From the NCBI GenBank assembly GCA_013297775.1, contig JAAFIL010000006.1:1-64000 (forward strand): a DNA stretch of 64,000 nucleotides. The letters are read 5' to 3'. Of this stretch, positions 1 to 64,000 are shown piece after piece. Position 1 is the stretch's first letter, and the number at the start of each line of letters is the position of its first letter. This stretch comes from Bacteroidota bacterium (lineage in GTDB: Bacteria; Bacteroidota; Bacteroidia; B-17B0; Aurantibacillaceae). The notes beneath the pieces are model-generated. The model was given only the letters and a program-made list of their open reading frames with translations. It had not been told where the DNA came from and searched no databases. The position numbers were made by a program, and so were the translations under genes.

Positions 1-2020
1 GATCTCCAAAAATATCTTCCAAATCTTCTTTAAAAATAACTTCTTTCTCTAACAATTTTTCAGCTAAGAGGCTTAGTTTTTCTTTGTTACTCATTAAAAT
101 TTGTTTGGTTCGCGCATAAGCTACATCAATCATCTTTTTCACCTCTTCATCAATTGTTTTAGCCGTATTTTCGCTATACGGTTTCCCAAAAGAGTATTCG
201 CTTTGTCCGCTGCTATCGTAATAACTTACATTCCCCACTTTATCGTTTAAGCCGTAATAAACAATGCTTGCATACGCTTGCTTGGTTATTTTTTCTAAAT
301 CACTCAACGCACCTGTGCTTACTTTACCAAATATAATTTCTTCGGCGGCTCTTCCACCCAAGGCGGCGCACATTTCATCCATAATTTGTTCTGCCGTTGT
401 AATTTGGCGTTCTTCGGGCAAATACCAAGCTGCACCTAAGGAGCGACCGCGTGGCACAATGGTTACCTTCACAAGCGGACTAGCGTATTCTAGCATCCAA
501 CTTACCGTTGCGTGTCCCGCTTCGTGAAATGCAATCACGCGTTTTTCTTGGGGCGTAATAATTTTATTTTTCTTTTCGAGGCCAGCAATAATGCGGTCAA
601 CAGCGTCTAAAAAATCTTGTTTTTCAACTTGTTTTTTATTAGCGCGTGCCGCAATTAAAGCGGCTTCATTACAAATGTTAGCAATGTCGGCACCACTAAA
701 CCCTGGTGTTTGGCGTGCTAAGAAATCTATGTCCACCGTTGCATCTATTTTGATTCGTTTCAAATGCACTTGAAAAATTTCTTTACGTTCGTTCATGTCG
801 GGCATATCCACATAAATTTGCCTATCGAAACGCCCAGCACGCATTAATGCACGGTCTAATATATCGGCACGGTTAGTAGCTGCTAAAATAATAACACCGC
901 TATTGGTACCAAAGCCATCCATTTCGGTTAATAATTGATTTAACGTATTCTCGCGTTCGTCGTTAGCACCCGCATTAACGCTTTTACCACGTGCACGGCC
1001 AATGGCATCAATCTCATCAATAAAAATAATACAAGGGGCTTTGGCTTTCGCATTGCTAAATAAATCGCGCACACGGCTTGCACCTACACCCACAAACATT
1101 TCCACAAAATCACTACCACTCAACGAAAAGAAAGGCACCTTTGCCTCGCCAGCAACGGCTTTGGCTAAAAGTGTTTTTCCAGTACCCGGAGGACCCACTA
1201 ACAAAGCTCCTTTCGGAATTTTAGCACCTAGATCAGTATATTTTTTGGGATTCTTTAAAAAATCTACAATCTCTTTGATTTCAATTTTGGCTCCATCTAA
1301 ACCCGCCACGTCATCAAACGTAACGTTTACATTGGTATCTTTATCAAATAAAACTGCTTTCGATTTTCCTATATTAAAAATTTGACCAGGACCACCAGAC
1401 CCACCGCTCATGCGACGCATCATAAAAATCCATAAAACAACCATAATTAAAATCGGAATAACCCATCCCAGTTCGCTCATCCAACTGGTTTCTTCGGTGC
1501 TGCGTGGGTAAACTTGCCGCTCTTTGGCTATACCTGCATCTTGCTGCACCCGCTCTACCCGTCGCATAAAATCTTCTACATTGGGAACACTAATTTTGAA
1601 ATGAGGACCTTTAAAGCGCGCATCCGGAAACTTAGGCTGCCCCGTTTTACTGTCTTTATAACGGTTACACTTCACCAAACTATCTGGATTGATAGTGATA
1701 AACGCATCTTTATGATTGACAATATTAATGTCGGTTACATCGCCCGAAGCCAACATGGTTTGCTCGAAGCGTGTTTGGTTGGTTTCTTCTACACGCGTAC
1801 CAATGTTGCCGCCATAAAACGCCACAATTAATAACGCCACAATCACTAAACCATAAATCCAATAAAAATTATTGCCACTTGTGTTGTTAGGATTTTTATT
1901 TCCGCCCGAATTACTATTTGGTTTAGAAAACCGTTCTTTCATGCGTTCAAATTGCTTCTTGCGTTCTTCCTCGGCCGAAGGTTTTTGATTATTATTTGTT
2001 GATTCTTCTTGCTGACTCAT
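1..2020 (-). CDS. ftsH: ATP-dependent zinc metalloprotease FtsH (3' end cut by window edge)
   Basis: Membrane-anchored AAA+ protease that extracts and degrades damaged membrane proteins and some short-lived cytosolic ones. The reading frame opens at the ATG at 2020 and runs without a stop to base 2, so 673 residues are visible and the C-terminus is missing. Order: charged Q/E/K-rich N-terminus, one membrane segment near residues 55-75, a periplasmic domain, a second membrane segment (about 180-200), the Walker A motif GPPGTGKT at 276-283, the AAA core including FIDEIDAIG, then the zinc site HEAGH at 499-503. The distance from Walker A to HEAGH matches the family; the N-terminal part is about 80 residues longer than in E. 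coli. It lies 26 bp downstream of rsfS on the same strand, so the two are probably co-transcribed. Function is established for the family; the motifs are read directly. Confidence 0.97.
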
Positions 2021-2046
2021 GCTTTCGTTTTAAAAACTGTTCTTTC

Positions 2047-2604
2047 TTAATCTTCTATTACTTGAATTTCGGCATCACCCCATAACTCTTCAATGGCGTA
2101 AAACTCGCGTATCTCGCGTAAAAATACGTGAACAACTATATTGATATAATCCATTAAAATCCATTCTGCATTTTGATGCCCCTCGCTATGAAACGCTTTT
2201 TCCTTTGTTTTGTTTAACACCATTTCTTCTACCGAGTCGGCAATTGAACTAACATGGGTTTTACTATCGGCATCGCAAATCACATAAAAATCGCAAACCC
2301 GACTTTCAATATTACTTAAATTCAATACGGTGATGTTCTTCGCTTTGCGGTCTTGCATCCCATCAATAATAGCATCTATCAACGAAGTGGTTTCTTGGGG
2401 CGAAGAAATTTTCTTGGGGCGTTTTGCTTTTTTCTTTTTCTCGCTATTGGCAATCAAATTAGCAGCACGTTCGTCGCGTTCTTTATCGGTAATAACTTTT
2501 TTGGTTACTTTTTTTGCCGCTTTTTTAGCTGCACCGCGTTTGGCAGTAGCCACTTTTTTAACCGCTTTTTTTGCAGCGGGTTTTTTCTCAATTTTTTTTG
2601 CCAT
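2047..2604 (-). CDS. rsfS: Ribosomal silencing factor RsfS (YbeB/Iojap) with a basic N-terminal extension
   Basis: RsfS binds ribosomal protein uL14 and blocks subunit joining when nutrients are scarce. Residues about 75-185 form the RsfS domain, with the recognisable segments SRVCDFYVICDADSKTHVSS and AEWILMDYINIVVHVF. Typical RsfS proteins are about 105-125 residues; this one has 185 because the first 70 or so residues are a lysine/alanine-rich tail with repeated AKK/KKA/KKV units, like histone H1-type bacterial proteins. The start at 2604 is the first ATG and the frame holds no internal start that clearly fits better, although initiation at the conserved domain cannot be excluded. Upstream gene of the rsfS-ftsH pair; birA is divergent across 94 bp. 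Confidence 0.93.
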   Translation of the reverse strand: MAKKIEKKPAAKKAVKKVATAKRGAAKKAAKKVTKKVITDKERDERAANLIANSEKKKKAKRPKKISSPQETTSLIDAIIDGMQDRKAKNITVLNLSNIESRVCDFYVICDADSKTHVSSIADSVEEMVLNKTKEKAFHSEGHQNAEWILMDYINIVVHVFLREIREFYAIEELWGDAEIQVIED

Positions 2605-2698
2605 ATAGCTTTTTAAAAACTTGTCTTAACTTTGGAAACGATGCGTGTTAAAACCCGTTTCTTTTAGATTAACTGACAAATTTAACCTTTTTGAGTGA

Positions 2699-3466
2699 AT
2701 GGATACATTATTTATAGGTCAAAATCTTATTCAGCTTAACGAAGTAGAGAGTACCAATTCGTATGCCATAGCCTTGTTAAAGAACGTTAACCCACCCGAA
2801 GGCACAGTTATTATGACCAAACATCAAACACAAGGGCGTGGGCAAAGAGGCAGCCTGTGGGAGGCGCAGATGGGGCAAAATGCCATTTTTAGTCTAGTTT
2901 TAAAGCCCTCGTTTTTAGATGAAAAACATCTATTTTACCTTAGTAAATGTGCGGCTTTAGCCTTGTATGACGTGTTGACGCAAAGGCTAAATAGTAGCCA
3001 TTTTGACATTAAAATTAAATGGCCCAATGACATTTTAGTGAACGGCAAAAAAATAGCCGGCGTATTAATCGAAAATCATTTTTCGGAACGCCGAGTGGCC
3101 TGGTCGGTAGTTGGCGTTGGCATAAACATTAATCAAGCTGTTTTTTCGCAAGCATTAAATGCAACTTCGCTCTACTTGTGCGAGCCGCAAAACCATGACA
3201 TTCTGTTAGCCATTCAACACTTTTGCATGGCTTTTGAAGGGTACTACTTGCAATTAAAAAATAAATCGTTGTTGGCGTTAACGGCTTTCTACAACGCCCG
3301 CTTATTGGGCTTGGGCAAATGGATAGATGTAGAAATGAATGGCGAACCGCAATACTTATTTTTTGAAGCCGTAACCGAAGAAGGACGTATTCAATTATTA
3401 GAAACAGATGGCAAAACCCATTTATTGGATGTGAAACAGATAAAATGGTTAAAGCTCAATTTCTAA
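2699..3466 (+). CDS. birA: Biotin--[acetyl-CoA-carboxylase] ligase, monofunctional BirA
   Basis: Attaches biotin to the carrier lysine of biotin-dependent carboxylases via biotinyl-AMP. The 255-residue protein carries the biotinyl-AMP loop GRGQRG (46-51), the conserved KWPND (107-111) and the GKKIAGVLIE strand after it, followed by a short SH3-like C-terminal domain. There is no N-terminal helix-turn-helix, so it should be an enzyme only and not a repressor. It is divergent from rsfS, and secA follows after 55 bp with what looks like its own promoter. The assignment rests on family motifs that are plainly visible. Confidence 0.96.
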   Translation: MDTLFIGQNLIQLNEVESTNSYAIALLKNVNPPEGTVIMTKHQTQGRGQRGSLWEAQMGQNAIFSLVLKPSFLDEKHLFYLSKCAALALYDVLTQRLNSSHFDIKIKWPNDILVNGKKIAGVLIENHFSERRVAWSVVGVGININQAVFSQALNATSLYLCEPQNHDILLAIQHFCMAFEGYYLQLKNKSLLALTAFYNARLLGLGKWIDVEMNGEPQYLFFEAVTEEGRIQLLETDGKTHLLDVKQIKWLKLNF

Positions 3467-3469
3467 GCC

Positions 3470-3498
3470 TTGTATATGCTTTCTTTTTATTACCTTTA
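3470..3498 (+). promoter_or_regulatory. Putative secA promoter (Bacteroidota type)
   Basis: TTG at 3470-3472, an 18-bp spacer, and TACCTTTA at 3491-3498. This is seven of eight matches to the Bacteroidota -7 box TAnnTTTG with an accepted TTG spacing. It lies just after the birA stop codon and 23 bp before the secA ATG. Confidence 0.45.
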
Positions 3499-3521
3499 AA
3501 CCCTTATAAATTACACGTATT

Positions 3522-6500
3522 ATGTTTGATTTTCTTAAAAAATTTTTTGGAACAAAGAGTGAGAAAGATGTGAAAAGTCTTGAGCCTATTATTGTTGAGA
3601 TTAATACTATTTTTGATACACTCGCTGGAATTTCGAACGATGCCTTGCGTCAAAAATCGCAGGATTTAAAAATTAAAATCCGAACTGACATACAAGCCGA
3701 GTTAGATGAGGTAAAAATTATCCAAGCTAAAATTGCATCAGACTCTGAAATGAATGTGGATGAGAAAGAAAACTTGTACAAAGAAATTGATGAGATTGAG
3801 AAAGACATTACAAAAAAATTAGACCTCACCTTAACGGCTGTTTTACCCGAAGCTTTTGCCATCTTAAAAGAAACCGCCCGCCGTTTTTCGGTTAACGAAA
3901 GTTTAGAAGTTACAGCCACTGATTTTGACCGAACCTTAGCTAAAACACATCCGAATGTTTCTATTCAAGAAGGGAAAGCCCATTGGAAAAATAAATGGAT
4001 GGCGGCAGGAAGCGAAATTACCTGGAACATGGTGCATTACGACGTTCAGTTGATTGGTGGCGTGGTGTTGCACCAAGGTAAAATTTCGGAAATGGCAACG
4101 GGCGAAGGGAAAACATTGGTTTCTACTCTGCCCGTGTTTTTAAATGCTTTAACAGGTCGTGGGGTACATTTAGTAACCGTTAATAATTATTTGGCCAAAC
4201 GCGATAGTGAATGGAATGCGCCCTTGTTTCAATTTCATGGTTTGAGTGTAGATTGTATTGATAAGCACGAACCTAACACCACCGAACGCCGCGATGCCTA
4301 TTTGTGCGACATTACTTATGGCACCAATAACGAGTTTGGTTTCGATTACTTGCGCGATAACATGAGCCGCTCGGTGGAAGAGTTAGTACAGCGTAAACAT
4401 AATTTTGCCATTGTGGATGAGGTGGACTCTGTTTTAATTGACGATGCTCGAACACCTTTAATTATCAGTGGACCAACACCTCAAGGCGATAAACACGAAT
4501 TTAATGAGTACAAACCACGCATCGAAAAAATTGTTGGGGTGCAAAAATCGTTTATACAAACTTGCATTACCGATGCAAAACGTTTATTAAGCGAAGGCAA
4601 AGAAAAAGAAGCAGGTATTCCGTTGTTGCGCGCTTACAGAGGCTTACCAAAAAATACGGCACTCATTAAATTTTTAAGCGAGCAAGGCGTGAGAGCTTTG
4701 TTGCAAAAAACGGAAAACTATTACATGCAAGACCAAAATAAGGAAATGCACAAAATAGACGTTGAACTTTATTTTACCATCGAAGAAAAAAATAACCACG
4801 TAGAGTTAACCGAAAAAGGAATTGATTTTTTAACGGGTAATTCAGACGATACTAAATTTTTTGTTATTCCTAACGTTGGCGATGAGGTAGCCGATATTGA
4901 ACGCACCATTTTAGACCCTAAAGAAAAAGTTATTGCCAAAGAAGTGGTGATGCGAGAATTTAGTATTAAAAGCGAACGCATCCACACCGTTAACCAATTG
5001 CTAAAAGCTTACACTGTATTTGAAAAAGATGTTGAATATGTTATTGATGGCGGGCAAGTAAAAATTGTAGATGAGCAAACGGGACGTATTATGGAAGGTC
5101 GCCGTTATAGCGATGGTTTGCATCAAGCGATTGAAGCCAAAGAAAATGTCAAAATTGAAGCGGCTACACAAACCTACGCTACCATCACGTTACAAAATTA
5201 TTTCCGCATGTATAATAAATTGGCGGGAATGACGGGAACTGCCACTACCGAAGCGCAAGAGTTTTGGGATATTTATAAATTAGATGTAGTTGAAATTCCT
5301 ACCAATCGTAACATTTCTCGAAAAGACGAACAAGATTTGGTATTTAAAACCAAGCGCGAAAAATACAGTGCCGTTATTGAAGAGGTGGTTAAACTCGTGC
5401 AGGCGGGTCGCCCAGTTTTAGTAGGAACGACTAGTGTTGAAATTTCGGAATTATTGAGCCGCATGTTAAAACTGCGCAACATTAAGCATAACGTTTTAAA
5501 TGCCAAGTTACATCAAAAAGAAGCCGACATTGTGGCCGAGGCTGGGCAAGCTGGAACGGTTACTATTGCCACCAACATGGCTGGCCGCGGCACCGATATT
5601 AAATTAGGAACAGGTGTTAAAGAAGCAGGAGGTTTAGCCATTATTGGTACCGAACGCCACGAAAGCCGCCGCGTGGATAGGCAGTTACGTGGGCGGGCCG
5701 GTCGTCAGGGCGATCCGGGCAGTTCACAATTTTTTGTGAGTTTAGAAGATAGTCTCATGCGTTTATTTGGGAGCGAGCGCATTGCCGCTTTAATGGATAG
5801 AATGGGCTTAAAAGAAGGCGAAGTTATTCAACACAGCATGATTACTAAATCCATTGAACGGGCGCAGAAAAAAGTAGAAGAAAATCACTTTGGTACTCGT
5901 AAGCGTTTAATTGAATACGATGATGTGATGAATGCCCAAAGAGATGTGATTTATAAACGTCGTCGCAATGCTTTGTATGGCGATAAACTGAGCATTGACA
6001 TTGCGAACATGATGTTTGAAGCTGCCGAAAACATTGTGCAAGAATACAGAGATAGCAAAGATTACAGTGGGTTTAGTTTAGAATGTGTGCGTGTATTTGG
6101 TATGGAAGCTCCCGTTTCGCAAACTGAATTTACTACACAAAAAGAAGAAGATTTATCGCAACATGTTTTTCAAGCGGCGTTAAACCATTACAACGAAAAA
6201 ACACAACGCTTGTGCGACATGGTGTTTCCGGTTGTGCGCGATGTTTATACCAATCCGAACAACACCTTCGAAAACATTGTTACACCTATTACCGACGGTA
6301 TTCGTGGGTTACAAATTATAGCCAATCTAAAAAAATCGTTTGAAACGAAGGGGCGCGAATTAGCTTTATCCTTTGAAAAAAGTGTGGTGTTACACATGAT
6401 TGATGATGCTTGGAAAGAACACTTGCGTGAGTTAGACGATTTAAAACAAGCCGTTCAAAACGCATCGTTAGAGCAAAAAGATCCTTTAGTTATTTATAAA

Positions 6501-6809
6501 CTCGAATCGTTTAACCTTTTTAAAGACATGGTTATTAAAACCAATAAAGAAGTGATAGAGTTTTTAATGAAGGGAGGCTTGCCGCAAGAAGGGCCGCAAC
6601 AAACCGTAGAAGAGCAAGCTCGCTTTACGCAAGAGGCACCAGTAGCTAAAAAAGAACGCTTAACCGAAAGCAGAGAAGAAGTGAGTGCCGAGCAAGAAGA
6701 AGAAAAACAAAAACCTAAATTACAACCCATTCGCGTTGAAAAACAAATTGGTCGAAACGATCCTTGCCCATGTGGAAGTGGCAAAAAATATAAAAACTGC
6801 CACGGGTAG
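3522..6809 (+). CDS. secA: Preprotein translocase motor SecA
   Basis: ATPase that drives unfolded preproteins through SecYEG. Visible features in order: N-terminal nucleotide-binding domain with ATGEGKT at 192-198, DEVDS at 299-303, a preprotein cross-linking region enlarged by insertion (about 320-440), then [19 protein letters not shown] and the second nucleotide-binding half with [10 protein letters not shown] and [14 protein letters not shown], the helical scaffold, and a C-terminal zinc motif [14 protein letters not shown] at the very end, which in the family binds SecB and phospholipids. At 1,095 residues it is longer than E. coli SecA (901), as is normal for Bacteroidota. All exported proteins in this window, including T9SS cargo, need this step first. 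A strong terminator follows. Confidence 0.98.
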
Positions 6810-6830
6810 TTAAGTGCATTCATACATTTT

Positions 6831-6865
6831 AAAAGCCGTTGATACTTGGTATGAACGGCTTTTTT
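6831..6865 (+). terminator. Rho-independent terminator of secA
   Basis: AAAAGCCGTT at 6831-6840 pairs with AACGGCTTTT starting at 6854, with an extra ATAC/GTAT pairing inside the loop, and the 3' arm runs into a T tract. It sits 22 bp after the secA stop codon. Confidence 0.85.
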
Positions 6866-6958
6866 ATGGAGTAGAGTATTAGACGATTCGGTTTTGATTT
6901 AGCCGAGATTTTAGAAATGAAATACTTTAGAATAAAATAATTAACTCTGTGAAATACT

Positions 6959-7055
6959 CCCCTCGTCCTTGTTTGAGCGTTAGCGGAAACGAGGACGTGC
7001 TAAATGGGCGTTTGTAAGGCCCGCACCATTACTTTATTTATCTGCGTTACAGTTG
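6959..7055 (+). repeat. Hairpin repeat family B, truncated copy
   Basis: Starts with CCTCGTCCTTGTTTGAGCG and soon reads AAACGAGGACG, so the left end forms its own hairpin. It then matches the copy at 55798-55933 (gggcgtttgtaa, caccattactttat, ctgcgttaca) but lacks that copy's right-hand terminal hairpin. It lies in the gap between secA and the TPR-CHAT gene and has no coding capacity. Confidence 0.75.
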
Positions 7056-7059
7056 AAAT

Positions 7060-7090
7060 TTGGTGTAACAGCAAACAGAATATAAATTTA
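7060..7090 (+). promoter_or_regulatory. Putative promoter of the TPR-CHAT gene
   Basis: TTG at 7060-7062, a 20-bp spacer and TAAATTTA at 7083-7090 (seven of eight to TAnnTTTG), 11 bp before the first ATG of the gene. It lies immediately right of the family B repeat. Confidence 0.35.
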
Positions 7091-7101
7091 CGATTGTGTA
7101 G

Positions 7102-10100
7102 ATGAGCCGCTTTCAAAACAAAACTTATCTTTACTTGATGAACATCTATTTTTATATAAGTATTATTCTAATTGGATGGAGTAGGATATTCGCGCAAAAT
7201 TATACAAGTGATTTTAAACGTTTGATGGATAAGCCAGACCAAACCACGCAAGCACAACTTTTAACATTCGAGAAAAAATATAAAAACCAATTTGATAAAA
7301 ATCCAGATAACAGCGTTCAATTTTATTCGCTTTTAGCAAGTACTTACTTTATTGAAGGCAACGATGAGTTAACCAATACAAATTATATTGAAGCGTTTAA
7401 CTATGCACGGCAAGCCACCGATACGCAATTGGTTTATTTGTGTGAACTGAACTTAGCTCAATTTTACCGCAGTCGAAATTATTTACGGGAAGCCGATAAA
7501 ATGTATAATGCGTGTATGTATGGGTTATCTGTTATATACGGACAGAGCAGTAGAGCTTACACACAAATTTTTTACGAATACACTTGCTTACAAGTTGAAT
7601 TGGAAAACTACAGTACAGCTCAACCCCATGTAGAAGCTCTTTTATTTTATTATAAAACATTAGATGGCGAAAATAATTTAAGGTATTTAAGTTTGTTGAA
7701 CTACAAAGCTATCATTCTTCAAAATTTAGGTAAGTACGACGGTGCCATTTCGATATATAAAAGTATTGTTGACGAAGAACGTGCCGTTCAAATAAAAGAT
7801 CCCGATGCACACATTACCGCTTACTTAAACTTAGGAGATGCTTACCGAGAAGTGGGACGTTACGAAGATGCAATTTTCAATTTAAAAACGGCGCAACGTT
7901 TGCATCAAAACTATGGCTTAAAAGAAGACTTAACGGTGGCAACGCTTTGCAATAATTTAGCGTTGAGTTACAAGGCCCTTAGTAATTTAAAAAGTGCTGA
8001 GCAACAGTATAACGAAGCCCAACGTATTTACAAGGCATTAAATAAAACCGATACCGAACCTTATTGCAGCGTGCTTAGTAACAAAGCCGACTTGTTTAGG
8101 GAGCTAGGGCGTTATAACGAAGCCATCAGTTTGTTGCAAACGGCACTAAGCATACGCGCCGAACGTTTTGGTACAAAAACCGAAAATTATGCGAACGCTA
8201 CTACTAATTTAGCTATGGTTTTGTTAGATGCAGGCGAACACAAAAATGCCTTAGATTTATTTTTAAAAGCTCGCAGTATTTATGCTGAGACTGTTGGTGA
8301 GCAACACCAAGGTTATGCCAATATTTTAAATGCGCTGTCTATTACTTATTTATATTTGAACGATTATAAAAACGCCGAAGAAAATAAAGTACTTGCCTTA
8401 AAAATTATTGAACAGAGTGTGGGTAAAAATCATTTTCGGTACGCCTCTTACCTTATATCGAGTTGTGGTTTATATACGCGGACAAAAAATTATTTAAAAG
8501 CCGAAACTAATTTAAAAGAGGCCATACTGTTGGTTGAAAAGAACTTCGGTAAAAAGCATGAACTCTACGCCCTCTCGCAATTTAAGTTGGCCGAAGTTTA
8601 TTTTTTGATGAACCGTTACGAAGACGCCTCGCCCTATTACATCGAAAGTTTAAACTATTACTCGCAACAATTGAATGCGTATTTTGATGCCATGAGCGAA
8701 GAGAACCAAGCCTCCTTTTTGGCTTTTATAACGCCTGTTATAGAAAGTTATAATAGCTTTGTGATGCACTATCAATTAAAGCAACCTAAGGCCAATCTTA
8801 CACCACATCTATTAAATATTTTACGCTATCAATTGCAATTAAAAGCCTTGCTTACTAACCAATCGGCACAATTACGTCGGCAGGTAAATGCAAGTAACGA
8901 TACCGAATTGAAAACACTTTTTCAAAATTGGATTTTAGCAAAAAATGAATTAATTAATAACTACAAATCTACTCAACCAACATTTGAAGATACCGAGTTA
9001 ATGAAAACCATTTCGGATATTGAAGCTAGACTTAAATTAAAACTGAACAGCTTTAATCGGACGAACCTTATTACATTTAAAGCCTATCAACAAAACTTAG
9101 CGAAAGACGAAGCACTCGTTGAAATTTTTAAGGTTAACGAATTAATAAACGATACACTTGTTGATATTAAATATGGTGTGCTATTAACTTTTGCCAATTC
9201 TACCGCTCCTCAATTAATCACGTATCAAAATGGAAATTATTTAGACTCTTCGGGGTTTGAACGGTATTACCGACACATTGAACAACAGTTAAAAGATAGC
9301 ATAAGTTATACTTCTTTTTTTCAACCCATTATGTCTCAACTAAAAGGGATACGCCGTATTTATTTTTCGCCATCGGGGGTGTTTTGTAAAATAAATCCAC
9401 TCAATTTTTACAATGCGCAAACGAAGCGTTACGTTGGCGAAGAACTCGATATACAAACAGTTTTAAGCACGGCATATTATAAATCCGAAAAGAGTCCAGA
9501 AAACACTTCGGAAAATACGGCCAGTTTATTTGGGTATCCTGATTTTGATTTTGATTTAAAAAGTAATTCAGCCACAAGCAGCATAAACAATGTAGCCAGT
9601 CGTTATGGTTTAACCCACTTATCGAAACTGCCTGGCACTAAATTAGAAGTTGAAGAGGCGAAACAAATATTAGAAAAAAATAAATGGCAGGTTAATTTAT
9701 TCGTTAATGAAAAAGCGAGTGAGCAAAACTTGCGTGGGGTGTTATCGCCTAAAATTTTACATATTGCCACGCATGGCTATTTTTTAAGCGATGTAAAAAC
9801 CGACGATAAATTGTTTTTAGGATTTGAAAACAGTCGCTTAAAATACAATCCTAATTTACGTTCGGGCTTATTGCTAGCTGGCGTAGGACCTGCTACTAAC
9901 GATTCGTTAAATACTAATTCGGAAAATGATGGCGTTTTAACCGCTAAAGAAGCCGAACTGTTAAACCTTTCTAACACACAATTGGTTGTGTTGAGTGCTT
10001 GCCAAACGGGTTTGGGTGCCGAAATGGGCAGCGAAGGAGTGGCAGGTTTGCAACGGGCGTTTACCATTGCAGGCGCGCGCAACATTATTATGAGTTTGTG

Positions 10101-10272
10101 GCCAGTAGATGATAACGCCACACAGCTTTTAATGACCGAATTTTACAAAAATTTTTCGGAGAGCAATCGCATTGAAACGGCTTTTCAAATGGCACAAACG
10201 GCAGTTAAAAAAGTATATCCACATCCGTATTATTGGTCGGCATTTATTGTGTTAAAAACGATAAATCCTTAA
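7102..10272 (+). CDS. Exported TPR-CHAT protein (caspase-like protease fold)
   Basis: Residues about 13-32 form a signal peptide ending near IFAQ; an ATG at 7138 (residue 13) would give a cleaner signal peptide than the first ATG. Residues about 35-560 are tetratricopeptide repeats (recurring GRYxEAI, LNNLALSYKALSNLKSAEQQY-like units). The C-terminal third is a CHAT domain, a caspase-HetF-related peptidase fold. The expected dyad is present: His891 in IATHGYF and Cys967 in LSACQTG, with the later SLWPVDD strand and the EAFYxNF/YYWSAFI end. CHAT proteins cleave or recruit protein targets; the TPR array probably selects the partner. It stands alone with no RAMP or gasdermin-like gene nearby, and the signal peptide argues for a periplasmic or surface role. 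Substrate unknown. Confidence 0.88.
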   Translation: MSRFQNKTYLYLMNIYFYISIILIGWSRIFAQNYTSDFKRLMDKPDQTTQAQLLTFEKKYKNQFDKNPDNSVQFYSLLASTYFIEGNDELTNTNYIEAFNYARQATDTQLVYLCELNLAQFYRSRNYLREADKMYNACMYGLSVIYGQSSRAYTQIFYEYTCLQVELENYSTAQPHVEALLFYYKTLDGENNLRYLSLLNYKAIILQNLGKYDGAISIYKSIVDEERAVQIKDPDAHITAYLNLGDAYREVGRYEDAIFNLKTAQRLHQNYGLKEDLTVATLCNNLALSYKALSNLKSAEQQYNEAQRIYKALNKTDTEPYCSVLSNKADLFRELGRYNEAISLLQTALSIRAERFGTKTENYANATTNLAMVLLDAGEHKNALDLFLKARSIYAETVGEQHQGYANILNALSITYLYLNDYKNAEENKVLALKIIEQSVGKNHFRYASYLISSCGLYTRTKNYLKAETNLKEAILLVEKNFGKKHELYALSQFKLAEVYFLMNRYEDASPYYIESLNYYSQQLNAYFDAMSEENQASFLAFITPVIESYNSFVMHYQLKQPKANLTPHLLNILRYQLQLKALLTNQSAQLRRQVNASNDTELKTLFQNWILAKNELINNYKSTQPTFEDTELMKTISDIEARLKLKLNSFNRTNLITFKAYQQNLAKDEALVEIFKVNELINDTLVDIKYGVLLTFANSTAPQLITYQNGNYLDSSGFERYYRHIEQQLKDSISYTSFFQPIMSQLKGIRRIYFSPSGVFCKINPLNFYNAQTKRYVGEELDIQTVLSTAYYKSEKSPENTSENTASLFGYPDFDFDLKSNSATSSINNVASRYGLTHLSKLPGTKLEVEEAKQILEKNKWQVNLFVNEKASEQNLRGVLSPKILHIATHGYFLSDVKTDDKLFLGFENSRLKYNPNLRSGLLLAGVGPATNDSLNTNSENDGVLTAKEAELLNLSNTQLVVLSACQTGLGAEMGSEGVAGLQRAFTIAGARNIIMSLWPVDDNATQLLMTEFYKNFSESNRIETAFQMAQTAVKKVYPHPYYWSAFIVLKTINP

Positions 10273-10278
10273 ATCATT

Positions 10279-10304
10279 AATGAAATTATTTTATTTCATT
10301 TTTA
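10279..10304 (+). terminator. Possible weak terminator after the TPR-CHAT gene
   Basis: AATGAAAT at 10279-10286 pairs with ATTTCATT at 10293-10300, followed by TTTAT. The stem is AT-rich and the T tract short, so this is a weak call. Confidence 0.35.
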
Positions 10305-10519
10305 TAATCAAAATGCTGTTGTTTAACATCCATAAAGCCTTGTTTATATGATTTACTCTTACTAACTCTAAGTGCATGTGTTATCGGGAATCGCGATTAG
10401 CGCAATAAACGCATTAAATTCTTTACTAAAATTTAGATTAATTTAACAATTTGTTAAAACATTATGACAATTGAAGTCTAGGTTATATATTTACGCAAAT
10501 AAATAAAAAATAATTAAAC

Positions 10520-13045
10520 ATGAAAAAAATCTATAAATTGTTTGCAGTCCTATCGTTATCGGCACTAGGGTTTAGCGAAAGTAAAGCGCAAAGTTGTATT
10601 TTTACTACCCAGTATCCTAGTACATCAACGATTGCTATTAATGGTGTCCCTGGTTTCACCACAAATGTAACAACATGTAATTTTGGTGGAGAATATAGTG
10701 TTAATAATTTCACAACAGCTGGTACTTATAGTGCCACCAGTTCGGTAGGTACCGATTTTTTAACGGTTACCAATAATGCGAACGTTGTAATTATAGCGGG
10801 TCTTTCACCGTTGTCATTTACAATTCCATCCGTTGGTTTGTATCGCATTCATGTGGCTACATCATCTACATGTGGTACGCAATCTTCTTGCCGAAACATC
10901 AATGTGATAAAACCACCTACACCTTGTACGGTAGTGCCTTCGGCAACAGCAACAGCCAACAGTATCTTACCTTGTCCTGGTACTACTTTAAGTTTAAACT
11001 CTAATGCTATTTATGTAGGATCTGGTTTCACCTACCAATGGCATTCGTCAACGGTGAGTATAGCTGGTCCGTTTACATCGGTTGGTGGTGCAACAAATAC
11101 TGCCTTCAGTACTACTGTATTACCTGTTACCAATACATGGTACCAATTGGTAGCCACTTGTGCTAATGGCCCTCTTACTGGTACTTCTGCGCCTATTCAA
11201 GTTGGAGCAGCTGTTACAACTACCAATACTGTGCCTTATTTTGAAGGCTTCGAAACATTAACTGCCGGAAATTTACCGAATTGCTCTTGGTCAAGAACAG
11301 GCGATTGGACTACTGCTACAACCACATTAAACTTCAACCGCGCACCCAAGTCGGGCGTAGGTTATGCGTACACATTTTGGTCAACCATTGCTGGTGGCGA
11401 TATGTTATATTCAAATGGTATTCAATTGAACGCTGGTGTTACCTATTCTGGTGCGGTATCTTACAACACAGATGGTACTTCGGGTTTTACTGAATTGAGT
11501 ATGTTAGTTGGTCCTAATCAAAGCACCCTTGCCGCAGTGAGTATTGCTTCGGTTGCAGCCATCACCAATTCGGTTTATGCTACCATCACCAATACGTTTA
11601 ATGTACCTACTTCTGGTATTTACTTTTTAGGTTTTAGAGCAGTTGCTCCTACATCAAATCCTTGGTATTTAATGGTTGATGATATTTCTGTAACCGCACC
11701 TTGTTCATTAAATGCACCCGTATTAAGTGTAAGTGGAAACAGTGCTATCTGTAGCGGTTCTTCTACTAGTTTAACTGCGTCAGGAGCCTCTAGTTACGTT
11801 TGGAGTTCTGGTCCTAGTACGCCAAGTATTTCGGTAAGCCCTTCAGTTACTACCACTTATACAGTTACAGGAACTAACGCTTTATCGTGTACCAACACCG
11901 CAGTTCAAGTGGTGAGTGTTACACCTTTACCGACTATAATTATTTCGGGGACTAACTCTATTTGTGCGGGTTCATCTACTACTTTAACAGCTGGTGGTGC
12001 AACTTCTTACAGTTGGTCTAATGGTCCAGCTACTGCAACTAATGCGGTATCTCCTGTGGCTACTACTTCTTATACTGTGATGGGCACAACGAATGGCTGT
12101 ACAGGTATGGCTATGCAAACTGTTTCGGTGAATGCCATTCCTACAGTAAGCATTGCTGGCACTGCTGCAATTTGTGCGGGTTCATCTACTACTTTAACAG
12201 CAAGTGGTGCAACGTCTTACAGTTGGTCTAATGGTCCAGCTACAGCAGCTAACGCGGTATCTCCTGCGGCTACTACTTCTTATACAGTAATGGGTACATC
12301 AAATGGTTGTACAGGTATGGCTATGCAAACCGTTTCGGTAAATGCCGCTCCTTCGTTAAGTATCGCTGGTACTGCTGCAATTTGTGCGGGTTCATCTACT
12401 ACTTTAACAGCTAGCGGTGCAACGTCTTACAGTTGGTCTAATGGTCCAGCTACAGCAGCTAACGCGGTATCTCCTGCGGCTACTACTTCTTATACAGTAA
12501 TGGGCACAGCAAATGGTTGTACAGGTATGGCTATGCAAACTGTTTCGGTAAATGCTTTACCAAGTGTTAGTTTAACGGCTAGTTCTACAACTGTATGTAT
12601 TAATACATCAACTATTACATTGGCAGGTACTCCTGCGGGTGGTACTTATACTGGAACTAACGTTGCAGGTAATGTGTTTACCCCAGGTGCAATAGCGGGT
12701 ACTTTTAACCCAACGTATGCTTTTACAAATACAGTAACAGGTTGTTCAAATACCGCTACAGCGAGTATTATTGTATCGGGTTGTGTTGGTTTAGCTGCTA
12801 ACGCTGTTAATGCAACAGAGTTCACCGCTTATCCAAATCCAACCAATGGTGTATTTACTTTAACGTTTGCTAATGGTTTAGAAAAAACAGTTACTGTTAC
12901 CGATGTAACAGGTAAAGTTGTGTTTACAACTGTTTCTAAACAAACACAATTAGAAATTAATTTGAATGAATTAACGAATGGTATCTATACTGTAAAAGTA
13001 CAAGGTAACCAAAGTGTTAATGTTTTGAAAGTAGTTAAAAACTAA
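10520..13045 (+). CDS. Secreted Ig-like repeat protein with type A T9SS sorting domain
   Basis: 841 residues starting with a signal peptide (MKKIYKLFAVLSLSALGFSESKAQ). The middle part contains a region resembling secreted beta-sandwich/PKD-type modules (about 240-395), then four tandem units of about 70 residues (about 410-690) built on the pattern ICAGSSTTLTASGATSYSWS...TYTVMGT. A further Ser/Thr/Gly-rich stretch leads to the C-terminal sorting domain (about 765-841) with YPNPTNGVFTL and the LNELTNGIYTVKV segment typical of T9SS type A domains. It is therefore expected to be exported by Sec, then T9SS, and anchored or released at the surface, probably as an adhesin or matrix protein. Last three repeats are almost identical at DNA level. 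Followed by a strong terminator. Confidence 0.9.
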   Translation: MKKIYKLFAVLSLSALGFSESKAQSCIFTTQYPSTSTIAINGVPGFTTNVTTCNFGGEYSVNNFTTAGTYSATSSVGTDFLTVTNNANVVIIAGLSPLSFTIPSVGLYRIHVATSSTCGTQSSCRNINVIKPPTPCTVVPSATATANSILPCPGTTLSLNSNAIYVGSGFTYQWHSSTVSIAGPFTSVGGATNTAFSTTVLPVTNTWYQLVATCANGPLTGTSAPIQVGAAVTTTNTVPYFEGFETLTAGNLPNCSWSRTGDWTTATTTLNFNRAPKSGVGYAYTFWSTIAGGDMLYSNGIQLNAGVTYSGAVSYNTDGTSGFTELSMLVGPNQSTLAAVSIASVAAITNSVYATITNTFNVPTSGIYFLGFRAVAPTSNPWYLMVDDISVTAPCSLNAPVLSVSGNSAICSGSSTSLTASGASSYVWSSGPSTPSISVSPSVTTTYTVTGTNALSCTNTAVQVVSVTPLPTIIISGTNSICAGSSTTLTAGGATSYSWSNGPATATNAVSPVATTSYTVMGTTNGCTGMAMQTVSVNAIPTVSIAGTAAICAGSSTTLTASGATSYSWSNGPATAANAVSPAATTSYTVMGTSNGCTGMAMQTVSVNAAPSLSIAGTAAICAGSSTTLTASGATSYSWSNGPATAANAVSPAATTSYTVMGTANGCTGMAMQTVSVNALPSVSLTASSTTVCINTSTITLAGTPAGGTYTGTNVAGNVFTPGAIAGTFNPTYAFTNTVTGCSNTATASIIVSGCVGLAANAVNATEFTAYPNPTNGVFTLTFANGLEKTVTVTDVTGKVVFTTVSKQTQLEINLNELTNGIYTVKVQGNQSVNVLKVVKN
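11748..12590 (+). repeat. Four tandem 210-213 bp coding repeats inside the secreted protein gene
   Basis: Units begin at 11748, 11961, 12171 and 12381. Unit 1 is divergent. Units 2-4 share long identical blocks such as tttgtgcgggttcatctact. By hand count units 3 and 4 differ at about five positions over their first 170 bases, including silent sites, which points to recent duplication or gene conversion. Confidence 0.92.
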
Positions 13046-13064
13046 TCTATAAAATTAGCTATTA

Positions 13065-13100
13065 AAAAGGGGCTATCTTTTTAAGATAGCCCTTTTTTTT
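13065..13100 (+). terminator. Strong Rho-independent terminator after the Ig-like repeat gene
   Basis: GGGCTATCTT (13070-13079), loop TTT, AAGATAGCCC (13083-13092), then eight T; the A run before the stem adds pairing. It is 20 bp after the stop codon at 13045. Confidence 0.92.
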
Positions 13101-13302
13101 GTGATTTTTAGTAGAGGTTTGGCTTCAGCCGCTTTGCACAAAAGCAATGCGCTCTTAAACTAAACTCTTAAACTAATTAGTATCCTTTCTTTTGTTTGAA
13201 AGATATAGGCAACCGCCCGCCCTTGATTTTTAAAAATTTATACCATTAAAATTTTTAATTTAGGTAGGCAAACGGTATATAAACTTTACGCAGGTATTGG
13301 CA

Positions 13303-15156
13303 TTATTTTTTAAAATTGGAATTAAATAATTGCATTAGTCCAGTTAAAATTCCAGTGGCTTTATTTACAGTATCTTTGTTTTCGATTGGAATTTTAAAGT
13401 AGGATTGCCCTGTTTTTTTATCGGTTTCTACAATACTATTCACTAATGCTTTTGTTTTTTCAGAGTCGGATAAGGTGTCGCTTAATTTTTCGAGAAAACT
13501 TAAGCCTGTATTTAGTAAATTTTTTACGTCTTGGTCTATTAATGACGAATTCTTTTCTTCTTCTAAGTTTGCTAAAGTTTCTGTTTCAGTAAATGCAAAC
13601 GAGTCTGTACCTTCGCTAGGCTTGGGTTCTGTAAACATAGGGTCAAGTGCTGGGTCAGCAAACTCTTCTGGTTGATCAACCGTTTCGGGCGTTTTTTCAA
13701 CGGTTAGATCTTCAACCGTTTTCATAAATTGTTTCATTTTACTTTCGGTCATAAATACAGCGTCTTCTCCTCCATCTAATACCCCTTCAAACATTTTCTT
13801 TTTAAAGTTCAGTAGTTCGAGCATTCGTTCTTCAATGGTGCCTTTCGAAATAAGATTGATAATTGTAACGGGTTTTTCTTGACCAAGACGATGAATGCGT
13901 GCTATTCTTTGTTCGAGTACCACAGGATTCCAGGGGCAATCCATGTTAATAAGTACCGAGGCACTTTGCAAATTTAAACCTACACCGCCGGCATCGGTCG
14001 AAAGAAATACTTTACAGTGTGGATCATTTTTAAAATTGGTTAATAAATCTTTTCTTTGAATAGCTGGAATACCACCGTGCAGATATTCGTATTTTACACC
14101 CATTTTATCAAGTTCCATCGAAACAAGTCGGGTCATGCGCTCCCATTGGCTAAAAATAACCACTTTATCGTCTTCGTTTTGAAAGACTTCTTCGAGGAGA
14201 TTTTTTAACTCTGTAATTTTAGTATCGTGGCGGGTTTGCTGATCAATAATGTAAGTGCTATCGCTTACCATGCGCATTTGATTTAATCCAATCATTAACA
14301 ACTGCCTTTCTTTTTCACTTAAAAAGCCAAAACGTTTCCATTTATTAACTAGTTTACAAACGCTTTCGTAATACTCGCTGTGGCGGTCTAATTGCTCTTG
14401 CGTAACATTAACCATTAGTGTTTTTGTAATACGTGGTGGCAATTGTTTTAAAACTTCATTTTTGGTTCGGCGAATACAAATGGAGGCAATGGATTCTCCT
14501 ATTTTATTCAAATTTTTATAGCCTGTTACTTTACCAGTTTCATCTGTAATTTGATGATCGAATAAGAATCGTGCTAACAGCCCCATTTTATAGCGGTCAA
14601 CAAACTCAACTAAAGAGTGTAATTCATCTAATTTATTTTCGAGTGGTGTTCCTGTTAAAACCAAGCAATAGGGCGAGTGAAGTAACTTAATGCTTTGCGC
14701 CGTTTTTGTTTTCCAGTTTTTAATGCGTTGTGCTTCATCGAGTATGATAAGGTCGGGTTTCATTTTAGTAATAAATTCTGTATCTCGTATGGCTATTTGA
14801 TATGAAATTATTTTATAGAATGCGTTTGAGTTGTATTGATTTTGCCTTTGGTTGGCATTGCCTTCAATGACTTTAGAGGAACTTTCTGTAAACTTTTCTA
14901 ATTCAGTTTGCCACTGGTACTTAAGCGAAGTTGGGCAAATGATGAGAACGTTTTCGATGCCTAATAATTTTTTAAGTAGTTCGGCAATGGCAAGGGATTG
15001 TATAGTTTTCCCGAGGCCCATATCGTCGGCTATCATGTAGCGGCCTGCTTCTGCAGCTTTTAAAACGGCTTCTTTTTGATAAGGGTAAAGATTTGCTTTT
15101 ATGATTTTATTTAATGCGCTGCTGTGTATTCCATTCGGGAAATAGTCTTGCAACAT
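13303..15156 (-). CDS. SNF2-family helicase/ATPase part (RapA-like), in -1 frame to the SWIM ORF
   Basis: SWI2/SNF2 ATPase that translocates on double-stranded DNA and remodels DNA-protein complexes. Helicase motifs: LYPYQKEAV (Q-like, about 23-31), DDMGLGKT (44-51), DEAQ (140-143), LTGTPLEN, then the second RecA half with VFLSTDAGGVGLNL and the motif VI segment EQRIARIHRLGQ. The last 180 residues are an acidic then helical tail of unknown role. The apparent ATG at 15156 sits exactly on the A7 run at which the upstream SWIM ORF (15111-15770) would shift -1, and only about 22 residues precede the Q-like motif. I infer that both ORFs encode one protein of about 822 residues, or are a gene broken by an indel. 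Stand-alone translation from this ATG is the alternative. Confidence 0.9.
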   Translation of the reverse strand: MLQDYFPNGIHSSALNKIIKANLYPYQKEAVLKAAEAGRYMIADDMGLGKTIQSLAIAELLKKLLGIENVLIICPTSLKYQWQTELEKFTESSSKVIEGNANQRQNQYNSNAFYKIISYQIAIRDTEFITKMKPDLIILDEAQRIKNWKTKTAQSIKLLHSPYCLVLTGTPLENKLDELHSLVEFVDRYKMGLLARFLFDHQITDETGKVTGYKNLNKIGESIASICIRRTKNEVLKQLPPRITKTLMVNVTQEQLDRHSEYYESVCKLVNKWKRFGFLSEKERQLLMIGLNQMRMVSDSTYIIDQQTRHDTKITELKNLLEEVFQNEDDKVVIFSQWERMTRLVSMELDKMGVKYEYLHGGIPAIQRKDLLTNFKNDPHCKVFLSTDAGGVGLNLQSASVLINMDCPWNPVVLEQRIARIHRLGQEKPVTIINLISKGTIEERMLELLNFKKKMFEGVLDGGEDAVFMTESKMKQFMKTVEDLTVEKTPETVDQPEEFADPALDPMFTEPKPSEGTDSFAFTETETLANLEEEKNSSLIDQDVKNLLNTGLSFLEKLSDTLSDSEKTKALVNSIVETDKKTGQSYFKIPIENKDTVNKATGILTGLMQLFNSNFKK

Positions 15157-15770
15157 TTTTTTCTGTTTTGTTTTTCGCGCTCGTTTAATATGTACTCCAA
15201 AGCATCGGGATAACAGCGGAATTGCGGGTCGAGCCGCTTCACTTTATCAATAAATTTTTCAAAATTTTTAAGACCTTCCTCTTTTAGAATAAAATCTTTA
15301 TCAAAAAAGGTGTTGGCTAATTTTTTGATTTCGTTGGCGTTATAACGACCTACACGAAGTACAATTTTGCGTTCATTGCCATACTTTAAGGTTACAGATG
15401 AATAGTCTCTTTCAAGACCTTCATTTAGTATTTTTACAAGATTTTTTTTAGATTTTATAAAATTAAATACATGCTCAATGTGCTTACAAGTGCCTAGATT
15501 ATTGACTTTGAAGTCGGGACAGGAGCAAAAATTCAGCCCAGTTGTTTGGCTTCGAATGGCTACTTTATAAACTCTTTTAGTTAGTGGATTTCGTACTTCA
15601 AAATCTGAATATACTTTGTGGCTACCGATATTTTTAATACTAAATTTTTGTTCTGTCGAAAATTGTTGTCTTAAAATGGTTTGCCACTCTTCAAATGAAA
15701 TGGCTTCTGGTTTCTTGGTATTTGAAATTTTTGGTATTCTTTTTTTTGATGCCGTATTTTTTGTTTTCAT
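15111..15770 (-). CDS. SWIM zinc-finger N-terminal part of the SNF2 helicase (frame-shifted)
   Basis: 219-residue ORF whose residues 82-97 form a SWIM finger: C82, C84, C95 and H97 in the CxC...CxH pattern. SWIM domains are common at the N-terminus of bacterial SNF2 proteins and bind DNA or protein. Its natural-looking sequence continues to NEREKQNRKK at residue 205, after which the zero frame gives a short unrelated tail and stops at 15111. Shifting -1 on the A7 run at 15156-15162 joins it in frame to the SNF2 ORF (205 + 617 residues). A lysine-rich N-terminus precedes the finger. No partner genes of a known defence system are adjacent. Confidence 0.85.
   Translation of the reverse strand: MKTKNTASKKRIPKISNTKKPEAISFEEWQTILRQQFSTEQKFSIKNIGSHKVYSDFEVRNPLTKRVYKVAIRSQTTGLNFCSCPDFKVNNLGTCKHIEHVFNFIKSKKNLVKILNEGLERDYSSVTLKYGNERKIVLRVGRYNANEIKKLANTFFDKDFILKEEGLKNFEKFIDKVKRLDPQFRCYPDALEYILNEREKQNRKKCCKTISRMEYTAAH
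15156..15162 (-). other. A7 slippery heptamer (A AAA AAA) joining SWIM and SNF2 frames
   Basis: On the minus strand the zero frame reads AGA AAA AAA TGT. The heptamer A_AAA_AAA has the X_XXY_YYZ layout of -1 ribosomal frameshift sites, and a -1 slip gives AAA AAA ATG TTG CAA, entering the SNF2 frame directly. Downstream only a weak hairpin (TTCC/GGAA) is visible. A single-base sequencing or mutational indel in the homopolymer would look the same. Confidence 0.55.
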
Positions 15771-15995
15771 GGTTTTTAGACTGTTTCAAGCACGAAAGTA
15801 TTTGTTATTTATAAATTTAGAATATTTAATGCGTTAAACTTTATAATAATTTTGAACAATTAAACCGTATGAATAGTAACAACTTTTACTGTAATTTAAA
15901 ATAACTTTTTCAACGCTATTTACAAATCCACCTAGTATTAAACCCAAATTTTTAAGAAAGAGGGGTTTTGGAATAAAGGGGATAACACGATTAAA

Positions 15996-16140
15996 TAGCA
16001 CGCAAAGGCGCAGAGGGCGCAAAGGTGGAAATTAAATATTGCACTAAAGATAGCACGCAAAGGCGCAGAGTTCGTAAAGGGAGGAATATCGAGAAAATAG
16101 CACGCGAAGGCGCAGAGGACGCAAAGGCGGAAATTAAATT
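15996..16140 (+). repeat. cgcaaagg/cgcagagg array, three units
   Basis: Three imperfect units beginning tagcacgc at 15996, 16051 and 16098, each with cgcaaaggcgcagagg-type strings followed by ggaaattaaat-like or similar spacer. The same short unit recurs in four other gaps of this window (17.9, 41.2, 55.3, 61.2 kb). Confidence 0.85.
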
Positions 16141-16212
16141 TTGAAAAAGGATTTCAGAATAAATCATTGCCTTTATTAAATACTATGATTTAAGTTATAT
16201 GGAAATAGGTAA

Positions 16213-16358
16213 TTGAAATCTATTATAAAACAAAATCTGATGCAGCTATTAGAAATGCTCGGTTCTGCGGTCTTCAAAATAGCGTTAACTATTCTTACAG
16301 TCCTCGAACCTGCGCTTCCTAATATCTTTGCAGCTTTTGTCTTTCACTACGATTTCAA
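16213..16358. repeat. Large imperfect palindrome centred on GTTAAC
   Basis: The left arm starts TTGAAATC at 16213 and the right arm ends GATTTCAA at 16358. Read from the right end on the other strand, the second arm repeats the first with matching blocks (TTGAAATC, ATTAG, GGTTC, ATAG.GTTAAC), meeting at GTTAAC at 16284-16289. Each arm is about 73 bp with scattered mismatches. It could fold as one long hairpin. No coding capacity; MITE-like relic is the likely nature. Confidence 0.7.
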
Positions 16359-16419
16359 CTGTCTTTTTACGGTTAAGAGCATGAACCGTTTATGTTTATT
16401 GTAAAACTCTAAATTAAAG

Positions 16420-16660
16420 TACCCCCTCTTTGCGTGAGGGATTGAAGCGATAGCCTGCGAAGGGCTTTTGCGAACAGATGCGCGAGCGGCGGAGGCTGAG
16501 GCACGAAGACCCCGCACGCCGCAGCAACTGTGGCAAAAGACCAAGCAGCTAAAGCGTAAAGCCCGACCCCGACTTTAAGTGCCAGTGTAATCATTTAGTA
16601 CACCATTTACTAATGCGCCAACACAACCACTTGCCATAGATGAGGGGACACGCCTAACAC
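16420..16660 (-). repeat. Hairpin repeat family A, copy 1 (reverse orientation)
   Basis: GC-rich element shared with 54896-55163 and 60870-61088. In the orientation of the other copies it begins GGCGTGTCCCC, has a variable AT-rich part, then GGGTCGGGCTTTACGC, AGCTGCTTGGTCTTTTGCCAC, GCTGCGGCGTGCGGGGTCTT and ends near CTTCAATCCCTCACGC. CTTTTGCCACAG pairs with the CTGTTCGCAAAAG further in, and GCGGCG with CGCCGC, giving a long hairpin. Confidence 0.88.
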
Positions 16661-16787
16661 TAATAATTAGACAGAATGAAATTGTATTGGCTTACGGTGT
16701 TGTAAACAGTTCTTAATTAAATGTTTAAGAACACCACCTCGTTTTTATCCTAAGTATGAATTTTTAAAATGGAGATTAGTTTAAAAA

Positions 16788-17852
16788 ATGCTCGTACATT
16801 TGAATTTAATGCAAAGCAATTTTCAATTAATTTCTGGGGCTACTTATCAGCAATTAGTGCGCAAGCGTGCCAATGAGCGTAAGTTGGGCGAAGATGCCGT
16901 GTGGTACGATACTTCTGAGGATTTAAGTTTACAACTCCAGCAAAGTAAGGCTTTGTTTGTTATTGTTGGCATTCCGGAGGATGTTGGCGTGCGTGCCAAT
17001 TTTGGTAGAGGTGGCGCGCATACGGCTTTTAAACCTGCTTTAGAAAGTTTTTTAAATCAACAGAGTAATGCGTTTTTAAATGGGTCGCATTGCCTAATTT
17101 TAGGGGAATTGGAGGTAAGCGATTTAATGCAATTGCCCGAGTCGGCTACTAAGGAAGCACAGCTTCAAATGCTTCGCCATAACGTAACAGAAATAGATAA
17201 GCGGGTTACAGCACTCATTCAAATTTGCGTTCAATACCAAAAAATACCGATTGTTATTGGGGGCGGGCACAACAATGCGTATGGCAACATAAAAGGGAGT
17301 AGTTTGGCTCTAAACCAAAAAATAAATGCGATTAATTGCGATCCACATGCTGATTTTAGACCCCTCGAAGGGCGGCACAGTGGCAATGGTTTTAGTTACG
17401 CCTATAACGAACAGTATCTTAATCGCTATGCTGTATTTGCTTTGCACGAGCAGTACAATACATCGCTGGCTTTAGATACCTTTCATAAAGATCCTAACCG
17501 ATTAAATTACCAAACCTATGAAAGTATTTTTGTAAGAGAAACGCAAACCTTCACGCGGGCCCTTCATAATTGCATCCATTTTGTAAAGCAAGAACCTTGT
17601 GGGGTAGAGTTGGATATGGATGCCATTACCAATGTGCCATCGAGCGCAAAAACCAGTAGTGGACTTTCGCCCATACAAGCGCGGCAATATGCGTATCAAT
17701 GCGGTGCGCAGTTAAATGCTGTTTATTTTCACATTGCTGAGGCGGCACCTATTTTATCGCATATTAAAGCCGATAATAAAACTGGGAAATTAATTGCTTA
17801 CTTAATTAGCGATTTTATAAAAGGTGTATTATCTCGAAGTTCAGGAGAGTAG
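16788..17852 (+). CDS. Arginase/formimidoylglutamase-family hydrolase
   Basis: Ureohydrolase-fold enzyme with a binuclear manganese site. All six expected ligands can be read: H161 in GGGHNN, D185, H187 and D189 in CDPHADFR, and D276 and D278 in ELDMD. The family includes arginase, agmatinase and formimidoylglutamase (HutG). The roughly 80-residue N-terminal lead before the IVGIPEDVG strand and the overall length (354) look most like the HutG-type Bacteroidota branch, but no other histidine-degradation gene is adjacent, so the substrate is inferred. A second in-frame ATG lies at 16809. Its last five codons and stop lie in the first unit of the downstream tandem repeat. Confidence 0.85.
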   Translation: MLVHLNLMQSNFQLISGATYQQLVRKRANERKLGEDAVWYDTSEDLSLQLQQSKALFVIVGIPEDVGVRANFGRGGAHTAFKPALESFLNQQSNAFLNGSHCLILGELEVSDLMQLPESATKEAQLQMLRHNVTEIDKRVTALIQICVQYQKIPIVIGGGHNNAYGNIKGSSLALNQKINAINCDPHADFRPLEGRHSGNGFSYAYNEQYLNRYAVFALHEQYNTSLALDTFHKDPNRLNYQTYESIFVRETQTFTRALHNCIHFVKQEPCGVELDMDAITNVPSSAKTSSGLSPIQARQYAYQCGAQLNAVYFHIAEAAPILSHIKADNKTGKLIAYLISDFIKGVLSRSSGE

Positions 17853-18240
17853 GGCTTTAGAATAAAATCTATAACTCGGTTAAATAATAGATTACACTAA
17901 AAATAGCACGCAAAGGACGCAAAGGTAGAAATGCTTAATTGTAGGTGTTACATCAAAGTTAAAGAGAGTAGGGCGTTAGAACAAAATCTATAACTCGGTT
18001 AAATAATGGATTACACTAAAAATAGCACGCAAAGGAGCAAAGGACGCAAAGGTAGAAATGTTTAATTGTAGGTGTTACATCAAAGCTTGGGAGAGTAGCG
18101 CTTTAGAATAAAATCTATAACTCGATTAAATAATAGATTACACTAAAGATAGCACGCAAAGGACGCAAAGTTCGCAAAGGTAGAAATGTTTAATTGTAGG
18201 TGTTACAACAAAGCTCAGGAGAGTAGGGCTTTAGAACAAA
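17835..18240 (+). repeat. Tandem repeat of about 119-128 bp, three units plus a partial fourth
   Basis: Units recur at gagagtagggctttagaa (reference points 17844, 17963, 18090, 18218), each running through ataactcgrttaaataat, a gcacgcaaagg array and ttaattgtaggtgttaca. The first unit overlaps the stop codon of the arginase-family gene. This, with the short AT-rich remainder, is all that fills the 450-bp gap up to 18302. One inverted single copy of the unit's core is at 41163-41227. Confidence 0.92.
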
Positions 18241-18302
18241 GGTTATAATTTTTCTCTAAGCATTTGATTGTTTTAAATTTTCAATAAGTTATAGGGGAAA
18301 TA

Positions 18303-18677
18303 TTATTGAATTTGCTTTTTGCTTTGTAATACACTTAAACGATTCAGGGCTTTTTCAAGTAGTTGCTTGTATAATTGAGGATGTTGCGAATAAAAATAAA
18401 CGCTGGTATCGTATTGTTTTTTAGCAATACCATGTTCTTTAAACGGATTAAAGGCGTACACCGAATCGTTTTGCTGCGAACTTACGTTTTTAACGTTAAG
18501 CGAAGCTGCACTTTCGGCCAAAGCTAAATCGGCAGTTAATTTAATAAACACATCTTCAGCTAATACATACGAAGGAATAATTAATGCTGCATTTTCTTGT
18601 GATTTATCTTTACACCCAAAGCCCAGCCATAGCAAGGCAATTGCCCATGTACTTTTTTTTAAGAACCTTCTTATCAT
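18303..18677 (-). CDS. DUF4296-type lipoprotein
   Basis: Small Bacteroidota lipoprotein of unknown function. From the ATG at 18677 the N-terminus reads as a lipoprotein signal ending LGFGC, with the cysteine as lipidation site; an in-frame ATG at 18698 would add seven residues and overlap the upstream gene by 10 bp. After the cysteine come the features I associate with DUF4296: IPSYVLAEDVFIKLTADLAL-like first helix, then FKEHGIAKKQYDTSVYFYSQHP, and a C-terminal helix rich in Leu and Lys. Expected length for the family. It follows the S4-domain gene and is probably co-transcribed with it. Confidence 0.75.
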   Translation of the reverse strand: MIRRFLKKSTWAIALLWLGFGCKDKSQENAALIIPSYVLAEDVFIKLTADLALAESAASLNVKNVSSQQNDSVYAFNPFKEHGIAKKQYDTSVYFYSQHPQLYKQLLEKALNRLSVLQSKKQIQ

Positions 18678-18688
18678 TTTCTTCTTTT

Positions 18689-19069
18689 CTAAAACCATCC
18701 GCCTTGGTCCTCCAAATCCCTTCTGTTTTTTTTGGTGGGTCGCCCACTTCCGCGCTCGTTATTAACGTTCATTGTAAAAAAGGCTTTCTCTTGCTTTTCG
18801 GTTTTATCGGGTGTAGGCGAGCAATCTATATAATAGTTTTTAGCAATTTCGAACGACGCTCGTTTATCAATAAACCCGGTTACTTCAATTATTTTTTTGA
18901 GACCGTTTCCAATGCTAATGACATAACGTTCGCCTATTTTAACCAGATGCGCAGGTTTAAGCGTTGCCTCTTGCAATTTCACTTTCCCACCTTTAATAGC
19001 ATCGGCGGCTAAGGTACGGCTCTTAAAAATTCGGATAGCCCACAAATAAGTATCTGCTCTTAGTTCCAC
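18689..19069 (-). CDS. S4-domain RNA-binding protein, Hsp15-like
   Basis: 126 residues with an N-terminal S4 domain (about 4-60: DTYLWAIRIFKSRTLAADAI, GKVKLQEATLKPAHLVKIGE). Hsp15 (HslR) in E. coli binds 50S subunits carrying stranded nascent chains; Bacteroidota homologs are annotated the same way. The C-terminal tail is basic and rich in polar residues (GSGRPTKKNRRDLE), as in the family. It is the first gene of a two-gene minus-strand unit with the DUF4296 lipoprotein, whose longest ORF overlaps it by 10 bp. The role in ribosome rescue is inherited from the family and is not shown here. Confidence 0.85.
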   Translation of the reverse strand: MELRADTYLWAIRIFKSRTLAADAIKGGKVKLQEATLKPAHLVKIGERYVISIGNGLKKIIEVTGFIDKRASFEIAKNYYIDCSPTPDKTEKQEKAFFTMNVNNERGSGRPTKKNRRDLEDQGGWF

Positions 19070-19388
19070 TCGTTAAAATAAAGTAGTCAAAAATACAAAA
19101 ACACATTGAGTTAATGTTTTTTTATAAATGCTTCAACTCAAAAATTACTGAGTAAGAATAACTTCTCCTTCCTTTTTAAAAGCGAGGCGAAACAGCTTGT
19201 ATTTTGATTAAAAAAAGATTTTTTTTGCATTTTAACAATATCTCAAAAAAAAATGCGTTATTTGTATTCCATCCCCTAAAATCTAGCAGTACAAAGCATT
19301 TCAAACTCCCCAAGAAATGTTAAAGAATCAATTATTGGCACATTTTATGATACGTTTATTAATAAATTTAACTTTTATATAACAAGCT
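19070..19388. other. AT-rich divergent gap (319 bp)
   Basis: Separates the divergent S4-domain gene and response regulator. It is AT-rich with several A and T runs. The only signal I can support is a -7-like box for the S4 gene (19088-19095); no repeat of the families seen elsewhere is present. Confidence 0.6.
19088..19095 (-). promoter_or_regulatory. -7 box for the S4-domain gene
   Basis: On the minus strand TATTTTTG, a full match to TAnnTTTG, 18 bp before the ATG at 19069. No TTG at the usual distance, so only half of the promoter pattern is seen. Confidence 0.35.
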
Positions 19389-20090
19389 ATGGAAGCAGTT
19401 AAGAACAAAATATTATTGGTGGAAGATGATCCGAGTTTAGGGCCTTTATTGCAAGAATACTTAGATGCCAAAGGTTTCGAAACCAAGTTAGCCGACGATG
19501 GGAAAAAAGGCTTCGATGCGTTTTGTAAATCTACTTTCGATTTATTATTGCTCGATGTAATGATGCCTGTAAAAGATGGGATTACTTTAGCTAAAGAGGT
19601 TCGCGTAACCGATAAAAGTGTACCCATCATTTTTTTAACGGCTAAAGGGATGAAAGAAGATACCCTAGAAGGATTTGCCGCAGGAGCCGATGATTACATC
19701 ACCAAGCCATTTAGCATGGAAGAGCTATTGGTTCGGGTAAATGCAGTGTTGCGTCGTACCAACAAAATGCGCTCTACCGAAATGGAAGAGGTAACTTTTA
19801 AGGTGGGTGTTTACGATTTTAACTCCGAGAAACAGGTTTTGCTTCATAACGGGCAAGAGCAAAAGTTAACCACCAAAGAAAGCCAATTGTTACGGTTATT
19901 GTGCGTTCATCAAAACGATGTACTCGACCGCTCTTTTGCGCTAAAAGCTATTTGGCACGACGATAACTACTTCAACGGCCGAAGCATGGACGTTTATATT
20001 GCTAAACTTCGCAAATATCTTAAAGACGATGCCAAACTCGAAATCATCAACATACATGGCAAAGGTTTTAAGTTATTAATAAATAGTTAA
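19389..20090 (+). CDS. OmpR/PhoB-family response regulator (RprY-like), orphan
   Basis: Two-component DNA-binding regulator. The receiver domain (1-120) has the acidic pair E12/D13/D14, phospho-acceptor D56 in LLLLDVMMP, and the conserved K near TKPFSMEELL. The effector is a winged helix (about 135-233) with the KLTTKESQLLRLLC helix and GRSMDVYIAKLRKYLKDD recognition region. At 233 residues it is of normal length. No histidine kinase gene is adjacent, so its partner is elsewhere. The form of the winged helix resembles the Bacteroidota RprY group; signal and targets are unknown. Confidence 0.92.
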   Translation: MEAVKNKILLVEDDPSLGPLLQEYLDAKGFETKLADDGKKGFDAFCKSTFDLLLLDVMMPVKDGITLAKEVRVTDKSVPIIFLTAKGMKEDTLEGFAAGADDYITKPFSMEELLVRVNAVLRRTNKMRSTEMEEVTFKVGVYDFNSEKQVLLHNGQEQKLTTKESQLLRLLCVHQNDVLDRSFALKAIWHDDNYFNGRSMDVYIAKLRKYLKDDAKLEIINIHGKGFKLLINS

Positions 20091-20226
20091 ACCCTTTTCT
20101 CACTTTAGTGTTAACTTACAGTACTATACCTCAAGTACTTTATTCAGTATTAAGGTTAACGACTATTTTTTGTACTCCCGCTTTGTTTATCGCATAAAAG
20201 CTGTAACTTAACGCTTACGAAATCGA

Positions 20227-22965
20227 ATGCTAAAAAGTTTAAGATATATAGGGTGTTGGTTTATACTGATGGTGTTGTGCCTCGACGGTTTTGCCACACA
20301 CAACCGAGGCGGCGAAATTATGTACAGACGAATTTCAGGATTCACTTACGAATTTCGAGTGGTTATTTACACCGACGACGGTTCCAATGTAGCTGACCGT
20401 TGTAGCCTAACTGTTAATTTCGGCGATGGCGATACGGCAGTGGCCTACCGCGTAAATGGCTCTACAAACAGCAGTTGTGGTCAGGGGATAGGAAGCGGTG
20501 TTATTATTTCAACAACACCCAGAGTTAAAAGGAATGAATATTTGGTAACGCATACTTACTCAGGAGCCTTCAATTATGTAATTTCAGTATTTGACCGAAA
20601 CCGAAATGGAGATTCCCGAAACATTCCTAATTCTATTAATCAACCTTTTTATTTAGAAACCAAATTGTCGTTCGATAATTTTACACCTTTTAATAATTCC
20701 CCCATCTTTAACGTTCCGCCTATTGACCGTGCCTGCATAGGGAAATGCTTTTACCATAATCCGGCTGCTTTTGACCCCGACGGCGATAGTTTAAGTTACG
20801 AGTTAACCATACCCAGGGGTGAGGGTCCCAACGGTCAAATTGGAGTTCCTATACCAGGTTATGTGTTTCCAAGTTTTGGCGGTGGTAACGGTAAGTTTGA
20901 AATTGATGCTTCTGACGGCACATTAACTTGGTGTTCGCCAATAGCAGGTTCAACTTTTGGAACAGGACAAGGCGAATACAATGTAGCTTTTTTTGTTAAA
21001 GAATGGCGAAAATTTAATGGCGTTTATAGGCAAATTGGTTACGTTTTACGCGACATGCAAATTATTGTTGCCGCTGGTTGCAATAACGACTCCCCGGTTA
21101 TTGTTGTGCCTGCCGATACCTGCGTAGAAGCTGGTTCAAGCATTCAAAAACAAATTCGTGTAACCGATCCCGATAATGATCCCATCACGCTTCAAGGCTT
21201 TGGTGGCTCTTTTTCTGCGTCTGCCCCTACCTCGTTCTTATCTCCCACTTCGGGAACAGGTTTGTTAATTGCTAATTACACTTGGCAAACGGCTTGCGTT
21301 CACATTCGCAAACAGCCCTACCAAATTACTTTAAAAGCCGAAGATTCTCCAGGGAACGTCAATGCGATTAAATTAGTTGATTTTAAAACGTTTTCGGTTA
21401 GAGTTGTTGCACCTGCGCCCAAAAATTTAACGGCCACGCCTTTGGGGGTATCCGTCAACCTATCTTGGCAATTGAGTAATTGTTCAACCCCTAACAATCG
21501 CTTGCGAGAGTATAAAATTTTTCGCCGTGTAGGCTGTTCAACATTTTCTTTAAATCCTTGCGATTTAGGCGTTAACCCAGCTTGGGGCTATACCAATGTG
21601 GGAGCGGTTTCATTCAGTGTGAATACATTTAACGACAATAACAATGGCAATGGACTTTCGCCAGGTATAGATTATTCGTACTTAATCATTGCCGTTTATG
21701 CCGATGGCTCCGAGAGTTATGCTAGCAACCGCGTGTGTGTGCGCCTCAAGCGCGATGTACCACTCATTATTAATACCGATGTGCTTACCACCAATACTAC
21801 AACAGGTTCTGTATTTGTAAGATGGATTAAGCCGATTGTATCTGCCACTAATTTAGATACCTTGCAATTGCCAGGGCCTTACACGTTTCAATTGCTTTAC
21901 AAAGCAGCCAACTCACTTACTTACTCGCCTATTTATACGGTAACAAAACCGTATTTTGCAAACCTTACCGACCTAAACGATACTACCTACACGCACACCA
22001 ACATAGATACAGAAACAAAAGATGCGGAATATAAAGTAGAATTTATAGCCACTAACTCGTTGATTGCAGTAGGTGCTTCGCAACGTGCTAAAACTATTTT
22101 TTTAAATGCCATAGGTGGCGAGCGCAGAGTTAGTTTAACTTGGAGCGTAACCGTGCCTTGGATAAATACACTTTATGAAGTTTACCGCAGTTCGGCAACC
22201 CAGACAACCGCTGTGTTGATAGGAACCACCACCAGTACAAGTTACGAAGATACAGCAGGCGTTATTAACCTTAGAGCGTATTGCTACTATGTGCGTTCGA
22301 TTGGAGCTTATAGCGAGCCTACCATTTTTAGCCCTTTGTTTAATCGCTCGCAAATTGTTTGTGCAACAGCCCGTGACATTACGCCACCTTGTTCGCCTAC
22401 GGTAAGCACTAATGCCAATTGCCTCACTGGTTTTGTAGATGTGCGTTGGACTAACCCCAATAACTCGTGTGCTAACGATGTGGTAAGTTATAAATTATAC
22501 ACCAAACCTACCGTGGCCGATGATTATACCTTACTTGCTAATTTTAGCTCAGCTACCAGTACCATTTATACCATAGATGGACTAGAATTTGTGGCTGCTT
22601 GCTATGCCGTTACAGCCACAGATAGCAGCGGTAACGAAAGTGCAAAAAGTTTGCAAGTTTGCGTCGAAAATTGCCCCGAGTTTGAGTTACCTAATATTGT
22701 AACCGTTAACGGCGATGGGGCAAACGATTTTTACAAGGCTATAAAAGTTAGGCAAATTAAAGAAATTGATTTGCAAATATATAACCGTTGGGGCAACTTA
22801 GTTTACGAAACCCGCGATCCTTATTTTAAATGGGATGCCACCAGCAAACAAACGGGGCAAGGGTTAAACGAAGGCACTTATTTTTATACGTGTATTGTTT
22901 ATTTCCCAACCACCAAAGGCATACAAGAACGCAAGCTAAAAGGTTTCGTGCAGATTGTGCGCTAA
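20227..22965 (+). CDS. Large secreted protein with gliding-associated type B T9SS C-terminal domain
   Basis: 912 residues. A signal peptide (about 1-23) is followed by ATHNRGGEIMYR, a start typical of a large Bacteroidota family of surface proteins. Then come a PKD-like region containing FGDGDT, a middle with cadherin-like D-rich turns (DPDGDSLSYEL, DPDNDPITLQGFG), and several fibronectin type III-like modules (about 385-810: ATPLGVSVNLSWQL, GGERRVSLTWSV, TGFVDVRWTNP). The last 90 residues are the CHU_C/TIGR04131-like domain: LPNIVTVNGDGANDFYKA, IYNRWGNLVYE and GTYFYTCIVYF. Type B cargo is exported by T9SS and often attached to the surface or found with gliding adhesins. Binding partner unknown. 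Confidence 0.9.
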   Translation: MLKSLRYIGCWFILMVLCLDGFATHNRGGEIMYRRISGFTYEFRVVIYTDDGSNVADRCSLTVNFGDGDTAVAYRVNGSTNSSCGQGIGSGVIISTTPRVKRNEYLVTHTYSGAFNYVISVFDRNRNGDSRNIPNSINQPFYLETKLSFDNFTPFNNSPIFNVPPIDRACIGKCFYHNPAAFDPDGDSLSYELTIPRGEGPNGQIGVPIPGYVFPSFGGGNGKFEIDASDGTLTWCSPIAGSTFGTGQGEYNVAFFVKEWRKFNGVYRQIGYVLRDMQIIVAAGCNNDSPVIVVPADTCVEAGSSIQKQIRVTDPDNDPITLQGFGGSFSASAPTSFLSPTSGTGLLIANYTWQTACVHIRKQPYQITLKAEDSPGNVNAIKLVDFKTFSVRVVAPAPKNLTATPLGVSVNLSWQLSNCSTPNNRLREYKIFRRVGCSTFSLNPCDLGVNPAWGYTNVGAVSFSVNTFNDNNNGNGLSPGIDYSYLIIAVYADGSESYASNRVCVRLKRDVPLIINTDVLTTNTTTGSVFVRWIKPIVSATNLDTLQLPGPYTFQLLYKAANSLTYSPIYTVTKPYFANLTDLNDTTYTHTNIDTETKDAEYKVEFIATNSLIAVGASQRAKTIFLNAIGGERRVSLTWSVTVPWINTLYEVYRSSATQTTAVLIGTTTSTSYEDTAGVINLRAYCYYVRSIGAYSEPTIFSPLFNRSQIVCATARDITPPCSPTVSTNANCLTGFVDVRWTNPNNSCANDVVSYKLYTKPTVADDYTLLANFSSATSTIYTIDGLEFVAACYAVTATDSSGNESAKSLQVCVENCPEFELPNIVTVNGDGANDFYKAIKVRQIKEIDLQIYNRWGNLVYETRDPYFKWDATSKQTGQGLNEGTYFYTCIVYFPTTKGIQERKLKGFVQIVR

Positions 22966-23024
22966 CTAAAGTTCTGTTTAGATAAAACATTTTAAGTAAA
23001 TTGCCACACTTAATTTTTTTGCAC

Positions 23025-25952
23025 ATGCGAAGCCTATTCTTTATTTTACTTATTTTTCTGATAATTTGTAACGGCATGGCGCAAAATTTGGCGAAATACG
23101 TTAACCCTTTTGTTGGAACCGATGGGCATGGCCACACCTTTCCAGGGGCATTAGTGCCATTTGGTATGGTGCAATTAAGCCCCGATACACGTATAGATAA
23201 CAGTTGGGACGGTTGTTCAGGTTATCATTACAGCGATTCGTTAATCTATGGTTTTTCACACACCCATTTAAGTGGCACTGGCGTTAGCGATTATGGCGAT
23301 GTGATGCTAATGCCCGTATTAGAAAAAAAAACCTTTAAAAGCGAGTCATATTCTGCCAGTTTTACACACCCGAACGAAAAAGCAACACCCGGCTTTTACG
23401 AAGTAAAATTAAACACAGGCATTAAAGTAGAGTTAACGGCTACTACCCGATGCGGCATACAACGCTACACATTCCCAAAAGATAGTGCGGCTAAATTAGT
23501 GATTGATTTGTTGCACCGCGATAAATTATTAAAAGGCAATTTAAAGGTAATAGACAGTGTAACCCTAGTAGGATACCGCATAAGCCAAGCATGGGCGGCT
23601 GAACAACATTGTTATTTTGCCATTCGCTTTTCGCAACCCATTAAACGCTTGCAATTTGGAAAAAATAAAGCCTTTATTAATCCACCCACTTCTAAAACCG
23701 ATTATGCCGATGCGTGTTTTATTGAATTCAAATCGCTAACCAATGCGCCTTTATTAATAAAAACAGGTATTTCGTTTGTGGACATAGATGGGGCTTTGGC
23801 TAATTTAAAAGCCGAAACAAGTGCTTCTAATTTTGAGGAGTATCGCCGTGAGGCTGAAAAGGCGTGGGACACCCAATTATCAAAAATTAAAGTAGAAAGT
23901 AACAACCCAACTTTACTTGCCAATTTTTATACGGCATTTTACCATTGCTGCATTCACCCTTCTATTTTTCAAGATGTGGATAAGCGTTACCGTGGAATGG
24001 ATAATAAAATACATTTAGCACAGCAACACACGCAATACTCTATTTTCTCGCTGTGGGATACCTACCGAGCTTTGCACCCTCTCTTTTCGATTATTGAACA
24101 AAACCGTACCCGCGATTTTATTTCAACCTTTATTCAACATTATGATCAAACCAAACGCTTACCCGTGTGGGAACTAGCTGCCAACGAAACCAATTGTATG
24201 ATTGGTTTTCATGCCGTTTCGGTTATTGCCGATTGTTTTGCAAAAGGGATAGGTGGCTTTGATACGGTGTTGGCTTACGAAGCCATGCGTGCCTCGGCCA
24301 AGTACCCCAAGTTTGGATTAGAAACCTTTAACCAAAAAGGGTATTTGCAAATAGATGACGAGAGCGAAAGTGTAAGTAAAAGTTTAGAGTATGCCTACGA
24401 TCATTGGTGCATTGCACAAGTTGCACAACGCTTAAATAAACCCGAAGATTATAAGTATCACCTCCGTTTATCTTTAGCTTACAAACATTTGTTCGATAGT
24501 ACAACGGGTATGATGCGCCCACGACTTAATGGCAATTGGTTACAAGCTTTTGACCCCAAGCAAATTAATAGCTATTACACCGAAGCCAATGCGTGGCAGT
24601 ATGCGTTTTATGTGCCACACGACATCGAGGGTTTAATAAAATTACACGGTGGCGAGCAAGCCTTTGAAAAAAAATTAGATGAATTTTTTACAACAAGTAG
24701 CGAGTTAAATGGACTAACGCAAGCCGATGTAACGGGCTTAATTGGTCAGTATGCGCATGGTAACGAACCTAGCCACCACTGCGCCTATTTATACAACTAC
24801 GTGGGCCAACCTCACAAAACAATTGAGCGGGTGCATCAACTATTAAATACATTTTATAAACCTACACCCGATGGGTTAATTGGTAACGACGATTGCGGTC
24901 AAATGAGTGCATGGTATGTATTAAGCAGCATGGGGTTTTATCCAGTTTGTCCGGGCTCAAGCGAATACGTTTTAGGGGCACCACTGTTCGATAAAGTAAG
25001 TATTCAGTTAGAAAACGGGAAAATATTTGTGATTAAAAATGAAGTTAAAACCAACACTAAGCTAAGTCACGTAGAAATGAATGGAAAGCCTTTAACCCGC
25101 TCTGCCATTGATAACTTAATAATAAACCGTGGCGAAATCTTGGTTTTTAAGTACGATTTGGCGGATTTGAAAAACCTATCTACTTATGGAACTACCCTTT
25201 TTAAACGCCCTGCATCTCGTGTTAATAAACTTACTATTTTACCTGCGCCTCTTATTTTATCTGAAAGTAAAAGCATTAGTGGTAAATCTTTTATTCAATT
25301 GCAAGCCACTAATTCTAAAGCGATAAATATTGCTTACACAACAGATGGCAGCGCGCCCACTCGTCAGTCGGAACTTTATTTTAAACCGTTTCCAATTACC
25401 AAATCGTGCGTTGTAAAAGCGATGGCATTTACAAAAACCGACAGCAGTGCTATTGCTCAAGCTTTTTTTGTTAAGAGTAATAAAACCTACAGTACACAAC
25501 TTAACTGCACGTATAATAAACAATACGATGGCGGCGGCATAAATGCGTTAACCGATAGCATCTTTGGCAGCGAAGACTGGCGGCGTGGCAGTTGGCAAGG
25601 TTATCAAAATCAAAATTTTGAGTGTGTAGTGGATTTAAAAACGGTGCAAGCAGTGCGTTATGTGGGTGCTCATTTTTTGCAAGATACACGGTCGTGGATA
25701 ATTTATCCGAGTAAAGTCAATTATTATTTTAGTAAGGATGGTAAAAATTGGATTCTACAAGAAAGTGTAGAACACGCCGTAAAACCTGACGATTATCGCA
25801 TTCAAATGCAATGGCTAGATAAACAATTGCCCAAGCCCGAAACCGCACGCTACATTAAAATAGTAGCCACTAACTTTGGTAAGTTACCAACTTGGCACGA
25901 GGGCAAAGGAGGCGATGCGTTTATTTTTATAGATGAATTAGACATACGTTAA
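23025..25952 (+). CDS. GH92 family alpha-mannosidase, exported, with chitobiase-like and F5/8C-like C-terminal domains
   Basis: Exo-acting, calcium-dependent alpha-mannosidase family acting on host or yeast mannans and N-glycans. The ATG at 23025 starts a clean signal peptide ending NGMAQ; an upstream TTG at 23001 is in frame but unlikely. GH92 hallmarks: YVNPFVGTDGHGHTFPGA, YGFSHTHLSGTG, FSLWDTYRALHPLF, GNEPSHHCAYLYNY and NDDCGQMSAWYVLSSMGFYP. After about residue 745 a chitobiase-C-like module (YTTDGSAPTRQSELYFKPF) and a discoidin-like F5/8C module (about 835-975) follow, probably carbohydrate-binding. There is no T9SS domain, so a periplasmic site is likely. Linkage specificity cannot be set from sequence. 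Confidence 0.93.
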   Translation: MRSLFFILLIFLIICNGMAQNLAKYVNPFVGTDGHGHTFPGALVPFGMVQLSPDTRIDNSWDGCSGYHYSDSLIYGFSHTHLSGTGVSDYGDVMLMPVLEKKTFKSESYSASFTHPNEKATPGFYEVKLNTGIKVELTATTRCGIQRYTFPKDSAAKLVIDLLHRDKLLKGNLKVIDSVTLVGYRISQAWAAEQHCYFAIRFSQPIKRLQFGKNKAFINPPTSKTDYADACFIEFKSLTNAPLLIKTGISFVDIDGALANLKAETSASNFEEYRREAEKAWDTQLSKIKVESNNPTLLANFYTAFYHCCIHPSIFQDVDKRYRGMDNKIHLAQQHTQYSIFSLWDTYRALHPLFSIIEQNRTRDFISTFIQHYDQTKRLPVWELAANETNCMIGFHAVSVIADCFAKGIGGFDTVLAYEAMRASAKYPKFGLETFNQKGYLQIDDESESVSKSLEYAYDHWCIAQVAQRLNKPEDYKYHLRLSLAYKHLFDSTTGMMRPRLNGNWLQAFDPKQINSYYTEANAWQYAFYVPHDIEGLIKLHGGEQAFEKKLDEFFTTSSELNGLTQADVTGLIGQYAHGNEPSHHCAYLYNYVGQPHKTIERVHQLLNTFYKPTPDGLIGNDDCGQMSAWYVLSSMGFYPVCPGSSEYVLGAPLFDKVSIQLENGKIFVIKNEVKTNTKLSHVEMNGKPLTRSAIDNLIINRGEILVFKYDLADLKNLSTYGTTLFKRPASRVNKLTILPAPLILSESKSISGKSFIQLQATNSKAINIAYTTDGSAPTRQSELYFKPFPITKSCVVKAMAFTKTDSSAIAQAFFVKSNKTYSTQLNCTYNKQYDGGGINALTDSIFGSEDWRRGSWQGYQNQNFECVVDLKTVQAVRYVGAHFLQDTRSWIIYPSKVNYYFSKDGKNWILQESVEHAVKPDDYRIQMQWLDKQLPKPETARYIKIVATNFGKLPTWHEGKGGDAFIFIDELDIR

Positions 25953-25955
25953 ACC

Positions 25956-26411
25956 ATGATTATTACCAAGCCAATTACTTACGGTTCCGAAGCCTATAAA
26001 GACATGTTAGCCTTGCGCAACGAGGTGTTGCGAAAACCCATTAACTGGCCTTATTTTGAATTGGCTAACACCCGACACGAAACCGAGTTTATCCTCTTAG
26101 GGGGATATGACAAACAGCATACATTAGTGGCGTGTTGCATTTTGGCAGAGAAAACGCCCAGCGAAGTGCAATTAAAACAAATGGCGGTGTTGCCCAATCA
26201 ACAGGGGAAAGGCACAGGGGCGCAATTGTTGCATCATGCCGAAATAATAGCTTTGCAAAAGGGATATAAAAAACTAAGCATGCACGCCCGACAAACGGCT
26301 TTGGGGTTTTACCAAAAATACAATTATGTAAGCATTGGAACTGTTTTTGAAGAGGTGGGTATTCCTCATTTTAAAATGGAAAAGGTATTATCGCTTCCGA
26401 AAGCCAAATGA
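25956..26411 (+). CDS. GNAT-family N-acetyltransferase
   Basis: 151 residues with the acetyl-CoA binding core: QLKQMAVLPNQQGKGTGAQLL (about 75-95) contains the Q/RxxGxG/A loop, followed by the conserved alanine/leucine helix and a C-terminal FYQKYNY.SIGTVFEEVGIPHFKMEK strand characteristic of small GNAT enzymes. It starts 3 bp after the GH92 stop codon and is surely in the same transcript. Acceptor substrate unknown; nothing ties it to glycan metabolism except position. Confidence 0.88.
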   Translation: MIITKPITYGSEAYKDMLALRNEVLRKPINWPYFELANTRHETEFILLGGYDKQHTLVACCILAEKTPSEVQLKQMAVLPNQQGKGTGAQLLHHAEIIALQKGYKKLSMHARQTALGFYQKYNYVSIGTVFEEVGIPHFKMEKVLSLPKAK

Positions 26412-26540
26412 GTTAACTCCGAAAGATAATTTTAAATTAACACCAAGTATGGATAATAAATTGTATATTTACGTTGTACCTCCTGTCCTTTGGTTCAATC
26501 CATCGTCCCGATAGCCCTGTAATTTTAGAAGATTTGAGTC

Positions 26541-27881
26541 ATGTTTGAGCAGTTTGAGAGACATCTTTATTGTAAACGGTTTTTTAGTTCCGAAAAAAAA
26601 TACCTTCTGGCATTTAGTTCAGGTGTAGATAGTGTTGTGTTAGCACACTTACTCATTAAAGCCGGTGTCAATTTTTCGATAGCTCATTGTAATTTTAATT
26701 TACGCGGGCAAGATAGCGAAGATGATGCCACCTTTGCACGTACATTTGCCGAAACAAAGGACATTCCTTTCTTTTACCGATCGTTCGATACAGAACTTTA
26801 TAAAAAAGAACAACACGTTAATACACAAATAGCAGCACGCGAATTACGTTACACGTGGTTTAAACAATTACTTGCCGAAGAGGGCTTTGAACAAATTATT
26901 ACGGCGCATCATGCCAGCGATAACATTGAAACGTTTTTAATTAACGCGTTACGTGGCAGTGGCGTAAAAGGATTTAAAGGCATCAACGAACAAACTCACG
27001 AAATACGCCGACCTCTACTACCATTTAGCAAAACGCAAATCTTAGAGTATGCGCATCAAAATTACCTTAATTACCGAAACGACATTAGTAATTTTGATTT
27101 AAAATACGAACGGAATTACCTGCGTACAAAAGTAGTGCCCTTACTTAAAAATTTAAACCCCTCATTTGAACAAACGTTATATACCAATACTCAACATTTG
27201 GTAGATGTTATTTCTATTGCCGAAGAATACATGCAAGTGCGATTAAACCAAATCGTTAATAAAGAAAACGATGTTTGGAAGATTGATAAAGCACAGTTAT
27301 CGAAAGAGGCGCACCAATCGGCCTTGTTGTTTACATTACTGCACCCACTCGGGTTTAATAGCCACCAACTTGTTCAGTTGACCGAAAGTTTAAAGCAAAC
27401 CCATCACTCAGGCAAGTTATTTTATTCGCACACGCACCGCTTGCTACTCGATCGTGATTTTATCTTTGTTAAGTCTATCGAAAGTGAAGATGAAGAGTTT
27501 CGCCAAACTTTTTTATTCAACAATATCGAAGAAGTTTCACATTTTCCACACCTTAAATTAAAAGTAGAGCCAAGTACCGAACTGGTTTTTGATAGCCCTG
27601 CTCAATTATTAGTAGATGTTTCGAGTTTGGTATTTCCTTTGTGCATTCGTCAAAAAAAACAAGGTGATAAGTTTAAACCTTTTGGGATGAAACAATTTAA
27701 AAAGCTGAGTGATTTTTTTATCAACTCTAAACTCAGCGAATTTGAAAAAGAAAAAGTGTGGATATTAGAGAATGGCAATGAAGAAATTATTTGGGTAATT
27801 GGGTATCGAAGCGATGAACGCTACCGTGTGCGCGGCAACGAAACCCACCTTTATAAATTTCAAATAGATGAAGGACGATGA
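26541..27881 (+). CDS. tilS: tRNA(Ile)-lysidine synthase TilS
   Basis: Converts C34 of the tRNA-Ile CAU anticodon to lysidine, so it reads AUA instead of AUG; essential in most bacteria. N-terminal PP-loop ATPase with SSGVDS at 26-31 (consensus SGGxDS, here with Ser at the second position), then the LAHCNFNLRG-like strand, the TAHHASDNIETFLINALRGSG segment and IRRPLLPFSK. The C-terminal half (about 360-446) is the TilS substrate-binding domain with IRQKKQGDKFKPFGM. Length 446 is normal. The gene downstream starts within its last codons. Confidence 0.96.
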   Translation: MFEQFERHLYCKRFFSSEKKYLLAFSSGVDSVVLAHLLIKAGVNFSIAHCNFNLRGQDSEDDATFARTFAETKDIPFFYRSFDTELYKKEQHVNTQIAARELRYTWFKQLLAEEGFEQIITAHHASDNIETFLINALRGSGVKGFKGINEQTHEIRRPLLPFSKTQILEYAHQNYLNYRNDISNFDLKYERNYLRTKVVPLLKNLNPSFEQTLYTNTQHLVDVISIAEEYMQVRLNQIVNKENDVWKIDKAQLSKEAHQSALLFTLLHPLGFNSHQLVQLTESLKQTHHSGKLFYSHTHRLLLDRDFIFVKSIESEDEEFRQTFLFNNIEEVSHFPHLKLKVEPSTELVFDSPAQLLVDVSSLVFPLCIRQKKQGDKFKPFGMKQFKKLSDFFINSKLSEFEKEKVWILENGNEEIIWVIGYRSDERYRVRGNETHLYKFQIDEGR

Positions 27882-28416
27882 GCTAATATTTGAAGAACGG
27901 CAATACATGGGCTATAACCGTTTCAGTATGTTGGTACGCACTATTTTGGCCGTGTTTTGTTTTATGGCCTATTACTGGTCCGAAAATCCCAAACCCGTTG
28001 AACTCACTTTTTTTAAAATAGGCTCTTACCCTATACAACACTTTAGCCAATCGGGTACTATTTTTTTTATTATTGGGCTTTTTGTGTTGCTCATTTCTAT
28101 TGCGCTAACGTATGTTCTTCACATTCACACCAAGGTATATAACAATTATATGGTTATTGATGGGTTTTGGAATGCGCGCCGTGTAAAAATAGATTTGAAT
28201 GGCATTACACATATTCGTAAGAGCCGTTACAAAAAAAATGGTTTTCGCCGAGCAGTTTATAATTTACACAACAAGGGCATAATAAAATTTTATACCAGCG
28301 GTTCCGATTTTATAGAACTAACCGACAACAGCGGGTTTGTTTACCGTATTGGTAGTCAAAAAACAGTCGAATTGTATCGGTTATTAAAAGCACGCCTTAA
28401 TTATTTAGCAGTGTAA
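27868..28416 (+). CDS. Two-pass membrane protein of unknown function
   Basis: 182 residues, not recognised. Two hydrophobic segments are visible, about residues 14-34 (SMLVRTILAVFCFMAYYW) and 57-85 (GTIFFIIGLFVLLISIALTYVL). The following 90 residues are soluble, basic and rich in beta-prone stretches, with regular Arg/Lys (RVKIDLNGITHIRKSRYKKN), which could be a PH-like cytosolic domain but this is a guess. It overlaps the end of tilS by 14 bp, so its translation is likely coupled to tilS. Such small membrane proteins often sit after tilS in Bacteroidota genomes, but I recall no assigned function. Confidence 0.75.
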   Translation: MKDDELIFEERQYMGYNRFSMLVRTILAVFCFMAYYWSENPKPVELTFFKIGSYPIQHFSQSGTIFFIIGLFVLLISIALTYVLHIHTKVYNNYMVIDGFWNARRVKIDLNGITHIRKSRYKKNGFRRAVYNLHNKGIIKFYTSGSDFIELTDNSGFVYRIGSQKTVELYRLLKARLNYLAV

Positions 28417-28505
28417 TTAATACAAAACAGGTAAAGCAGTCTCTATAATTTCGACGGACACATTGGCTAGTTTCAAGTTTTTTTAGCATCTTGGCTCTCC
28501 ATTGT

Positions 28506-30431
28506 TTGAAAAAATCTTATACATATTTGCTTCTTCTCTGTTTACTAGGTTACCTTGGTTTTACGCAAACGGCTAACGAGCCCCGTTTAAAGCGGTTAAC
28601 AGAAGAAGCCAGCAACCTCTGCGATAGGGGTAATTATAAACTCGCTCTATTAAAAGTAGATACCATTTTCTTTTTGGCCAATTTAGATGAGAACAAAAGT
28701 TATGTTGCTGAAGCGCATAATGTATTGGGTATTATTTTTGATGAGCAATACAAATACATAGATGCTTTAAAAAATTATAACAGTGCGGTCGAAATTTTTA
28801 AAACGTTTGGTCAAGATGAAAAAGAAGCGGGTTGTTACAATAACATAGGAAAAGTACATGCTTCCTTAGATGAGTTTAAAACAGCCTTGAACTACTATTT
28901 TAAAGCAGCAAACATTTATAAAAAACGCGATAAAAATAATTACTTACGAACGACGTATAACAACATTGGCACCAGCTACCAAAAGTTAAATCAATTTGAG
29001 TCGGCTAAACATTATTTGTACCTTTCTTTAGCGATTAGCAAACGTATTAGCGATTCATTGTCCATAGCCAGAGCCTATCATAACATAGGGCGCAACCACC
29101 AATTACAAAGACGTTACGATAGTTCTCTATTCTATTTCCGTAAATCTCTCACTTTTCTTAACCGCAACAGTGGTTCGTACGGACTCATTCTTAACTTCAG
29201 CGAAATGGGTAATTCCTTTTTTAAAAAGGGATTCATTGATAGCAGTGAAACGTATTTGTTACGAGCAGTAAAAGTTGTAAAAGAATCGGGTAACACGCAA
29301 AATTTATCCGAAATTTCGGACTACCTCTCTAAAGTATATGAGCAAAAAAAAGATTTTGTACAAGCCTATTTTTATTTGAAAGAGAAAGAACGGTTAAGAG
29401 ACTCGGTAGCCTTTATTGTTACCCCTGCCGATGTGGTGCGTGCCGAAATGGAGCGCACCTATAACGAAGAAAAAGGACGCGAACAATTAAAACAACTTTA
29501 CGCTCGTCAATCGGAAGCCATTGAAAAAGAAAACCGATCTCGCTTATTAAATTATACATTTATAGCCCTATTAATTGCCATTGTTTTAGTAGTTATTTCG
29601 TTACGCAGTTATTACCAAAAGCGTAAATCTAATTTTATCATTTCTAAACAAAAAGAAATTGTAGAACGCAAGAACAAAGAAATTTTGGATTCGTTGAACT
29701 ATGCCAAGCGCATTCAAAATGCACAACTCACGTCTCCCTTATATATTTCGGAACATATTAACGAGCATTTTATTTTTTATAAACCACGCGATATTGTGAG
29801 TGGTGATTTTTATTGGGCACTTAAACAAGGTACTGTATTTTATTTTTTAGTTGGCGATTGCACAGGGCATGGCGTTCCGGGTGCATTTATGAGTTTACTA
29901 AACATTAATTTATTAAACGAAGTTATTATTGAACGCCGTATTGCGCGCCCCGATTTGGTATTAAACGAAATTCGTAAAGAGATCATTAAATCATTAAAAA
30001 ATCCGGATGAAACCTCCGAAATACGAGATGGTATGGATTGCGTGTTATGTGCCTTTGATTTTGAAAAGAGCAGCGTTGAATATGCCTGTGCCAACAATAA
30101 ATTCTTTTTAGCGCGAAACGATGAGTTGATAACATCCTTCACCACAAAAATGCCAGTAGGCCGCTCGCACGATGATAACGTACCTTTCCGCTTATTTGAA
30201 ATGCCCATTGAAAAAGGCGATGTGTTTTATTTTACGACCGATGGGTACATTGGGCAATTTGGAGGCCCTCTAAATAAAAAATTTAAGTACTCTCGCTTAG
30301 AACAAAAATTGTTGGAAATATCGCATTTAACCATTACGAAGCAACATAAAATTATTGAACAAACTTTTGAAAACTGGCGTGGAAGTCAAGAACAGATTGA
30401 TGATGTATGTGTAGTAGGAATTAAAATTTAA
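28506..30431 (+). CDS. TPR-containing SpoIIE-type (PP2C) serine phosphatase, membrane-anchored
   Basis: Signalling phosphatase. The frame has no ATG at its beginning; TTG at 28506 gives MKKSYTYLLLLCLLGYLGFTQ, a good signal peptide, and TTG at 28491 is the longer option. Residues about 25-310 are tetratricopeptide repeats (periplasmic). A transmembrane helix lies near 346-368, then a short coiled coil with KRKSNFIISKQKEIVERKNKEI and LDSLNYAKRIQNAQL, and the SpoIIE domain (about 410-640) with RDIVSGDFYWA, GDCTGHGVPGAFMS (from 450) and TTDGYIGQFGG, which hold the metal-binding aspartates. Architecture suggests a sensor whose TPRs detect a periplasmic partner and control dephosphorylation of an anti-anti-sigma-like protein; the target is not seen here. 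Confidence 0.9.
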   Translation: MKKSYTYLLLLCLLGYLGFTQTANEPRLKRLTEEASNLCDRGNYKLALLKVDTIFFLANLDENKSYVAEAHNVLGIIFDEQYKYIDALKNYNSAVEIFKTFGQDEKEAGCYNNIGKVHASLDEFKTALNYYFKAANIYKKRDKNNYLRTTYNNIGTSYQKLNQFESAKHYLYLSLAISKRISDSLSIARAYHNIGRNHQLQRRYDSSLFYFRKSLTFLNRNSGSYGLILNFSEMGNSFFKKGFIDSSETYLLRAVKVVKESGNTQNLSEISDYLSKVYEQKKDFVQAYFYLKEKERLRDSVAFIVTPADVVRAEMERTYNEEKGREQLKQLYARQSEAIEKENRSRLLNYTFIALLIAIVLVVISLRSYYQKRKSNFIISKQKEIVERKNKEILDSLNYAKRIQNAQLTSPLYISEHINEHFIFYKPRDIVSGDFYWALKQGTVFYFLVGDCTGHGVPGAFMSLLNINLLNEVIIERRIARPDLVLNEIRKEIIKSLKNPDETSEIRDGMDCVLCAFDFEKSSVEYACANNKFFLARNDELITSFTTKMPVGRSHDDNVPFRLFEMPIEKGDVFYFTTDGYIGQFGGPLNKKFKYSRLEQKLLEISHLTITKQHKIIEQTFENWRGSQEQIDDVCVVGIKI

Positions 30432-30451
30432 TCAGATATTTGCACTTGCTT

Positions 30452-31120
30452 ATGATTGCCATTAAACAGTTATATAAATCGTATCAATTGGGCAAAACCG
30501 CCTTCGATGTGTTAAAAGGAATTGATTTAAACATCGAAGCAGGCGAGTTTGTTTCCATTATGGGTTCATCAGGTTCGGGCAAATCTACACTGCTCAACAT
30601 TTTAGGCATCCTCGATACTTACGACCAAGGACAATACCACTTAAATGGGATGTTGATTGATAAAAAACTTTCGCAAAAACAAGCCGCTCAATTGCGCAAT
30701 AAATTTTTAGGATTTTGTTTTCAATCGTTTAACTTACTATCGTTTAAAAATGCGGCCGATAATGTAGCTTTACCTTTGTACTATCAAAAAGTATCGCGCC
30801 GCGAACGCACTAAAAAAGCACACGAATACCTCGATAAGGTGGGGCTTTTACCGTGGGCTAACCACATGCCCTCTGAGTTAAGCGGCGGTCAAAAACAAAG
30901 AGTGGCCATTGCCCGCGCTTTAATAGGAAAACCAAAAGTTATTTTTGCCGATGAACCAACGGGTGCCCTCGACTCGGCAACCTCTTACGAAATTATAAAA
31001 CTATTTAAAGAAGTAAATGCCCAAGGAATTACCGTTGTCATTGTTACCCACGAAGACGATATCAGTAAAATGACGCAACGCATTATCCGTTTAAAAGACG
31101 GGCTTATTAATACCAATTAG
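30452..31120 (+). CDS. ABC transporter ATP-binding protein (MacB/LolD-like)
   Basis: 222 residues counting from the ATG at 30452, the best start; an upstream in-frame TTG is at 30440. Walker A GSSGSGKST at 38-46, Q-loop in FLGFCFQSFNLL, signature LSGGQKQRVAIARAL, Walker B VIFADEPTGALDS and the H-loop VTHE. The sequence is of the MacB/LolD/FtsE group, which pairs with MacB-type permeases. The permease gene begins 2 bp after the stop, so the two work together. It starts 20 bp after the SpoIIE phosphatase and may share its transcript. Confidence 0.94.
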   Translation: MIAIKQLYKSYQLGKTAFDVLKGIDLNIEAGEFVSIMGSSGSGKSTLLNILGILDTYDQGQYHLNGMLIDKKLSQKQAAQLRNKFLGFCFQSFNLLSFKNAADNVALPLYYQKVSRRERTKKAHEYLDKVGLLPWANHMPSELSGGQKQRVAIARALIGKPKVIFADEPTGALDSATSYEIIKLFKEVNAQGITVVIVTHEDDISKMTQRIIRLKDGLINTN

Positions 31121-31122
31121 CC

Positions 31123-32349
31123 ATGTTTGAAAAAGAAATTTGGCTCGAAATAATTTCAGCCATTCGGCAAAATAAATTACGCACCTTTTTAACAGCACTT
31201 AGTGTAGGTTGGGGTATTTTTATTTTAATCATTTTATTAGGGGCGGGCAATGGCTTAACCAACGGCACTAATGAACAGTTTGCTGGCGATGCGGTAAACA
31301 GCATTTGGGTTTCGCCAGGCGTTACATCTATGGCTTATAAAGGGTTTAAAGTAGGGCGGCAACTTAAATTAAAAAACGAAGACTTTACCCTTATTGGCTC
31401 GCAGGTAAAAGCGTTAGAACATAAAACCGCTATCTATAACCGCAATAGCAATCGTAACATTGTTTATAAACGCGAGCGTGGTAATTATTTATGTCGCCCT
31501 GTATTGCCCCAACATCAGTTTCTCGAAAATATAACCGTTGTAAAAGGACGATTCTTAAATCAACTCGATATGAGTGAATTTCGGAAAGTGTGCGTAATGG
31601 GTCAATCGCTAAAAGAACCTTTGTTTAAAACCGAAGATCCTATTGGTAAATATATACTCATAGATAATACACCTTACAAAGTGGTTGGGGTTTTTACGGA
31701 TCCTAATCAAAACGATATGCAGCGGTTTTATATTCCTTTAACTACGGCGCAACGGGCGTTTAATGCGGCCGATCAAATAACCGATATTTGGGTAAGCACA
31801 GGTCAAGTAAGCGTGGCACAAAGCGAAAAGATGGCAGAACAAATGCAACAGGTATTAGCAGCTAAATATCAATACAATAAAGAAGATCGCAGTGCCATGT
31901 ATATTAATAACAATTACGTCGAGTATCAACGTATTATGAATGTATTGAGCGGCATTAAACTATTTGTTTGGATTATTGGCATTATGACTTTGATTGCTGG
32001 CATTGTTAGCGTGAGTAATATTATGATTATTGTGGTTAAAGAACGTACACGCGAAATAGGCATTCGTAAAGCCTTAGGTGCTACTCCAGCTTCAATTGTT
32101 GGATTGATTATACAAGAGGCTATATTTATTACGGCAATAGCTGGCTTTGTTGGATTGGCTCTGGGTTGGGGCTTGTTAAGTTTACTCAATTCAATAGGGA
32201 TTGATAGCGACTTTTTTAAGCACCCCGAAGTAGATGGAAGCATTGCCATTTCAGCTACTTTATTAATTGTTGTAGCTGGTGCTATTGCAGGATTTTTTCC
32301 AGCATTACGAGCAGCTAAAATTAATCCGGTTGAAGCCTTAAACGCATAA
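31123..32349 (+). CDS. MacB-like ABC transporter permease
   Basis: 408 residues with the MacB layout: one membrane helix near the N-terminus (about 17-42, FLTALSVGWGIFILIILLG), a large periplasmic domain (about 45-280), then three helices (about 282-305, 330-350, 375-395) and the KEIGxRKALGATPxSI-like coupling segment (TREIGIRKALGATPASIVGLI). The C-terminus ends FFPALRAAKINPVEALNA, a typical FtsX/MacB end. Partners of this kind transmit force from cytoplasmic ATP hydrolysis to periplasmic efflux or envelope tasks. No periplasmic adaptor or outer membrane channel gene is adjacent. Cargo unknown. Confidence 0.93.
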   Translation: MFEKEIWLEIISAIRQNKLRTFLTALSVGWGIFILIILLGAGNGLTNGTNEQFAGDAVNSIWVSPGVTSMAYKGFKVGRQLKLKNEDFTLIGSQVKALEHKTAIYNRNSNRNIVYKRERGNYLCRPVLPQHQFLENITVVKGRFLNQLDMSEFRKVCVMGQSLKEPLFKTEDPIGKYILIDNTPYKVVGVFTDPNQNDMQRFYIPLTTAQRAFNAADQITDIWVSTGQVSVAQSEKMAEQMQQVLAAKYQYNKEDRSAMYINNNYVEYQRIMNVLSGIKLFVWIIGIMTLIAGIVSVSNIMIIVVKERTREIGIRKALGATPASIVGLIIQEAIFITAIAGFVGLALGWGLLSLLNSIGIDSDFFKHPEVDGSIAISATLLIVVAGAIAGFFPALRAAKINPVEALNA

Positions 32350-32351
32350 GT

Positions 32352-33431
32352 ATGCACGCCTTAGAAAAATTTGAAAATGAAAATACGTTTGTGGTGTTTG
32401 AATGGCAAGCATTGGCAAATACGCTAAAGGCCTATATTTTAGAGCCACAGCATCAATTATCTACATCTGCCAAAACCTTTTGCCTAATTCCCTTTCCAAC
32501 AAGCGAAACTAAAACGGTAAGTCCACAGTATTACCAATGTGTAAATGAACAATCGTTTCCGTTACCCACTTTTACTGATACTGATTTTAGTCCATTACTA
32601 CTCGAAGCGCAATCCGAAACCGATTATATAGCCGCCGTTAACGCGTTAAAACAACATATCCAACTTGGCAATATTTATGAAGTGAATTACTGCGTGGAAT
32701 TGTTTAGTAAAGAAGCCAATATTTCTCCCTTACATGTCTTTTTAAAACTTCAACAACTGGCTAACGCACCTTATGCACGTTTGGTAAAGTTAAACGAGCA
32801 ATACATTATTAGTGTAAGCCCCGAATTGTTTTTGAAACGCCAAGGCTTGCGGTTAATTTCAAAACCTATAAAAGGCACCGCTGCACGAGGAGCCACCGAA
32901 GCCGCCGACGAACAAAATAAAAACGATTTACGCCATTCGGTAAAAGAGCAAACCGAAAATGTGATGATTGTGGATGTTACCCGAAACGATTTTTCAAAAC
33001 TGGCTCAAAGAGGAAGCGTTGCCACCGATGTATTATTTGGAATAGAAACGTTTAATACCGTTCATCAAATGGTAAGCACCGTAAGTTGTCGCTTGCCAGC
33101 TAATTTAACGTTCGAACAAATTATAGAAGCAACCTATCCCATTCCCAGCATTACAGGCGCGCCTAAACAACGTGCTACACAATTAATCTTAGAAACCGAA
33201 ACCTTTAAACGGCATTACTATTGTGGTGCCATGGGCTTTATTGAACCCAACGGCGATTTTGAATTGGCTGTAATTATTCGGAGTATTTTTTACAACGCCA
33301 ACACTCACTTTTTAAATATTGGTGTGGGCAGTGCTATTACTCATTTGTGCAATGCCAAAGCAGAGTACGAAGAGTGTTTATTAAAAGCGAAAGTATTGAT
33401 AAAGGCGTTAAACGCCACTATTCTAAAATAA
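32352..33431 (+). CDS. pabB: Chorismate-binding enzyme, aminodeoxychorismate synthase component I-like (PabB)
   Basis: 359 residues of the anthranilate synthase I/PabB/isochorismate synthase fold. Readable signatures are PIKGTAARG, EQTENVMIVDVTRNDFSKLA, PIPSITGAPKQRA and the last block GAMGFIEPNGDFELAVIIRSIFY. The short length without a long N-terminal domain suggests PabB rather than TrpE. PabB with a glutamine amidotransferase makes aminodeoxychorismate for folate. No pabA or pabC is next to it. It starts 2 bp after the permease gene and its end overlaps the convergent M1 peptidase gene by 14 bp. Distinction from anthranilate synthase is an inference. Confidence 0.85.
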   Translation: MHALEKFENENTFVVFEWQALANTLKAYILEPQHQLSTSAKTFCLIPFPTSETKTVSPQYYQCVNEQSFPLPTFTDTDFSPLLLEAQSETDYIAAVNALKQHIQLGNIYEVNYCVELFSKEANISPLHVFLKLQQLANAPYARLVKLNEQYIISVSPELFLKRQGLRLISKPIKGTAARGATEAADEQNKNDLRHSVKEQTENVMIVDVTRNDFSKLAQRGSVATDVLFGIETFNTVHQMVSTVSCRLPANLTFEQIIEATYPIPSITGAPKQRATQLILETETFKRHYYCGAMGFIEPNGDFELAVIIRSIFYNANTHFLNIGVGSAITHLCNAKAEYEECLLKAKVLIKALNATILK

Positions 33432-35859
33432 ACTTACCGCTGCCTATGTACTGTTTTTCCTGCCTCAAACGCAATGTATAAGCACCCCTAGTCCAAGTAC
33501 TGGTTTCTATTAAATGACTGGTGTTGTTGGCTGGCATACTATAAACTAATTTATCGCTCAAGTAAATATCTAACACGTAATTTTTAGCAGGTATAGTTTT
33601 TAAATCAACCGTAATTTTTGTTTTAGCCGGATTTGGAAATATAGAAAGGGCCATCGGTTCATTTACCAATTTGGGCAAACCAATTTGAAATTGTAAAGAG
33701 TCGGTGTAAGTACCAAAAGCATACTCGCCTAATTTTAAAGTATCTATGGTAATGATACCGTTTTTAAACCCAGCATTAAAAACGGTATAATGTTTTACCA
33801 ATTGCCAATCTTTTGCGGTGTTGGCGCGGTAATAAACCACCACGCTATCGCCCGAGTAAGTGGTGAGTAACGTATCCATATAGGAATACGTGCCACCAAT
33901 GGTTTTATTGCCATCGTAATTAAAACGAACTCTTGAAACAAATCCAGGTGATAAAATACCATCTATTTTCCAATAGTGTTGATTAGATATTTTAGCATTA
34001 TACGGATTGTTTTTAAAAGGATCAGCACCCACATAATGGTGTTCAATTCTAATTAACGAAGAGTCTTGTCCTTTATTGGTAACAATTAAACCTAGCTTGG
34101 CAATGTTATAATTAAAATTGCCAGTTGTTTTAATGGTGCGTATTTCGCTACTAACAGCATCAAAAATTTTGGAGTCGTAATTTAAAGCTGTGTAAACGGG
34201 TTTAAAAGGTAAGGTAAACGTATAGGTGTTTAACGCACCGCTCATGCTTAAATTACGAACATGCTGCGTGCGCGTTTGATCGAAAAACGAAACCTCTAAA
34301 GGCACCGCCGTAAATAATTGAGGCGCACCAAATTTACGTTGCCTAACGTGAACAATTAAATTGTAATTGCCATTGGATAATGTAATGGCTTTGGTAGAGT
34401 CTATCGTGAAATTAGGCCAGCCCCCATTTAAAATCCAGTTATCGAAAAAGGGAACTAAGTTTAAGCCACTCGCCGTTTGCAATAGATCTCTTAACTGGAG
34501 AGAGTTAATACTTTGTCGTTGTTTTTGCTGCATAACATATTTACACGCATTAAAAAATGTTTGGTCGGTCATATAACTTCTTAGTGTATGCGCCACATCC
34601 GAGCCTTTTAAATACACATGGTCGCCATAAGTTAAAGCATGTGGAATTCCCGAAACGGCTCTAAACCCGCCTTCTTTTTGGTGTAACGATTTGAGTAAGT
34701 TATCGTGTTGGCGTTTTAAGCCATCTAAGTATTGTGCTTTGCCGTAGCGCCATTCGGTAAATAAAAATGCGCTGTAACTCGCCATGCCTTCGTTTATCCA
34801 CATGTCTTCTTGTGTTTCGCAAGTAATTAAATTGCCCCACCAATGGTGCGATAATTCGTGTGCCATTAAACTGGCCTCGTATTGCAAAGAGCCAATTACT
34901 GCGCGAGGGTAAGCAATGTTGGTGGCGTGTTCCATAGCCCCGCTGTTAAACGGAACTAACGCATAGCCAAACCGATTCCATTGATAGGGGCCAAAAAAAG
35001 TTTCGAACCCGTTGATACAATTTTTTAAGTTAACAAAGGCTACTTTTAAACCGTTGGTATCATTTGCCAAAGCGGCAAGGGTAATGGGTTTAACGCCGTT
35101 AAGGGTATTCGCCGTCCAGTTAACTTGTCGGTAGCGAGCCACAGCTACATTTGCTAAGTAAGTGGGTATTTCTTCGTTCAATCGCCAAGTGCGGGTGCGC
35201 TTATTGCTTGTAACCACATCGCTTATTAAAGCACCATTGCAATAGGCACGTCGTATCGAATCGTTAGTGATTATAAATTCGTATTGACTACGTTCTACAA
35301 AATTATCGAAACACGGAAACCACACACGCCCATAGTTGTGCGGTTTAGCAGCAAAGCCTACTCCTAAGTTATAGGCATAATCGCCGCCGCCGCTGTTATC
35401 GAAATAAAAGCCACCCCATCCGCTGGCATCGCCTTTGGGCTGACCTCGGTAATAAACCGTAAGCTCTGAGGTATCTAACGGTAATGGCGCGGGTGGCAGT
35501 TGAATGCTAATTACAGTATCGTTGTATTGAAAAGAAATGGGAGCATTACCAAGGCGCACAGAGTCAACCGTTAGCTTTAATAAATCTAATCGTAATTTAT
35601 TAGCACTCGTTAATTTTGGAAGAAACCTAATAGAAGTGTTACCTGCAATTTGTTTACTAATGCTGTTTCCAATTTCTAAGCGAATGGTATATTTTAAAAT
35701 ATCAAACGTATCGCTGCGTTTATTTTCGATACTGTTGTATAGCCCTGGCCCTACCGTGTAGTTTTGTTTGGCCAATTGGCAGCTGTGGTGCTGCGCCAAA
35801 ACGGGAACAGAAAAATGGATGAGTGAAGCAAAAATGAATGTAGTGAAAAAACGAGCCAT
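33418..35859 (-). CDS. M1-family aminopeptidase with type A T9SS sorting domain
   Basis: 813 residues: signal peptide (about 1-22), the aminopeptidase N-like beta domain, and the thermolysin-like catalytic domain. The zinc site is complete: HELSH, then 18 residues, then the E of WINEGMASY. The expected GAMEN-type exopeptidase motif reads NSGAMEHATN, with His in place of the usual final Asn. The last 80 residues form a sorting domain with ALSIFPNPAKTKITVDL and GAYTLRLRQ, so the enzyme should be exported by T9SS. Role: trimming peptides outside the cell. Tail-to-tail overlap of 14 bp with the PabB-like gene. Function from family motifs, substrate preference unknown. Confidence 0.93.
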   Translation of the reverse strand: MARFFTTFIFASLIHFSVPVLAQHHSCQLAKQNYTVGPGLYNSIENKRSDTFDILKYTIRLEIGNSISKQIAGNTSIRFLPKLTSANKLRLDLLKLTVDSVRLGNAPISFQYNDTVISIQLPPAPLPLDTSELTVYYRGQPKGDASGWGGFYFDNSGGGDYAYNLGVGFAAKPHNYGRVWFPCFDNFVERSQYEFIITNDSIRRAYCNGALISDVVTSNKRTRTWRLNEEIPTYLANVAVARYRQVNWTANTLNGVKPITLAALANDTNGLKVAFVNLKNCINGFETFFGPYQWNRFGYALVPFNSGAMEHATNIAYPRAVIGSLQYEASLMAHELSHHWWGNLITCETQEDMWINEGMASYSAFLFTEWRYGKAQYLDGLKRQHDNLLKSLHQKEGGFRAVSGIPHALTYGDHVYLKGSDVAHTLRSYMTDQTFFNACKYVMQQKQRQSINSLQLRDLLQTASGLNLVPFFDNWILNGGWPNFTIDSTKAITLSNGNYNLIVHVRQRKFGAPQLFTAVPLEVSFFDQTRTQHVRNLSMSGALNTYTFTLPFKPVYTALNYDSKIFDAVSSEIRTIKTTGNFNYNIAKLGLIVTNKGQDSSLIRIEHHYVGADPFKNNPYNAKISNQHYWKIDGILSPGFVSRVRFNYDGNKTIGGTYSYMDTLLTTYSGDSVVVYYRANTAKDWQLVKHYTVFNAGFKNGIITIDTLKLGEYAFGTYTDSLQFQIGLPKLVNEPMALSIFPNPAKTKITVDLKTIPAKNYVLDIYLSDKLVYSMPANNTSHLIETSTWTRGAYTLRLRQEKQYIGSGKFILE

Positions 35860-35956
35860 GCGTTAAAATTTATTAAAAGTACAGAAATTGACTAAAAAAG
35901 CCTAAATTTAATTCATTCGCTAAGATGTTTAACCCGTATAAGAGTAATAAGACAAG

Positions 35957-37444
35957 ATGATTGCGGTTACCCATAACGATTTACACGCTTTTGTGCGCTC
36001 ACTAACTAAAAGTGAGAAACGCTTTTTTAAATTGCAAATTGCCAATCACCCAAAGCAATTGGCATTAAGCCAACTCTTCGATTATTTTGATAAACGCGCA
36101 GTGCACCAAACCGCCGTTCAAGAAGATTTTCAGGCGATGATTAACACGGCGCAAACCGAAAAGCAGTATTTACTTTATGAGCAAATATTAAAAAGTCAAC
36201 GTTTATTTTACGCCGATAGTATTGTCAATTTTCGTATCAAAGACGATATGGATAACTTGCGGCTTCTGTTTGATAAAGGGCAATATAAACAATGTTTGAA
36301 AATGCTAAAGCCGCTTAAACAATTGGCTTACGAGCACGAAAAGTTTCACTTTGCCCTCGAGGTTTTAGTGATTGAAAAAGAAATTCTTGTACTCGGGAAA
36401 AGCAGTACTGCCGATGAAACCATCGTAAAAATTACAGAAGAAGAAAAAGTATTTAACCTAGAAAAAAACTTGAGTGCATACATTGGTCTTTATGCGCAAG
36501 TGAAACAAATCTATAAACAAGAATTAATTAATCCATTTAAAGAGAACTACCCATCTATTTATTTAGAATTGTTAGAAAATCCCTTGTTAAAATGGGATGA
36601 AAGGGCCATTTCTATAAAAGCGCAATTGCTGCGGCATAAAACGTTGGGCTTATGTTATACCCGCTTAGGCGACCCAGAAAAACGTGAGGCGCATTATTTA
36701 GCCTGTCATCATTTATTTGAAACGAAAGACTTTCTAAAATACGAGATGCCTCGTATTCATTTAGAAGTATTTTATAATCTAATTCATGTCAATTTAGAAA
36801 GTAAAAATTTTAAACGTGCCGAGTACTACCTCAAAGCATTTGAAAATATTAACCAAAAGCCATTGCAAACTAGTATAGACATTGCCTTTAAATACCAAAG
36901 TTATTTAATCAACTCCAATTTGTTATTGTACTCTGATTTGAAGCAAGATAAACTGTTAATTCCTATTGCGCATCAAATTGAGAAACACCTTTCTGAACAC
37001 CAATCGCTTATTAGTAATGATGATTACTTAGTATTATTATTTAACCTGATTAACTATTATATTTTTTGTGGGTATTATTTAAAAGCTAAATCGTACAATG
37101 CGTTATTGTTTAGCTTATCCGATAAAAATTCGCGTTGGGATGTGCAACATTATGGCCGCTTGCAACAACTTATTATTTTTTATGAGTTGGAACAAGAGGC
37201 GCAATTACAATATGCTTTAAATACGATTCATAAGTTAAAAACCGAGCAACAAATTGTTTCTCGAACCGAACATTTGGTATTACAGTGTTTTACCAATTTA
37301 ATAAGTAAAAATGGGCATCCTAAAGATCTATTTTCGAAACTGAATGCTGCCCTTACCGCATGTTTAGAAGATAAAACGGAAGAAAAAATAAATCGATTCT
37401 ATATTAATTTTATTAAATACAGTCAACAAAAGGCAAACCTATGA
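35957..37444 (+). CDS. Uncharacterised helical protein A of a tandem paralog pair
   Basis: 495 residues, no signal peptide or membrane segment, mostly amphipathic helix with many Leu, Lys, Glu and Tyr, and no enzyme motif I can recognise. The N-terminus (VRSLTKSEKRFFKLQI) and the segment LFDKGQYKQCLKMLKPLKQLAYEHEKFHFALEVLVIEKEI resemble the next gene's equivalents, so the two are paralogs. Helix spacing suggests TPR-like solenoids. The stop codon overlaps the start of the next gene (ATGA at 37441-37444), meaning coupled translation and probably a heteromeric product. A TPR-type scaffold is plausible, not shown. Divergent from the M1 peptidase gene across 97 bp. Confidence 0.7.
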   Translation: MIAVTHNDLHAFVRSLTKSEKRFFKLQIANHPKQLALSQLFDYFDKRAVHQTAVQEDFQAMINTAQTEKQYLLYEQILKSQRLFYADSIVNFRIKDDMDNLRLLFDKGQYKQCLKMLKPLKQLAYEHEKFHFALEVLVIEKEILVLGKSSTADETIVKITEEEKVFNLEKNLSAYIGLYAQVKQIYKQELINPFKENYPSIYLELLENPLLKWDERAISIKAQLLRHKTLGLCYTRLGDPEKREAHYLACHHLFETKDFLKYEMPRIHLEVFYNLIHVNLESKNFKRAEYYLKAFENINQKPLQTSIDIAFKYQSYLINSNLLLYSDLKQDKLLIPIAHQIEKHLSEHQSLISNDDYLVLLFNLINYYIFCGYYLKAKSYNALLFSLSDKNSRWDVQHYGRLQQLIIFYELEQEAQLQYALNTIHKLKTEQQIVSRTEHLVLQCFTNLISKNGHPKDLFSKLNAALTACLEDKTEEKINRFYINFIKYSQQKANL

Positions 37445-38979
37445 AGCCATCAGAACTGTTATTCGACATTATACATACTCTAACACCACAAGAAGAGGCG
37501 GCGTTTTTAAATGTAGCTTCTTTACAGCAAGGCGAAAAAAATTATTTGAAAATATACGAGGCCATAAAAGAAATGACCGACTATGATGAAGTGCAGTTAA
37601 AAGAAAAATTTAAAAACGAAGTTTTTATAAGACATTTACCTTCCGAAAAAAATCAATTGCTGCATCACCTATTAAAAGGTTTACGGCAAAATTATGCCGC
37701 TGAAAATACGGCTTCTTACATTCGCGAAGAACTTAAGAATGTGCAAGTACTGTTTAATAAATCGTTATACAAATTAGCCCGACGCGAGTTAGATAAAGTA
37801 AAAAGTTTAGCTTACGAACACGAATTGTTTTATGCCGTTTTAGAGATTATAGATTTAGAGCGAATTATTATTGACATCGAATCGCGCTTTGATGACAATA
37901 GCCCCGATAAAATTAGGCTATTGATGGATGAAAAAAAGGAAATACTAGATGACATCGAACTCTTAACTAAATGCGAAGATTTTTATTCAATATGCTCTCT
38001 ATTTTTTGGGCAAGGGCTCAATTTAAGCGATTCTATTAGAGAAGGAAAAATCAAAGAAAAACTAAAAGACCCATTGCTGCAACAGCTTTATCACATTTCT
38101 TCAAAGCGTTCACGAATTTATTTGTTGTTATCGAAGGCTATCCTTTACAGGTTGTTGTTAAAAAACGAAGAGATGTTTGCTGGCATCACCGAACTGCTTT
38201 CTATCTTCGAGAAAAACACTGCACTTATTTCAGAAATGCCGCGCATCTATTTAAACGTACATGGTTTTTTAACGCGGTATTATTCTATCAATCGTCAGTA
38301 TCAAATGACAGAAAAGGTAATTGATAAAATTGCAAACTTAGCAAACGACCGCGTGTATGCAACACCCGATTTACAAATGCAAATTTTTGCGAAGCTGGCG
38401 GTTAATCGGTTAATGTTTTTGTCTTACAAGGGGCAGTTTAACCGCTCGAACGAGTATTTACCCGATATTATTAAAGGCTTAGAACAATTTGAATCGAAGT
38501 TAAATAAAGAAGAAGTTTTATTTTTAAATTATACCATTGCCATTAACTATTATGGAAGTGGCTTACTCAACAAAGCATTAACGTACTTAAATAAAATTAT
38601 TAATGAAGTGTGGAGCAATTCAAAAAAGGAGATATTACGCATTGCCCGATTATTAAATTTAATTGTCCATTTAGAACTCCGAAATACGGACTTGTTACCT
38701 TACCTCTATAAATCAACACGCCGATATTTTGATCAGTTAACTGATGTTCAGCCTTATGAAGTATTGTTTCTTGATTTTTATAAAAAGTATGCGCTATCGA
38801 AACGGCAAATTGTACACACCGAATTGCTAAACGAGTTTGAATACGCCTTAAATGAAGTGTTTCAAAATCCTCATTTTGGGTACGCATTAGAGTATTTTGA
38901 TTTTTACGCTTGGATAGATACCAAACGTCACCGTATCTCCTATCAAGAAGCCGTTAACATTAAAAAGCAAATTGTATAA
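37441..38979 (+). CDS. Uncharacterised helical protein B of the tandem paralog pair
   Basis: 512 residues. Its N-terminus (FDIIHTLTPQEEAAFLNVA) and the segment LFNKSLYKLARRELDKVKSLAYEHELFYAVLEIIDLERII align by eye with protein A (shared LAYEHE..F..A.LE). Predominantly helical with solenoid-like periodicity; no signal peptide, membrane segment or catalytic motif visible. Start ATG lies inside the ATGA overlap with protein A. I do not recognise a named family. The pair looks like an old tandem duplication kept as a unit, so both copies probably have distinct roles. Confidence 0.7.
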   Translation: MKPSELLFDIIHTLTPQEEAAFLNVASLQQGEKNYLKIYEAIKEMTDYDEVQLKEKFKNEVFIRHLPSEKNQLLHHLLKGLRQNYAAENTASYIREELKNVQVLFNKSLYKLARRELDKVKSLAYEHELFYAVLEIIDLERIIIDIESRFDDNSPDKIRLLMDEKKEILDDIELLTKCEDFYSICSLFFGQGLNLSDSIREGKIKEKLKDPLLQQLYHISSKRSRIYLLLSKAILYRLLLKNEEMFAGITELLSIFEKNTALISEMPRIYLNVHGFLTRYYSINRQYQMTEKVIDKIANLANDRVYATPDLQMQIFAKLAVNRLMFLSYKGQFNRSNEYLPDIIKGLEQFESKLNKEEVLFLNYTIAINYYGSGLLNKALTYLNKIINEVWSNSKKEILRIARLLNLIVHLELRNTDLLPYLYKSTRRYFDQLTDVQPYEVLFLDFYKKYALSKRQIVHTELLNEFEYALNEVFQNPHFGYALEYFDFYAWIDTKRHRISYQEAVNIKKQIV

Positions 38980-39079
38980 TTGGAATTGGTATGAATGATA
39001 GATGCAACGCATTATTTATATAATTTCGTGCAGCTATTTTTTAAGATAAAACGTGTCTAATGCCAATACCCCATCCAAA

Positions 39080-39928
39080 ATGAGCAGTTATTCGTTTAAC
39101 GGGCGAACTCTTGTGTTTGCTACCATGCACCAAAAGGAACGTATTTTAAAAACTGATTTTTTAAATCAGTTAGGAATTACCCTTGTAGTTGCCAATGCGT
39201 TTGATAGCGATGCGTTTGGAACTTTTAGTGGAGAAATAGAACGTACACAAACGCCATTAGAAACCGCAAGGCTAAAGTGCGAGGCGGTGTTAGCTCAAAC
39301 TCAAGCCGATATGGTAATGGCCAGCGAAGGCACATTTGGCGCGCATCCTCACTACGCATTTTTACCAGGCAATAACGAACTTTTATTAATAGTAGATAAG
39401 CGTTTGCAAACCGAATTTGTAACTTCGATATGGAGCACTGCTACAAACTTTGATGCAAGGTATGTTTCCAGCAATAGCGAGTTAATGGCGTTTGCCAAAC
39501 AGATTGGATTTCCTGAACATGCTTTAATTTTAAAGTCGAGCGAAACCCATGCTTTAGAAATTAGCAAAGGCATTTGTACCAAGGCCGAGTTATTAAACGT
39601 ATTTGCACAACTTCAAGCCAGATATGGAAAAGTTTATGCGGAAACCGACATGCGTGCGCTGTATAACCCGAAACGCCAAGCCGTTATTCGCGAAGCTGGA
39701 AAAGCCTTAATTGAACTAATGGCATCAACGTGTCCTAATTGTCAGTTTCCGGGCTTTGCTATAACCGAATATGTGCCGGGTTTACCTTGCGCGCAATGCC
39801 AACAACCCACGCGCGCCATTCGAGAACACATACGAACGTGTAAAAATTGTAAACACCAATCGGCTATGTTGTTTCCAAATGGTAAATTTACCGAAGATCC
39901 AATGTATTGTAATTATTGTAACCCTTAG
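39080..39928 (+). CDS. DUF6671-like protein with C-terminal zinc ribbons
   Basis: 282 residues from the ATG at 39080; a GTG at 39053 in the same frame would add nine. The N-terminal two thirds (TLVFATMHQKERIL...ASEGTFGAHPHYAFLPGNNELLL) resemble an uncharacterised family I believe is DUF6671. The C-terminus has four CxxC pairs: CPNC, CAQC, CKNC and CNYC, which should bind two zinc ions. No nucleic-acid motif is otherwise visible. The bicarbonate-transporter-like gene begins 11 bp after its stop, so they are co-transcribed. A regulatory or chaperone role for the transporter is possible but untested; normally SbtA partners with the PII-like SbtB. Confidence 0.65.
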   Translation: MSSYSFNGRTLVFATMHQKERILKTDFLNQLGITLVVANAFDSDAFGTFSGEIERTQTPLETARLKCEAVLAQTQADMVMASEGTFGAHPHYAFLPGNNELLLIVDKRLQTEFVTSIWSTATNFDARYVSSNSELMAFAKQIGFPEHALILKSSETHALEISKGICTKAELLNVFAQLQARYGKVYAETDMRALYNPKRQAVIREAGKALIELMASTCPNCQFPGFAITEYVPGLPCAQCQQPTRAIREHIRTCKNCKHQSAMLFPNGKFTEDPMYCNYCNP

Positions 39929-39939
39929 CTTTAAACCTT

Positions 39940-40896
39940 ATGAATTTAGATTTATTAATCTCAAATATTACCAACCCCGCCTTCTTGTTTTTTATTTTAG
40001 GAATTGTAGCCGTAAAACTTAAAAGCGATTTAGAAATTCCTTCTAACTCTTCTCGTTTTATTTCGTTGTATTTGCTATTATCCATTGGGTTTAAAGGTGG
40101 GCAAGAGTTATCGCACGAAGGGTTTAGCCTAGAAATAGTGGGCTCGGTGTTGTTGGGCATTAGCATTTCGTTGCTCATTCCTATTTACACCTTTTTTATT
40201 TTAAAACGCCGGATGAATCTTTATAATGCAGCCGCTATTGCTGCCGCTTATGGTTCGGTAAGTGCCGTAACATTTGTAACAGGTGCATCGTATTTAGAAG
40301 CGCAAAAAATGAGTTTTCATGGGCACATGGTAGCCATTATGGCCTTAATGGAATCGCCTGCTATTATTGCAGGCTTGGCACTTATGTCGTACTTTAACCG
40401 AACCGAGCAAGAGAAAATTAGTAATAAAATGGTGTTGCGCCACAGTTTTACGAATGGAAGTGTTTTAATGATTTTAGGAAGTTTATTAATTGGCTATTTA
40501 GCCGATGCCAAGCAAGCCGAGGGCATTAAACCATTTACCAACGATATTTTTAAAGGATTTTTAGCCATCTTTTTACTAGATATGGGCATTACCAGTGGTC
40601 GCAAATTGCAATCGTTTATTTCGGGTGGATGGTTTCCTATTGTTTTTGCAATTGCCATTCCGCTTCTAAATGGCTGTGTATTTACTTTGATAAGCACTGT
40701 GGTAACCCACGATGTATCTAATCGGTTTATGTTTGGTGTATTAGCTGCTAGCGCTTCTTATATTGCTGTGCCTGCTGCCATGAAACTCACCAATCCAAAA
40801 GCCGATGCCGGACTGTATTTGCCCATGGCTTTGGCTATCACATTTCCGTTTAACATCACCTTGGGTATGCCCATTTATTTCTATTTAGCGCAATAA
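39940..40896 (+). CDS. SbtA-like sodium-dependent bicarbonate transporter
   Basis: 318-residue integral membrane protein with about ten hydrophobic segments. Features of the SbtA family (formerly DUF897): LISNITNPAFLFFILGIVAVKLKSDLEIP at the N-terminus, LLLSIGFKGG, AAAIAAAYGSVSAVTFVTG, and FKGFLAIFLLDMGITSGRKL. In cyanobacteria SbtA takes up bicarbonate with sodium; in heterotrophs it likely feeds carboxylases. No SbtB (PII-like) gene follows. Upstream neighbour is the DUF6671-like gene, 11 bp away. Length and loop features fit; substrate in this organism is inferred. Confidence 0.87.
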   Translation: MNLDLLISNITNPAFLFFILGIVAVKLKSDLEIPSNSSRFISLYLLLSIGFKGGQELSHEGFSLEIVGSVLLGISISLLIPIYTFFILKRRMNLYNAAAIAAAYGSVSAVTFVTGASYLEAQKMSFHGHMVAIMALMESPAIIAGLALMSYFNRTEQEKISNKMVLRHSFTNGSVLMILGSLLIGYLADAKQAEGIKPFTNDIFKGFLAIFLLDMGITSGRKLQSFISGGWFPIVFAIAIPLLNGCVFTLISTVVTHDVSNRFMFGVLAASASYIAVPAAMKLTNPKADAGLYLPMALAITFPFNITLGMPIYFYLAQ

Positions 40897-40917
40897 GCGT
40901 TGTGCGTTCCATATAAC

Positions 40918-41084
40918 TTATACCAATATCGGTTCTAAATGATACAAGTTGAACCAGAATTATTTTTCTTTTAGGCGACGAAAAAATTATAGGCGTAGCA
41001 AGGCCTACGGGTATAATTTTTGAGGAAGTATAAGAGAAAAAGAAACTGGGTCAACGTATCTTTTAGAAATGATGTTGGTATTAA
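40918..41084. repeat. MITE-like element with long imperfect inverted ends
   Basis: The left end (taccaatatcggttctaaat) and the right end read on the other strand (taccaacatcatttctaaaa) match along about 38 bp, and similarity continues inward (accagaattatttttctttt against acccagtttctttttctctt). The centre is a hairpin, AAAAATTATAGGC...GCCTA...TATAATTTTT. The whole 167 bp can fold back on itself. No ORF of transposase kind. Confidence 0.75.
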
Positions 41085-41143
41085 CTCATAGTAATTAATA
41101 AATACAAGGATTGGTTCTAAAATTCTTTTCCAAAATTCAATTT

Positions 41144-41550
41144 CTGCCTCTGCGAACTTTGCGCCTTTGCGTGCTATTTTTAGTGTCATCTATTGTTTAA
41201 TCGAGTTGTAGATTTTATTTTAAGCCCTTCTTTCTTAAATTACGGTTTAATTTCCGCCTCTGCGTTTTTTGCGTGCCACTTAAAATGCAGCACCATTCAA
41301 ACATATCAACACCGCTTTATCTTCTTCTTTCCTTTGCGACCTTTGCGATCTTTGCGCGCCATTTAAAATACAGCACCATTCAAAAACATATCAATACCGC
41401 CTCGTCTTTTTCTTCCCTTTGCGTCCTTTGCGACTTTGCGTGCCATCGACTAACAAAAACAGTTATTCCAAACTACTTCTCTTAAACCTAGTCCCCATTA
41501 ATTTCATGTATTTTTTCTTTGCGTCCTTTGCGCCTTTGCGTGCCACCCCT
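41144..41550 (-). repeat. Degenerate cgcaaagg/cgcagagg arrays, five blocks
   Basis: Blocks of ctttgcg units ending in gtgccat or gtgctat at about 41144-41185, 41255-41279, 41331-41364, 41412-41443 and 41518-41547. The segment 41163-41227 is a single inverted copy, nearly identical, of the core of the tandem unit at 17844. Confidence 0.85.
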
Positions 41551-41592
41551 CTTTTACCTTTATTCTAACGCAATACGTTCTTAAAGTTTACC

Positions 41593-43593
41593 TTAGTAAA
41601 CCATTAAGCGTTTCAACTTTTCTTTAAACCGTTCTTTAGGTAAAAAATTGTGTTCCAAATCGGCATTCATAGGCACAGGTGTATCTAAGCTGCCTTCGCG
41701 CATCACAGGCGCATCCAAATACTCAAAACAATGTTCAGTAATTAGTGCTGCAATTTCGCCACCAATGCCGCCCGTTAAAGTATCTTCGTGTAAAACAAAT
41801 ACTTTACCCGTTTTACGCACACTTGCATAAATTGTTTCCGTATCTAAAGGAGCCAAAGTACGCAGGTCAATTAAATCGGCACTCAACTCTGGCAATTCAG
41901 CCAAAGCCTCTAAAGCCCAATGCACGCCTAATCCATAACTTACAATGGTTAAATCATTACCTTGTTTCAATAAATTGGCTTTCCCAAATGGAATAGTATA
42001 GTAATCATTCGGCACATCTTCGCTAATGCTGCGGTAAAGTGCTTTGTGTTCAAAAAACATAACCGGATTTGGGTCTTCAAAAGCACTTAACAACAAACCC
42101 TTTGCATCAGATGGAAAAGCAGGATACGCAATTTTTAAGCCCGGTGTTTTAAAAAACCAAGCCTCATTACTTTGGCTGTGAAATGGACCCGCCGCCACAG
42201 CCGCGCCCGTTGGCATCCGCACCACCACATCGGCATGTTGACCCCATCGGTAATGGCTCTTCGCTAAATTATTCACAATCTGCGTCATCCCTTCGCTCAC
42301 AAAATCAGCAAACTGCATTTCAACCATGGCCTTCATACCGTTAATAGATAAACCAAAACCTGCACCCAATATGGCACTCTCGCACAAAGGCGTGTTGCGC
42401 ACACGGCCTTTCCCAAAGGCTTCTACAAACCCTTCGGTTATTTTAAACACCCCTCCATACTCCGCAATATCTTGCCCCATTAACACCAAGTTCAAATGTT
42501 TCTCCATCGCTAAACGCAAACCATTACTAATGGCATCAATTAAACGCATCGAAGTGGTAGCCCCTTGTGTAGGTTTAGTGTCAGCAATAGCAATTGGTTT
42601 ATAAAGTTCAGCTAATTCCTTTTGTGTGTCGGGAGGTGGCAACTGCTCGGCAAACGCCAGTTCTAAGCCATCTTCAATTTTTTTCTTAATCTCTCCACGT
42701 AATTGTTCAATACTGTCGTCGGTTAAAACGCCTTCTTTAATTAAATAATTTTCAAACGTACTTACAGGGTCTTTCTTCCCCCATTGGTCAAACAAAGATT
42801 TAGGAACATATTTTGTGCCGCTAGCTTCTTCGTGCCCACGCATGCGAAAGGTAACGCATTCGAGCAACACAGGCCGCGGATCGGTGCGCATACGCTCGGC
42901 CAATTGCTTCACCGTTTCATAAACCTTCAAAACATTGTTGCCATCTACTGTTACTCCTTCTATTCCATAACCAATAGCTTTATCGGCAAACGATTGACAC
43001 CTAAACTGTTCGTTGCTAGGCGTGCTCAACCCATAGCCATTGTTTTCAATCACAAAAATAACGGGCAAATTCCAAACTGCTGCTGTGTTAATACTTTCGT
43101 GAAAATCACCTTCACTCGCCCCACCGTCGCCACTAAACACCACCGTTACTTTTTTATCTGCTCGCAATACATTCGCCAATGCAATCCCATCGGCTACGCC
43201 CATTTGAGGGCCTAAGTGCGAAATCATCCCTACAATTTTATAGTCCTGCGTACCAAAGTGAAACGAACGATCGCGACCTTGTGTAAACCCACTTGGTTTA
43301 CCCTGAAACTGCGAAAACAAACGGTTAAACGGAATGCCTCGTGTTGTAAATACACCAAGGTTACGGTGCATGGGTAATATGTACTCATCGGGCTCTAAAG
43401 CCGAGGCAACACCAACCGAAATAGCCTCTTGCCCAATGCCACTAAACCATTTCGCTATTCGACCTTGTCGCAACAACAACAACATCTTCTCTTCAATCAT
43501 GCGGGGCGTTAAAATGTTTTTATACAACATCAACAACACCTCATCCTTTTGTTTTTTTCGGTCAAATTTTACCGGCGACTCTGCAGTTATCAT
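41593..43593 (-). CDS. 2-oxoacid dehydrogenase E1, fused alpha and beta subunits
   Basis: Thiamine-diphosphate decarboxylase of a pyruvate or branched-chain 2-oxoacid dehydrogenase complex. The alpha part (about 20-330) has HRNLGVFTTRG and the TPP motif GDGGASEGDFHE...NN (155-185), with EFR-like LLECVTFRMRGHEEA. The beta part (about 345-666) has MRLIDAISNGLRLAME, GQDIAEYGGVFKITEGF, NTPLCESAILGAGFGLSING, RMPTG, and SYGLGVHWALEAL. A single-chain alpha/beta E1 of about 660 residues is usual in Bacteroidota. E2 and E3 are not here, so substrate choice (branched-chain versus pyruvate) is open. Ends overlap by 4 bp with the upstream outer-membrane-like gene, implying co-transcription. Confidence 0.93.
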   Translation of the reverse strand: MITAESPVKFDRKKQKDEVLLMLYKNILTPRMIEEKMLLLLRQGRIAKWFSGIGQEAISVGVASALEPDEYILPMHRNLGVFTTRGIPFNRLFSQFQGKPSGFTQGRDRSFHFGTQDYKIVGMISHLGPQMGVADGIALANVLRADKKVTVVFSGDGGASEGDFHESINTAAVWNLPVIFVIENNGYGLSTPSNEQFRCQSFADKAIGYGIEGVTVDGNNVLKVYETVKQLAERMRTDPRPVLLECVTFRMRGHEEASGTKYVPKSLFDQWGKKDPVSTFENYLIKEGVLTDDSIEQLRGEIKKKIEDGLELAFAEQLPPPDTQKELAELYKPIAIADTKPTQGATTSMRLIDAISNGLRLAMEKHLNLVLMGQDIAEYGGVFKITEGFVEAFGKGRVRNTPLCESAILGAGFGLSINGMKAMVEMQFADFVSEGMTQIVNNLAKSHYRWGQHADVVVRMPTGAAVAAGPFHSQSNEAWFFKTPGLKIAYPAFPSDAKGLLLSAFEDPNPVMFFEHKALYRSISEDVPNDYYTIPFGKANLLKQGNDLTIVSYGLGVHWALEALAELPELSADLIDLRTLAPLDTETIYASVRKTGKVFVLHEDTLTGGIGGEIAALITEHCFEYLDAPVMREGSLDTPVPMNADLEHNFLPKERFKEKLKRLMVY

Positions 43594-44288
43594 TCTAATT
43601 CCAATGGTTTTAAATTATTTTTTCCTAACAAAACATGACAGCTAAATCCAAGATTAAACCAGTTCATGTAAGCATTATTTTTAAGTTTTTTGTAATTCAG
43701 GTATCCATCCATATAACCAATGCGAGGATTATACCTATCTATTATAATTTGTTGCGAGAGTTGAATGCCAAAACTTAAATGCGAACTTGTGGCAAAATTA
43801 ACGCTCAATTCGGGGGTTAAAAATAAACTATTAAACGTATTGTTGTTGGCGGGCAAAATAGTATCGGCCAACGAACGGCTTACTCCTTTATAAAAATTAT
43901 AAGAGTAACCACTATTTAAGGCCATCGAAAAGTAACCCTTATCCGAAAAAAAATAATCGTAACCTAGCTTTAAAAACGCACCGTGCATTTGCAGTCGGGT
44001 TTTTAAGTTCGCATTATCAAACTCAGGTCGCCTTGCCCTATTAAATAACGCATTATAATAGCCTACACCCGCATAAAAATTGCTAAACAAAATTGTATTA
44101 AACGAAATATTGCCGTCGTAAATGCCCCTAAAAGATTCCTTAAACGCTTGGCTACCAACAATAGCGGGGATGTTAGCATTACCCCGAATAGTATATTTTG
44201 AATTCTTGATGCGACTGCCTTGCGCAACACACACACTTACGGCTAAACTAAAAGTGAATATGAATATGAATTTGACTTTCACTAACAA
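43590..44288 (-). CDS. Outer-membrane beta-barrel-like protein
   Basis: 232 residues; signal peptide about 1-22 (FIFIFTFSLAVSVCVAQ), then strongly alternating hydrophobic/aromatic strands (YAGVGYYNALFN, HGAFLKLGYDYFF, YFSMALNSGYSYNFY, HLSFGIQLSQQIII, YMNWFNLGFSCHVLLG) as in 8-10-stranded barrels. No recognised family name. Its stop overlaps the start of the E1 dehydrogenase gene by 4 bp, an unlikely functional pairing that may just reflect shared transcription. Start at 44288 gives a good signal peptide. Confidence 0.72.
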   Translation of the reverse strand: MLVKVKFIFIFTFSLAVSVCVAQGSRIKNSKYTIRGNANIPAIVGSQAFKESFRGIYDGNISFNTILFSNFYAGVGYYNALFNRARRPEFDNANLKTRLQMHGAFLKLGYDYFFSDKGYFSMALNSGYSYNFYKGVSRSLADTILPANNNTFNSLFLTPELSVNFATSSHLSFGIQLSQQIIIDRYNPRIGYMDGYLNYKKLKNNAYMNWFNLGFSCHVLLGKNNLKPLELE

Positions 44289-44370
44289 AATATAAATATA
44301 AGCGTTTCAAAAATAATATTAAGCCTATTTTTTCTAGCTGATTATCAATAAGTTTGTAAAATTAACTTGT

Positions 44371-44398
44371 CATAATGTAAACTTTACTTTACATTATG
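44371..44398. promoter_or_regulatory. Perfect 11-bp inverted repeat, likely operator
   Basis: CATAATGTAAA at 44371-44381 and TTTACATTATG at 44388-44398, separated by six bases. It lies in the gap between divergent genes and overlaps the expected -33 region of the HTH operon, so autoregulation by the HTH protein (44840-45040) is a natural inference. Confidence 0.6.
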
Positions 44399-44409
44399 TA
44401 AATTATATT

Positions 44410-44417
44410 TAACTTTG
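44410..44417 (+). promoter_or_regulatory. -7 box TAACTTTG of the HTH operon
   Basis: A full match to TAnnTTTG, ending 4 bp before the ATG at 44422. The transcript would start about at that ATG, so either the mRNA is leaderless or translation begins later. The upstream half of the promoter falls in the inverted repeat at 44371-44398. Confidence 0.45.
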
Positions 44418-44421
44418 TAAT

Positions 44422-44850
44422 ATGTTACCATTTTTACTTTTTCCGAATTATTGTAAATGGATTGGCGTTTTAGTTTACATTGCAGGCTACGGACTTATGT
44501 TTTTTGCAACACCTGATTTAGATAATTCATCCGATGGTTTGGGTCTGTTTGTACAGGTATTTATTTTACTAGGGCTTCTATTAATAGCCAATGCGCGTCA
44601 AAAAATAGAAGATGAATTTATACAACACCATCGCCTAGTAGCCTTGCGGTGGAGTTTAGTAATATTTATTGCTTTGCGTTTATTTCATAAATGTATGGCC
44701 TATTTTTTAAAAGACCCTACTTGGCAACCCGAAGGCTTACAGGTAAATTTTTTATTGCTCTTATACTTAGTTCTGTTTCATTACTTGGCAGTTATTAAAG
44801 ATAAACTATCGGCGTTAAGGCCTAAGAAAGGAGTTAATCTTGAAAAATAA
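44422..44850 (+). CDS. Four-helix membrane protein paired with an HTH regulator
   Basis: 142 residues with four hydrophobic helices (about 3-29, 36-52, 74-92, 108-128). Between helices 2 and 3 is NARQKIEDEFIQHHRLVALRWS, resembling the IEDEF...L.AL motif I recall in small membrane proteins placed next to XRE-type regulators. Function unknown; possibly senses a membrane signal and controls the regulator. It overlaps the HTH gene by 11 bp. The first ATG is 5 bp from a TAnnTTTG box, so a leaderless message is possible. Gene order: this, HTH regulator, serine hydrolase, all co-directional. Confidence 0.75.
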   Translation: MLPFLLFPNYCKWIGVLVYIAGYGLMFFATPDLDNSSDGLGLFVQVFILLGLLLIANARQKIEDEFIQHHRLVALRWSLVIFIALRLFHKCMAYFLKDPTWQPEGLQVNFLLLLYLVLFHYLAVIKDKLSALRPKKGVNLEK

Positions 44851-45040
44851 CATCAAGGTAGAGCGCGCAAAGCGTAACCTCACACAAGAAGAATTATCTG
44901 AAAAATTAGGCGTATCTAGGCAATCTGTTAACGCTATCGAAACCGGAAAGTTTGTACCAAGTACGGTTCTAGCTTTAAAACTAGCCCGCTTTTTTAAAAT
45001 AAGTGTCAACGATTTATTTGAATTAGAAAAAACCGATTAA
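44840..45040 (+). CDS. Small XRE-family HTH transcriptional regulator
   Basis: 66 residues, almost wholly a helix-turn-helix of the Cro/C1 type: IKVERAKRNLTQEELSEKLG, VSRQSVNAIETGKFVPSTVLALKLARFF, ending in DLFELEK. The start is TTG at 44840, supported by a rare strong Shine-Dalgarno sequence AAAGGAG at 44827-44833; in this phylum such sites are unusual, and they suggest coupling to the end of the membrane protein gene. It is the best candidate to bind the inverted repeat at 44371-44398. Other names for this group: YozG-like. Confidence 0.9.
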   Translation: MKNNIKVERAKRNLTQEELSEKLGVSRQSVNAIETGKFVPSTVLALKLARFFKISVNDLFELEKTD

Positions 45041-45052
45041 CCCACCCTCTAT

Positions 45053-46471
45053 ATGATGAAAAAATATCTATACATGCTATTTACAGCACTAGCTATTCAT
45101 AACGGTAAAGCACAAGTAAATGTAAAAGACCGTTGCATAGAACTTACCGAACAATTTAAGCAAACATTTAATCAACAAAAAGACGAAGCGTTTTATAAAT
45201 TATTAAGCAAAGATTTTCAGAAGCAACTCACCTTAAAAGATTACATCGGGTTTACAAACGACATTCGTTCGCAATTTGGAGAGTTAAAAACAAGCGCTTG
45301 GTTACGTGCCGAAAATGGTGGACACGTTTTTAAGAATGAACATAAAAATAGCACTCTATTATTTAATATAGTTTGTAACGATAAAGGATTAATAGATGGC
45401 TTACAAATGCAACCCCTCACCGAAAAAAAAGTAGAGCCACGAAATAACTATGCAACCGACAATCTTAAAACCGACTCTTTAGGTTTATTAATAGATAAAG
45501 TAGTAACCGATTACATGCGCACACCAGCCAATTGTGGGTTAAGTATTGCCGTTTTCAAAAATAATGAAACCACATTTTATAACTATGGCGAAACAGCAAG
45601 AGATACTAAGCAACTTCCGAACTCAAAAAGTATTTACGAAATAGGCTCCATCACCAAAGTGTTTACGGGCTTGTTATTAGCTAAAGCCATCGAAGATAAA
45701 AAAGTAAAACTAGAAGATGATATTCGTCTGTATTTACCAAGTACGTGTAAAAAATTAATGGCAGGCAATCAAATAATTACACTACAACATTTGGTTACAC
45801 ATACCTCAGGCATACCAAGCGTTCCCGATGATATGTTTACTGGTAAGTTCGATAGCCTTAACCCATACATCCATTACAATAAAGAGCGCATCATCCGCTT
45901 CCTAAGTAAATTAAGCATTACCGAAAAGCCAGGTAAAAAAATGGAGTACTCTAATTTAGGAATGGGCTTATTAGGAATCATCCTAGCCGATGTGTATAAA
46001 CAAACGTACGAAGCCTTGGTACAATCCATGATTGTAACACCCTTAAATTTAACAACCGTAAAAATGAGTTTGAATGGTAACGAACAAAGCCAATTTGTAA
46101 ATGGCTATAATTCAGATGGAGAAAGTACCCCGCATTGGGACTTAGGCGATTTGTGCGGCGCGGGCGGTTTACGCTCCACACCAAAAGACATGTTACAATT
46201 TATGATAGCGAATCTGAATGCAACCTTACCATTTATAAAAGTTGCACAACAAAGTTTATTTCAAACAGAACGTGATAATATAGGAATGGCTTGGGTAATA
46301 CAAAAAACCAAAGCCAGAAATACTTTGGTTTGGCACAACGGCGGCACTTACGGGTTTAGTAGTTTTGCGGGATTGGTTAAAGAAAAAAATTGCGCGGTAG
46401 TTATTCTAAGCAATTCGGGAAACTCTGTAGATGCAATGGCATTAAGTATTTTAAAATATATACAACGCTAA
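45053..46471 (+). CDS. Exported serine hydrolase, beta-lactamase/penicillin-binding fold (class C-like), with N-terminal DUF3887-like domain
   Basis: 472 residues, starting 12 bp after the HTH gene. Signal peptide about 1-21 (ATG at 45053 or 45056). Residues about 25-125 form a small domain with the pattern FNQQKDEAFYKLLSKDFQKQL, similar to DUF3887. Then the serine-lactamase fold: active-site SITK within YEIGSITKVFTGLLLAKAI, YSN in MEYSNLGMGLLG, and HNGG near the C-terminus in place of KTG. Such enzymes include esterases and D-peptidases. Position after a regulator and membrane protein suggests shared control. Substrate unknown; antibiotic resistance is not implied. Confidence 0.88.
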   Translation: MMKKYLYMLFTALAIHNGKAQVNVKDRCIELTEQFKQTFNQQKDEAFYKLLSKDFQKQLTLKDYIGFTNDIRSQFGELKTSAWLRAENGGHVFKNEHKNSTLLFNIVCNDKGLIDGLQMQPLTEKKVEPRNNYATDNLKTDSLGLLIDKVVTDYMRTPANCGLSIAVFKNNETTFYNYGETARDTKQLPNSKSIYEIGSITKVFTGLLLAKAIEDKKVKLEDDIRLYLPSTCKKLMAGNQIITLQHLVTHTSGIPSVPDDMFTGKFDSLNPYIHYNKERIIRFLSKLSITEKPGKKMEYSNLGMGLLGIILADVYKQTYEALVQSMIVTPLNLTTVKMSLNGNEQSQFVNGYNSDGESTPHWDLGDLCGAGGLRSTPKDMLQFMIANLNATLPFIKVAQQSLFQTERDNIGMAWVIQKTKARNTLVWHNGGTYGFSSFAGLVKEKNCAVVILSNSGNSVDAMALSILKYIQR

Positions 46472-46722
46472 TACTGCAAAATGGTAAGCCTATAAAAAAT
46501 GGATGTTACTATGCTTAGTTATTACATTCCTAATGTTTATAGTAAACACAGGGTTTATACAATAAAATGATACCTGAATAATGAACCCAAGTAAACTATT
46601 TATTACGGAATGCTTAATACCGTATTTATGAATCTTAACTAAATAAATCATTTAAAAATTTAATTAAACTTTTAATAGCATGTTGCTAAGAACGCCGTAA
46701 ACCCCCTCTACTCACCGCTCTG

Positions 46723-46730
46723 TAACTTTG
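46723..46730 (+). promoter_or_regulatory. -7 box TAACTTTG upstream of the PhoX-like gene
   Basis: Full match to TAnnTTTG ending 13 bp before the ATG at 46744. No TTG at normal spacing was found. Confidence 0.4.
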
Positions 46731-46743
46731 AGAAAAAAAGACA

Positions 46744-48450
46744 ATGAAAAAATTTTTATTCTCACTTAGTAGTTTCGTAGCTGTCAGAACGGCTTTATTA
46801 GCCCAAACAGCATTAACTGGTCCTTCAACATCACAAAGCCCGTATCTTCTTCCTTCTACCCCTAACACTACCATTACCTCGGTGTTAACTGTATCGGATG
46901 TAGTTTCAGGGTATCGCATGTGTGGTATTGCAGATGGAACAGGAGCGTATGATAATGGCAATGGTACGTTTACTTATTTAGTAGCTCACGAAATTGGATC
47001 TACTGCTGGTATTGCTCGTGCACACGGACAACCTGGTGCCTTTATTTCAAAATGGATCATTAATAAAAATACGTTAAGCGTAGTTAGTGGTTCCGATTTA
47101 ATTCAAAACGTTAACTTATGGAATGGGAGTAGCTACACCACTTTCAATGCGGGTAATACCTCTACCTTAACAGCGTTTGGTCGTTTTTGCTCGGCCGATT
47201 TACCAGAAGTGTCGGCATTCTTTAATAGTGCTAGCAACTTAGGCACACAAGAGCGTATCTTTATGAACGGTGAAGAAGTAGGAGCCGAAGGTCGTGCTTT
47301 TGCTCACATTGCTACTGGTGCAAGTGCTGGTACTTCTTACGAATTACCTCATCTCGGAAAGGCATCTTGGGAAAACGCAGTAGCTAATCCAAACTCGGGT
47401 AACAAAACGGTAGTAGGCTTATTAGATGATGCAACGCCGGGGCAGGTTTATTTTTATATAGGTACTAAAACTAACACAGGTACACCCGTTGACCGCGCTG
47501 GTTTAACCAATGGTAAATTATTCGGTATCTCTGTAACAGGTATGTTAGCCGAGTCAAGCGCATCAATTACTCCTGCTAATACAACATTTACTTTAGTAGA
47601 TCTTAATAACGTATCTGCCATCACAGGTTCTAGTTTAAATACGTTAAGCAACAATCTTGGTGTAACCACCTTTTTACGTCCTGAAGATGGTGCTTGGAAT
47701 CCTTCAAGTCCTAATGATTTTTATTTCTTAACGACCAATTCCTTTTCGAGTCCAAGTCGTTTGTGGAAACTTAGTTTTATTGATGGAACTAATCCAGAGT
47801 TAGGAGGCACTATTACAGCAGTTTTAGACGGCACAGAGGGACAAAAAATGATGGATAATATGTGTGTTACTGCCAATGGACAAATCTTAATTCAAGAAGA
47901 CCCAGGTAACCAAAGTTACAATGCAAAAATTTGGAGTTACGATATTTTAACCGATGCTTTAACACAAGTAGCGGATCACGATCCTGCTCGTTTTATTACT
48001 GGCGGCGCATCGTTCTTAACACAAGATGAAGAATCATCAGGTATTATTGATGTATCTTCTATCTTAGGTGCTGGCACCTATATTTTTGTTGACCAAGCGC
48101 ATTACCCTTTAGGTGGCGAAGTAGTAGAAGGCGGTCAAATGCTAGTGATGAAAATTGGAGGAACAGTGGGTTTACCCGTTTACGAGCGTATGGCAAAGTC
48201 TATCGAACTATTTCCTAATCCAACCAACACCGAAGCAACCGTTCGCTTTACTTTACCAAGTGTAGAAAAAGTAAGCATCAATGTGTATAGCCTAGAAGGG
48301 AAGTTAGTTCACACGCAAAGCGAAACGTTAGAGATGGGCGAACAAGCAATTACTTTTCCTACCAATAATTTTTCATCGGGTAACTACCTTGTAGAAGTGA
48401 AAGCCAACACAACAGTTGTAAACACTTTGAAATTGATTGTCAATCACTAA
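46744..48450 (+). CDS. PhoX-like (DUF839) secreted phosphatase with type A T9SS sorting domain
   Basis: 568 residues. Signal peptide about 1-20 (ends LLAQ). The body resembles DUF839/PhoX alkaline phosphatases: YLVAHEIGST near the start, ERIFMNGEEVGAEGRAFAHI, FLRPEDGAWNP, and an acidic set including ILIQEDPGNQSYNAKIWSYD. PhoX enzymes use calcium and iron to release phosphate from organic esters. The last 75 residues are a sorting domain (ELFPNPTNTEATVRF ... SGNYLVEVKA), so it should be released outside the cell by T9SS. A terminator follows. Family assignment is by motif memory, less certain than for the other enzymes. Confidence 0.75.
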   Translation: MKKFLFSLSSFVAVRTALLAQTALTGPSTSQSPYLLPSTPNTTITSVLTVSDVVSGYRMCGIADGTGAYDNGNGTFTYLVAHEIGSTAGIARAHGQPGAFISKWIINKNTLSVVSGSDLIQNVNLWNGSSYTTFNAGNTSTLTAFGRFCSADLPEVSAFFNSASNLGTQERIFMNGEEVGAEGRAFAHIATGASAGTSYELPHLGKASWENAVANPNSGNKTVVGLLDDATPGQVYFYIGTKTNTGTPVDRAGLTNGKLFGISVTGMLAESSASITPANTTFTLVDLNNVSAITGSSLNTLSNNLGVTTFLRPEDGAWNPSSPNDFYFLTTNSFSSPSRLWKLSFIDGTNPELGGTITAVLDGTEGQKMMDNMCVTANGQILIQEDPGNQSYNAKIWSYDILTDALTQVADHDPARFITGGASFLTQDEESSGIIDVSSILGAGTYIFVDQAHYPLGGEVVEGGQMLVMKIGGTVGLPVYERMAKSIELFPNPTNTEATVRFTLPSVEKVSINVYSLEGKLVHTQSETLEMGEQAITFPTNNFSSGNYLVEVKANTTVVNTLKLIVNH

Positions 48451-48473
48451 ACCACAAATCATATAAACTGCTC

Positions 48474-48506
48474 AAAACCGGATGCTTTTAATAGCGTCTG
48501 GTTTTT
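48474..48506 (+). terminator. Terminator after the PhoX-like gene
   Basis: AAAACCGGATGC (48474-48485), loop TTTTAATA, GCGTCTGGTTTTT (48494-48506): 12 pairs with two G-U, ending in T5. The next gene's ATG is 20 bp beyond. Confidence 0.8.
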
Positions 48507-48525
48507 GCATAAGTGTACTTTAATC

Positions 48526-50439
48526 ATGCTAACAAAAAAAATTGGGTTACTGGCCGTATTCATCGTTTTAGTGGCCGTATTAGGTTTTACTAGCTTAGAC
48601 CGAAATACATATACCAACGATTATAAAACGAAACTATTAAGGTTAGATGAAACACTAACTCAACTTCACGCATTTATTCAAAGTAAAACACACAACGATA
48701 CCGCAGGCATAGATGAAGCTATTAACCAAGCACGTCTCCAACTGAAGACAGTAGATTTTTGGTTGCGCTATTTAGAACCTACGGTATATAAACAACTCAA
48801 TGGCCCTTTGCCAATAGAGTGGGAAACAGAAGTTTTTGAAAAGTATGAGCCGCCTTATAAACGAGAAGGGGCGGGCTTAACCTTAGCTAAGTTATATTTA
48901 GAAGAAAGTAAACCGCAAACAGACGTGATGCTGCAACTGATTAGCAGAGCCATACGCGCCAGTAAAATTTATCAAAATGATTCCATCACCCAACAATTGG
49001 CACAACCCGAACACTTTTATTTATGCAACCGTTTATACCTATTAAATCTAGCAACGATTTATACAACGGGTTTTGAAAACCCCACTTCAGCGCAAATTAT
49101 ACCAGAATTAAAATACCTATTACACAGCACAAAAACTATTTATAATGCGTTTAATCAAACTTACAGTCAGTTAGCATTGAGTAACGATTACCTAACTTTA
49201 TACAATGCGCTTCTCAAATACATGGATAAGCAAACAAACGGTATTGAACAGTTCGATCATTTTGAATTTATCAAATCCTATATCAATCCACTATTTACCC
49301 TTAACCAACAACTCATTCGGCAACACGGTATTGTAAGTCGAAGTAATATGGATTACGCATTAAATAACTCTAGCACATCGTTGTTCGATAAAAATTTATA
49401 CGATGCACAACACACCAAAGGTATTTTCTTACGTGTGAGTGATAGTAGTGCCTTAAAAAAAATTGAGGAGCTAGGACGTTTACTTTTTTACGACCCCATC
49501 TTATCGGGAAATAACGAACGCAGTTGTGCTTCTTGTCATCAACCCACACAGTACTTTACTGATACCTCGTTGGCTTTGGCAAGTAATTTTACCAAGTCGG
49601 GTGTTTTAGAGCGCAATGCCCCCAGCCTCATCAATGCGCCTTATAACCATTTAATGATGCAAGATGGCTTACATTTAACCCTCCAAGCACAAACCCGCGC
49701 AGTTATTACCAATTCTATCGAAATGAATGGTGATGAATTAACGATTCTTAAAAAAATAAAAAGTTGCGCAACATATAAAAACACATTTAAAGAATTATTA
49801 AAATTTACACCAACCGAAAAAGAAATAACACTCGATCATATTTGTTCGGCCATCACTTATTACTATGGGCGTTTTAGTAATTACACATCGCCATTCGACG
49901 AGGCCATGTTAGGTAACCACGCCATAGATAACGAAGCAAGGCAAGGATTTAATTTATTTATGGGCAAAGCGCAATGCGCAACGTGTCATTTTGTACCACA
50001 ATTTAATGGGGTAAAACCACCCTACATTGGTTCAGAGTTTGAAGTATTGGGTACACCCAGCGATACCAGTTATACAGCGTTAAGTAAAGATGAAGGGCGG
50101 TATCGCGTTAATCCAGCAACAGAAACACAACATGCCTTTAGAACCAGCACCCTGCGCAATGTGGCAAAAACCGCACCCTATATGCACAATGGCGTTTTTA
50201 AAACACTGGCACAAGTGATTGATTTTTACGATGGAGGTGGCGGCGCAGGGCATGGTCTTTTAGTTAGTAATCAAACACTATCGAGCGATTCGTTACACTT
50301 AACGCCGTCCGAAAAAAAAGCATTGCAGCGGTTTATGGAATCACTAACCGAAACAATTCCAATAGCACCAGCACCAAAGCGTTTGCCCGAATCACGAATC
50401 AAACGATTAAATACACGGCAGGTAGGCGGACGTTTCTAA
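48526..50439 (+). CDS. Di-heme cytochrome c peroxidase (MauG/CcpA-like) with long N-terminal domain
   Basis: 637 residues from the ATG at 48526; a TTG at 48505 is in frame but lies in the terminator and is unlikely. A hydrophobic N-terminal segment (about 5-23) exports or anchors it. Residues 25-260 are helical and unassigned. The peroxidase part has two heme c sites, CASCH (334-338) and CATCH (484-488), the TFYGRFSNYTSPFD-like region and RTSTLRNVAKTAPYMHNGVFKTL, diagnostic of this family. It removes hydrogen peroxide with electrons from cytochromes, or oxidises other partners. Found between the PhoX-like enzyme and a small cytochrome. Confidence 0.92.
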   Translation: MLTKKIGLLAVFIVLVAVLGFTSLDRNTYTNDYKTKLLRLDETLTQLHAFIQSKTHNDTAGIDEAINQARLQLKTVDFWLRYLEPTVYKQLNGPLPIEWETEVFEKYEPPYKREGAGLTLAKLYLEESKPQTDVMLQLISRAIRASKIYQNDSITQQLAQPEHFYLCNRLYLLNLATIYTTGFENPTSAQIIPELKYLLHSTKTIYNAFNQTYSQLALSNDYLTLYNALLKYMDKQTNGIEQFDHFEFIKSYINPLFTLNQQLIRQHGIVSRSNMDYALNNSSTSLFDKNLYDAQHTKGIFLRVSDSSALKKIEELGRLLFYDPILSGNNERSCASCHQPTQYFTDTSLALASNFTKSGVLERNAPSLINAPYNHLMMQDGLHLTLQAQTRAVITNSIEMNGDELTILKKIKSCATYKNTFKELLKFTPTEKEITLDHICSAITYYYGRFSNYTSPFDEAMLGNHAIDNEARQGFNLFMGKAQCATCHFVPQFNGVKPPYIGSEFEVLGTPSDTSYTALSKDEGRYRVNPATETQHAFRTSTLRNVAKTAPYMHNGVFKTLAQVIDFYDGGGGAGHGLLVSNQTLSSDSLHLTPSEKKALQRFMESLTETIPIAPAPKRLPESRIKRLNTRQVGGRF

Positions 50440-50523
50440 CGAATATATAAATGGTATAAGCAGCACTCTTAGAAATAAGTACAAGGTAAGCCATGCCCAA
50501 AACAAAAAGATAAAAATCATTAT

Positions 50524-50901
50524 ATGAAAAAACAAATGAATTGCTCCGTTATACAACTAATGAAAATGAGTGGTCTATTTTTTTTAGTGAATTGTTCCGT
50601 TCAAAAGCGCATCGAGTATGCTTTTCCCGAAGGCATGTTAACAGCCGTCAAACAAAGCTATACCATTCAATGCGATAAAGGACAAACACTCTATCACCTC
50701 AATTGCGGCCAATGCCATACCAAAGTAACAGGAAGACAAATATTAGTCCCCGATTTTAAAGAAGAACAATTAAAAGGTTACGAGTTAAGAATATCGAATG
50801 CTAAACATGCCTCTAGTTTGCCCGACGAAAAAGTAACAGAAGAAGAATTAGGATTAATAATGACGTTTTTAAGATATAAAAAACCCAATCCCGAAAAGTA
50901 A
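50524..50901 (+). CDS. Small lipid-anchored monoheme c-type cytochrome-like protein
   Basis: 125 residues. One heme c motif, CGQCH at 61-65, and a short helical rest ending KKPNPEK. The N-terminus SGLFFLVNC is a lipoprotein-type signal; an ATG at 50560 gives a more normal signal than the first ATG. The only axial methionine candidate is in IMTFLRY (about residue 113), plausible as sixth ligand. Lies 84 bp after the peroxidase gene in the same direction; it may donate electrons to it. Heme attachment inferred from the motif. Confidence 0.8.
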   Translation: MKKQMNCSVIQLMKMSGLFFLVNCSVQKRIEYAFPEGMLTAVKQSYTIQCDKGQTLYHLNCGQCHTKVTGRQILVPDFKEEQLKGYELRISNAKHASSLPDEKVTEEELGLIMTFLRYKKPNPEK

Positions 50902-50924
50902 AATAATAAACAAAAGGTTAATCT

Positions 50925-51608
50925 TTAAAACTCGAATTTGTAACCAACACCTTTAATGGTTTTAAAGTAATCGTCTCCAATTTTTTCGCGGAGCTTACGA
51001 ATGTGAACATCTATTGTGCGGTCGCCCACAATGACTTCATCGCCCCACACTTGTTCTAAAATATATTCGCGCGTAAACACTTTACCAGGTTTGCTGCTTA
51101 ATAAAACAAACAAACGAAATTCTTTTTTAGGTAAATTAATTTCATCTTGTCCTTTATACACAATATGTTTTTCTTTATCAATACGAATGTTACCAAACTC
51201 TAAGGTTTCGCTTTTAGGCGTGTTACTTTGTAGGCGGCGTAACAACGCTTTGATGCGGCTAATAAACACACGGGGTTTAATAGGTTTGGTAATGTAATCA
51301 TCGGCACCTACTTCAAAACCTGCTATTTGCGTATAATCTTCTGAACGCGCACTTAAAAATGCAATTAATACATCTTTCATGCCGCTTAGTGCACGAATTT
51401 CGCGACACGTTTCAATCCCATCCATATCAGGCATCATCACATCTAACACAATTAAATGAGGCTGTTCGCGCTTGGCGACCTCAATGGCTTGCTTTCCGTT
51501 CTGCGCAATCAATACCGTAAACTCCTCCTTACGCAAATTGTACGATAAGAATTCTAATATATCGTCCTCATCATCCACCAACAGTATCTTAAACTCACTA
51601 TTACTCAT
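50925..51608 (-). CDS. PhoB/OmpR-family response regulator
   Basis: 227 residues. Receiver domain with acidic pocket D12/D13 and phospho-acceptor D56 in LIVLDVMMPDMDG, then the TKPIKPRVFISRI segment, and a winged-helix with NLPKKEFRLFVLL, VFTREYILEQVWGDEVIVGDRTIDVHIRKLREKIG and the end TIKGVGYKFEF. The form is PhoB-like. No kinase gene lies next to it. Convergent with the small cytochrome (23 bp between the stop codons) and divergent from the TonB receptor (154 bp). The PhoB-like form fits with a neighbouring phosphatase, but regulation is inferred. Confidence 0.93.
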   Translation of the reverse strand: MSNSEFKILLVDDEDDILEFLSYNLRKEEFTVLIAQNGKQAIEVAKREQPHLIVLDVMMPDMDGIETCREIRALSGMKDVLIAFLSARSEDYTQIAGFEVGADDYITKPIKPRVFISRIKALLRRLQSNTPKSETLEFGNIRIDKEKHIVYKGQDEINLPKKEFRLFVLLSSKPGKVFTREYILEQVWGDEVIVGDRTIDVHIRKLREKIGDDYFKTIKGVGYKFEF

Positions 51609-51713
51609 ATTATAATTTTAACATTTGCGCCCTAAAGATACGGCGGCTTTTCTAGTCTCTAAGTTAACTAATTATTAAATAATTAAACGATTAATGTACG
51701 AATACTTAATCTT

Positions 51714-51747
51714 TTGGTAACATCAAATTTAAGTGCAGCTAAGTTTG
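51714..51747 (+). promoter_or_regulatory. Promoter of the first TonB receptor gene
   Basis: TTG at 51714-51716, 23-bp spacer, TAAGTTTG at 51740-51747, a full match to the Bacteroidota consensus with TTG/N17-23/TAnnTTTG spacing. It supports translation from the ATG at 51763 or 51778 and not from the GTG at 51733. Confidence 0.65.
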
Positions 51748-51762
51748 GGTTTCGTTCTTTGC

Positions 51763-54756
51763 ATGAAAATTTATACCATGTTAACACGTTACTTTTTAGT
51801 TTTTATTGTTTTTATTTCGGGGCTTTGCTTACATGCGCAAACAGGTCGCATTGCAGGAATTATTACAGATGCTAAAACAGGAGAAACCTTACCCGGCGCT
51901 ACTGCCATGATAGAAGGAACTACAAAAGGAGCAAGTGCCGATTTCGACGGAAAATTTTCAATCAACAATATTCCTGTTGGTAAAGTTAATGTTATCATTA
52001 GTTATATTTCGTACACCACCAAAAAAATAACCGATGTTCAAGTAAAAGCGGGCGACGAAACGTTTATAAATATATTGTTAGATCCATCTACCTCGCAAGA
52101 TTTAGCAGAGGTTGAAGTTGTAGTTACATTGAACAAAGAAAATAACACCGCCCTTGTGTTGCAACAAAAAAATAATGCAAGTGTGAGCGATGGAGTAAGT
52201 GCCGAAAGTATTAAACGAACACCCGATCGTAACACAGGCGATGTGTTGAAACGTATTAGTGGGGCTACCATTCAAGATGGGAAGTACGCCATTATAAGGG
52301 GTCTAAGCGATCGTTACAATTCGGCCTACTTAAATGGATCGCCCTTACCAAGCACCGAAAGTGATCGCAAATCGTTTTCGTTCGATATTTTTCCGAGTAA
52401 CATGCTCGATAATTTAGTGATTTACAAAACGGCGCGTCCCGATTTACCTGGCGATTTTGCAGGGGGCGTTATCGAAATTACAACCAAAAGTATTCCCGAA
52501 AAAAACTTTGTATTAGTATCTACTGGCTTAGGTTACAACCGCATCACCACAGGTCAAGAACGTTTATTTTTAAATAAAGGAAAAACAGATTGGTTAGGCT
52601 TAGATGACGGTACGCGTCAATTAGATAAGAACCTCCCAGGCTCAACCGATTTTTCGGTAGATTCTAAAGTGCAAGCCAATTATGCAAAAACAATTAATAC
52701 AGGGCCTTGGGGCGCGCAAAGCGATAAGTTTGCACCCAATAGCAGTTATCAATTATCAGCAGGATATAACTTCAAATTAAAAGAAAGAGATTTTTTTGGT
52801 GTGCTAGGTTCTCTATCTTATAATAACACAAATAATTACTTTACAACAACACGTATCGAATACGACCCAGCCACTGTTCCTAACGACCCCATTAATCCAC
52901 TAGCTGCCGAACGCGATTTTACCGATGCAACGTATCAAAATCAAAAACTCGTAGCGGCTTTATTAAACCTTTCGTGTAAAATCAATAGCAACAATTCCAT
53001 CAGTTCTAAAAACATGTACAGCATTAATACCGACGACCGCACCATTAAACGTACAGGTATTATCAATTTAGTTTCGGATAGAGAAAATCCAGACTCATTA
53101 AAAGCCTTTGCCTATTGGTACACACAAAATACTATTTTAAGCAATCAATTAATAGGTGAGCATTTTATACCAGCGGCAAAACTTAAAATTACTTGGAATG
53201 GATCTCTCACCAACGTGAAGCGCATTATTCCCGATTTGAAACGTACCATTTATACACGAAAACAAAAATTAATAAACAAGCAAACCGATCCAGCAGAACC
53301 ACCTTTCTTTGACTCAACCGATATTAAATACCAAGCCATTGTGCCTCTGGCTGGCACCAGTGGCCCCGATTACTCAGGCATTTTAGTAAGTTCGAGTTTA
53401 GAAGAAAAACTTAGGAGTTTTAAAGGCGACATCACCCGTTTGTTTAAAATCACCAACGATTTAAGCATCGAAGGTAAAGTAGGTGCGTTTGTGCAAACCA
53501 GAAATCGTACGTTTGAACTTCGACAATTCACCTACGCCCGACACACCATTGGTGGAAACAATAATTCGTTCAATAGCCCTATCCTTTTACAAGAGCCTGC
53601 TCAACTTTACTCTTCTGCCAACATGGGCGAGGTAGCTCCGGGCATCGGAGGACTCAAATTAGTAGAGGCTAATAACTTCGATCAATCTTTATACAACGCT
53701 TCCTCCGAATTGAGAGCCTATTATGGCATGTTAGATATACGGTATAAAACGTGGTTCAAATTAGTAGGGGGTTTACGACACGAGTCCTATCTTCAAAAAT
53801 TAAGTCATCCGGGTATATTGTATTACTTCGATAAAAAATTAGTGAATTACGACACATTGGTTAATGACTTTTTACCTTCGGCTAATTTAATCTTCTCACT
53901 AAACGATAAACAAAACGTTCGTTTAAGTTATTCAAAAACGGTTAACCGCCCCGAGTTTAGAGAGATTGCACCATTACTATTTTACGATTTCAACATCAAC
54001 TTTAATATTACTGGCAACACAGCCTTGAGGCGTGCTACTATTCAAAATTATGATTTTCGTTACGAAATTTTTCCTGGAGCAGGTCAACTAGCGTCGGTAT
54101 CTTTATTCTACAAAGATTTTAAAGATCCTATCGAACTCATTCACTCCAACAACCCTCGCGAAATTACTTATGCCAACAGTAACCGTGGCACAACCAGAGG
54201 TATCGAATTAGAATACCGTTTAAACTTAGGCATCCTCACCAAGCAAGATTCTTCATTTTTGGGGAGGCTTTTAAATAACTTAACCGTGTTTAGCAATTTC
54301 GCTTACATTCGATCAGAAGTAGATATTGTTAGTAACGTGCCTTCAACAAAAGGACAAAAATTAGGTACTCGTCAAATGCAAGGCCAATCGCCTTATATTA
54401 TTAATGGAGGTTTATCTTATATTGATAATAAATATAACTTTAGCTTTAGTGTTTCATACAATCGGTTTGGTCCACGCATCTACATCGTAGGAAACACAAC
54501 CGATGCCACACCAATAGGCTTTCAAACCCTTTGGGAGAAAGGGCGTAATGTAGTAGATTTACAATTCACCAAATCCCTCTTCAAAAACCGTTTCGAAATA
54601 CGTTACAACATTAGAGATGTACTCGCCGCTTGGCAGCCACAACCTTTTTATCAAGAGTGGGATGGTAAAGTTGGTTTCGACAAACAGAAAGATGCACCTA
54701 TTTGGTCCACGCAATTTGCCGCCTCGCATTCTATTCAGTTAAGCTATAGATTTTAG
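51763..54756 (+). CDS. TonB-dependent outer-membrane receptor with carboxypeptidase-like N-terminal domain
   Basis: 997 residues from the ATG at 51763; an in-frame ATG at 51778 also fits, and a GTG at 51733 lies inside the promoter. Signal peptide ends LCLHAQ. Then a carboxypeptidase-D regulatory-like repeat (about 28-110: GRIAGIITDAKTGETLPGATAMIEGT), the plug (about 140-250: QDGKYAIIRGLSDRYNSAYLNGSPLPS, DLPGDFAGGVIEITTK), and the 22-strand barrel ending in aromatic YRF. No SusD-like gene follows, so it is not a Sus locus. Ligand unknown; position next to a PhoB-like regulator and the PhoX-like and heme genes suggests phosphate, iron or phosphoester uptake. Confidence 0.93.
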   Translation: MKIYTMLTRYFLVFIVFISGLCLHAQTGRIAGIITDAKTGETLPGATAMIEGTTKGASADFDGKFSINNIPVGKVNVIISYISYTTKKITDVQVKAGDETFINILLDPSTSQDLAEVEVVVTLNKENNTALVLQQKNNASVSDGVSAESIKRTPDRNTGDVLKRISGATIQDGKYAIIRGLSDRYNSAYLNGSPLPSTESDRKSFSFDIFPSNMLDNLVIYKTARPDLPGDFAGGVIEITTKSIPEKNFVLVSTGLGYNRITTGQERLFLNKGKTDWLGLDDGTRQLDKNLPGSTDFSVDSKVQANYAKTINTGPWGAQSDKFAPNSSYQLSAGYNFKLKERDFFGVLGSLSYNNTNNYFTTTRIEYDPATVPNDPINPLAAERDFTDATYQNQKLVAALLNLSCKINSNNSISSKNMYSINTDDRTIKRTGIINLVSDRENPDSLKAFAYWYTQNTILSNQLIGEHFIPAAKLKITWNGSLTNVKRIIPDLKRTIYTRKQKLINKQTDPAEPPFFDSTDIKYQAIVPLAGTSGPDYSGILVSSSLEEKLRSFKGDITRLFKITNDLSIEGKVGAFVQTRNRTFELRQFTYARHTIGGNNNSFNSPILLQEPAQLYSSANMGEVAPGIGGLKLVEANNFDQSLYNASSELRAYYGMLDIRYKTWFKLVGGLRHESYLQKLSHPGILYYFDKKLVNYDTLVNDFLPSANLIFSLNDKQNVRLSYSKTVNRPEFREIAPLLFYDFNINFNITGNTALRRATIQNYDFRYEIFPGAGQLASVSLFYKDFKDPIELIHSNNPREITYANSNRGTTRGIELEYRLNLGILTKQDSSFLGRLLNNLTVFSNFAYIRSEVDIVSNVPSTKGQKLGTRQMQGQSPYIINGGLSYIDNKYNFSFSVSYNRFGPRIYIVGNTTDATPIGFQTLWEKGRNVVDLQFTKSLFKNRFEIRYNIRDVLAAWQPQPFYQEWDGKVGFDKQKDAPIWSTQFAASHSIQLSYRF

Positions 54757-54895
54757 TTTACACTAAATTTGAATAAAGCCTTACGTTAGATGACAAATGA
54801 TTACTTATTTCTCATGGGCTAATACCAAAAACAATTCAACGAGTCAGAAAAATAACTTCTACTACTAGTTATAAATGGGGTAAGAATAATTTGTT

Positions 54896-55163
54896 GCGCG
54901 TGCCCCCCTATAAAGTAAATTCATAGCTTAGTGTAATAGTTACACTATGTGTTTTTATCGGATAAGTTTACAATCAGGGGGTCGGGCTTTACGCTTTAGC
55001 TGCTCGGTCTTTTGCTACAACTGCTGCGGCGTGCGGGGTCTTCGTGCCTCAGTCTCCGCCGCTCGCGCAGTTGTTCGCAAAAGCCCTTCGCAGGCTGTCG
55101 CTTCAATCCCTCACGCAGGCTGTCGCTTTATTTGTATTGAGCGAGGTCGAAATAATCCCTCAC
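54896..55163 (+). repeat. Hairpin repeat family A, copy 2
   Basis: Begins GCGCGTGCCCCCCTATAAAG, has TAGTGTAAtagTTACACTA, then GGGGGTCGGGCTTTACGC, GCTGCGGCGTGCGGGGTCTT, ending with two partial copies of the AATCCCTCACG end (about 55096 and 55153). Same core as 16420-16660 (reversed) and 60870-61088. Confidence 0.88.
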
Positions 55164-55235
55164 GTAAAAGAGTTTACACATAATGTAGGTTGAAAAAATA
55201 TAGTGTTTGCAAAGAAAACCAATACTTTATGTCCG

Positions 55236-55559
55236 ATGGATTTATAGATTAGTTCAACGGTCTATTTACAGTTTAATTTCCTCCTTTGCCAACTCTGCGT
55301 CTTTGCGTGCTAATTTATGGATTTATAGATTAGTTCAACGGTCTATTCACAGTTTAATTTCCCTCTTTGCGACCTCTGCGTCTTTGCGTGCTAATTTATG
55401 GATTTATAGATTAGTTCAACGGTCTATTCACAGTTTAATTTCCCTCTTTGCGACCTCTGCGCCTTTGCGTGCTAATTTATGGATTTATAGGTTAGTTCAA
55501 CGGTCTATTCACAGTTTAATTTCCTCCTTTGCCAACTCTGCGTCTTTGCGTACTATTTT
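55236..55559 (+). repeat. 81-bp tandem repeat, four units
   Basis: Units start atggatttatag at 55236, 55317, 55398 and 55479, exactly 81 bp apart. Each contains attagttcaacggtctatt, acagtttaatttcc and a ctttgcg-type array (ctctgcgtctttgcgtgcta). Because 81 is divisible by three, an open frame runs through, but it has no gene-like composition. Confidence 0.95.
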
Positions 55560-55604
55560 CATAATCTAGGTTAAACAAATAAAATTTCATGTAACTGACA
55601 TTAA

Positions 55605-55961
55605 TTAACGTGAATTATGGATTGTAATTTTTTAATAGTTAACATAATAACTTAGACTTATTGATTTTACAGGGTAATCAAATAACATAAAACAATTGTT
55701 CATTTTGAATGCTATACAGAAAGTGATTGAAAATCAATTATTTTAATCCATAATTCAAGTTATTTAATACATTAAGCATTTCTTAATTCCTCTTTCCCCC
55801 TCGTCCTTGTTTGAGCGTTAGCGGAAACGAGGACGGTCTAAACGGGCGTTTGTAACGCCCACACCATTACTTTATCTGCGTTACAAACGCAGTTCTCAAA
55901 CGTCCTCGTTACGCTTCGCTAAACAAGGACGAGATAAAGGGTAATCCATAATTCACGTTAA
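55605..55961. repeat. Element bounded by perfect 19-bp inverted repeats
   Basis: TTAACGTGAATTATGGATT at 55605-55623 and its exact inverse at 55943-55961. A third, imperfect copy of the end (AATCCATAATTCAAGTTA) is at 55745. Interior is AT-rich to 55790, then the family B hairpin element. No transposase-like ORF; it looks like a nested MITE. Confidence 0.75.
55798..55933 (+). repeat. Hairpin repeat family B, complete copy
   Basis: Left end CTCGTCCTTGTTT with nearby AAACGAGGACG; right end CGTCCTCGTTACGC...AAACAAGGACGAG. Both ends are hairpins and together form inverted termini. Middle contains GGGCGTTTGTAACGCCC and CTGCGTTACAAACGCAG, two further small palindromes. Truncated relative at 6959-7055. 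Confidence 0.85.
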
Positions 55962-55988
55962 ATACTATTGTAAAAGCTAACACATCAC

Positions 55989-57749
55989 TTAACTAACTCC
56001 CCCTTCTTCAAATTGCAATTCATACAAGCGTTTAAACTGAGTATCGGTTTGCAACAACTCATTTATACTGCCTTGTTCAATCACACGTCCATTCTCAAAC
56101 ACAAAAATACGGTTCACATGTTTAATGGTTGATAGCCGATGCGCAATAATAATCGAAGTACGCCCTTCGCTTAATTTTTGTGCGGCCACTTGTATTAACT
56201 GCTCAGTAGCCGTATCAATAGCCGCCGTAGCTTCGTCCAAAATAAAAATAGCTGGGTTATAAACATACGCTCGTATAAACGCAATCAACTGCCTTTGTCC
56301 CGCCGATAAGCTAATACCCCGTTCTTTTACAACATAATTATAAGCCCCTGGTAACGATTGGATATACCCATCTAAACCCATAGCCTTGGTAGCTTCTATA
56401 ACTCTAGCTTCGCTAATGGCCGAATTATTTAAGGTAATATTATTCATTACCGTATCATTAAACAAATACACATCTTGCAACACAACGCCTGTATTTTTGC
56501 GTAAGTCCTCTAATCGGTAGTCGTTCAGCAAGTGGCCATCTATTGTAATTTGACCTTTCGTGTAATCATAAAAACGGCTCAATAAATTGATAATAGTACT
56601 TTTGCCCGCACCTGTTGCCCCCACTAAAGCCACCGTTTGTCCTTTGTAAATACTTAACGACAAATCTTTCACCACGTAGTTTTCATCTTTATAAGCAAAC
56701 CAAACGTTTTTAAACTCAATCTTATCGTGTACCTCTTTAAACGCTCTAGTACCATTATCGGGTATAACCTCGTTCGTATCCAAAACCTTAAACACACGGT
56801 CGGCAGCAACTACGCCCATTTGCAAAGTATTTAACCGATCGGCCAACATCCGTATCGGACGAAACAACATATTCACCATCATCACAAAAAAAGTAATATC
56901 GCCACCATTAATCTGCATCACCGTATAGCGGCTACCAATAAACCAAATCATCAAACCAATAGACACCGACATTAAAATTTCTACAATCGGAAAAAATACC
57001 GAGTAGTAAAAAATAGAACGAATATTCGCCTCTCGGTGTTCGCGATTAATAACTTTAAATTTTTCTAACTCCTGTTCCTCTCGTGCAAACAGTTGCACAA
57101 TACGCATACCCGTTAGGTGCTCTTGCGTAAACGTATTTAATGCCGATACCGCATTGCGCACTTGCGTAAACGCAGTTTGTATGCCCTTTTTAAAAATAGC
57201 CGTCGCTATAAACAACAAGGGAATTGTACTAAACACCACCAAAGCCACCATCCAATTTTTCCATAGCATCACCGATACAAACACAATCAGCATCACCACA
57301 TCGCCCAAAATAGTAATAAACCCTTGCGAAAATACATCGCTTAAACTTTCAATATCCGAAATAGCGCGTGTAACCAACATGCCCACGGGAGTATTATCAA
57401 AATAAGTATTTCGTAAACGTAAAATATGCTGATACATTTGGTTACGCAAATCTTTTACAATACTTTGCCCTAAAAAATTGGTTAAACTTAAATTCAAAAT
57501 TTGTAAACCCGCCTCTAACAACAACGACAACACAATGATTAAGCCAATGGTGTTTAATGCCGGAAAATTTTTAGACACAATCACATATTCATTTAAAGCC
57601 GAACTAATCAATAACGGCCGCACAATACTAATGCACGATAACACCAACGTTAAAATCAAAGCACCAGCAAACTGCTTGCGATAGGGCTTAGTGTAAGATA
57701 AGATGCGGTTTAGCAATCCTAAATTAAATCTAGTTTTTTCTTTACTCAC
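55989..57749 (-). CDS. ABC exporter, fused membrane and ATPase domains (MsbA-like)
   Basis: 586 residues in the half-transporter layout. Six membrane helices (about 20-320: FAGALILTLVLSCISIV, IGLIIVLSLLLEAGLQIL, GDVVMLIVFVSVMLW and others) followed by the nucleotide-binding domain (about 340-580) with VALVGATGAGKSTIINLL, Q-loop GVVLQDVYLFND, signature LSAGQRQLIAFIRA, Walker B IFILDEATAAID and H-loop IIAHRLSTI. Works as a homodimer; MsbA relatives export lipids, others drugs or peptides, so the cargo is open. Its start overlaps the end of truA by 8 bp on the same strand, so they are co-transcribed. Confidence 0.95.
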   Translation of the reverse strand: MSKEKTRFNLGLLNRILSYTKPYRKQFAGALILTLVLSCISIVRPLLISSALNEYVIVSKNFPALNTIGLIIVLSLLLEAGLQILNLSLTNFLGQSIVKDLRNQMYQHILRLRNTYFDNTPVGMLVTRAISDIESLSDVFSQGFITILGDVVMLIVFVSVMLWKNWMVALVVFSTIPLLFIATAIFKKGIQTAFTQVRNAVSALNTFTQEHLTGMRIVQLFAREEQELEKFKVINREHREANIRSIFYYSVFFPIVEILMSVSIGLMIWFIGSRYTVMQINGGDITFFVMMVNMLFRPIRMLADRLNTLQMGVVAADRVFKVLDTNEVIPDNGTRAFKEVHDKIEFKNVWFAYKDENYVVKDLSLSIYKGQTVALVGATGAGKSTIINLLSRFYDYTKGQITIDGHLLNDYRLEDLRKNTGVVLQDVYLFNDTVMNNITLNNSAISEARVIEATKAMGLDGYIQSLPGAYNYVVKERGISLSAGQRQLIAFIRAYVYNPAIFILDEATAAIDTATEQLIQVAAQKLSEGRTSIIIAHRLSTIKHVNRIFVFENGRVIEQGSINELLQTDTQFKRLYELQFEEGGVS

Positions 57750-58512
57750 TTTTTAAATAAATAGGGTTAGGGTAGCTAATACCCGTTAAAAACAAAGCAT
57801 GCTCTGGCGCATTATTTCCTGCTAACTTCCGGTCTTTCCCCTCTATCACTTTTTTAAATTCATCAATGGTCATTTTATTTTTTCCAACCAGCAACAAAGT
57901 CCCTACAATGGCTCTAATCATGCCACGTAAAAACCGATCGGCTTTAATAGTAAACCGCCATTGATCAACGCCACATTTATTCCATACCGCTTTTGTAATT
58001 TTACAATTATTTGTTTTCACTTGCGTATGTAACTTACTAAAACTCGTAAAATCGGTGTAGTTCAATAACTCCAGAGCCGCTCGGTTCATCAACTCAAAAT
58101 CCAAATCGCCATACACATACCAACTTAAATTTTCGATAAACGGATTGCGCTGTTGATGTAAAAAATAATGATACGTGCGTTCGGTAGCATGAAACCTTGC
58201 GTGCGCCTCATAATGCATAGCCTCAATTTTATGAACGCACACATCATTAGGCAAAACGGTATTAAATTTATACACCCAATGCTTTTGATTACTAATTAAA
58301 TCGAGGCAATTGCTATCAAAATGCGCCACATAATATTTGGCGTGAACCCCCGTATCGGTGCGCCCACAGCCTACTATTTCAATTTGTTCTTTTAATAGCA
58401 TACTCATTTTATCTTGCAACACCTGTTGAACCGTGTTGGGTGTATTGTCTTGAATTTGCCAGCCATTATACCTGCTGCCATTATAAGATAAAGTGATAAA
58501 ATACCGAGCCAT
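57742..58512 (-). CDS. truA: tRNA pseudouridine(38-40) synthase TruA
   Basis: Isomerises uridines 38-40 in the anticodon arm of many tRNAs. From the ATG at 58512 the protein is 256 residues and begins MARYFITLSYNGSRYNGWQ, the normal family start. A longer frame opening at 58644 would overlap the start of the divergent rlmD gene by about 100 bp and has no family similarity, so it is rejected. Catalytic aspartate D53 in GRTDTGVHA, then AHFD, the YEAHARFHATERTYHYFL strand and GDLDFELMNRAALELL. A 28-bp gap separates it from rlmD. The ABC exporter follows with an 8-bp overlap. Confidence 0.96.
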   Translation of the reverse strand: MARYFITLSYNGSRYNGWQIQDNTPNTVQQVLQDKMSMLLKEQIEIVGCGRTDTGVHAKYYVAHFDSNCLDLISNQKHWVYKFNTVLPNDVCVHKIEAMHYEAHARFHATERTYHYFLHQQRNPFIENLSWYVYGDLDFELMNRAALELLNYTDFTSFSKLHTQVKTNNCKITKAVWNKCGVDQWRFTIKADRFLRGMIRAIVGTLLLVGKNKMTIDEFKKVIEGKDRKLAGNNAPEHALFLTGISYPNPIYLKSE

Positions 58513-58520
58513 TAATTTGC

Positions 58521-58528
58521 TAAATTTA
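58521..58528. promoter_or_regulatory. Palindromic -7-like box TAAATTTA shared by truA and rlmD
   Basis: In the 28-bp divergent gap, TAAATTTA reads the same on both strands and gives seven of eight matches to TAnnTTTG in each direction. The -33 parts would lie in the opposite gene's first codons. Confidence 0.4.
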
Positions 58529-58540
58529 CGCTTTAATTCA

Positions 58541-59947
58541 ATGAGTAAAATTAAGAAGAACTTTTTATTAGAAAATCTCGAAGTTATAGATACTTCGTCA
58601 GAAGGAAAAGCCATTGCTAAACACGAAGGCTTAGTTGTATTCATCGAAGGAGCCGTGCCAGGCGATGTGGTGGATGTAATGGTACACCGAAAAAAAAACA
58701 GTTTTGCCGAGGGTAAAGTACACCTGCTAAAAACCCCCTCGCCCCAACGCGAAACCCCTGCTTGCAGTCATTTTGGCATTTGTGGCGGGTGCAAATGGCA
58801 ACACTTCAAATACGAAGCACAATTGTATTACAAACAAAAACACGTGCAAGATACCCTCGAACGTTTGGCTAAAGTCAATTACCCAATGCCCCAACCCATC
58901 GTTGGCAATGCTTCACCTTATTATTACCGAAATAAATTAGAGTTCTCGTTTTCTAATAAAAAATGGCTAACCCTCGAACAAATAAACGATAAAGAAACCG
59001 ACTACGACCGCAATGCCGTTGGCTTTCACATCCCTGGGTTTTTCGATAAAGTGTTAGATATAGACCATTGTTACCTCCAAAACGAATTAAGCAATAACGT
59101 GCGTAACGCCATACGCCACTACGCGCTCACCAATAAGGTTTCATTTTACGATATTAAAAATAAAAGTGGGTGCTTGCGTACTTTAATGATCAGAACCACT
59201 TCCACCAGTGAAACCATGGTACTGTTAGCCGTTTACGAATACGACGAAACCATACTCTTCCCCCTTTTAGAGCATCTCAAAAATCAGTTCCCCGAAATAA
59301 CGGCACTACTTTATACACACTCGCACAAGGCCAACGATACCCTCAGCGATTTAGACATACACGTTTACAGCGGCAAAGCCTACATCACCGAAAGCATGGA
59401 AGGCTTGCAGTTTAAAATATCGGCCAAATCATTTTACCAAACCAATTCCCTACAAGCTTACGAATTGTATAAACTAACACGCCAACTGGCTGGTTTAACA
59501 GGACAAGAATTGGTGTACGATTTATACACAGGCACAGGCACCATTGCTAATTTTGTGGCCAAACAAGCCAAACAAGTAATTGGCATCGAGTATGTAGCCG
59601 ATGCCATTGTAGATGCCAAAGCCAACGCCACCTTAAATGGAATCAACAATACTTTATTTTATGCAGGCGATATGAAAAACGTGTTAAACCCTGCATTTAT
59701 TGCCACACACGGTAAGCCCGATGTTATTATCACCGATCCGCCGCGCGCTGGCATGCACGAAGACGTGGTTAAAGTTATTATTAACGCCGCGCCTCAAAAA
59801 ATAATATATGTGAGTTGCAACCCCAGCACACAAGCCCGCGATTTGGCTCTGCTCGATGCACACTATCAAATCACACACGTGCAACCTGTAGATATGTTTC
59901 CGCAAACGGCACACGTCGAAAATATAGTAGTATTAGAATTACGATAA
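58541..59947 (+). CDS. rlmD: 23S rRNA (uracil-C5)-methyltransferase of the RlmD/RumA family
   Basis: 468 residues starting at the ATG at 58541; a longer frame from 58493 would run into truA and is unlikely. N-terminal TRAM domain (about 5-62), then a 4Fe-4S cluster site with C75, C81, C84 (spacing CX5CX2C) and a fourth cysteine C177 in DHCYLQ, and a Rossmann methyltransferase with YDLYTGTGTIANFVA, DPPRAGMHEDV and the nucleophile motif SCNPSTQARDL. Spacing matches E. coli RlmD, which methylates U1939; sister enzyme RlmC or TrmA-type specificity cannot be fully excluded. cdsA follows 7 bp downstream. Confidence 0.93.
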   Translation: MSKIKKNFLLENLEVIDTSSEGKAIAKHEGLVVFIEGAVPGDVVDVMVHRKKNSFAEGKVHLLKTPSPQRETPACSHFGICGGCKWQHFKYEAQLYYKQKHVQDTLERLAKVNYPMPQPIVGNASPYYYRNKLEFSFSNKKWLTLEQINDKETDYDRNAVGFHIPGFFDKVLDIDHCYLQNELSNNVRNAIRHYALTNKVSFYDIKNKSGCLRTLMIRTTSTSETMVLLAVYEYDETILFPLLEHLKNQFPEITALLYTHSHKANDTLSDLDIHVYSGKAYITESMEGLQFKISAKSFYQTNSLQAYELYKLTRQLAGLTGQELVYDLYTGTGTIANFVAKQAKQVIGIEYVADAIVDAKANATLNGINNTLFYAGDMKNVLNPAFIATHGKPDVIITDPPRAGMHEDVVKVIINAAPQKIIYVSCNPSTQARDLALLDAHYQITHVQPVDMFPQTAHVENIVVLELR

Positions 59948-59954
59948 ATACACC

Positions 59955-60830
59955 ATGGCTTTTAATAAACAAACTTTTATAACCCGTAGCCTAAGTGCAG
60001 TGGTTTTTGTGGTGGTACTGCTCAGTTCCGTTTACTTTAATTTCTACATCGCCTGGCTTTTTTTTAGTATCATCGCTTGCATTTGCTTTCACGAATTTGC
60101 AAAACTCAGTCAAAACTTAGGCGTTACTATTTTTAAAAAAATAACGTATAGTTTTGGTGCCATTGGTTTGCTCATTCCATTGCTCGCCAAAGGCGTTGTT
60201 TACTTGCACCTCTTACCCTTGGCTTCGTTACTGTTAATATTAAGTCCACTTAGTATAGCCATAGTCGCTCTTTTTTCAAAAAACGAAAAGCCCATTCATG
60301 CGGCTTGTTTTAGCGTATTGGGTTTATTTTATTGCTTTATTCCATTTAGCACCTTGCTCTACATTCCCGTTTTAAATGAGGGATTACTTGATAACTGGGC
60401 CTATAACCCCATGAGCATTTTGGGTATTATTTTCTTAATTTGGACCAACGACACCTTTGCATACTTAGGTGGCAGCTTCATCGGAAAAACTAAAATGTAC
60501 GAACGGGTATCGCCAGGCAAAACGTGGGAAGGCACTTTAGTAGGCATGGCTTGTTGCATAGGTGTGGGTTTCAGTTTAAACACCTTTGGTACTTACGCAC
60601 AAACCTTTGTTTGGCCTTGCATTGCCGCCATTGTAGCGGTGTTTGGCACCATTGGCGACTTAATCGAAAGTTTATTAAAACGCCAAGCTGGTGTTAAAGA
60701 CAGCGGTCAATTAATGCCAGGGCATGGCGGTGCCTTAGACCGTTTCGATAGCTTAATAGCCGTAGCCCCTTTAGTATTTACTTTTTTAGCCATTTTAAAA
60801 AGCATGGGCTACTTAAATGCTGCCATTTAG
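59955..60830 (+). CDS. cdsA: Phosphatidate cytidylyltransferase CdsA
   Basis: Makes CDP-diacylglycerol, the precursor of the membrane phospholipids. 291 residues, about eight hydrophobic helices; the C-terminal signature is clear: FLIWTNDTFAYLGGSFIGKTKM, SPGKTWEGTLVGM, then GTIGDLIESLLKRQAGVKDSGQLMPGHGGALDRFDSLI. The ATG is 7 bp after the rlmD stop, so these are one transcript. No terminator is evident; the following gap is repeats. Confidence 0.96.
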   Translation: MAFNKQTFITRSLSAVVFVVVLLSSVYFNFYIAWLFFSIIACICFHEFAKLSQNLGVTIFKKITYSFGAIGLLIPLLAKGVVYLHLLPLASLLLILSPLSIAIVALFSKNEKPIHAACFSVLGLFYCFIPFSTLLYIPVLNEGLLDNWAYNPMSILGIIFLIWTNDTFAYLGGSFIGKTKMYERVSPGKTWEGTLVGMACCIGVGFSLNTFGTYAQTFVWPCIAAIVAVFGTIGDLIESLLKRQAGVKDSGQLMPGHGGALDRFDSLIAVAPLVFTFLAILKSMGYLNAAI

Positions 60831-60869
60831 TAAAACTAGTTTAAAAGTTCTAAATTAATTCCTTTTTTG

Positions 60870-61088
60870 GGCGTGCCCCCTATAAAGTTTATCGGTAGCT
60901 TAGTGTATTATTTACACTAAGGGTCTTCTCCAAATTAAGGTTCCACTTCGGGGTCGGGCTTTTCGCTTTAGCTGCTCGGTCTTTTGCCACAGTTGCTGCG
61001 GCGTGCAGGGTCTTCGTGCCTCAGCCGCAGCCGCTCGCGCATCTGTTGGCAAAAGCCCTTCGCAGGCTACCGCTTCAATCCCTCACGC
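60870..61088 (+). repeat. Hairpin repeat family A, copy 3
   Basis: Begins GGCGTGCCCCCTATAAAG, contains TTAGTGTATTATTTACACTAA, then GGGGTCGGGCTTTTCGC, AGCTGCTCGGTCTTTTGCCAC, GCTGCGGCGTGCAGGGTCTT and ends CTTCAATCCCTCACGC. Closest to copy 2 by eye. Confidence 0.9.
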
Positions 61089-61165
61089 TTCCGTTAAACT
61101 CAGGTAATTACTACCCAACATAGATTTTCTTAAAATACAGCTTCAATTCTTAACACCCTTCCCCC

Positions 61166-61445
61166 TTTGCGACCTTTGCGCCTTTGCGTGCCATTCAAAA
61201 AACCTCAATACCATCGCTTAACACCCTTCCCCCCTTTGCGACCTTTGCGCCTTTGCGTGCCATTCAAAAAACCTCAATACCATCGCTTAACACCCTTCCC
61301 CCTTTGCGACCTTTGCGCCTTTGCGTGCCATTCAAAAAACCTCAATACCATCGCTTAATACCCTTCCTCCCTTTGCGACCTTTGCGCCTTTGCGTGCCAT
61401 TCAAAAAACGCCGGATCAACGCTTAACACCCTTCCCCCTTTGCGA
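61166..61445 (+). repeat. 67-69 bp tandem array, four units plus a partial
   Basis: Starts of tttgcgacc at 61166, 61235, 61303 and 61372, partial at 61439. Unit: tttgcgacctttgcgccttt, gcgtgccattcaaaaaacc, tcaataccatcgcttaacac, ccttcccc. Units are nearly identical. No variable spacers, so not CRISPR. Confidence 0.95.
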
Positions 61446-61571
61446 GCCAAACCAGTTTATACACGCCCCCATCCAACCAACCAAATCACCAGTTCATCCT
61501 TCTTTTTTTCAACTCATCCAAGAAAATAAACAACTCATGGGTTTTTCATACCGTATCCTTATTTGATGATT

Positions 61572-61579
61572 TAGTTTTG
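61572..61579 (+). promoter_or_regulatory. -7 box TAGTTTTG of the last TonB receptor gene
   Basis: Full match to TAnnTTTG ending 17 bp before the ATG at 61597; no TTG at the usual spacing. Confidence 0.4.
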
Positions 61580-61596
61580 AGTAAAAATTAAAACGT

Positions 61597-63999
61597 ATGC
61601 AACATCTATTTTTACGAAGTATCTCATCTAGTTTAGTAACAGTAATCATCGCATTACTAGGGTTTAACCTTACCGCACAAAACGCCACACAAAGCATTAG
61701 AGGCAAAATTACCGACGATGCCTCTAAAACCACTTTACCTGGCGTAAATGTTGTATTAGTAAAAGACAGCCTAACACGAGTTGCCGTAACCGATGCCGAT
61801 GGCGATTTTAAATTAAGCAACATTCCTATTGGGCGACACACCTTAAAAATGTCGTTAATGGGCTACGAAAGTCAAACCCTTCCTAACGTAGTTGTAACCG
61901 CAGGTAAAGAAGTTATCCTCAACATAACCTTAGTAGAAAAAGTAACCAAAATTGGCGAAGTAGAAGTAGTATATGACAGAAGTAAAGATAAAACCGTTAC
62001 CAACAACGATATGACCACCGTAAGTGCCCGCTCGTTTAATGTAGATGATACCAAAAAATATGCAGGTGCGCTAGGCGACCCAAGCCGCATGGCCGCTAAC
62101 TTTGCAGGCGTTAGTGCGGGCAACGATAGCCGCAACGACATCGTTGTGCGTGGTAACTCTCCGGGCGGCATGCTCTGGCAATTAGAAGGTTTAAACATAT
62201 ATAACCCCAACCACTTTGGATCGGTAAATACCACAGGAGGTCCCGTAAGCATGTTAAACAATAACAATTTAGATAAATCCGATTTTTTAACCTCAGCATT
62301 CCCTGCTCAATATGGCAACGCCACAGCGGGTGTTTTTGATTTACGATTACGAGATGGCAATAATCAAAAGCACGAATTTTTAGGACAAATGGGCTTTAAC
62401 GGCATTGAGCTAGGCACTGAAGGTCCATTGAGCCGCAACTCAAAAGCATCTTATGTAGTTAATTACCGTTACTCTACCTTAGGCTTATTTCAAGCCATGG
62501 GTATCAGTTTTGGCACTGGCAATGCAACTCCCATTTATCAAGATATAAATTTTAAAATAACTGTACCCACTAAAAAAAATAATGGTAAGTTTACTTTATT
62601 TGGCATAGGAGGAAATAGCCGAATAGATTTATTAGGTAAAGATGTGGATACAACCCAAGCTAATTTTTATGGCAACGTTAACCAAGATTCGTACCCTCGT
62701 TTTAAAATGGGCGTTGTAGGAGCAAGCTATCAACAAAATATTTCGACCAAAACCTTTGTAAAACTAACCTTAGGGGCTAGTGCACAAACACAAGATTATA
62801 CACAAGACTCTATTGCTATTAGCAATAAAATCGAAACCAAAACTCAAAACGTACGCGCCCAATTTTTAAACGCCAAGTACAGTGCCGTATTAACTATAAC
62901 GCATAAATTCAACGCTAGAAATACTTTGGTAATTGGAGGAAACACCGATTACATAGCCTTTGACTACTTTAACAAAGCCATCTATAAAGGCTCTATTGAC
63001 AGAGTTTTTGTAGATATAAATGGAAGTACTTTATTATCGCAAGCTTATACACAATTTAAACACCGCTTTAATAGTAAGTTAAGTGCTAATGTTGGAGTAC
63101 ACGTTCAACATTTTAATTTGAATAATAGTTTGGCCGTTGAACCTCGCGCTGGTTTAAAGTTGGCGTTAACACCTAAGTCATCTATCAATGCGGGTTATGG
63201 CATTCACAACCAAATGCAAACGCTCTATAATTATTACATTCAAACTCCAACACCCGAGGGCATCATCTATTCTAATAAAAATTTAGGCTTTACACAAAGT
63301 CAGCATTTTGTTTTAGGCTACGACCATAACCTAACCGATAACATACGTTTAAAAGTAGAAACGTATTATCAACACTTAGACAAAGTTCCGGTAAATACCT
63401 TTAGTTCATCTTACGCAGCCGTTAACGACGGTTCGGGTTTCGATTTTTCGGATATAACTAACTTATCGAACAAAGGCACAGGCACCAATTACGGCGTAGA
63501 ATTAACCTTAGAACGGTTTTTTAACAAAGGCTTTTATTTTTTAATAACAGGCTCGTTGTTCGATAGCAAATATAAAGGAAGCGATGGCGTTGAACGCAAT
63601 ACGGCGTTTAATACCAAATATGCCGCTAACGTATTAGCAGGTAAAGAATTTGAAATTGGTAAAAAAGGAAACGTGTTGGTGTTTAATATAAGAGCAACAC
63701 GCATTGGCGGTAAATACCTAACGCCTTTAAACTTAGAAGCCTCTAAACAAGCGGGCAGAGCCATTTTTGATGCTGACAAAGCCTTTAGCGAAAAGCAACC
63801 CGATTATTTTAGAGTAGATGCCAAAATTGCATTTCGGAAAGAGTACAAAAAAAGTACTTTAGAATTTGCTGTTGATTTTCAAAATGTAAGCAATCATAAG
63901 AATGTATTTTTACAAGGGTATAACGTTAAAACCAATAGCATTTCTACCGAGTACCAGCAAGGGTTTTTCCCAGTACCCATGGTTAAATTTACATTTTAA
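61597..63999 (+). CDS. TonB-dependent outer-membrane receptor with carboxypeptidase-like N-terminal domain
   Basis: 800 residues, complete: stop TAA one base before the window end. Signal peptide about 1-27 (ends NLTAQ); carboxypeptidase-regulatory repeat (about 33-115: SIRGKITDDASKTTLPGVNVVLVKD); plug domain (about 140-235: SARSFNVDDTKKYAGALGDPSRMAANFAGVSAG, RGNSPGGMLWQLEGLNIYNPNHF); 22-strand barrel to the terminal VPMVKFTF with aromatic end. The barrel lacks a paired SusD-like neighbour in view. The ligand is unknown. Many Bacteroidota receptors of this short type take up metal complexes or siderophores. It is not closely alike to the 51763 gene except in architecture. Confidence 0.93.
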   Translation: MQHLFLRSISSSLVTVIIALLGFNLTAQNATQSIRGKITDDASKTTLPGVNVVLVKDSLTRVAVTDADGDFKLSNIPIGRHTLKMSLMGYESQTLPNVVVTAGKEVILNITLVEKVTKIGEVEVVYDRSKDKTVTNNDMTTVSARSFNVDDTKKYAGALGDPSRMAANFAGVSAGNDSRNDIVVRGNSPGGMLWQLEGLNIYNPNHFGSVNTTGGPVSMLNNNNLDKSDFLTSAFPAQYGNATAGVFDLRLRDGNNQKHEFLGQMGFNGIELGTEGPLSRNSKASYVVNYRYSTLGLFQAMGISFGTGNATPIYQDINFKITVPTKKNNGKFTLFGIGGNSRIDLLGKDVDTTQANFYGNVNQDSYPRFKMGVVGASYQQNISTKTFVKLTLGASAQTQDYTQDSIAISNKIETKTQNVRAQFLNAKYSAVLTITHKFNARNTLVIGGNTDYIAFDYFNKAIYKGSIDRVFVDINGSTLLSQAYTQFKHRFNSKLSANVGVHVQHFNLNNSLAVEPRAGLKLALTPKSSINAGYGIHNQMQTLYNYYIQTPTPEGIIYSNKNLGFTQSQHFVLGYDHNLTDNIRLKVETYYQHLDKVPVNTFSSSYAAVNDGSGFDFSDITNLSNKGTGTNYGVELTLERFFNKGFYFLITGSLFDSKYKGSDGVERNTAFNTKYAANVLAGKEFEIGKKGNVLVFNIRATRIGGKYLTPLNLEASKQAGRAIFDADKAFSEKQPDYFRVDAKIAFRKEYKKSTLEFAVDFQNVSNHKNVFLQGYNVKTNSISTEYQQGFFPVPMVKFTF

Positions 64000-64000
64000 A

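Follow-up and report, generated by a model that had tools for sequence, protein, structure and literature searches.

When two overlapping reading frames encode what is elsewhere a single protein, and the frame changes on a run of adenines, is the ribosome programmed to slip there, or has a gene been broken? This question is raised by a putative helicase locus of a Bacteroidota bacterium (Aurantibacillaceae; assembly GCA_013297775.1, contig JAAFIL010000006.1), of which positions 1 to 64,000, hereafter the window, were analysed. A sequence-only reading had proposed that an ORF with a SWIM finger and an SNF2 ORF are joined by programmed -1 frameshifting, and had named the loss of one base from a homopolymer, whether true or artefactual, as the alternative.

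Two reading frames on the minus strand

The locus comprises the following features.

15111-15770, minus strand: upstream ORF with a SWIM-like motif and a linker, 219 aa (ORF list, motif, homology)
15157-15243, minus strand: open extension of the SNF2 frame upstream of its ATG, overlapping the SWIM ORF
15156-15162, minus strand: A7 run in zero-frame phase A_AAA_AAA, with a -1 change of the homologous frame
13303-15156, minus strand: downstream ORF with the SNF2 helicase core (PF00176, PF00271) and a C-terminal tail, 617 aa from its ATG

The two ORFs overlap in different frames, as had been claimed, and because the SNF2 frame is open as far as 15243, its true overlap with the SWIM ORF amounts to about 130 nt. 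The zero-frame codons at the A7 run are AAC AGA AAA AAA TGT TGC, so that A_AAA_AAA is phased correctly for a -1 slip. Codon phase and homology both confirm that the switch falls on this heptamer. The predicted products likewise agree with the sequence-only reading: a -1 slip would yield a protein of 822 residues (205 + 617), whose first codon after the slip is ATG, and its absence the 219-residue SWIM product.

The domains of the SNF2 core are clear (PF00176, E 5.1e-43; PF00271, E 1.1e-26). For the upstream ORF, the SWIM assignment depends on a CxC...CxH motif, CSCPDFKVNNLGTCKH, because the Pfam model PF04434 stays below its cut-off of 19.6 bits both here (16.6 bits) and in an intact relative (L036, 14.5 bits). 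The CxC...CxH pattern lies upstream of Walker A in all of the 80 relatives described below. Among the PADLOC matches listed, none is a whole-protein match to the family models of the known defence helicases DpdE, ZorD and DrmD; the best-scoring stretches of P0002 fall within the helicase core and take up only part of longer models (for example, 434-885 of 908 for ZorD), and the SWIM ORF has no PADLOC match.

Homology across the junction

The nearest relative is a single frame of 839 codons on contig JAHEXY010000002.1 (genome G132, recorded as L036/L047), which is 64% identical over the SNF2 part. Its protein can be aligned to the window without a gap if the zero frame is followed as far as RKK and the -1 frame is taken from M; this identifies the two ORFs as halves of one ancestral gene and places the change of the homologous frame at the A run. 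Its own junction codons, GAA AAT AGA AGA AGA CAG AAA TTA GTG, contain no A run. The same course is followed by the homology of the relatives in general, which runs in the zero frame through ...REKQNRKK and then, beginning with M, in the -1 frame. Residues 1-205 of the SWIM-like ORF are homologous to relatives and its final 14 residues lie outside the homologous frame; along the SNF2-frame extension at 15157-15243, the homology of the relatives runs in the other frame. That the SWIM and SNF2 ORFs are two parts of one SWIM-SNF2 helicase gene, as the sequence-only reading held, is therefore borne out by homology.

The relatives were taken from an alignment query against genome_contigs, of which the best 80 of 393 (47-61% identical in the best segment) were examined. 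In all 80, the SWIM motif and Walker A stand in one uninterrupted open frame, which in one case (L052) runs off the start of the contig. A pattern for motif VI is matched in 79 of them, and the exception (L095) fails that pattern only. A frame break at the junction occurs in none of these best 80 of 393 relatives; no relative in the searches is closer than 64% identity. In Bacteroidota, and in some other phyla, there are single-frame SWIM-SNF2 helicases, for example those of JAHEXY010000002.1 and of Emticicia spp., that share the domain order of the present gene and 47-65% identity in the SNF2 part, the nearest one being gap-free across the junction, but all those examined (80/80) are read in one frame, whereas the gene of the window is read in two. 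At the level of sequence, these alignments show a one-frame ancestral arrangement and locate the break at the A run.

A search of the class (395 genomes including the window's own) returned ten other matches, and in nine of these a single frame of 839-922 codons encodes the helicase. A 528-codon frame in genome G394 (L045, 1381-2964) matches only residues 110-588 of the query and contains neither the SWIM motif nor Walker A; it is an incomplete copy, possibly a truncated one, and not the same break. No SWIM pattern was detected in L040, L042 and L043, although their helicase frames have 894-904 codons.

Scans of genome_contigs and viral_contigs with one protein gave no match, and the alignment query against the viral set gave 68 viral loci with best segments 21-42% identical. 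A 6-kb record filed as Bacteriophage sp. from human faeces (MT838858.1, L046) encodes a single-frame SWIM-SNF2 helicase of Bacteroidota type (48% identical, 809 codons); it is possibly bacterial DNA filed as phage. Matches of the helicase in plasmids are all below 60% identity, and the DNA of the window has no match in plasmids.

Sequence context of the A run

The sequence-only reading would have yielded to relatives that all carry one uninterrupted frame and no slippery run. The first part of this was found in 80 of 80 relatives. The second holds in 73 of the 80, in which the 20 alignment columns around the junction contain no A run of seven or more; seven relatives (L055, L074, L077, L105, L111, L121 and L123) have A7 or A8 near the site, all in frame. 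Runs of at least six A occur within these columns in 13 of the 80, again with intact frames. In two cases the run occupies the very column of the window's A7, namely L121 (CGA AAA AAA ATT, A8) and L123 (AGA AAA AAA TGG, A7). The linker is A-rich because of its Lys and Arg codons, and not because a slip is kept. Judged from these comparisons, the A run is a mutational weak spot that is not maintained as a slip site.

The heptamer is also commonplace in this genome. In-phase A_AAA_AAA occurs in 18 copies in the 39 called ORFs of the window (18,776 codons) and 91 times in the 82,467 codons of 181 long ORFs from a 341-kb sample that includes the window. In the same long ORFs, AAA-AAA accounts for 305 of 445 Lys-Lys dicodons, or 68.5% against 68.8% expected from the use of AAA, and the genome sample thus gives no sign of the avoidance of AAA-AAA that would be expected if it were strongly slippery. 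Since the phased heptamer is frequent and AAA-AAA is not avoided, the motif is unlikely to be very slippery in this organism.

Only a weak hairpin had been noted downstream of the run, and its weakness is confirmed: pseudoknots aside, no downstream RNA structure beyond that of shuffled sequences was detected in three stretches (z -0.47, +0.67 and +0.86). The stretch upstream of the A run folds no better than shuffles either (z -0.35).

A probable one-base loss in a homopolymer and its alternatives

We consider it very probable that an ancestral one-frame SWIM-SNF2 helicase has been broken in this assembly by the loss of one base in an A homopolymer within its Lys/Arg-rich linker. The cause would be a one-base contraction of the A run; the A8 state, as in L121 at that column, would read through. 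Since the relatives examined are read in one unbroken frame, the break has the look of an everyday loss of a base, or of a mistake in the assembly, and not of a programmed frameshift. The homopolymer deletion that had been offered as the alternative is the best-supported reading. Such a deletion could be present in the living genome, as a recent indel, a single-lesion pseudogene or a tolerated break, or exist in the assembly only. The break is seen in this genome alone. In the GeneTack survey of frameshifted genes, BLASTp-validated frame breaks without conservation in relatives (singletons) are put down to sequencing errors or recent indels, and for cases of this kind errors are expected in preference to genuine indels (PMC3711429). 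No further lesion is seen in the helicase; this fits a gene that still functions better than a long-standing pseudogene, and it fits an error or a recent break as well.

The genome itself was screened for comparable cases. In 341,234 bases, 220 overlapping ORF pairs were found, 61 of them with coding support on both sides, the helicase pair included. Four of the 60 other candidates were checked with Pfam, and no second homology-supported break was found among them, which speaks against an assembly that is poor throughout: two have a different domain in each ORF, and two have a Pfam match in the downstream ORF only, to asparagine-synthase domains in one pair and to histidine-kinase domains in the other. 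A/T runs of at least seven occur 303 times inside the 181 long open ORFs, a count biased by the choice of long ORFs. Homopolymer errors do not seem to be widespread here.

Programmed -1 frameshifting at A_AAA_AAA, producing the 822-residue SWIM-SNF2 protein beside the 219-residue SWIM product, draws its appeal from a correctly phased heptamer placed exactly at the frame change. The motif belongs to those of the frameshift clusters in the GeneTack survey, and an A7 cassette from magnesium chelatase gave 10% frameshifting in E. coli (PMC3711429). The magnesium-chelatase cluster resembles the present case in its heptamer, A_AAA_AAA, and in its known fused homologs, but it comprises 23 frameshift genes in six genera, whereas here one genome shows the break (PMC3711429). 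The closer likeness is to the singleton frameshift genes of the survey, which also have fused homologs and a break that is not conserved; the main text of the survey contains no SNF2, helicase or SWIM, so that the case is apparently absent from it (PMC3711429). Among the titles listed in literature searches, none deals with a frameshifted SWIM-SNF2 gene, which does not prove that none has been published. With the arrangement conserved in 0 of the 80 relatives examined, downstream folding no better than shuffles, and the same phased heptamer frequent in other genes with no avoidance of AAA-AAA, the programmed frameshift of the sequence-only reading finds no support, and we regard it as very unlikely. 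A lineage-specific version, in which contraction of the A run would recently have created a -1 recoding site, with free SWIM protein as the main product and fused helicase as a minor one whose share can be adjusted, seems to us just as improbable. Low-level slippage could nevertheless produce some fused protein here, and a small amount is plausible in view of the 10% that the unrelated magnesium-chelatase cassette reached in E. coli (PMC3711429).

Gene fission is unlikely, if somewhat less so. The SWIM and SNF2 proteins would then be made separately, the latter from the ATG at 15156, and act as two subunits; this ATG stands exactly where SNF2 homology begins, the helicase core behind it is complete, and it has an A at -3, which is described as a positive determinant of initiation in Bacteroidota (PMC6847099). 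Separate synthesis of the two domains is possible. Against fission, separate parts occur in none of the relatives examined. A start-context profile trained on 99 starts of this genome gives the ATG a score of -2.16, which every training start exceeds; of 4,242 internal ATGs, only 40.5% score lower. The profile has little power, however: the SWIM ORF's own start (-1.31) exceeds just 4% of the training starts. Phase variation, in which A7/A8 switching within the population would turn the fused helicase off and on, is suggested by run lengths that differ between lineages (A8 in L121, A7 in L123, both in frame). These lengths differ along with the flanking codons, A7 runs are very common in this genome, and A7 is short for a contingency tract; we find this explanation extremely hard to credit.

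Accessory distribution and genomic surroundings

Among 87 genomes from the same genus, family and order, the set for the order being identical, no other genome has a match to the helicase at E <= 1e-60 or 1e-70, and the best matches in the genus are 31-34% identical (G002, G019). The upstream neighbour of the helicase, encoded on the opposite strand (16788-17852), is present in 31 of 40 genus genomes, the window's own included. From the lack of a close ortholog in the 87 genomes of the order, set beside this neighbour, we infer either a gain of the helicase in this genome or its loss in others.

Several other features of the window were recorded. Between the start of the SWIM ORF and the intergenic element described next, positions 15988-16143 hold a direct repeat of about 50 nt in three imperfect copies, with AGCACGC(A/G)AAGGCGCAGAG in them. 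The GC-rich intergenic element at 16425-16580 is a dispersed repeat with at least 40 matches in its own genome among 128 candidates; among the matches listed, the best copies are 90-97% identical and include window positions 54978-55117 and 60948-61088 on the minus strand. Part of this element (16427-16572) has a sub-threshold Rfam match to the Flavo-1 RNA RF01705 (25.7 bits against 42, E 0.0067). On the plus strand, 10520-13045 encodes a protein of 841 aa, whose N-terminus is signal-like and which contains several internal repeats that are nearly identical (ICAGSSTTLTASGATSYSWSNGPATA...).

Consequences for the helicase and for the recognition of recoding

If the one-base loss is real, the gene would probably give the 219-aa SWIM product; the ATG within the run might add some of the 617-aa SNF2 product, and unprogrammed slippage would contribute little fused protein at best. 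For the recognition of recoding, the locus advises caution: where a genome is rich in A, finding A_AAA_AAA in phase at overlapping ORFs is only a weak pointer to recoding, and relatives are a better guide than the heptamer. Should the gene really be broken and slippage occur, it would provide a small example of an indel that is partly offset in translation.
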